Source of the DNA: a virus
Virus record (IMG/VR): IMGVR_UViG_3300042987_000890
Location: 1-20,098 of that record
Length of the DNA stretch: 20,098 nucleotides
Strand: one strand, 5' to 3'
This document shows positions 1 through 20,098 of this stretch, piece after piece (within the stretch, counting starts at the first letter, position 1; every line of letters starts with the position of its first letter). A program made the position numbers and the translations under genes. Under the pieces are notes generated by a model. That model was not told the DNA's origin. It saw only the letters and a program-made list of their open reading frames with translations, and searched no databases.

Positions 1-241
1 CAACTTCTAGCGGATTGGTTGCTTCTGCTCCACGACCACCTGACCGAATAGATGCCGTGCCGCTAAACATACGCTCGTCGTTGAACGTGACGATTGCCTT
101 GATGTATGGGTATTCGCCATCGGTCACGATAATCGTGTCGATTGACTTAATACCGTGTGGCTTGTTGTCTTCACCGTGCGCTAGCGTTAGACGCTCCGCA
201 ACCGTGAAGTACTCTTTGCCACCCTGCATGGTGACGGGCAT
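1..241 (-). CDS. Unidentified phage protein, 3' end outside window; possibly replication or ssDNA associated
   Basis: The first 80 residues are visible and the C-terminus lies beyond the left edge. I chose the ATG at 241 because AGGAG sits about 8 bases upstream; a second in-frame ATG at 229 lacks such a site. The visible part has VAERL near residues 14-18, a beta-rich middle (IKAIVTFNDERMFSGTA) and ends with TNPLEV. From memory, phage proteins with a VAERL-type start, a beta-strand middle and an 'NPLEVAETSAVGRAL'-like continuation occur near replication and ssDNA-binding or annealing genes. The decisive part is missing, so that link is weak. It is the last gene of the leftward series, downstream of an XRE regulator and separated from it by a 77-base gap holding a 10-bp inverted repeat. 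Confidence 0.8.
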   Translation of the reverse strand, partial: MPVTMQGGKEYFTVAERLTLAHGEDNKPHGIKSIDTIIVTDGEYPYIKAIVTFNDERMFSGTASIRSGGRGAEATNPLEV

Positions 242-266
242 CGCTGCTCTCCTTGCGATGTCGTAT

Positions 267-312
267 GTGATCGGTTAAACATATCGTTCGCACTTTATAT
301 CCAACCGATCAC
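267..312 (-). promoter_or_regulatory. Inverted repeat between the XRE gene and the next gene (candidate operator or attenuator)
   Basis: Perfect 10-bp arms, GTGATCGGTT at 267-276 and its complement at 303-312, flank a 26-base AT-rich spacer. On the minus strand the spacer contains GATATAAAG-like sequence that could hold a -10 element. No T-tract follows, so an intrinsic terminator is unlikely. Its position just before the leftmost gene and just after a DNA-binding regulator suggests an operator; this is inference. TGATCGGTT also occurs inside the XRE gene at 429-437. Confidence 0.4.
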
Positions 313-318
313 TAACAG

Positions 319-717
319 TTATGCGCTAACGGTAGACAACTCGCTCTGCTTGTCGTTGCGCATCAGTACAGCGACTGGCACGCCTAGCACCTGTGCCATG
401 CGATCAAGCGTGGCAGGGAAGGTATGGCTGATCGGTTGCGTCTCAATCCGTTGGATGTTGACATACGACACGCCACTCGCTTCGGACAACGCTTGAAGTG
501 TTATAGACAACTTCTTGCGAATAGTCCTGAGCATCGTCCCATCGACAAACACGAGTTTGGTGTACAGCCTTCCGTTCGCGGTAAGTGTTCCTTTGCGCGT
601 TGCCTTGTTCCTGCCTGTTGCCTTGCTCCTTCGCTGTCGGTATACACGCTTGGGTTGTTCTACGTTGTCCGTCACGTCACTGGTGAACGAACGTACCGCA
701 ACCTGCTCCTGATCCAT
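319..717 (-). CDS. XRE-family helix-turn-helix transcriptional regulator
   Basis: A 132-residue protein with a Cro/CI (XRE) type HTH domain at about residues 61-120. TLQALSEASGVS followed by YVNIQRIET gives the helix-turn-helix, then the usual final helix (TLDRMAQVLGVPVAVLM). The preceding 50 residues are unusual: rich in Lys and Arg (about residues 22-54, RVYRQRRSKATGRNKATRKG) and probably disordered or DNA-contacting. The start ATG at 717 has a strong GGAGGT site 7 bases upstream. A candidate promoter lies in the 59-base gap before it, so it may be transcribed separately from its upstream neighbours. The likely role is a repressor or activator of phage early genes. No integrase is visible, so a lysogeny role cannot be claimed. 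Confidence 0.88.
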   Translation of the reverse strand: MDQEQVAVRSFTSDVTDNVEQPKRVYRQRRSKATGRNKATRKGTLTANGRLYTKLVFVDGTMLRTIRKKLSITLQALSEASGVSYVNIQRIETQPISHTFPATLDRMAQVLGVPVAVLMRNDKQSELSTVSA

Positions 718-728
718 TCAGCGCACCT

Positions 729-740
729 CCACGCGCGTGG
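729..740. promoter_or_regulatory. 12-bp palindrome between candidate -10 and ribosome site of the XRE gene
   Basis: CCACGCGCGTGG is a perfect palindrome directly downstream of the candidate -10 hexamer (743-748) and upstream of the GGAGGT ribosome site. A dyad near the transcription start of a regulator gene is a typical place for an autoregulatory operator. No protein-binding evidence is available from sequence alone. Confidence 0.3.
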
Positions 741-742
741 TC

Positions 743-772
743 AGCATAACACGCCGCGGTATCGAATATCAA
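743..772 (-). promoter_or_regulatory. Candidate sigma-70-like promoter of the XRE gene
   Basis: On the minus strand TTGATA (772-767) is followed after 18 bases by TATGCT (748-743), in the short gap between the stop of the upstream gene (777) and the XRE start (717). The same GATATTCG and TATGCT elements recur at 9422-9394 before another transcription unit. The match to consensus is reasonable but unproven. Confidence 0.45.
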
Positions 773-776
773 CTCA

Positions 777-1496
777 TCACGCCTGCCGATAGGTTGACCT
801 TGGCATCCTAGCGAGCAGGTCAGTCAACGTATCGTCTAACACGGCACGGCAGAAGCCACGGATGTATGCGGCATCGTCGCAGTACTTGTTTGCGTTAGAC
901 GTGACGTATAGGTTAGACAGTTGTAGTATCTCTTCGATGACTTCGTCTATCGTCACCTGATGTAGGTTGGATTTGACTGCGTAGTCGCCACCGAGCGCAA
1001 GTACATAATCGGCAGCACACATCGCACTTACGGCAAGAACGTTCGCGCACGATTGAGATAGCGTTGCGTTGCGGCCTGTGTGAACGTTATGCTCGATAAT
1101 GACAACTGCGTTGCCATCGGTAGTGCCTGGCGCATCGTATACGACACGTACTCGATACAACTCGTGAACGTTGTCGTATGACACGCTACCGATGACTAAG
1201 TACGGTGGCAATCCGTATGCCTTACGTTCACCACGGATGACTCGGTATGAATGGCGTCCAGCACCTTCGTACAGATCGCTAGGCGCACGCCAAGTGTTGA
1301 CAACAAGTTCATTCGAGTTCGTCTCGTTGAACATCTCGGTAGCACGATGGTTGACGTGGTTGATTGTGTTCACGTGTTGTGACGTTAGAGGCAGGCCGCG
1401 CATGATCCACGAATACGCAGACAAGTCTGACGCCATCTGGCTACCGCTGATGATGTAGCCAATCGTTAGTGTTCGGTGTAGGTTAGACGTAAACAT
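777..1496 (-). CDS. Hypothetical phage protein
   Basis: A protein of 239 residues that I do not recognise. The open frame extends upstream to 1592, but that part overlaps the previous gene; the ATG at 1496 (MFTSNLHRTLTIGYI) begins 11 bases after the stop of that gene and has GAGAGAG a few bases upstream, so I take it as the start. The protein is mixed alpha/beta with no membrane segment or signal peptide. The middle (about 120-165: YLVIGSVSYDNVHELYRVRVVYD, then VVIIEHNVH) looks like paired beta strands. The C-terminal half has a helical, small-residue-rich stretch (CANVLAVSAMCAADYVLALGG). It is the last gene before the XRE promoter region, so probably the end of the early operon. Confidence 0.75.
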   Translation of the reverse strand: MFTSNLHRTLTIGYIISGSQMASDLSAYSWIMRGLPLTSQHVNTINHVNHRATEMFNETNSNELVVNTWRAPSDLYEGAGRHSYRVIRGERKAYGLPPYLVIGSVSYDNVHELYRVRVVYDAPGTTDGNAVVIIEHNVHTGRNATLSQSCANVLAVSAMCAADYVLALGGDYAVKSNLHQVTIDEVIEEILQLSNLYVTSNANKYCDDAAYIRGFCRAVLDDTLTDLLARMPRSTYRQA

Positions 1497-1506
1497 ATTG
1501 CTCTCT

Positions 1507-1716
1507 CTATCGGTAAGACTTTGCGGTGAACTGCCAGTAGCGTTGGCTACAGTACCGCCGTTCACGCTCCGAGTTGCCGCCACGACATTCAACCTGCTGT
1601 CGCCATCGTTGCAGTTTGTCTTGTGCTTGTTCTAGCGTTAGTCCATCTTCTATCAACCTCTTGGCGCCAGTAGTAGGATTGACTTCATACAAGACGTACA
1701 GATCAGTCGTGGCCAT
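1507..1716 (-). CDS. Small hypothetical phage protein
   Basis: A protein of 69 residues from the ATG at 1716 (MATTDLYVLYEVNPTTG). The open frame reaches back to 1785, but the first 23 codons would overlap the preceding gene deeply; starting at 1716 leaves a short overlap with its end (1703), typical of translational coupling. The N-terminal half is predicted beta strands around a turn (YVLYEVNPTTGAKRLIEDG) and the second half a charged helix (TLEQAQDKLQRWRQQ). The Arg-rich tail (SERERRYCSQRYWQF) could contact nucleic acid, but no family is recognised. No strong ribosome site precedes the start, consistent with coupling to the upstream gene. Confidence 0.6.
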   Translation of the reverse strand: MATTDLYVLYEVNPTTGAKRLIEDGLTLEQAQDKLQRWRQQVECRGGNSERERRYCSQRYWQFTAKSYR

Positions 1717-2047
1717 AGTTATATGTAAGTACCTGTCGTGGACATACGTACCGCAACGTATCGGGGTGTTCGGCAAGCGTGCCATCAGCGTTGATGGCTA
1801 TAGGCGTGACTAGAACGAAACTGCGCCAGTTACCGTTCACCCTTCCTAGCGCATAATCGGTCAGGTCATACTCAACGACCAACTCCCAAACTGCCTGCTC
1901 ATCGATATCAAACTCCGTTGGCGCTACCGAACGCACCTTCTCAACAAAGTGACTCATCGGTATCGTCACCGGTATATTCGTTGGGCAATCACGTACCGCT
2001 AACGCAACCCGCGCAGGCAGGCTATCGGGTGTCGACCAACTACCCAT
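1703..2047 (-). CDS. Hypothetical phage protein
   Basis: A protein of 114 residues, not recognised. Its ATG at 2047 lies inside the end of the upstream gene (stop at 2040-2042), an 8-base overlap that suggests coupled translation. The sequence is soluble-looking and acidic in the middle (FDIDEQAVWELVVEYDLTDYALGRVNGNWRSFVLVTPIAI), with a probable helix followed by beta strands. There is no membrane segment, cysteine motif or catalytic signature I can name. It sits in a run of four small overlapping genes (2408 to 777) that probably form one translation-coupled series. Confidence 0.7.
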   Translation of the reverse strand: MGSWSTPDSLPARVALAVRDCPTNIPVTIPMSHFVEKVRSVAPTEFDIDEQAVWELVVEYDLTDYALGRVNGNWRSFVLVTPIAINADGTLAEHPDTLRYVCPRQVLTYNYGHD

Positions 2048-2408
2048 TGCCGATATTGCTCATCAACGTCTTATGTAGTTGATCACGATCATGCGTGATT
2101 TGTGCGGCGCGCATCTGAATGCCTACCCACGCAGCCTTATATAGGCGCATGTTGCCGTAACAGTATGCGCCAACTTCTTCATCTGCCTTGCGCATAAGTG
2201 AACGAGTATAGGCTGTTGTGCTACGTAACTTGTTGTAGTTACAATCAGCAAGATAACTCGCAACTCGTTCAATCAACGCGTTCAGAATACGCAACTCGAT
2301 AGTCAGCCTGCCGCTTCTAGGTGCCACTGGCAGACGTAATGGAGTTGCGTTGTCGTGGCGATAGAACTTGACGTGTCCTATAACGTGATCGCTGTGTTCA
2401 ACACTCAT
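2040..2408 (-). CDS. Hypothetical phage protein, helical
   Basis: A protein of 122 residues starting at the ATG at 2408, with GGAG nine bases upstream. It begins with a short beta-like region (HVIGHVKFYRHDNATPLRLPVAP) and continues as mostly helix (residues about 33-115, including LRILNALIERVASYLADCN and QMRAAQITHDRDQLHKTLM). I do not recognise a family. It is the first gene after a 138-base palindrome-rich gap (2409-2546), so a new ribosome entry is needed there; the four genes that follow overlap or nearly touch one another. Confidence 0.72.
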   Translation of the reverse strand: MSVEHSDHVIGHVKFYRHDNATPLRLPVAPRSGRLTIELRILNALIERVASYLADCNYNKLRSTTAYTRSLMRKADEEVGAYCYGNMRLYKAAWVGIQMRAAQITHDRDQLHKTLMSNIGNG

Positions 2409-2546
2409 TGGTATTTGCTCCGAATATCTGCCCGATGTCGACCGTAGGCGCGCCGTGCGGGTGCCCTAAAACACGCGCGAGGATGCCCGTACAGGCGGGT
2501 GCCGTAGCCAAGTAGGCTAGACGTACGGCACCCACCCGCCACGCGC
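2409..2546. repeat. Intergenic palindrome and repeat region with a long hairpin
   Basis: A gap between two genes filled with GC-rich repeats. GGGTGCCGTA (2497-2506) pairs with TACGGCACCC (2524-2533), flanked by GGC/GCC, giving a long hairpin; an inner TAGCC/GGCTA pairing is also possible. GGCGCGCC occurs at 2447-2454 and pieces such as GCCTACGCTGCCCGTA and GATGCCCGT recur near 10060 and 15500-15600. No T-run follows the hairpin on either strand. The stop codon of the upstream gene (2547-2549) lies at the edge of the repeat material. Confidence 0.7.
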
Positions 2547-3482
2547 CTACGCTGCCCGTAGGAACGATGCCCGTGCGACTAGTAGGCGAGTTATTGCGCC
2601 ACTTGTCCACGATGGCTCTGAAGGAAGCGGTGGCATTGTCGGGTTGTAAAGGTTCCAGACTTCGCTTGCGATATCGACAGACAACGCATACGTATCGTCT
2701 GGACTAGCGTCACGATGCCACTTAGCGGCAGCGATATGCAAAGCGTGCATGACCATCGTTAGACACGTTGCCTGTTGATGTAACGTATCGAGTTGACTTT
2801 CTACCTGAGCAAGTGCTTGCTGATGCGATGCGATAGTCGATGAGTTATGGATGTCGTTGCGATACCGCTTGCCTAGCCTACGCTGTACGTTGTGGTATCG
2901 GTCAATCAACGAACTGACGTCACCTAGGCGCGTGCCGATAGACAGATATAACTGTTGTGGAACGCAGATGCGAAGTGCGTTTACGTTCGGTCCATCGTAG
3001 AGTAAAGAAGTCCACGTACCCAAGTCACGCAGAATGCTATGCCACGTAGGCGCGAAACTGGCTGCCGCTAGGTTGTCGCAAGTCTGTCCGTACAACTTGT
3101 CGTAGTCTTTTGACCTACCGCTAACCATAGCCATACGGTTGAGTTCGCTAATGGCATCGTCAGTCGCTTCGTTGTCGTATGCGCTAAGTATGTCGCGCAG
3201 ATGAATAATCGTTCGCTGAAACAGTTCGCCACGAACGTGGAATGCTTCTGCAAGTCTGTAGTTACTAACCATCTCGGTTGCCGATAGCGCGCGGTATTGC
3301 GCCACGAGGTTGTCGCTAGTCACGATGCGATCAAGATCGTATGCGCCAAATCGTGTCGCTTGGGTTGCCGTTACCTGAATGCTGTCGGTGCCGACAAGAG
3401 TGCGGATGCCTAGCGTCTGGATATCTTTTGCCGTAGGCGCACGTTCAGCGATAACGATGTCGTTGTTGCTCTCAGATGACAT
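2547..3482 (-). CDS. Hypothetical phage protein, mainly helical
   Basis: A protein of 311 residues, not recognised. The ATG at 3482 follows AGGAG by 6-7 bases and comes just after the stop of the preceding gene (3486). The sequence is predicted mainly helical, with long amphipathic stretches (about residues 85-125 and 205-260, such as SHQQALAQVESQLDTLHQQ) that could form coiled coils. No signal peptide, membrane segment or metal motif is seen. The last residues (RLLVARASFLRAA) run into the GC-rich repeat region, so the C-terminus may have been altered by repeat insertion. It lies in the early operon between two other uncharacterised genes. Confidence 0.78.
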   Translation of the reverse strand: MSSESNNDIVIAERAPTAKDIQTLGIRTLVGTDSIQVTATQATRFGAYDLDRIVTSDNLVAQYRALSATEMVSNYRLAEAFHVRGELFQRTIIHLRDILSAYDNEATDDAISELNRMAMVSGRSKDYDKLYGQTCDNLAAASFAPTWHSILRDLGTWTSLLYDGPNVNALRICVPQQLYLSIGTRLGDVSSLIDRYHNVQRRLGKRYRNDIHNSSTIASHQQALAQVESQLDTLHQQATCLTMVMHALHIAAAKWHRDASPDDTYALSVDIASEVWNLYNPTMPPLPSEPSWTSGAITRLLVARASFLRAA

Positions 3483-3485
3483 GAC

Positions 3486-3707
3486 TTACTCCTGCGTTGC
3501 CGCTACACGGCACTCGTCAAGTAGGTGTTCGAGTTCCATGATCTGGTTGTTGATGATCTCGTTGATCTGCGACATCAAGTGCGCGTTGTTCGTTCGGTTG
3601 TTGCGTAGGTTGGTCATCAGTGCCTTGACGAGCATCCGCTTGCGAGTACTAACGTCAAGCAGTCGCACCAGCGACATCCTGATCTGTAGCGTGGTATCGT
3701 TGTCCAC
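3486..3707 (-). CDS. Small helical/coiled-coil phage protein with GTG start
   Basis: A protein of 73 residues. The first codon is GTG at 3707, chosen because the ribosome site GGAGAGCATT lies 6 bases before it and matches the leader used by neighbouring genes. The protein is basic in its first half (STRKRMLVKALMTNLRNNRTNN) and acidic at the end (MELEHLLDECRVAATQE), probably two helices forming a coiled coil. No family recognised. It lies tightly between the 581-residue protein (stop at 3729) and the 311-residue protein (start at 3482). Confidence 0.7.
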   Translation of the reverse strand: MDNDTTLQIRMSLVRLLDVSTRKRMLVKALMTNLRNNRTNNAHLMSQINEIINNQIMELEHLLDECRVAATQE

Positions 3708-3728
3708 AATGCTCTCCTTGTGGTTGTG

Positions 3729-5474
3729 CTAGGCGCGGCTAACGGCAGCCGCAAATCGTTCGATGTCTTCGTAGTCTTCTTGTGTCAACCTTTCATCGCT
3801 TGGTTTGTCCGCCGCCACGGGCAGGTCTGGCGTACCTGCTGGTGGACAACTAAAGCCATCGTTGTCCGAACGCACAAGCCACGCTGCGTTCTTGACTAGC
3901 GCCACGCGTTGTAGAACGGTCACGCACTCGTTGTTCTTGCGGTTGTTGAGTTCGTGTGCTTTTACCGTTGCCTTGACGCGTGCCGTAGCGCCAACGTCAA
4001 TCAGATGCTCGCCGCTTGCCCACCACTTGTAGGTATTGTTGTCGACATCCTTGAGGATGATTAGCGTTCGCACTCCATAGTCACCTTCGTAGGTGTTGGC
4101 GAAAGTCACCTTGAGTTGTAGTTCTAAACGTTCGCCAACCTTGCCCACATGGACGCTTGACTTTGCTTTCGGCTTGGCTTCCGTTAGTGATTCGAGATGC
4201 CTACGGTATGCGATAGGCAAGTAGGTGACGAAACCTTCTACGTTTAGAACTGACGATGATCGTGACGCTATAGACAGGTTCTGCGTAAACGTAGATGCTC
4301 CGTTGATGTCAATAGACTTGGCCCACGCTACCGAGTTTCGTGCCCAATCCCAATCGTTTGCGCTTGGGTAGTCTAGTCCACGACTGATTAGGTCACGGTG
4401 TGACTTACATTGCAACGCGCCTAGAACTCGCCAACGCGTTAACTCCTTGCCGGTGCTTTCCGATGTCTTACGTGAAACGTAGCCATACCGGCGAACAACC
4501 ATACACGTATACGCTACCCAGTCGATGACCGAGTACATCCCTTTACCGTCAGACGCATCGTTATCGTTCCATTCATATGTACATTGGTTTAGTAGTCGCG
4601 ACCACTCTCCAAATAGCGTCTCGCCTAAACGCAGGATTGATTCTGGGCTGTCGTGACCTAAGAAGTCACGTAGACATTGACGACCAACTTGTAGATGCGT
4701 GCCGTCTTCGTGACGCATAACGAACGTCTCGGTACGCCTACGATGCTTGTTGCAGTGATCGCAAACGCTAGAGTCAGTCCTGTTGTTGTACTTAGTGGGC
4801 AGGTCATCGACTAGCGATGCGACAAGCGTCTCGATACCGCCACCCGAACGGTTGCCACTATCGTCAGTTTCAACAACCTCGATTGGCTTAAGTACCGCTG
4901 CTAATGACCACCCTGATAGTTTGGGATTAGTGCCGGTAACGCTAACGATGAACAACTCGTCATCGGCAATCTTCGCTACATAGTTGTGAGTGAGCGTTGA
5001 CGGTATGCGTACGGAGTGCCTGTCGCTGCTTGAACGCTGCCATACCCAACACTTGACTTCGTGATTAGCGTCTCGAATGAACTGACTACGGTACGAATAG
5101 TTGAGATCATCTTCAACAATATCTGTGCCATCGGCATCGACCAGACGCTCCGCTAGGTTGTCCGGTAGCGCTGCCTGTTCTAGTCGTGCCAGTTCAAACG
5201 TACGTGGTGCCTTACCGATAGGGAACACCATCTGCTCTAGCCATCCGTCAACGTTGCCCATAGCGCTGATGCTAGCGATACGAAACACGACCCATCGTTC
5301 TGCCGGTATGCGTTCGTTGATATGTAGGGTAGGAACGTCATCTGCCGACATGCCGAGACTACGTGCGCGCGTTGCGAGTTTGTGTATGCGTTCGTTTAGC
5401 CAGTCAAAGACTTTCCTGTCAACGCAAACATTGTTGAATGTTTCACGTTCTTGTTGTTCGGTGGTTAGTTCCAT
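3729..5474 (-). CDS. Large phage protein with Cys motif and beta-rich (OB-like) C-terminal region
   Basis: A protein of 581 residues starting at the ATG at 5474 with GGGAGAGCAACG just upstream. At residues 238-274 it has C-x2-C (CDHC, 238 and 241), then ETFVMRHEDG, and QVGRQCLRDFLGH with Cys267 and His274, a plausible zinc site. Residues about 444-526 form a beta-rich segment (GERLELQLKVTF, WWASGEH, VKATVKAHE, CVTVLQRVAL) whose spacing resembles an OB-fold. From memory, phage and plasmid proteins annotated as hypothetical share the C-x2-C plus 'VGxxCLxDFLG' and 'WxAS' signatures; no function is established to my knowledge. Nucleic-acid binding is a reasonable inference. It is the largest early gene and is preceded by a palindrome-rich gap. 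Confidence 0.85.
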   Translation of the reverse strand: MELTTEQQERETFNNVCVDRKVFDWLNERIHKLATRARSLGMSADDVPTLHINERIPAERWVVFRIASISAMGNVDGWLEQMVFPIGKAPRTFELARLEQAALPDNLAERLVDADGTDIVEDDLNYSYRSQFIRDANHEVKCWVWQRSSSDRHSVRIPSTLTHNYVAKIADDELFIVSVTGTNPKLSGWSLAAVLKPIEVVETDDSGNRSGGGIETLVASLVDDLPTKYNNRTDSSVCDHCNKHRRRTETFVMRHEDGTHLQVGRQCLRDFLGHDSPESILRLGETLFGEWSRLLNQCTYEWNDNDASDGKGMYSVIDWVAYTCMVVRRYGYVSRKTSESTGKELTRWRVLGALQCKSHRDLISRGLDYPSANDWDWARNSVAWAKSIDINGASTFTQNLSIASRSSSVLNVEGFVTYLPIAYRRHLESLTEAKPKAKSSVHVGKVGERLELQLKVTFANTYEGDYGVRTLIILKDVDNNTYKWWASGEHLIDVGATARVKATVKAHELNNRKNNECVTVLQRVALVKNAAWLVRSDNDGFSCPPAGTPDLPVAADKPSDERLTQEDYEDIERFAAAVSRA

Positions 5475-5542
5475 CGTTGCTCTCCCAACCTAGGCGCGCC
5501 TATCGGTGACGCGCCTAGGTTGACGTTAGAACGCGCGTTCTA
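5475..5542. repeat. Intergenic palindrome pair (12-bp inverted repeat plus 16-bp palindrome)
   Basis: AACCTAGGCGCG (5487-5498) and its exact complement (5510-5521) form a 12-bp hairpin with an 11-base loop; the left arm includes TAGGCGCGCCTA (5491-5502). Immediately beyond, TAGAACGCGCGTTCTA (5527-5542) is a perfect palindrome whose end supplies the TAG stop of the next gene. No T-run is present, so ordinary termination is not indicated. Confidence 0.8.
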
Positions 5543-5893
5543 GCCTTCGGTACCGCTGGCAGCCTGCCCGTAGCCATCCTTGTATAAAGGCATACGTTCA
5601 GCGTGGTCGATTGTGTTCAAGCAATCTTTCATCTTGCGCGTTGCTTCTTCGAGTTCTAGGATGCTGATGCGAAGGTGGTTGACTAGGGCATCGTGTTCGT
5701 ATGAGTTGCCGTTCGCAATATCGTTCTGACGCTTCTTACGAGTTGCCTTGAACACTCGCACGCTAGCCATTAGTTCACGGTAGCGATTGCGTGCCGTATC
5801 GTATGCCTCTTGGAGTTCTACGTAGCCAGTGGTACTCGTGTTGTCAACGCTGTCCGTTGTAGTCTCGACAACCGCTTCGTCAAACTTGGGCAT
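5540..5893 (-). CDS. Hypothetical phage protein, coiled coil
   Basis: A protein of 117 residues. The ATG at 5893 has AAGGA about 9-10 bases upstream, inside the last codons of the preceding gene (stop at 5896). After a low-complexity start (VVETTTDSVDNTSTTG) the sequence is helical and charged over about residues 24-95 (YVELQEAYDTARNRYRELM, RISILELEEATRKMKDCLN), consistent with a coiled coil. No family recognised. The TAG stop is part of the palindrome at 5527-5542. Confidence 0.75.
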   Translation of the reverse strand: MPKFDEAVVETTTDSVDNTSTTGYVELQEAYDTARNRYRELMASVRVFKATRKKRQNDIANGNSYEHDALVNHLRISILELEEATRKMKDCLNTIDHAERMPLYKDGYGQAASGTEG

Positions 5894-5895
5894 TG

Positions 5896-6420
5896 TTATA
5901 TATCCTTCGCAAACAACTTACGTTGTACTTGTAGCCAAACACTCGGTGTCGTATCCCATGGTTCGCACCATTGAGCGTAGTCACCAATCAACAGGTCAAT
6001 ATCTCGCGCAATATTCGCGTCGCTATATGCCTGTATCCACCGATCAGCGTTGGCATCATCGATGCGTACCTTTAGACGCACGGCATCCCAATCGGACAGC
6101 CTGATTGCCGTGATATGAAACATCTTGCCGGTAGCCACGATGCCGGTATGAACAACCGCTTCCCAGACACGCTTTGACTTCTTGCCGATGTAGATGGCTA
6201 ACTGCCTGCTGACATCTATGGGATCGTTGTAATCGTTACCGTATGGCCAACCGACAACCATCGTATATCCACGATCACTAAGAAGGCTGATGACTTCACG
6301 CGTCTTGTTGTCGCTTGAGATTGCGCTACCGTTGATATACGCAATCTGACCGTTATGGATCACCGCACTGCTTACGGTGCCGATAGGTCCAAACTTGTCT
6401 TCCAGATATCTGCTGTACAT
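5896..6420 (-). CDS. Hypothetical phage protein
   Basis: A protein of 174 residues from the ATG at 6420 (MYSRYLEDKFGPIG), preceded by AGGA 8 bases upstream. A longer frame from a GTG at 6498 is possible, but its extra 26 codons coincide with a perfect 11-bp hairpin (6440-6471) and overlap the previous gene, so I reject it. The sequence is mixed alpha/beta: strands in AVIHNGQIAYINGSAIS, a helix REVISLLSDRG, then MVVGWPYGNDYNDPIDVSR. No catalytic motif recognised. The short gap with a hairpin upstream suggests its translation or mRNA stability may be adjusted separately from the preceding gene. Confidence 0.72.
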   Translation of the reverse strand: MYSRYLEDKFGPIGTVSSAVIHNGQIAYINGSAISSDNKTREVISLLSDRGYTMVVGWPYGNDYNDPIDVSRQLAIYIGKKSKRVWEAVVHTGIVATGKMFHITAIRLSDWDAVRLKVRIDDANADRWIQAYSDANIARDIDLLIGDYAQWCEPWDTTPSVWLQVQRKLFAKDI

Positions 6421-6439
6421 CTTATTGTTCCTAGACTTA

Positions 6440-6471
6440 CGACAGGGTAGGTAAAAACATCTACCCTGTCG
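6440..6471 (-). promoter_or_regulatory. Perfect 11-bp RNA hairpin upstream of a start codon
   Basis: CGACAGGGTAG (6440-6450) and its exact complement (6461-6471) enclose a 10-base loop containing five T on the minus strand. It lies between the stop at 6483 and the start at 6420, with no T-run after it. It may be an mRNA processing or stability element, or a translational control hairpin. Confidence 0.65.
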
Positions 6472-6482
6472 CAGTCGTGTTG

Positions 6483-7892
6483 TTACCTCCAGAACCACGC
6501 CCAGCCAGAGTGACGCTTACCGTTCACGTTGAACCATGTCGCTTTGAACGTCAACTCTTTCGGCAAGGACTGAACTAACACACTCACGATCTTGTACCAA
6601 CGCACCTCCCAATGGTTGTCATCTATAAAGCCACCCTTCATAATGAATGGCGTGTTGTCCAGATCGTTACGCAACTCGTTCAGAAGGTTGATTGCCTTAG
6701 GGGTGCCGATACGTTCCAACGCAATCAGTCCAGCGACTACAAGGCTGCGATACTCCGCAGTCTGGTTGTTCAGCAGTTCGTTATCGCTTAGTGACTTAAT
6801 ATATGCGCACACCTCCCATGCCACGCCAACCGGTATAGAAAAGTCATCACTATCCCAACGGTCAACGTCTACAGGTGCGTGCAACGCTCTATTGTCCGAA
6901 ACATAGAACTTGGTGCGCAGGAAGTTGTTCAGTTCCAGTGCTGCGTATACAGGCCAACTCGCACGATCATCTAAAGAAGGTGACTTGTCTTCTGTATTCA
7001 TCCCGTACCCATACCGCAGCCCGATAGAACGCAAGTTGTGACATATATTGACTAAGTACTCGATTGCCGTCTGGTCATCGACAAGATAGGAAGTGCGATC
7101 CATAATGCTGGGTTGATACCGTTGAGCGTTAGGGCACGTGTTCGCACAGTTCACAGGGTAGGCGTGATAACCATCTCGTATAACGGTTGAAGCAATCTGC
7201 CTGAGGATGTGCGCAGCATAATGCTTGACCGTCACACGCTTCGTGTATTCAGTTTCACCATCGGCAATCGTTCGGTGTGGTTCAATACGAAACCACTTGC
7301 GATTGCCGATGTACTGCCGAACATCGATACCGTCAAGGATGTCATCCGCATAACGTAATAGACGCGCGAATACTCCAACTCCGGCATAACGATCTTGCCC
7401 TACGAGTGCTGATAACCATTCGCTGCGTGTTTGCCGAATACGAAAGCGCAATGTCTCGGTTGCCGTTACGACATCGTCTATCGCAAGCACGGCGGTATCG
7501 GTGTCAATATCAAATGGCGCGCCATCAAGATGGTCCAGATACGCTTGCCGCCACGTTGCGTTAGCAACAACCTCCATACTAGCGATACGTGCTGAGTACA
7601 TCTGGTCGATTGCGTAGCGCAACTTCTTAGACGTATCAAGTGAATCAACTTCCATCTGCCACCTAATGACTTCATCACGACGATCAGACGTGGCAGCGCC
7701 AAGATCACCGAACGTAATGCCATAACCACGTACGTTGTTGTACTCCAGATCAACCTCAAAGCGATCTGCTAACGCAACCAATAGACGCTCCGCTGCCTTC
7801 TTGTTTACGTCTTCGCCATCTAACTGATACTGAACGTACAGCCTACGTAAACGGTTGACTGTTTCGATAGATGGTGTCTTAGTACGTGCCAT
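6483..7892 (-). CDS. Hypothetical phage protein
   Basis: A protein of 469 residues starting at the ATG at 7892, preceded by AAGGAGAGCAACA. I do not recognise it. The N-terminal part is helical and charged (VNRLRRLYVQYQLDGEDVNKKAAERLLVALADRF); the middle has a Cys pair in NCANTCPNAQRYQP (around residue 250); the C-terminal part is helical, then ends with an aromatic stretch (GKRHSGWAWFWR). No signal peptide or membrane segment. GGCGCGCC at 7516-7523 lies inside it and reads Gly-Ala-Pro. It comes directly after a family of three paralogs in the early operon, and a hairpin separates it from the following gene. Confidence 0.8.
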   Translation of the reverse strand: MARTKTPSIETVNRLRRLYVQYQLDGEDVNKKAAERLLVALADRFEVDLEYNNVRGYGITFGDLGAATSDRRDEVIRWQMEVDSLDTSKKLRYAIDQMYSARIASMEVVANATWRQAYLDHLDGAPFDIDTDTAVLAIDDVVTATETLRFRIRQTRSEWLSALVGQDRYAGVGVFARLLRYADDILDGIDVRQYIGNRKWFRIEPHRTIADGETEYTKRVTVKHYAAHILRQIASTVIRDGYHAYPVNCANTCPNAQRYQPSIMDRTSYLVDDQTAIEYLVNICHNLRSIGLRYGYGMNTEDKSPSLDDRASWPVYAALELNNFLRTKFYVSDNRALHAPVDVDRWDSDDFSIPVGVAWEVCAYIKSLSDNELLNNQTAEYRSLVVAGLIALERIGTPKAINLLNELRNDLDNTPFIMKGGFIDDNHWEVRWYKIVSVLVQSLPKELTFKATWFNVNGKRHSGWAWFWR

Positions 7893-7912
7893 TGTTGCTC
7901 TCCTTGTCGATA

Positions 7913-8383
7913 CTAGTAGCGTGAAGTCACGCCGAGTACGGAAGGCTTGAACGTAGTTGTGTCAAACTCAGTGTCGGTCAATATACCTACCTTTCCTGTA
8001 TTCAGTATCACGTGTAAGACGTGATTGGCTACTTGTTGCTTGGTGCCACGATATGCGGCAACCACTTCGTATGTGCGATGGTAAGTGTCGTCTAGACTAG
8101 TCTCGATATACAAGCAGACGTTGTTCTGGATGATCTGAACGTCAATGCGATACTCGATGTTGGAGTAGACATCCTTGATCGCTTTGATCGCAACCATCAC
8201 GGCAACGTTGTAGGTGTCAACAACGAAGTCTTCACTAGCCTTGATCAACTCGTTGTAGGTTGCGCGTGCCTCTAGCATGTGGAACGTATTGACGGGCATA
8301 TCTTGTTCGTTATGCGTGACGTTCTTGAGTAGCACTGTCCAGTCTGATTGGGTAGTTGGATACCAGATAGTTGAAGTCTTCAT
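7913..8383 (-). CDS. Tandem paralog 3 of an unknown phage family
   Basis: A protein of 156 residues from the ATG at 8383, which has AAGGAGAGCAACG immediately upstream; the open frame extends to 8461 but the extra part overlaps the previous gene and lacks a ribosome site. It aligns along most of its length with the next gene upstream (8418-8828): SDxTVLLxNxTHNEQ, then ELxxxxExFxxDTxxVAxMVAxKAIxDxY, EYRI, YI(E/D) and HRTY(E/K)VxxAYR. It has about 16 extra residues at the C-terminus. No known family is recognised. The duplication and conserved core suggest a shared structural or binding role. Confidence 0.85.
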   Translation of the reverse strand: MKTSTIWYPTTQSDWTVLLKNVTHNEQDMPVNTFHMLEARATYNELIKASEDFVVDTYNVAVMVAIKAIKDVYSNIEYRIDVQIIQNNVCLYIETSLDDTYHRTYEVVAAYRGTKQQVANHVLHVILNTGKVGILTDTEFDTTTFKPSVLGVTSRY

Positions 8384-8417
8384 CGTTGCTCTCCTTATAC
8401 GTTGTACTGCTAACGTG

Positions 8418-8828
8418 TTATGACTTGGTCTGGCTAAAGTCAAATATATCCACCTTTCCACTTTCTAATAGAGCAAAGATGACGTCTCGTGACTCGGTAC
8501 TACGGTATGCGCCAAGCACCTTGTAGGTACGATGCCATGCCTGATCGTTTAGGCTGTCGATATAGATGACAACGCTATCATCCACATCGCAACCACCGAT
8601 GCGATATTCACTTGTATCGTATATGTCGCAGATCGCTTTATACGCAACCATCGTCGCAACGCTATCGGTGTCTAGACAAAAGTGTTCTTTAGTATCAACT
8701 AACTCGCTAATACAAGCGCGTGTCTCGACAACGCGCAACGTGTTTACAAGGTCACCTTGTTCGTTATGGGTACTGTTCATAAGTAGTACTGTGTAGTCTG
8801 ACTTGTTGGTACTAATAGTTGTTGTCAT
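8418..8828 (-). CDS. Tandem paralog 2 of an unknown phage family
   Basis: A protein of 136 residues. The ATG at 8828 follows GGAAGAGCAACG, a variant of the leader used by its neighbours. It is clearly paralogous to the next gene (7913-8383): both share SD(W/Y)TVLL, THNEQ, a helix around VATMVAYKAICDIY, EYRI, a strand ending in YID/YIE, and HRTYKVLGAYR. Divergence is substantial (roughly a third of aligned residues identical by eye), so the duplication is old or under diversifying pressure. The fold looks like a helix followed by a beta hairpin pair and a final helix. Function unknown. Confidence 0.85.
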   Translation of the reverse strand: MTTTISTNKSDYTVLLMNSTHNEQGDLVNTLRVVETRACISELVDTKEHFCLDTDSVATMVAYKAICDIYDTSEYRIGGCDVDDSVVIYIDSLNDQAWHRTYKVLGAYRSTESRDVIFALLESGKVDIFDFSQTKS

Positions 8829-8844
8829 CGTTGCTCTTCCTTAG

Positions 8845-8876
8845 TAGGCGCGCCTACCGTTGTCGATAGGCGCGCC
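8845..8876. repeat. Two intergenic GGCGCGCC palindromes
   Basis: TAGGCGCGCCTA at 8845-8856 is followed after 10 bases by TAGGCGCGCC at 8867-8876. Together they occupy most of the gap between two paralogous genes (8829-8884) and could pair with each other as well as self-pair. Confidence 0.85.
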
Positions 8877-8884
8877 GTGTCCGT

Positions 8885-9319
8885 TTAGATGTGATAGGGC
8901 TGAACGTGTGTCATGTTCTCAACAACACGTTCCCACGAACCATTGTCTAGCGTAGTCTGGAACGATACTGCGTAGCCTTCTCGCGCCATGTAGTTCGTGA
9001 TCAAGTCTTTACTGCCGTATACCGCAGCGATCAACCTGAACCTGCGGGTGCCGCTAACGGTGCCGGTAGCGTTCTGGTACCGCACTCGGATGTAGGTGCC
9101 GTATTCGCTTTCGGTCGTGTTCAGTTCAAGCGTTATCGCTACCGTGTCGTACTTCTTGTACAGCGATTGAACAGCGGCCAGTCCGAAGCGTTCGCAGTTC
9201 GAGTAGCGATACAGTTTGCCGAGTTCGTTACTGAACTCGTAATCAATGTCGATGGACTTTGCAGTGAGTTGAATAGCGAGTGTCTTGCACAATGTCGTGT
9301 CGTACACGAACACGGTCAT
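8885..9319 (-). CDS. Probable distant paralog 1 of the same phage family
   Basis: A protein of 144 residues from the ATG at 9319 (MTVFVYDTTLCKTL), preceded by AAGGACAACG. A GTG at 9349 would add 10 residues and also has a GAGGG-like site, so that start cannot be excluded. The order of features matches the next two genes: ELxKLYRYS, a helix LAAVQSLYKKYDTVAITLEL, a strand ending YIRVRY, then RRFRLIAAVYGSKDLITNYM aligning with RTYEVVAAYRGTKQQVANHV. Identity is low, so homology is inferred from pattern and position. It is the first gene of the block downstream of the terminator and candidate promoter. Confidence 0.75.
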   Translation of the reverse strand: MTVFVYDTTLCKTLAIQLTAKSIDIDYEFSNELGKLYRYSNCERFGLAAVQSLYKKYDTVAITLELNTTESEYGTYIRVRYQNATGTVSGTRRFRLIAAVYGSKDLITNYMAREGYAVSFQTTLDNGSWERVVENMTHVQPYHI

Positions 9320-9393
9320 CGTTGTCCTTGGGTTGGGATTGCGTGCCACCTTTTACCCTCCGTACCGCCGCTGCCTAGAGCGGTGGTCCTATG

Positions 9394-9422
9394 AGCATAC
9401 GGCATCCGCAGGCGAATATCCA
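9394..9422 (-). promoter_or_regulatory. Candidate promoter of the early gene block
   Basis: On the minus strand TGGATA (9422-9417), 17 bases, then TATGCT (9399-9394). The shared GATATTCG and TATGCT elements also occur before the XRE gene. It lies after the terminator (9514-9556) and about 75 bases before the first gene of the next block (9319), where a new promoter is expected. Confidence 0.45.
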
Positions 9423-9427
9423 GTGTT

Positions 9428-9481
9428 CCTAGGCGCGCCTAGGGTAGACAGTCGCTTCCTATATATATAGGCGCGCGCCTA
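9428..9481. repeat. Cluster of three perfect palindromes
   Basis: CCTAGGCGCGCCTAGG (9428-9443), CCTATATATATAGG (9458-9471) and TAGGCGCGCGCCTA (9468-9481) follow one another in 54 bases, the last two overlapping. The cluster sits between the terminator and the candidate promoter. TTTACT upstream of the TATATATA run on the minus strand could also give a weak promoter, but spacing is ambiguous. Confidence 0.85.
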
Positions 9482-9513
9482 GTAAAGTGACCGTATTCGT
9501 AAACGTAAGGCAT

Positions 9514-9556
9514 AAAAAAAGACCCACCCGTGACGGAGAGCATCGTCACGAGTGGG
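9514..9556 (-). terminator. Intrinsic terminator closing the tail/lysis block
   Basis: On the minus strand a 13-bp stem (9556-9544 with 9535-9523, one G-T pair) with an 8-base loop is followed by a T-run (9520-9514, seven T). It is the only hairpin in the window with a proper T-tract. It lies downstream of the holin gene and a 204-base noncoding stretch. Confidence 0.9.
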
Positions 9557-9760
9557 CTGAGGGTAGAGGGTGCATACCCTCATCTGTCTAACGAATAGCA
9601 AGAACAGACGGCACGCCTAGTAGTGCGGCAACGATCAGTTCAAGGTCGGGGGAACAACCTAACTGAAGTTGTTCACAAGACTACCCTCACCTGTCTAACG
9701 AACACTGCCTTTATGAGTTGCGCCTAGTACAGATGTTCTAATGCGGCGCGGCGGTACTTG
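9557..9760 (-). other. Noncoding stretch with direct repeats and hairpins, possible ncRNA or 3' leader
   Basis: No convincing gene occurs between the holin stop and the terminator. A 21-base direct repeat occurs at 9575-9595 and 9682-9702 (20 of 21 identical; core CTGTCTAACGAA). Small hairpins are present: GAGGGT/ACCCTC (9566-9571, 9576-9581) and GAACAAC/GTTGTTC (9652-9658, 9668-9674). Repeats, structure and a strong terminator at the end would suit a small phage RNA or a structured 3' end of the late transcript. I saw no tRNA-like cloverleaf. Confidence 0.4.
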
Positions 9761-9985
9761 TTATGGTTTCGGTTGTCCGTTACCGTTGCCTGTACCGTTG
9801 CCTGTACCGTTCGTGGCTTTCTGTAGGAAGTACGTGCCAGACGCTGCGCCCATGAATGAGATTAGGGCTGTTTTTGCCGCGGCATCTCCCTGAAGCGCAA
9901 TATACGAAACAACGATCAGGGCAAGCGTCGACAACACAGACGCAATCACTTGATTCAGGGTTGGCTTCTCGTCCATCCAATGCAC
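9761..9985 (-). CDS. Probable holin
   Basis: A protein of 74 residues from the GTG at 9985, with GAGGGGTGAG upstream; the ATG at 9976 is an alternative. Residues about 11-32 (NQVIASVLSTLALIVVSYIALQ) form a clear membrane helix, and residues 39-56 (KTALISFMGAASGTYFLQ) a second, weaker hydrophobic segment, giving a possible two-helix holin. The tail is NGTGNGTGNGNGQPKP, from a 12-bp tandem repeat in the DNA (9781-9811). Small size, membrane helices, hydrophilic C-terminus and position just after the endolysin support a holin that would permeabilise the inner membrane; the endolysin has no signal peptide and would need it. No holin family is identified with certainty. Confidence 0.72.
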   Translation of the reverse strand: MHWMDEKPTLNQVIASVLSTLALIVVSYIALQGDAAAKTALISFMGAASGTYFLQKATNGTGNGTGNGNGQPKP

Positions 9986-10244
9986 GCTAACTCACCCCTC
10001 AATGACTGCGACTAGATATCAAATAGTAGTTGTTATTTGGCAGGTGTGCTGGCTAGGCGCGCCTACGCTCCGATGCCCGAAACACGCGTTTGCTGGCCAT
10101 TCTAGGCGTGTCGCACCCCGTTTAGGTACCGACACCCGTCTGCAGCCCGACACGCCCATACCGGATTAGAACAAAGCCATACCAGAACCTACACACGATA
10201 AAGGTGTAGCCTAGCCAAAAGCGATAAAAGTTGGCGATTGAGAC
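9986..10244. repeat. Long intergenic gap with GGCGCGCC and composite repeats
   Basis: No gene is evident. TAGGCGCGCCTA occurs at 10054-10065. The stretch 10082-10112 resembles 15509-15539 (24 of 31 bases: CACGCGTTT at one end, TTCTAGGCGTGTC at the other). GGCGTGTCG (10105-10113) pairs with CGACACGCC (10148-10156), and CTACAC/GTGTAG (10189-10194, 10204-10209) forms a small hairpin after the endolysin stop. No T-run terminator seen. Confidence 0.7.
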
Positions 10245-10982
10245 TTAGGCTTGTGGTTCGGATTGCAGTTCATCTTGCGGCTTGAGGTGTTCTGACAGAA
10301 CTCGTACCTGCTCTTCTAACGCACCAATCTGATTGATCCAACCAGCGATGCTGTCGGCATTACTACCGAGACCTGCCGCTTGTTCGATCAGTCGCGTTGC
10401 CTCAGTTACTGGATAGTTCGTGTCGCGCACCTTCTGGATCAGTTCACGTTCTTGTTCAGTAACTTCCATATGGTTGGCTTCCGTTCGTTCGTTGTAGTAT
10501 GACCAGAACTCGATTGGATCATGCGTTGCCGCGCGCACTTCGTCTACGGTCAACGATGGTCCACCGTAGTACGTTGGCCCAAGCCAAGACTTCGTTACAA
10601 CAAAGTGCAAATGCGCAGCGTACTGGTTACCGCTTTTGCCACAGGTGCCGATAGCGTCACCACGTTCTACGATAGTATCGACATCGCTATAGATGAACTC
10701 GTTAGCGTGCGCATAGTGAACATATGCGCCTTGGTATTCGCTACCGTCGATGACTTCCCACCACTGATGGTTGCCGAACCCACGCGCAACTCCTGAATAG
10801 GCTAGGCGCATCTTCGTTAGGGAAAGTAGTGGCGCGCCCAAGTCACCATCGATGCCAACTCCGCAGTTCAGATCAATGCCTTCGTGATAGCCATTCTGAT
10901 GAGATGACCATTCAAGGTATTCATAACCACCTTGTGTAGGATTGGCTACCGATGCGCCGTCAAGAGGCAGGTACGTCTTCAT
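10245..10982 (-). CDS. Endolysin, M23-family metallopeptidase
   Basis: A protein of 245 residues with an M23 (LytM-like) zinc peptidase domain at about residues 20-160. The metal ligands are visible: His33 and Asp37 in YHEGIDLN, and His124-Leu-His126 in AAHLHF; His92 lies in YVHYAHANEF. GDxIGTCGKSGNQY (109-121) is the usual loop before the HxH strand. These enzymes cut peptide cross-links in peptidoglycan. The C-terminal 75 residues are helical and charged (EVTEQERELIQKVRD, IGALEEQVRVLSEHL), perhaps a coiled coil for oligomerisation or wall binding. No signal peptide, so it would need the adjacent holin. The ATG at 10982 overlaps the previous gene by 23 bases. A tail-associated role is possible but its place next to a holin favours lysis. 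Confidence 0.9.
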   Translation of the reverse strand: MKTYLPLDGASVANPTQGGYEYLEWSSHQNGYHEGIDLNCGVGIDGDLGAPLLSLTKMRLAYSGVARGFGNHQWWEVIDGSEYQGAYVHYAHANEFIYSDVDTIVERGDAIGTCGKSGNQYAAHLHFVVTKSWLGPTYYGGPSLTVDEVRAATHDPIEFWSYYNERTEANHMEVTEQERELIQKVRDTNYPVTEATRLIEQAAGLGSNADSIAGWINQIGALEEQVRVLSEHLKPQDELQSEPQA

Positions 10983-11253
10983 CTGGCGCAGTCCATTCGT
11001 TATTGATTAGAACGTAGTTTGGTGGAACGAACTCATCCCGTTCACGGTCATACATATAGCCAATACCAGCGTATCTTCTACGTATATTGCCATTGTATGA
11101 TGTCTGAACCCATTCACCTCCGAGTAGATTGTTCAAGAATATTGCGCCAAGTGTTTCATCTTCAGTATTGTCATGTGTAGCGTGAGTAACTTCATTAGCA
11201 ACAACAACAACACGAACTACTCTATGGTCTATGATCTCAGCATAGTGTGCCAT
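10960..11253 (-). CDS. Small conserved phage protein, tail-fibre associated
   Basis: A protein of 97 residues. The pattern VTHATHDNTEDE..., FLNNLLGGEWVQTSYN, RRRYAGIGYMYDRERDEFVPPNY is one I know from small phage proteins (many in cyanophages and other tailed phages) with 'WxQTSYN ... RKNYAGIGYTYDxxxDxFIPP'. They lie near tail-fibre or structural genes and have no proven function that I can cite. The ATG at 11253 overlaps the stop of the preceding gene as TGATG, so translation is coupled to the glycine-rich fibre gene. This suggests a partner or assembly factor for that fibre, by inference. Confidence 0.8.
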   Translation of the reverse strand: MAHYAEIIDHRVVRVVVVANEVTHATHDNTEDETLGAIFLNNLLGGEWVQTSYNGNIRRRYAGIGYMYDRERDEFVPPNYVLINNEWTAPDEDVPAS

Positions 11254-12122
11254 CAGACAAACCTCGGTATGGCAATAATCACGATGCCTGAGCCACCTGC
11301 GCCTGAAGTGTTGCCACCAATACTGGCGCTACCGCCACCACCAGTGTTTGCGGTGCCCGCACTGCCGCCACCACCACCTCCGCCGCTTCCGCCTGACGCG
11401 GCTGAAGTGTTGGTACCACCACCACCTCCGCCCGCACGTGTAACGCCATCGATCCATGGAGCACCGGCACCACCCGCACCGGGTGTTGCGCCACCGCCGC
11501 TGGCAGCCGTTCCCGCCGCGCCTGCCCCTCCTCCGCCACCACCGGAACCTGCTCCACCGGCCAACCCCGCTCCGCCTGCGTTGCCTTGCCTGCCGGTTGC
11601 CGCACCCGCCGTACCGCCGCTCGTTGAATAAACTCCACCACCTCCGCCGCTTCCACCGGTCAAGCCATTTGGTGCGTATATACCGCCACCGCCACCTCCG
11701 CCTGTTGCTGTGATGTCATCCGTTAGCATTGACGTTTGCGTGAATGACGACGCTACGCCTTGCGATCCAGTTCCGCCAGCAATCCCAGCACCGCCAGCAC
11801 CAACCGTCACCGTATATGTACTGCCAGCAACAAGTTGAACGCTGCGCTTGATGACTCCCCCAGCACCGCCGCCGCCACCCTGAAAACTGCCACCTCCGCC
11901 GCCGCCCGCGATAACCAACACCTGTGCCGTCACCGTGCGGTTGGCGCTTCCAGCCACTAACGTGCCCGTTCCAGTTGCCGTGTACGTATACACGTCGTAG
12001 ATCACACCACCATAAGCGACTACGCTCACGGTTGGGCTGCCGGTGGTCGTCCATCTGGTATTGCGCAGCGTATTTGCCTTTTGTCCGTTGATATTAGCAA
12101 CGCTTGCTGTCGTTACGCTCAC
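11253..12122 (-). CDS. Glycine-rich tail-tip/fibre protein, probable adhesin
   Basis: A protein of 289 residues starting at a GTG at 12122, with GGAG 10 bases before it; no in-frame ATG was found upstream before a stop. After a beta-rich N-terminal part ending in VLVIAGGGGGGSFQGG (about residues 65-82) the rest is dominated by runs of five to seven glycines with GGAGG repeats, closing with GGSGIVIIAIPRFV. This layout (VLVxAGGGGG, VTVGAGGAG, GGSGIVII) is frequent in phage and bacterial fibre proteins. Polyglycine-II helix bundles in phage S16-type gp38 adhesins show how such runs can bind receptors. A receptor-binding role is inferred. Confidence 0.82.
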   Translation of the reverse strand: MSVTTASVANINGQKANTLRNTRWTTTGSPTVSVVAYGGVIYDVYTYTATGTGTLVAGSANRTVTAQVLVIAGGGGGGSFQGGGGGAGGVIKRSVQLVAGSTYTVTVGAGGAGIAGGTGSQGVASSFTQTSMLTDDITATGGGGGGGIYAPNGLTGGSGGGGGVYSTSGGTAGAATGRQGNAGGAGLAGGAGSGGGGGGAGAAGTAASGGGATPGAGGAGAPWIDGVTRAGGGGGGTNTSAASGGSGGGGGGGSAGTANTGGGGSASIGGNTSGAGGSGIVIIAIPRFV

Positions 12123-12156
12123 GAAACCATCACTCCATTTGCGCTAACATCAATCA

Positions 12157-13119
12157 TTACGTCACATATGACGCATCGCAAGATACAACTACATCTGGAA
12201 TGTTAGCTGACGCCATAAGGTAGCGCCAAGTTGAGTCTAATATCACACCATTGCTCAACAACAATGTATCGCTTGCGGCCACGCTAGCATCCGACAGTAC
12301 TACCCAATCGCTATGAAGTGTCGATGACTTGGACTTCGTAATGCGAACTAACGCAGTGCTGCGGTTGTTGTTTGCAACAGTGATATTCGATAGTACGCTC
12401 GCTGTACTCGCCGTGCCGCCATTATCGTAGACAACAAATGCCGCAGGGTATGTCGCAAACGCTGCGCTAGCGAATGACGTTGTAAGTGTCGTTGATGCTA
12501 CGGTTTGACTTGCCGATACCGTGTACGTGCCGGTGCCTCCCTGACCAGAACCATATGCCGTAACGGTCGTGCCCGCCGTCACGCCGCTGCCATATAACGT
12601 CATGCCAGTACGGATGCGGCCATTCGTCATTGCCGTTACCGTCAACGTAGTTGTTGCGATAGACCCAGTGCAGATCGCGTTATTGTTCTGCCCTGAATAT
12701 AAAGTGGTTGACGATACCGTTGAACTCTGCGATAGCGTATACGTTCCAGCGCCGCCAGTGCCGGTACCGAGTGCCGTGATGTATGTTCCTGCAGTTACAC
12801 CAGTTCCATCTACCGCTTGCCCTACCGCTAGCGTTCCATACGTTACTGCGGTAACCGTTAGAGTAGTTGTTGAGATTGATCCAGTGAATATACACGCATC
12901 TTGATACGTAGCGAATGCGGTGCCGGTACTTCCTGTGCTTGTTCCCAGTCCAATGATTTGAAGTGATGGTGACAATGCTGTTGAATAGATTGATTGACCT
13001 ACAGATACCGTTCCTGTCAAGGAAGTAATGTTTACGGTCAATCCAGATATCGTGCCGGTAGGCGCGGCAAGCACATAGCCACTTCTTCCATATCCTGCTG
13101 CGCGTAATGTTTCAGGCAT
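12157..13119 (-). CDS. Repeat-containing tail fibre/structural protein
   Basis: A protein of 320 residues from the ATG at 13119, just after the stop of the preceding gene (13123). It contains three copies of a roughly 60-residue beta-rich repeat at about 18-72, 77-140 and 148-212: [33 protein letters not shown], GTGxGGxGTYTxSxSxTVxSTTL. The first copy is the most diverged. Such repeats are common in phage virion and bacterial surface proteins. The C-terminal 100 residues ([41 protein letters not shown]) look like an independent beta domain. No signal peptide or enzymatic motif. Position between hub and glycine-rich adhesin suggests a fibre or tip component. Confidence 0.8.
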
Positions 13120-13122
13120 TGT

Positions 13123-13398
13123 TTATCCCATCATCAAGAAAGACTTTGCAAAGCCCGCCCCGCCGATTGACTGTTCTGCTCCGCTTGCGCCTACTTTGTA
13201 GTAAAGCGAACCATCTGTCTTGGCGTATATCGCAGCCAATCCAGCACCTGGTGCGCTAGGCGCGCTTGATTGTTGAACTAACGTATGAACAACTCCATCC
13301 GGCGAGATCATCAAGATATTGCCACGGATATTATTGATATCGCTGGCTAGTACCGTGTCGACATTGTCCGTGACGGTACGCATAGAAGTCCAAGGCAT
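13123..13398 (-). CDS. Small phage tail protein
   Basis: A protein of 91 residues from the ATG at 13398, with AGGACAACGATA upstream. It starts MPWTSMRTVTDNVDTVLASDINNIRGNIL, which resembles the N-terminal attachment region of many phage tail and fibre proteins (a T-x-AxDxNxLxxN type helix), followed by SAPGAGLAAIYAKTDGSLYYKVGASGAEQSIG, the short beta motif (AxLYxKTDGxLYxKxxxGxE) widely found in fibre-associated proteins. It is probably an adaptor or head-proximal part of a tail fibre; the two parts were recognised by pattern, not by a search. Confidence 0.75.
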   Translation of the reverse strand: MPWTSMRTVTDNVDTVLASDINNIRGNILMISPDGVVHTLVQQSSAPSAPGAGLAAIYAKTDGSLYYKVGASGAEQSIGGAGFAKSFLMMG

Positions 13399-13408
13399 TA
13401 TCGTTGTC

Positions 13409-13888
13409 CTACACTACTGTCCAAGTCCAGTTGACCGTTGCTACTTGTGTTGAGTTCTTGGTCCACGGCACAAGTGCCCTAGCGACTAACGTACCTGTAT
13501 TCGCAGTCGCTGTCGCATTGCGCCACAAACCAATCTCAGTCCACGTACCGTTTGCGGTTGCGCTACCGTAAACCATTCCATAGTACACGGATGAACCTAA
13601 CGCTGACACTCCAGTTACTGACTTCCATGTCGCTGTACTTGCTGTAGCCAATCCGGTATCTGCTAGCGTTGGAGTTGTCGTTCCTGTTCCCACCATTACA
13701 TAGAATGGCGTCAAGGACGTTCCTGCCACTCCGGCAGCGATAGCGTTCAAACCTTCGGTTGTAATGAGGTTATCTTGTTCGATATACGATATCTGTTGAC
13801 GGTTGACGGTATCGACAATCGTGATAGCGATCCTGCCGCGCACGAGTGGAAAGTCATAAACGTTATTGTCCAAAGATGACTTGCCCAT
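13409..13888 (-). CDS. Phage tail-tip/fibre protein
   Basis: A protein of 159 residues. I use the ATG at 13888, with GGAG 9 bases upstream; an in-frame TTG at 13897 is less likely. The sequence begins KSSLDNNVYDFPLVRGRIAI, then NLITTEGLNAIAAGVAG, FYVMVGTGTTTPTLADTGL and EIGLWRNATATANTGTLVARALV. This N(L)ITxxGLNxIA ... VGTGxTxPxxxDTxL pattern is shared by many phage structural proteins near the tail tip. Overlaps the end of the preceding gene by 26 bases. No enzymatic motif seen. Confidence 0.8.
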   Translation of the reverse strand: MGKSSLDNNVYDFPLVRGRIAITIVDTVNRQQISYIEQDNLITTEGLNAIAAGVAGTSLTPFYVMVGTGTTTPTLADTGLATASTATWKSVTGVSALGSSVYYGMVYGSATANGTWTEIGLWRNATATANTGTLVARALVPWTKNSTQVATVNWTWTVV

Positions 13889-14066
13889 ACTTCCCAACTC
13901 CGTAGCGCGGCGCGCCTACTGCCGTGACCGTTACCGTACTCGTCTCGCTTGACGTGACCAACTCATCACTCGTAATGAACAACTGAAGTGGTCTGCTACG
14001 TGGTACCGTAGGTCGTGCCCGTTGGTTATCGAGCATACGTGCGATAACGCGTGCGATGTCGTCCAT
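13863..14066 (-). CDS. Small hypothetical tail-module protein
   Basis: A protein of 67 residues. The ATG at 14066 overlaps the stop of the hub gene as TAATG, indicating translational coupling. The N-terminal part is basic (ARVIARMLDNQRARPTVPRSR), followed by a short beta-rich section (LQLFITSDELVTSSETSTVTVTAVG). A GGCGCGCC site at 13909-13916 lies in the coding sequence and reads Gly-Ala-Pro; the last about 18 codons (GAPRYGVGKYGQVIFGQ) may be repeat-derived and run into the next gene's start. Unrecognised; perhaps a linker protein of the tail tip. Confidence 0.6.
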   Translation of the reverse strand: MDDIARVIARMLDNQRARPTVPRSRPLQLFITSDELVTSSETSTVTVTAVGAPRYGVGKYGQVIFGQ

Positions 14067-15463
14067 TACAGTTCACCAAATATATCTGATGACAACGTTA
14101 TTTGGTTGATGTACACGTCAGGCGTGGGGAAAGACTTCTCGATATCGGTCACCCAGAACTTCACGCCACTCGCGAACTGTCCGCCAAATCGTTTACTAGA
14201 AGTGATTGTAATGGATTGTCCGGCAGCCCATCCCGTACCGTATGCGCCACACGTCATTTGCCACTTATGTCGACGCGCGTTCAGATATAGCGTTGCCCTA
14301 TCCTCGATGGTCTGCTTTCCTACGGCAATCAGATCGGATGCGCTGAAGACTTCTTCATAAATGCCATCAGACAACGCACCAGACTCACGTGACTTCACTT
14401 CTGTGATTGATGTTGGATCAGTTACCTTCCAGACTGCTGGTCCAATATCCAAGTACTTGTAGGTTGCACTTACCGTAGCGCCTGCTACTGGTGGTTGCTG
14501 AAAGCGTACACCCCAGTTAGGCAGACACAATAACGCAACGTCATTCGTCTTTCCATCACCAGGCTGTCCATCGATGTTCTCTTGCTTGAGTTTGCCGTTG
14601 CCTGTCGTATACGTTGTAGTGCCGCCACCCGCTGGCAATGTGACTGTGACAGTTGTTTGTGCCATACTTGCTGGTTCGTAGCCTAGGGAGAAGAAGGAAC
14701 GATAGCCATCACCATCACCAAGCCCATCAGCGTAGTCGAGTTCAACACCCGTCTCGGGATTAGTCGCAACAGCCTTCGCATCCTTGATATACGCAACGTT
14801 GATGATCTGGTCGCCAGTCTCGTCAACGGTTATATCGAATAGCGTTGTGCCTGACTCGTAGTTGAACGTAGCGACTGGCGCGACACCGCCTGTCGAAAGT
14901 GATGACCTAAAGACTACGTTCTTGTTGTAGTCTACATACCAGATATAACCAATCTGCTTTGCGATACGGTCAATGCACTGGCTTGGTGGCTCAAAGTCAA
15001 ACGTCTGTGCTTGTATTACGTTACCTGCTTCAATAAGTGATTGCCCCCACGTAATCAATCCCTTATTGCAGTAGTCAGTAATGATGCTCTTGATGATGCT
15101 ACCGGCAGTTGCCGAAGTGGTATTCGTAGGGTACGTCACGCCTTGTACAAGGTATCTGTCGAACCATCGAACGTAGTCAGCGCAATCTACTTCATACAAG
15201 AATGATGAACTGCCTGCTGGCGTTTCACGAACACGTTGAACGATACCGCCAAACTCGGTGCTACCGTTCACGGTCAATACCGCTTCGTGTCCGGCACGCG
15301 GTATCGCTACCGCAGGTGTACTGCCCGAATACGGGATGACGATTTGCAGACCTGTTAGCGATCCTGCTCGGTCACGTAGTGACTCTTTGATCTTGATACT
15401 AGCCAAACGCACATAGGATGAGTACTGGACACCGTTGAACGTAAGGCTAATGTTTAGCGCCAT
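14066..15463 (-). CDS. Tail hub-like protein (baseplate/tail tip)
   Basis: A protein of 465 residues, with a strong GGAGGCAACAA site before the ATG at 15463. It begins with a beta domain (VQYSSYVRLASIKIKESLRDRAGSLTGLQIVIP), contains VLTVNGSTEFGGIVQRVRET and VDCADYVRWFDRYLV (residues about 85-110), and a later AxxxxLIKSI/SIIKSIITDYC and ECID-like helix (PSQCIDRIAKQIGYIWYVDYNKNVVFR). This order, GGIVxxVxE ... DxxxxLDR ... IIxxIIxxY ... GYxWYVDxxxxxxF, is that of phage tail hub proteins related to Mu gp44/T4 gp27. It lies directly downstream of the tape measure gene, the usual place for tail-tip hub genes. Family assignment rests on pattern only. Confidence 0.82.
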   Translation of the reverse strand: MALNISLTFNGVQYSSYVRLASIKIKESLRDRAGSLTGLQIVIPYSGSTPAVAIPRAGHEAVLTVNGSTEFGGIVQRVRETPAGSSSFLYEVDCADYVRWFDRYLVQGVTYPTNTTSATAGSIIKSIITDYCNKGLITWGQSLIEAGNVIQAQTFDFEPPSQCIDRIAKQIGYIWYVDYNKNVVFRSSLSTGGVAPVATFNYESGTTLFDITVDETGDQIINVAYIKDAKAVATNPETGVELDYADGLGDGDGYRSFFSLGYEPASMAQTTVTVTLPAGGGTTTYTTGNGKLKQENIDGQPGDGKTNDVALLCLPNWGVRFQQPPVAGATVSATYKYLDIGPAVWKVTDPTSITEVKSRESGALSDGIYEEVFSASDLIAVGKQTIEDRATLYLNARRHKWQMTCGAYGTGWAAGQSITITSSKRFGGQFASGVKFWVTDIEKSFPTPDVYINQITLSSDIFGEL

Positions 15464-15605
15464 TTGTTGCCTCCGTTCGGCACCACGCGCCTAGCGATCC
15501 TGCCCGTAGCACGCGTTTACTTCGTGTTCTAGGCGTGTCCGGCACCGGTACCGTGCTGCCCTACGTGAACGGTGCGACGCTGCCCGTACAGGTGACTAGG
15601 CGCGC
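15464..15605. repeat. Intergenic composite repeat region
   Basis: The gap between tape measure and hub genes. It carries TAGGCGCGCCTA (15597-15608, including the stop codon of the tape measure gene), the 31-base element 15509-15539 that resembles 10082-10112, and two CTGCCCGTA-like pieces (15500-15508, 15580-15588). No T-run terminator is seen, so read-through to the hub gene is likely. Confidence 0.75.
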
Positions 15606-18600
15606 CTACGTTGTCTGGAAAAGCATCCTACGCTGTAATCCTAACTGCCTTCTGAACGCATCGGCAGCGGATGCGCCAGCGGCTACAGGATCGCTAAACG
15701 AACCAGCAACATTGATGACTAGGCTAGCGATATTCACGCCACCACCACCACCGAGCATATCGTTTAGTTGACCGAGTGGGATAACTGCTTCTGGTCCAGC
15801 CTCTCCAACGATTGCCGGAGTTGGTTTCATAACGATACCGCCAGACGCTAGTAGCAACCAGTCTTCACCACCGGCACCCTTGCGATTATGAACAACGTGC
15901 TTAAACTTACCGACAAGGTATGTATGATCGGGATGATCAACCTCTAGGTTATAGACGCGAGATGTGTATCCAACCATCCTGATGGAATGAACTCGCCTAC
16001 TGCGTCCATACGCATTACGCAACTCCATACCAACCTGTAGGTTAGCAGCACGTATGAACTCGTAGGGTACTGGAATATCCTGATGGTCATTCACAACCGC
16101 AAACGGATGCTCACCAGTAACTTCTATTGTTTCCCAGTACCCTCCCGTCTTTGCGTCAGACGTAATGATCTGCATGATTGTTCGATTGTCGAATACGAAT
16201 ACTTCAGCGATTGGCGCAGCGACTACAACACCATCGACGGTATAGAGCGTGACGTACTGACCAACAACTAGTTGCTCGATTGGAACGTAACCATTTGGCG
16301 TAGACACAAGCGTATCGCCAACGAAACAACCACCGAATAGACCAGCACCAGCACCAATACCAATAGCGGCACCGCCAAGTATGATCGCACCGGCAGCGAC
16401 ATCACCTGCTCCACCGCTCGTTATAGGCGCGCCACGCGATGTTGATGAGCCATCTACAATAATGTCTTCACCAGCGAACTGTGTTGCCGGAGCAGCCTGC
16501 TGATCTGCAACTTCAGTCTTTCCCTGAATAGTATTCACCACGGTTGTAATCATTCGTGGGATAGCGTTCAAGGCACCAGACCAGTTAGCCAACTCCGCAA
16601 ACGCATTACCGAAGGCTAGACTAAACCCAGTCTTTAGCGCCAACGGTACGGTAAACATATCGCTGATGTACTTCAGCAACTCGCGTGACGCATCGGCAAT
16701 ACGGATGCCTACCGTTGTCTGTACGGTAGGGATGTTCCGTATGTTTGTGTTGAAGTCTGATACCTGCGTCATCGCAGGTTCTGTCGTTACCGTAACGGTA
16801 GTGGGTACTTCAGCAGGAACGTTCCCAAGTAACTGCTGAAACTTCTCAACGAGTACCGTAGCCACTACGGTCGATGCGGTAAACAGGATGCCAAACTCTG
16901 GCTTATACCACAGTAACGCATCTCGCACCTTTTCTATATTAGTTTGCGACTGACCTATATTGACATCAATATTGATCTTCTTGTCTACAAGTTCTGCTAA
17001 CTTTGCTTTTAGGTTGTCGACTACGCTGACGTTACGCGCATTGACGTTTACGTTGACGTTTGCGTTTACGTCACCGAGGTTAGGTACGTTGACCTGAACA
17101 TCCACCTTCTTAACTGGCGGTATCAAGCCCAACTTCTCTAACAATGTTTGTACTAATGTAATGACTGGTCCAATAACTGGGATCAAGTTCAGTAGCGCAT
17201 CCTTGAAGAAGTCTGAACCAGTTGCGCCATCGGCACCTGCTTTTGGACCAAGTCCAAGCGATGCGAAGAAGGTACGAATACCGTCAGCCGCATCCTTCAC
17301 GATATTCGCTACTGATCGCAACCAGTCCCATAGTGGCTTGAGTAGTTTGCCGAATGCCCGCAGGTATTCGGTTGCGGTACGAAGCATCGATGCGATGAAA
17401 CGTAGCGCTGTCGATAGAATGTTGAACTCACCAACAACACCGAATATAGGCGCAAGTAGATCACTGAACGCAGATGCCGCTTCAATCACAATCTCATAGA
17501 TCGCTTGGAACAAGTCAAATAGTTCCATGAAGACTTCAAATGCTGGCTGTACTGCTTTCTCTATACCCTTGAATAGCGGCGTGAGCATCTTAGCGACAAC
17601 GCCTAATATAGACATCACGTGACCAAGTACGACAGCGACTGCGACACCGAGTTGACCGAGGACACGCATAACTGGTCCCATCATCTCGCTGATATTCGAT
17701 ATCGCTTGACTAACGGAACCATCCTGCCCGAACAAACGCGCGAATATAGGGTTGTCGAACGTATCCTTGAAGAACTGCGTTAAGCCATTGAAGTAGTCAA
17801 CTTGTGCTTTTAGCGATACCTTGCGTAATGGTTCGAGCGCATTACCGAGTGCTTCTTGCGCATTACCTGCGCTATCGGCTGCCCTAGCGAGTAGGTTGTC
17901 GATATTCTCAACATCCTGCAACATTGCGCTGCCAAACTTTTCAGCAGACTTCGCAAGCAGTAGTCTAGCGGCATCGGCACCGCTCATATTCATTGAGTTG
18001 AAGTTATTGATCAACTGTTCTTTAGTTTGGTTTGTTGCCTCTGCGAGTAGTTGTAAGGCATCCACTCCATTAGTAGCAAACCCACGCAAAGACTTTACTG
18101 TTGCTTTCGGAGTGTCTGCTAAAGTCTGGAACTGCGACGCTAATGCTTTTAGGTTATCGGTATTGCCTTGTGCGGCACCACCTAGTCCAGCGAGTGTTGG
18201 TATGAGTTCGTCAGCGGCCACACCAGCCTGAAGTAAACCTAACGCAACTTCTTTTATATCGTCTGCCTTGAATGCTGTGAAGCCAGCAAAGTCTTGTAGT
18301 GCTTGTAATGTTTCTTCTGTCTTTTGTGTATCACTAATAAGTGCGTTGAAACTTTTCGATAGTTTACGATTGCCGTCAGCCGCTTTTATTGCCTCACTGG
18401 CATACTGACTAAAGCCAATAGCAGCGGCACTAATAGCGGCAACGACAACACCGATACCAGCAGCAACGGTAAGGGATGCGCCACCTAAACCAAGAAAAGA
18501 CTTTGCGGCATCGCTAACAGCTCCGGTAGCGTCATCGAAGCCACGCTGCAACTCTTCTACTTTGCCTTGTAGTTTAGAAAGTGGTCCAGTTGCTTTATCG

Positions 18601-18647
18601 TCTGCGATAGCAGTGATGCGAATGACACCACCAGCGTTACCGGCCAT
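15606..18647 (-). CDS. Tail tape measure protein with embedded Hint domain
   Basis: A protein of 1013 residues, by far the longest in the tail module and preceded by chaperone genes, as usual for tape measure proteins, which set tail length and fill the tail tube. The N-terminal part has helical, coiled-coil-like and hydrophobic stretches (about 53-80 and 340-375, VLGQLGVAVAVVLGHVMSIL). Near the end is the typical tape-measure signature GGIVMKPTPAIVGEAGPEAVIPL (split: residues 936-958). Just before it, residues 774-921 form a Hint domain, preceded by a glycine-rich hydrophobic segment (750-773). The ATG at 18647 overlaps the previous stop as TGATG. Without the Hint domain the protein would be 865 residues. 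GGCGCGCC at 16426-16433 reads Gly-Ala-Pro shortly upstream of the Hint. Confidence 0.93.
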   Translation of the reverse strand: MAGNAGGVIRITAIADDKATGPLSKLQGKVEELQRGFDDATGAVSDAAKSFLGLGGASLTVAAGIGVVVAAISAAAIGFSQYASEAIKAADGNRKLSKSFNALISDTQKTEETLQALQDFAGFTAFKADDIKEVALGLLQAGVAADELIPTLAGLGGAAQGNTDNLKALASQFQTLADTPKATVKSLRGFATNGVDALQLLAEATNQTKEQLINNFNSMNMSGADAARLLLAKSAEKFGSAMLQDVENIDNLLARAADSAGNAQEALGNALEPLRKVSLKAQVDYFNGLTQFFKDTFDNPIFARLFGQDGSVSQAISNISEMMGPVMRVLGQLGVAVAVVLGHVMSILGVVAKMLTPLFKGIEKAVQPAFEVFMELFDLFQAIYEIVIEAASAFSDLLAPIFGVVGEFNILSTALRFIASMLRTATEYLRAFGKLLKPLWDWLRSVANIVKDAADGIRTFFASLGLGPKAGADGATGSDFFKDALLNLIPVIGPVITLVQTLLEKLGLIPPVKKVDVQVNVPNLGDVNANVNVNVNARNVSVVDNLKAKLAELVDKKINIDVNIGQSQTNIEKVRDALLWYKPEFGILFTASTVVATVLVEKFQQLLGNVPAEVPTTVTVTTEPAMTQVSDFNTNIRNIPTVQTTVGIRIADASRELLKYISDMFTVPLALKTGFSLAFGNAFAELANWSGALNAIPRMITTVVNTIQGKTEVADQQAAPATQFAGEDIIVDGSSTSRGAPITSGGAGDVAAGAIILGGAAIGIGAGAGLFGGCFVGDTLVSTPNGYVPIEQLVVGQYVTLYTVDGVVVAAPIAEVFVFDNRTIMQIITSDAKTGGYWETIEVTGEHPFAVVNDHQDIPVPYEFIRAANLQVGMELRNAYGRSRRVHSIRMVGYTSRVYNLEVDHPDHTYLVGKFKHVVHNRKGAGGEDWLLLASGGIVMKPTPAIVGEAGPEAVIPLGQLNDMLGGGGGVNIASLVINVAGSFSDPVAAGASAADAFRRQLGLQRRMLFQTT
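15885..16328 (-). other. Hint (intein-like) domain inside the tape measure protein
   Basis: Residues 774-921 of the tape measure protein. Block A starts at Cys774: CFVGDTLVSTPNGY then PIEQLVVGQYV. Block B is EVTGEHPFAV with Thr844 and His847. The C-terminal blocks are RVYNLEVDHPDHTYLVG and KHVVHN, ending with His920-Asn921. All key residues for an N-S shift and for Asn cyclisation are present. The next residue is Arg922, not Cys/Ser/Thr, so ordinary splicing lacks its nucleophile. At 148 residues it has no homing endonuclease. It looks most like bacterial-intein-like A-type or polymorphic-toxin Hint domains (known for VYNLxVxxxHTYxVG ... VHN). Likely outcome: C-terminal or N-terminal cleavage near Asn921/Cys774. 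Confidence 0.88.
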
Positions 18648-18901
18648 CAGCGTGCTTTCTGTTTAGCCTTGCGTGATCGTTCTTGTTGAACTTGTGACTC
18701 ATAACTCTCAAGTAACAGTAGACGCTCACGCCATAGTGGCGGTAGTCGCAACACTTGTTTAGGCGTGTAGCCATACTTGCGCATTAGTATGGCGTCTGGT
18801 ACCCAACTAGGTGGATTGACTTTATGTCCCTCCACCCATGCGAATAGACGTTCACGCTCCGCTTTTGGGTACGTTGAAGAGTTGTCCAACCTCGCTGACA
18901 A
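18647..18901 (-). CDS. Tail assembly chaperone, frameshifted second part (GT extension)
   Basis: An open frame of 84 codons overlapping the end of the 110-residue chaperone by 50 bases. It lacks an ATG in the overlap: the first start-like codon is TTG (18901) with no ribosome site, and a stop codon lies five codons upstream. It should therefore be made as an extension of the first chaperone by +1 (or -2) frameshifting. Its sequence is basic and helical (YPKAERERLFAWVEG, YTPKQVLRLPPLWRERLLLLESYESQVQQERSRKAKQKAR), with YGYTPKQVLxLP typical of the second part of phage tail chaperones. The fused protein, if shifted at CCC, would have about 178 residues. It precedes the tape measure gene, whose start overlaps its stop. 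Confidence 0.82.
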   Translation of the reverse strand: MSARLDNSSTYPKAERERLFAWVEGHKVNPPSWVPDAILMRKYGYTPKQVLRLPPLWRERLLLLESYESQVQQERSRKAKQKAR

Positions 18902-19184
18902 TACATTCCACTACGTGTGACGGAACACGATCAAACGCTTCTACGCTAACTGGTAGACGTTCGTCTGTATCTGCGTCCAACAAGTTCCAGTCAACGATCA
19001 GCGCAACCATCTGATGAAGGCTACGTGTAACGTCATCCAAGTCTTGCCGTTGTGCTGCGGCAATCAGTTGAGACTTTACTTTCCACTTCATGCTTTCTGG
19101 ATGAGCCACTTCGATGTAGAAGTCTGGTTCATCACAAGCACTAAGTGCAATCCGTTTCGTGACTGGCTTCTTGTTGTACGACAT
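18852..19184 (-). CDS. Tail assembly chaperone, first part (G)
   Basis: A protein of 110 residues from the ATG at 19184 with AGGAGAGCGT just upstream. It lies between the major tail gene and the tape measure gene, which is the place of the G/GT chaperone pair in siphophages. The middle is helical (PESMKWKVKSQLIAAAQRQDLDDVTRSLHQMVALIVDWNLLDADTDERLPVSVEAFDRVP, quoted in pieces in the family as 'VxxxWNLxDxDxxxLP'). Such proteins bind tape measure protein during tail assembly. The end (FNVPKSGA) overlaps the second part; the CCC AAA at 18869-18864 is the likely shift site. Confidence 0.85.
   Translation of the reverse strand: MSYNKKPVTKRIALSACDEPDFYIEVAHPESMKWKVKSQLIAAAQRQDLDDVTRSLHQMVALIVDWNLLDADTDERLPVSVEAFDRVPSHVVECIVSEVGQLFNVPKSGA
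18864..18869 (-). promoter_or_regulatory. Candidate programmed frameshift site, +1 at CCC-AAA
   Basis: In the first chaperone frame, codon 106 is CCC followed by AAA AGC. A proline tRNA slipping one base forward to CCA continues as AAA GCG GAG in the second frame. No canonical X-XXY-YYZ site fits a -1 shift, since the second frame is +1 (or -2) relative to the first. A +1 shift on CCC has precedent in Listeria phage PSA. The exact site is inferred. Confidence 0.6.
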
Positions 19185-19195
19185 ACGCTCTCCTG

Positions 19196-20098
19196 TTAGT
19201 ACGCAGTTGATTGTGCGTTGTTCAAGACTACCTTGATTGGTCCAGAGTCAGTTGTGTTGTACATAGCGCGGCCGCTAAACGTCAACTGATACAAACCACT
19301 GCCCATGTCGCGCGTCGCAGCACCCTCGCCATAGTTCGCGTTGGTCATCGTGAATGCGATTGAACGCAATGTAGTCGATGCGCCATACGTACACGTGAGA
19401 ACAATCGGATGCTCTGTGAACGCGCCACTACTGCCAAGGTACTTCGTCAAGTCATCCGTAGGCGTTGCGCCAGCGTCTAACGCTACGCTAAACGTCACCT
19501 CTAGTCGTCCCTCGTCAATCCGAATAGGATCACGTGAACCAGTCGCGTGAATAGGATCAGCGGCGCGAGTCATCGTAAGGCTGAACGTAGTCACGCGCGC
19601 AACTACGCTGCCACCTAGCGATACGCTAGCGTCGATGCCAATCCATGGCTTCTCTAACGTTGCCGTCAATCCTGTCGTTCGTGTATTGGTCGTTGGTGTC
19701 TTACCAGTCCACGAACTTGTTGCCTGAAGTAGTCCATCCGCAGCGTTGAACGTGAAGCCAACCTCTGAACACTTCAGTCCGGTATAGGTACGATCTTGCG
19801 TTGGGTTGACATCTTCGATTGTATATGACGGAGTTGCTGCCGCTAGCGTAAACGTATGGACGTATGGAGTGCTTGCGCCAGTCTTAGTATCAGTTCCAAG
19901 GATAGCCATCAGGTAGTGACCGATAGTCGATGGGTAGGCTGGTCCTTCAAGGCTAACGGTAGAACGTCCACCACCTTGAAGCAACTGGTAGTCCATCGCT
20001 GCGATACCGCGCCTGCCGCTATCACGGACAGCGTTGTACTCGGTCGTGAACGTAGGATCAGACGTGACTGGGATGATGTCCGTTGCGCTGACTTCTGT
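19196..20098 (-). CDS. Major tail (tube) protein, 5' end outside window
   Basis: At least 300 residues; the frame stays open without a stop to the right edge, and the upstream codons read as normal protein (SATDIIPVTSDPTFTTEYNAVRDSGRRGIAAMDY), so the ATG at 19996 is not the start. It also has no ribosome site there. The protein is beta-rich with repeated Thr/Gly/Ser strands (YVHTFTLAAATPSYTIEDV, FSLTMTRAADPIHATGSRDP, AGATPTDDLTKYLGSSGAF, LYQLTFSGRAMYN). The motifs YTGLKCSEVGFTF, SLTMTRAADPIxATGS and RLEVTFS are the kind seen in siphophage tail tube proteins. It comes right before the chaperone pair and tape measure gene, the usual order. I rest the call on these patterns and on position. Confidence 0.85.
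   Translation of the reverse strand, partial: TEVSATDIIPVTSDPTFTTEYNAVRDSGRRGIAAMDYQLLQGGGRSTVSLEGPAYPSTIGHYLMAILGTDTKTGASTPYVHTFTLAAATPSYTIEDVNPTQDRTYTGLKCSEVGFTFNAADGLLQATSSWTGKTPTTNTRTTGLTATLEKPWIGIDASVSLGGSVVARVTTFSLTMTRAADPIHATGSRDPIRIDEGRLEVTFSVALDAGATPTDDLTKYLGSSGAFTEHPIVLTCTYGASTTLRSIAFTMTNANYGEGAATRDMGSGLYQLTFSGRAMYNTTDSGPIKVVLNNAQSTAY

Follow-up and report, generated by a model that had tools for sequence, protein, structure and literature searches.

A tail gene cluster with a tape measure gene

The DNA analysed here (the window: the whole stretch of 20,098 bases) is a virus record from a freshwater phage and carries a tail gene cluster on the minus strand. The cluster comprises a tail tube gene, two overlapping chaperone-like open reading frames (ORFs), the genes of a 1013-aa and a 465-aa protein, tail fibre-like genes and an M23 peptidase. 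The tube protein (19196-20098; this and all features below lie on the minus strand) matched Pfam Phage_tube_2 (E = 1.9e-21). The first tail assembly chaperone-like ORF (110 aa, 18852-19184) was recognised by its position and is homologous in all relatives that cover it. The second (84 aa, 18647-18901), homologous in nearly all relatives, overlaps the first by 50 bases (18852-18901). It lies in the +1 frame at a CCC-AAA-AGC stretch, and the two ORFs may be joined by a +1 rather than a -1 shift.

The 1013-aa protein (15606-18647; 106.6 kDa) is, by homology and gene order, the tape measure protein (TMP). The assignment is weak from the window sequence alone (22 bits against TMP_3, under the cut-off of 41; E = 1.2e-9 against the PHROG TMP) and firm through homologues in the matching syntenic position, which aligned to TMP_3 with E = 9e-25 and 1e-26. 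The order tube, two overlapping chaperone-like ORFs, TMP and 465-aa protein recurs in the relatives, and in every one of them the TMP lies between the chaperones and the 465-aa protein. The latter (14066-15463) is a hub-like tail protein that matches the baseplate hub family phrog_196 weakly (E = 0.045). Its homologues in Hint-bearing and Hint-less relatives are 53-98% identical to the window protein.

A complete Hint domain ahead of the tape measure tail

From the sequence alone, the first-pass annotation had placed a complete Hint domain at 15885-16328 and suggested a profile search of this region. Translation of the interval yields the 148-aa sequence CFVGDT...VVHN (aa 774-921), and the search bore the assignment out. 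The domain scored above the curated cut-offs of both Pfam PT-HINT (PF07591; 36.4 versus 27.7 bits), its best Pfam match, and NCBIfam intein_Nterm (33.4 versus 24.5 bits). A profile built from nine TMP Hints matched PDB 2LWY, a bacterial intein-like (BIL) domain of Clostridium thermocellum, over about its whole length with 8e-23, far above any intein. The fold was assessed by AF2 modelling. For aa 730-1013 the model was of low quality outside the Hint (mean pLDDT 52) but already matched 2LWY. The Hint alone, modelled from an alignment of 20 TMP Hints, reached a pLDDT of 94.8 and a pTM of 0.87, and superimposed on 2LWY over 132 residues with an rmsd of 1.2 A (VIA Z 21.3; Foldseek E = 1.9e-10). 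Inteins and Hedgehog were the other structural matches, as befits a member of the Hint superfamily.

All residues that had been described as intact are present in the translation. Cys774 (residue 1 of the Hint, 16326-16328) is the predicted nucleophile of an N-S acyl shift, Thr844-Gly-Glu-His847 (16107-16118) forms the TxxH motif of block B, and His920-Asn921 (15885-15890) forms block G, where Asn cyclisation and a C-side cut are predicted. The block F histidine is His908 (15924-15926; H135 of the Hint). The +1 and +2 residues (15879-15884) are Arg922, which offers no nucleophile, as had been pointed out, and Lys923.

The domain resembles class 1 inteins (NpuDnaB, Ssp DnaB mini-intein) in its fold, in its splicing blocks A, B, F and G, and in Cys/Ser1, TxxH and His-Asn. 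It differs from them in that Cys/Ser/Thr is missing at +1 (here and in all 21 TMP Hints), in that it has no endonuclease, and in that its place in the host protein is not a conserved active site. The likeness to the A-type BIL domain 2LWY is closer: fold, length class, block-B and block-F histidines, His-Asn end and an unneeded +1 nucleophile are shared, and intein-like blocks, a C-terminal His-Asn and a non-conserved +1 nucleophile are the sequence marks of A-type BIL domains. What differs is the host protein, a phage TMP, and the placement shortly before its tail. BIL domains are expected in variable regions of non-conserved proteins; the TMP is a conserved kind of protein, but the surroundings of the Hint are variable and the domain itself is present or absent.

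Both flanking features noted at first pass are real. A glycine-rich hydrophobic segment (aa 750-773; 16329-16400) directly precedes the Hint, and its best 19-residue hydropathy of 1.91 is exceeded by 1.9% of windows in the TMP. The corresponding value is 1.8-2.1 in most Hint-bearing relatives versus 0.8-1.0 in Hint-less ones; the segment is missing in L017 (0.77) and in L003 (0.13), which belongs to another TMP type. After the Hint, 92 residues remain, as had been counted (aa 922-1013; 15609-15884; 9.2 kDa). This predicted freed C-terminal fragment includes the GEAGPEAVIPL motif (aa 948-958; 15774-15806), and tail and motif alike are conserved in relatives with and without the Hint.

Since the best Pfam family is PT-HINT and the Hint stands before a C-terminal domain in most genomic relatives, the domain might have come from a toxin gene and, by processing of the polymorphic-toxin type, still free a C-terminal effector during infection. 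The toxin-type protein L007 likewise has a hydrophobic stretch rich in Gly/Ala ahead of its Hint. However, where a toxin domain would directly follow, the window protein has an ordinary TMP tail, present in Hint-less TMPs too, which is not a recognised toxin domain; no recognised enzyme domain was seen in this tail piece, and no immunity gene was noticed. We therefore rejected toxin release and consider such an origin of the function highly improbable.

Hint-bearing and Hint-less relatives of the window phage

A search of IMG/VR DNA with the pattern HTYxVGx5VHN returned 15 loci, ten of which are TMPs of one group (the window group) with the same layout; counts of Hint TMPs from such pattern scans are lower bounds. 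Alignment scans with Hint and tail added two further TMPs of this group, L027 and L028. At least 8 other distinct TMP alleles in the window phage group contain the Hint. Some members are near-copies: L012 carries a domain 99% identical to that of the window, and the sequences of L018 and L022 closely resemble that of L013. Across the group the Hint measures 130-148 aa, with R, F, Y, K or M at +1, and is followed by 83-94 aa with AADAFRRQLGLQRR near the end.

Comparison of related TMP genes with and without the domain, which had also been proposed at first pass, revealed that both kinds exist in the same gene order. The TMPs of L029 and L030 (identical to each other) and of L032 begin as in L013 and end in the same tail, without a Hint, and the downstream 465-aa proteins of L030 and L013 are 73% identical. 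Judged by these relatives, the Hint behaves as an insertion, an optional module that is dispensable in the window phage group. They also bear on the proposal that the domain couples tail completion to DNA ejection: in view of L029, L030 and L032, an essential role of this kind is unlikely.

Hint domains in other tape measure types

Beyond the window group, eight more putative TMP types have a Hint close to the C-terminus, and for seven of these there is TMP-family support. Further scans found such C-terminal-proximal Hints in L003, L053, L055, L150, L152/L158/L162, L153, L164, L166 and L167. By family, the nine types fall under TMP_3 (window group; L164, 7e-18), PhageMin_Tail (L003; L053 with L150), TMP_2 (L167, 1.3e-7) and the TMP PHROGs (L166, 2e-11; L153, 2e-13; L100, 1.6e-22), with the L152 type unassigned. 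The PhageMin_Tail matches were strong for L053 (3e-29) and L150 (3.5e-26) and weaker for L003 (1e-5), which also matched a PHROG TMP with 8e-22. No TMP-family match of their own was obtained for L055 and the L152 group; L055 was taken as a putative TMP for its similarity to L167, the L152 group for the character of its sequence.

A tail motif, GG.V..P....GE..PE..P or an analogue, follows the Hint in most of the nine types; a GExGPE-like motif is absent after the Hint in the L003 and L152 types. After the Hint, most types have a tail of 69-94 aa; that of L055/L167 is longer (177-180 aa), and that of the L152 group longer still (273-345 aa). In L153 an NlpC/P60 domain (1.4e-21) precedes the Hint, so that this cell-wall enzyme is predicted to remain with the tape. 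L100, from a Thermoflexales bacterium MAG (JAUQXC010000713.1), encodes a TMP-like protein whose Hint lies 72 aa from the C-terminus; it is the only TMP-like Hint protein noticed among the genomic loci checked. In L003, L153 and L164 the Hint segment is matched by the C-terminal part of phrog_21587, a PHROG of unknown function.

Other tail proteins carry the domain as well. In L011 and L059 it forms the N-terminus of gpJ-like tail-tip proteins (FNIII-A_GpJ, 5.9e-26 and 6.9e-30), with G and A at +1. L151, L156, L157, L159, L160 and L161, and the fragments L146 and L168, encode large tail fibre- or tip-like proteins of up to 2580 aa that end in VHN-SK[QDN]-stop, with three residues after the Hint. 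In tail proteins of Alcaligenes phage Afa-NA1 (L005) and Erwinia phage Alexandra (gp112; L145) the Hint lies 10-12 residues before the C-terminus, and Salmonella phage Sen-NF (H5) was matched by a query that also found tail proteins of this kind. The matches listed for the Hint queries against 50,697 phage records were inteins, toxin-type proteins and tail proteins; none of them was an annotated TMP with a Hint, and many are annotated as hypothetical proteins only. The full TMP had no match in these records, and 396 genomes from the phylum of G001, searched with a pattern, gave none either.

Conservation, selection and exchange of the Hint

When 20 TMP Hints, drawn from nine TMP types, are aligned, Cys1, the block-B His, the block-F His and the final His-Asn are invariant (20/20), and the block-B Thr is nearly so (Ser-like in L003). 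This holds at 26-41% identity between the window domain and the other TMP Hints. The +1 position of 21 TMP Hints is occupied by A, F, I, V, R, Y, K, M or L and never by C/S/T. With a background of 13%, such absence over nine lineages has a chance of ~0.29; judged from these sequences, the domain can do without a splicing nucleophile, which does not imply selection against one. Given the consistent lack of C/S/T at +1, we rejected a selfish splicing intein as the principal explanation.

Across ten pairs the omega of the Hint was 0.06-0.24, by which measure the domain is under purifying selection. This supports the view, already taken at first pass, that it is probably active. A decaying intein was rejected on the grounds of the invariant active site and the low omega. 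An inactive Hint, kept as a folded structural module without chemistry, would fit the existence of Hint-less relatives; invariance of the key active-site residues at 26-41% identity, together with purifying selection, makes us consider it improbable.

The domain also appears to move. Between L013 and L021, dS was 0.32 in the Hint, 1.30 in the body and 0.95 in the tail, and between L015 and L025 nucleotide identity steps up from ~0.5 to 0.82-0.97 at Cys1 and drops after His-Asn. The dip and the step together suggest that Hint DNA has been exchanged between TMP alleles.

Such mobility raises the question of whether the Hint excises itself and the flanks are re-ligated by aminolysis without a side-chain nucleophile. 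The virion TMP would then be continuous, and the Hint a tolerated mobile element resembling a mini-intein. TMP alleles whose bodies differ do have Hint DNA in common, and in L015/L025 the shared stretch has an edge at Cys1. Without the Hint, TMPs of the L013, L014 and L028 types would measure 759-775 aa, near the ~746 aa of Hint-less TMPs. Nevertheless, the joint sequences are very diverse from allele to allele and fail to recreate the one seen in Hint-less TMPs, residue +1 is free to vary, a homing endonuclease is lacking, and BIL domains without a +1 nucleophile have been reported to yield mainly cleavage products (PMC7664689; PMC7765530). Of the alternatives to self-cleavage, re-ligation seems to us the least implausible, though still unlikely.

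The +2 position differs from that of toxin-type Hints. Lys occupies it in 5/5 TMP lineages (window group, L003, L053, L055 and L100; loci from the last scan, in which Lys had been imposed, were left out) versus 1/25 of a toxin-type set (p = 4e-5), a comparison with a non-random set and with lineages that may be related by descent. In L017 the Lys stands at +1. The over-represented Lys would suit a Hog-like transfer, in which the Cys774 thioester is attacked by an amine or another nucleophile and the tape becomes joined to another tail component. Invariance of Cys1 and of the block-B His is also in keeping with this, as are several giant tail fibres that end in a Hint and only three residues. 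Yet the block-F His and the His-Asn, which a pure transfer does not need, are invariant too, and the Lys pattern may reflect shared ancestry and a non-random comparison set. We regard transfer as rather improbable, somewhat more so than an inactive domain.

In a tree of 54 Hints (the 2LWY row was taken from the profile alignment, with Cys placed at the first position), the window domain grouped with its own TMP group (93/71; 91% of bootstrap trees), and the Hints of other TMP types were scattered. One origin for all TMP Hints was rejected at the borderline (AU p = 0.048; 0.054 without L003).

A predicted self-cleaving module between tape and tail

Taken together, the sequence data make it fairly probable that the Hint is an A-type BIL-like autocatalytic domain that detaches the C-terminal GExGPE tail from the tape. 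From the intact junctions we infer the following course. After folding, Cys774 would undergo an N-S acyl shift, aided by Thr844 and His847 of block B, and the resulting thioester would be hydrolysed. Asn921 would cyclise with the aid of His908 and His920. The transesterification needed for splicing would be impossible with Arg922, so that three main products are predicted: the tape (residues 1-773, calculated 80.7 kDa), which would end in the hydrophobic segment, the Hint (774-921, 16.7 kDa) and the 92-residue GExGPE tail. The first-pass annotation had predicted cleavage at Asn921. This part of the claim is retained, the His-Asn being intact; a cut at Asn921 alone is not, because Cys774 and the block-B His are intact as well and predict an N-side cut too, by which the Hint itself would be released. 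Against self-cleavage speak the Hint-less relatives, the absence of the hydrophobic segment in L017 and L003, and the absence of GExGPE in L003 and L152.

Processing of TMPs is known from other phages. In phage lambda, the TMP gpH is cut by proteolysis during tail morphogenesis. Unlike gpH and T5 pb2, both of which are cut by proteolysis, the window TMP has a built-in Hint that is predicted to act in cis, without a protease. The parallel with T5 and lambda drawn at first pass holds in the literature: pb2 of T5 is cut during tail morphogenesis between its hydrophobic stretch and its C-terminal part, and the C-terminal piece remains in the hub cup as a trimer (PMC10038345). The hydrophobic end of the T5 tape has been proposed to enter the outer membrane, and a title cited in the same paper points to host involvement in the proteolysis of the T5 TMP (PMC10038345). 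The position of the Hint, after a hydrophobic segment, is suggestive of the pb2 cut. By this analogy, the tail piece would stay at the hub of the assembled tail as a plug, and the tape would be free to exit hydrophobic end first, as for T5 pb2. A difference from T5 is that the predicted freed tail has no recognised enzyme domain.

More tentatively, several unrelated phage lineages may have recruited BIL-type Hints as timed TMP maturation enzymes. The cut would be delayed until the tail is assembled and would turn a hub-anchored ruler into a free, ejectable, membrane-seeking tape, and the module, which needs no protease, would spread between phages. We consider this broader scenario possible but doubtful.

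The open-access literature examined includes papers in which both Hint and TMP are mentioned, but none of them describes a Hint or intein in a TMP. The type of domain is known already; its host protein, the TMP, its position and its recurrence appear to be new. To our knowledge, little has been learned about what BIL domains do in the cell, or about how TMPs are processed in most phages. A Hint that recurs at the border of tape and tail links these two questions, and sister phages with and without the domain provide a natural control. The occurrence of Hints is thereby extended to TMPs, gpJ-like tail tips and tail fibres.

Follow-up and report, generated by a model that had tools for sequence, protein, structure and literature searches.

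Probable +1 frameshifting in a viral tail assembly chaperone whose more distant relatives carry the same heptamer in the -1 phase

We analysed an IMG/VR virus record of 20,098 bases (in the following, the window means this whole stretch). It contains two overlapping frames which, judging from sequence comparison, probably encode a lambda-type tail assembly chaperone in its two forms, G and GT. Very probably, this chaperone is shifted by +1 at CCC_AAA_A, which would give a G protein of 110 aa and a GT protein of 178 aa. Related contigs have the same slippery sequence, mostly in the phase that suits a -1 shift, and the most likely explanation is that the direction was reversed in the lineage of the window through two one-base length differences beside the heptamer, with the product unchanged. 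The notable point is this reversal within one chaperone family and on one slippery sequence, which goes against the published generalisation that the direction of such shifts is conserved among orthologues.

The gene pair and its neighbours

The genes around the junction lie on the minus strand (Table 1). A Phage_tube_2 gene is followed by ORF1 with the second frame and then by the tape-measure gene, which is the position of a G/GT pair. The ATG of ORF1 is preceded by AGGAG, and the TGA of the putative T part overlaps the ATG of the tape-measure gene.

Table 1. Features around the junction of the two frames
Feature	Position	Strand	Remarks
Tail tube protein	19196..20098	-	Phage_tube_2, E 1.2e-21; runs off the window; upstream neighbour of ORF1
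ORF1, probable G-type tail assembly chaperone, 110 aa	18852..19184	-	ends ...NVPKSGA*; open reading frame, fold, gene order
Overlap holding the predicted frame change	18852..18910	-	59 nt; second frame open from 18910
Predicted shift site CCC AAA A (ORF1 phase)	18863..18869	-	sole +1 re-pairing codons of the overlap
Putative transframe T part, PKAERERLF...KQKAR	18647..18868	-	+1 frame; 73 aa including the Pro
Possible 3' stem-loop stimulator (weak)	18793..18850	-	starts 12 nt after the heptamer, just past the ORF1 stop
Tape-measure protein, 1013 aa	15606..18647	-	phrog_12798 tape measure, E 1.2e-9; downstream neighbour

The original prediction had called the pair a tail chaperone. The gene order, the predicted fold of ORF1 and the profile homology with the gene at the corresponding position in Thermoanaerobacterium phage THSA-485A all argue for this reading, which we regard as probable. 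The fold was modelled with AlphaFold2 (pLDDT 82), and the best BFVD matches to the model are two proteins named tail assembly chaperone, from the Bacillus phages Gemini (E 1.7e-4, TM 0.56) and 019DV002 (E 4.0e-4); an entry without a name ranks between the two. When PDB chains were compared using VIA-align, the HK97 tail assembly chaperone 2ob9 came first, with a modest Z of 3.9 that is tied with a chain of unrelated name; a Foldseek search of the model against PDB returned nothing significant. The profile of the G part matches the THSA-485A gene with an hhalign E of 2.2e-7 over 77 columns, and a gene of Bacillus phage PS1 weakly (E 2.1e-4 over 40 columns). The comparison of the T-part profile is weak (E 0.0022). 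Furthermore, ORF1 matches phrog_9046, a family of unknown function (E 5e-6), whereas Pfam has no family at cut-off for ORF1 or for 10 aligned members, and an NCBIfam scan of the joined protein gave nothing or little. Note that in the THSA-485A record (L012, 5995-6261) the T frame after the G gene is unannotated, and that the PS1 record (L013, 5075-5335) lists each part as a hypothetical gene of its own despite a -1 heptamer in their overlap.

Several other features of the window deserve mention in their own right. The tape-measure protein has, close to its C-terminus (residues about 773-930), a domain of the HINT type (matches to PT-HINT, E 3.4e-7, and intein_Nterm, E 1.2e-6), which is also present in all three aligned relatives of the -1 group described below (L050, L051, L055). 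Splicing needs C, S or T after the HN motif. In these domains the terminal HN is followed by R, F or Y instead, and because of this the domain may serve cleavage rather than splicing. At 11253-12122 on the minus strand we find a strongly glycine-rich protein with long proline-rich open frames on the opposite strand, and nothing in NCBIfam. The minus-strand folds of highest stability (z -5.8 to -6.9), at 8885-8815, 5525-5461, 9581-9504 and 325-248, cover gaps between open frames and are terminator-like.

The overlap and the shift site

Relative to ORF1, the second frame lies at +1 (or, what amounts to the same, at -2), as had been predicted and as the extents of the two frames (19184..18852, and open from 18910) confirm. 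The predicted overlap of 50 bases is obtained if one counts from the first TTG at 18901, and the full overlap to the ORF1 stop is the 59 nt of Table 1. The junction of the window reads GTACCCAAAAGCGGAGCG. In the ORF1 frame the site is GTA CCC AAA AGC GGA GCG TGA, that is, the codon after CCC is AAA, and the stop TGA is the fifth codon after CCC. The listed genes of the window (about 6,000 codons) contain a single CCCAAAA and two in-frame CCCAAA.

We enumerated the 19 P-site codons of the overlap and counted a +1 re-pairing where both first codon positions are kept. Just two adjacent codons allow it, CCC (to CCA) and AAA (to AAA), and the first of these is the slip of a proline tRNA that the original prediction had proposed. 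Other +1 sites in the overlap were tried as candidates, and none of them re-pairs. A -1 shift in the window was rejected as well: there is no in-phase X XXY YYZ (the canonical -1 heptamer) in the overlap, in agreement with the earlier claim that no such heptamer suits, and the -1 frame runs into its end 27 codons downstream (as seen in a +1 relative that has the same junction).

The heptamer in related contigs

Using ORF1, the second frame and the tube protein as queries, and also their alignments, we found 25 related contigs in IMG/VR. Three of them do not span the junction and were left out (3300006917_001735, 3300043396_000025 and 3300046804_002314, the last judged solely by a match at the end of the locus), and the other 22 together with the window make a junction set of 23 records. 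All 23 have CCCAAA followed by A or C at the junction, which answers the suggestion of the original prediction to compare this sequence among related genomes. In 20 records the first frame has the heptamer in the phase C CCA AAA/C, from which a canonical -1 shift would lead into the second frame. The remaining three, i.e. the window, 3300001838_000083 and 3300001843_000077, read CCC AAA A and need +1. A DNA pattern of the +1 arrangement matches 8 contigs among all those of IMG/VR, and of these only the same two hold chaperone genes. Two scans of genome contigs with the fused and the tube alignments gave 38 and 64 pattern matches, respectively, and no relative. A tblastn search of the joined proteins against phages found none at E 0.1; when the limit was E 3, just two records came up, both weak and from archaeal viruses; ORF1 alone had one weak phage match (E 0.3).

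The predicted joined product has 177, 178 or 181 aa in 22 of the 23 records (the last one is cut off), and the products are colinear at the joint: the window has VP-K-A-ERER, and the -1 relatives have VP-K-S-ERER or VP-N-REREQ. When the second frame of the window is aligned with the -1-accessed frames of seven relatives, the identity is 51-62% for a stretch of about 73 aa, and the homology of the T part starts at the slip codon. This identity, the scarcity of the motif in the genes of the window and its presence at all 23 junctions indicate that the arrangement is not due to chance. The equal length of the joined products and their closely similar sequence around the joint give additional backing to a +1 shift at CCC-AAA.

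How do the two arrangements differ? At the junction, the relative 3300027763_000861 reads GTCCCAAAAGCGAGCG. Compared with this contig, the window has one extra base before the heptamer and one extra base after it. As a result of these two one-base length differences the two frames exchange their roles relative to the heptamer, and with the roles exchanged the +1 movement (CCC to CCA, AAA to AAA) runs opposite to the -1 movement of the relatives. According to our reading of the sequence, either length difference without the other would make the two frames continuous.

We consider it improbable that the second frame stands for a gene of its own which starts from TTG (18901 or 18889) and is coupled to the translation of ORF1. 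Coupled overlapping genes are common, and these two TTG codons of the second frame lie 11 and 7 codons before the shift (read on an identical relative). However, the TTG is present in the +1 records and is not conserved, so that the second frame has no conserved start of its own, as fits a G/GT pair. No ATG, GTG or TTG lies within 41 codons upstream of the slip in the T frame in any of the 16 -1 contigs with listed starts (16 of the 20; the truncated 3300043446 and three contigs found later are outside this set), and a homology that begins right at the slip codon also argues against a separate gene. The original prediction had stated that the second frame has neither an ATG nor a ribosome site: by eye, there is indeed no well-placed SD at either TTG, but an in-frame ATG does exist later on (the Met of LMRKYG).

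It is even harder to believe that sequencing or assembly indels have created the arrangement and that the true window is -1 like its relatives. Two one-base length differences near the site could raise this suspicion, but the same 36 nt around the site are found in all three +1 records. The other two contigs come from distinct strains, with 96.3% identity to the window over 7,959 nt for one and 97.0% over 3,162 nt for the other, and differ from it in 6 of 760 nt in the chaperone region. Two errors common to three assemblies that leave both frames open are unlikely.

We give very little credence to transcriptional slippage (programmed transcriptional realignment) in place of a ribosomal shift. 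In its favour one could say that the direction differs among orthologues; the passage of Antonov et al. 2013 (PMC3711429) drawn on here holds that direction is conserved among ribosomally shifting orthologues and that a difference is a sign of transcriptional slippage. On the other hand, the runs at the site are just C3 and A4, whereas a literature passage gives runs of over 7 for A and over 8 for T, and both CCC AAA A and C CCA AAM permit a re-pairing of tRNAs that slippage would not need. Finally, a -2 route, with ribosomes going back two bases, was the alternative named in the original prediction and is permitted by frame arithmetic, but it is highly improbable, as a move back by two bases allows no re-pairing for any of the 19 P-site codons of the overlap and the -2 product would have one residue more at the joint, whereas the +1 product is the colinear one.

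Given the +1 shift as the preferred reading, we turn to its polarity. When the joined proteins are placed in a tree, the +1 records form a single clade (98/100), for which one change is needed; note that this clade comprises only three records, all close relatives. The outgroups THSA-485A and PS1 are both arranged for -1, with heptamers (identified by eye from the overlap) that are GGGTTTT in THSA-485A and A-rich in PS1. Since the +1 rows are one clade and the THSA-485A homologue is arranged for -1, the +1 arrangement looks derived, and -1 is likely to be ancestral. The branches of the outgroups are very long in this tree, so that the polarity is not firmly rooted.

Possible mechanism and known systems

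We infer that most ribosomes stop at the TGA of ORF1 and produce G, and that a small fraction slip by +1 on CCC_AAA_A and produce the GT fusion (...NVP-KAERER...); in G/GT systems this fraction amounts to a few percent. The likeliest step would be a re-pairing of the proline tRNA on CCC with the overlapping CCA. The lysine tRNA possibly moves along, from AAA to AAA; both routes would yield the identical protein. In the more distant relatives that were sampled, CCCAAAA/C would be read as C CCA AAA/C and lead to the same frame by -1.

The codon usage of the window is consistent with such a step: CCC is the second-rarest sense codon (3.2 per 1000; 19 of 187 prolines), and AAA is the minor lysine codon (44 of 196 lysines). 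The passage on tRNA-Pro(UGG) that we drew on (PMC4519876) describes weak pairing with CCC and forward slipping in E. coli, similar to what we propose; there, the slip was studied on CCC-C and as an error, not as a programme. For this tRNA a move from CCC to CCA would improve the third pair, although host tRNAs may differ, and no tRNA genes were found in the window. The rarity of CCC alone does not predict direction, because CCC is also low in the -1 outgroups. Per 1000 codons, we count 2.6 in the long frames of the window, 1.3 in its relative and 3.3 to 20.1 in nine -1 relatives, compared with 1.7 and 0.9 in the two outgroup phages.

The candidate stem-loop downstream of the heptamer has a z of -3.69 in the window and -2.25 in L048, both of them +1, and of -0.36 to 1.11 in six -1 relatives, in which the 3' fold is not better than shuffled sequence. 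Since an equally low score is reached by 2.7% of the window's stretches (1,541 in all), the stem-loop is not exceptional, and we do not rely on it. A close upstream SD-like element was not found. A prfB-type +1 shift has UGA as the A-site codon and an SD-like element that precedes the site by a few nt. In the window the A-site codon is AAA, and the SD-like match that scores best ends 18 nt upstream. Between +1 and -1 records the SD-like sequences differ in position and not in strength, which allows no conclusion on a role of the SD.

The -1 programmed frameshift of lambda G/GT was reportedly described by Xu, Hendrix and Duda in 2004. As far as the passages of the literature used here go, lambda (review PMC5009743) resembles the window in the order of tube, G/GT and tape measure, in the overlapping frames, in the short and long product and in the chaperone-like fold, the last two being predictions on the side of the window; the window differs in needing +1, with CCCAAAA in the other phase. 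Tail chaperones with +1 are described for the haloviruses HSTV-2 and the HF1 group (PMC5009743, PMC8211752, PMC7230728). Like the window, they have a pair joined by an apparent +1 shift. In the HF1 group the motif is TTT-CGC and no conventional slippery sequence is involved, unlike the CCCAAAA of the window, and the passages compared describe no -1 sister group on the same heptamer for the known +1 chaperones. The SEA-PHAGES training data, as given in section 7 of PMC10885494, contain 350 forward and 2368 backward motif cases (2718 in total), and phage Mu is cited as -2 in the passages of PMC2628397 and PMC4378225.

A difference in direction between related phages has been described for Listeria capsid genes, where A118 and A500 shift by -1 and PSA by +1 (passages of PMC5009743). 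PSA slips on proline CCC, as in our reading of the window, in which a P-site CCC can re-pair one base forward. The Listeria cases are extensions of capsid and tail-shaft proteins, and the review ties the mix of directions to the chance insertion of Ig-like domains, whereas in the family of the window both heptamer and product are kept. Furthermore, in the +1 sites of the Listeria tail genes a stop follows the site, whereas in the window AAA follows. For a site of the PSA type one would expect a stop codon or else a pseudoknot immediately behind it, and what the window has downstream is the predicted hairpin described above, which is not exceptional. As +1 chaperones and differences in direction have already been reported, +1 itself is uncommon, not new. 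In the openly readable literature that we searched, we found no report of a tail-chaperone family that reverses direction on one heptamer.

A further idea, which we put forward tentatively and which may well be wrong, is that CCCAAAA acts as a programme which can run in either direction: in the phase C CCA AAA it would give -1, and in the phase CCC AAA A it would give a tandem two-tRNA +1, the exact reverse, with the lineage having switched from one to the other while the joined protein stayed unchanged. If this is true, the rule of a conserved direction among ribosomally shifting orthologues is broken, and there would be a general "XXX YYY Z" class of +1 sites that can be searched for in other chaperone genes. 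The two arrangements are a matched natural pair, with the same family, heptamer and product and opposite direction, and would thus provide a clean test of what determines direction on the bacterial ribosome, in which codon phase alone, tRNA-Pro isoacceptors together with codon rarity, and flanking stimulators can be separated. For the family itself, the reversal suggests that the fused product is what selection maintains, whichever way the ribosome slips to make it.
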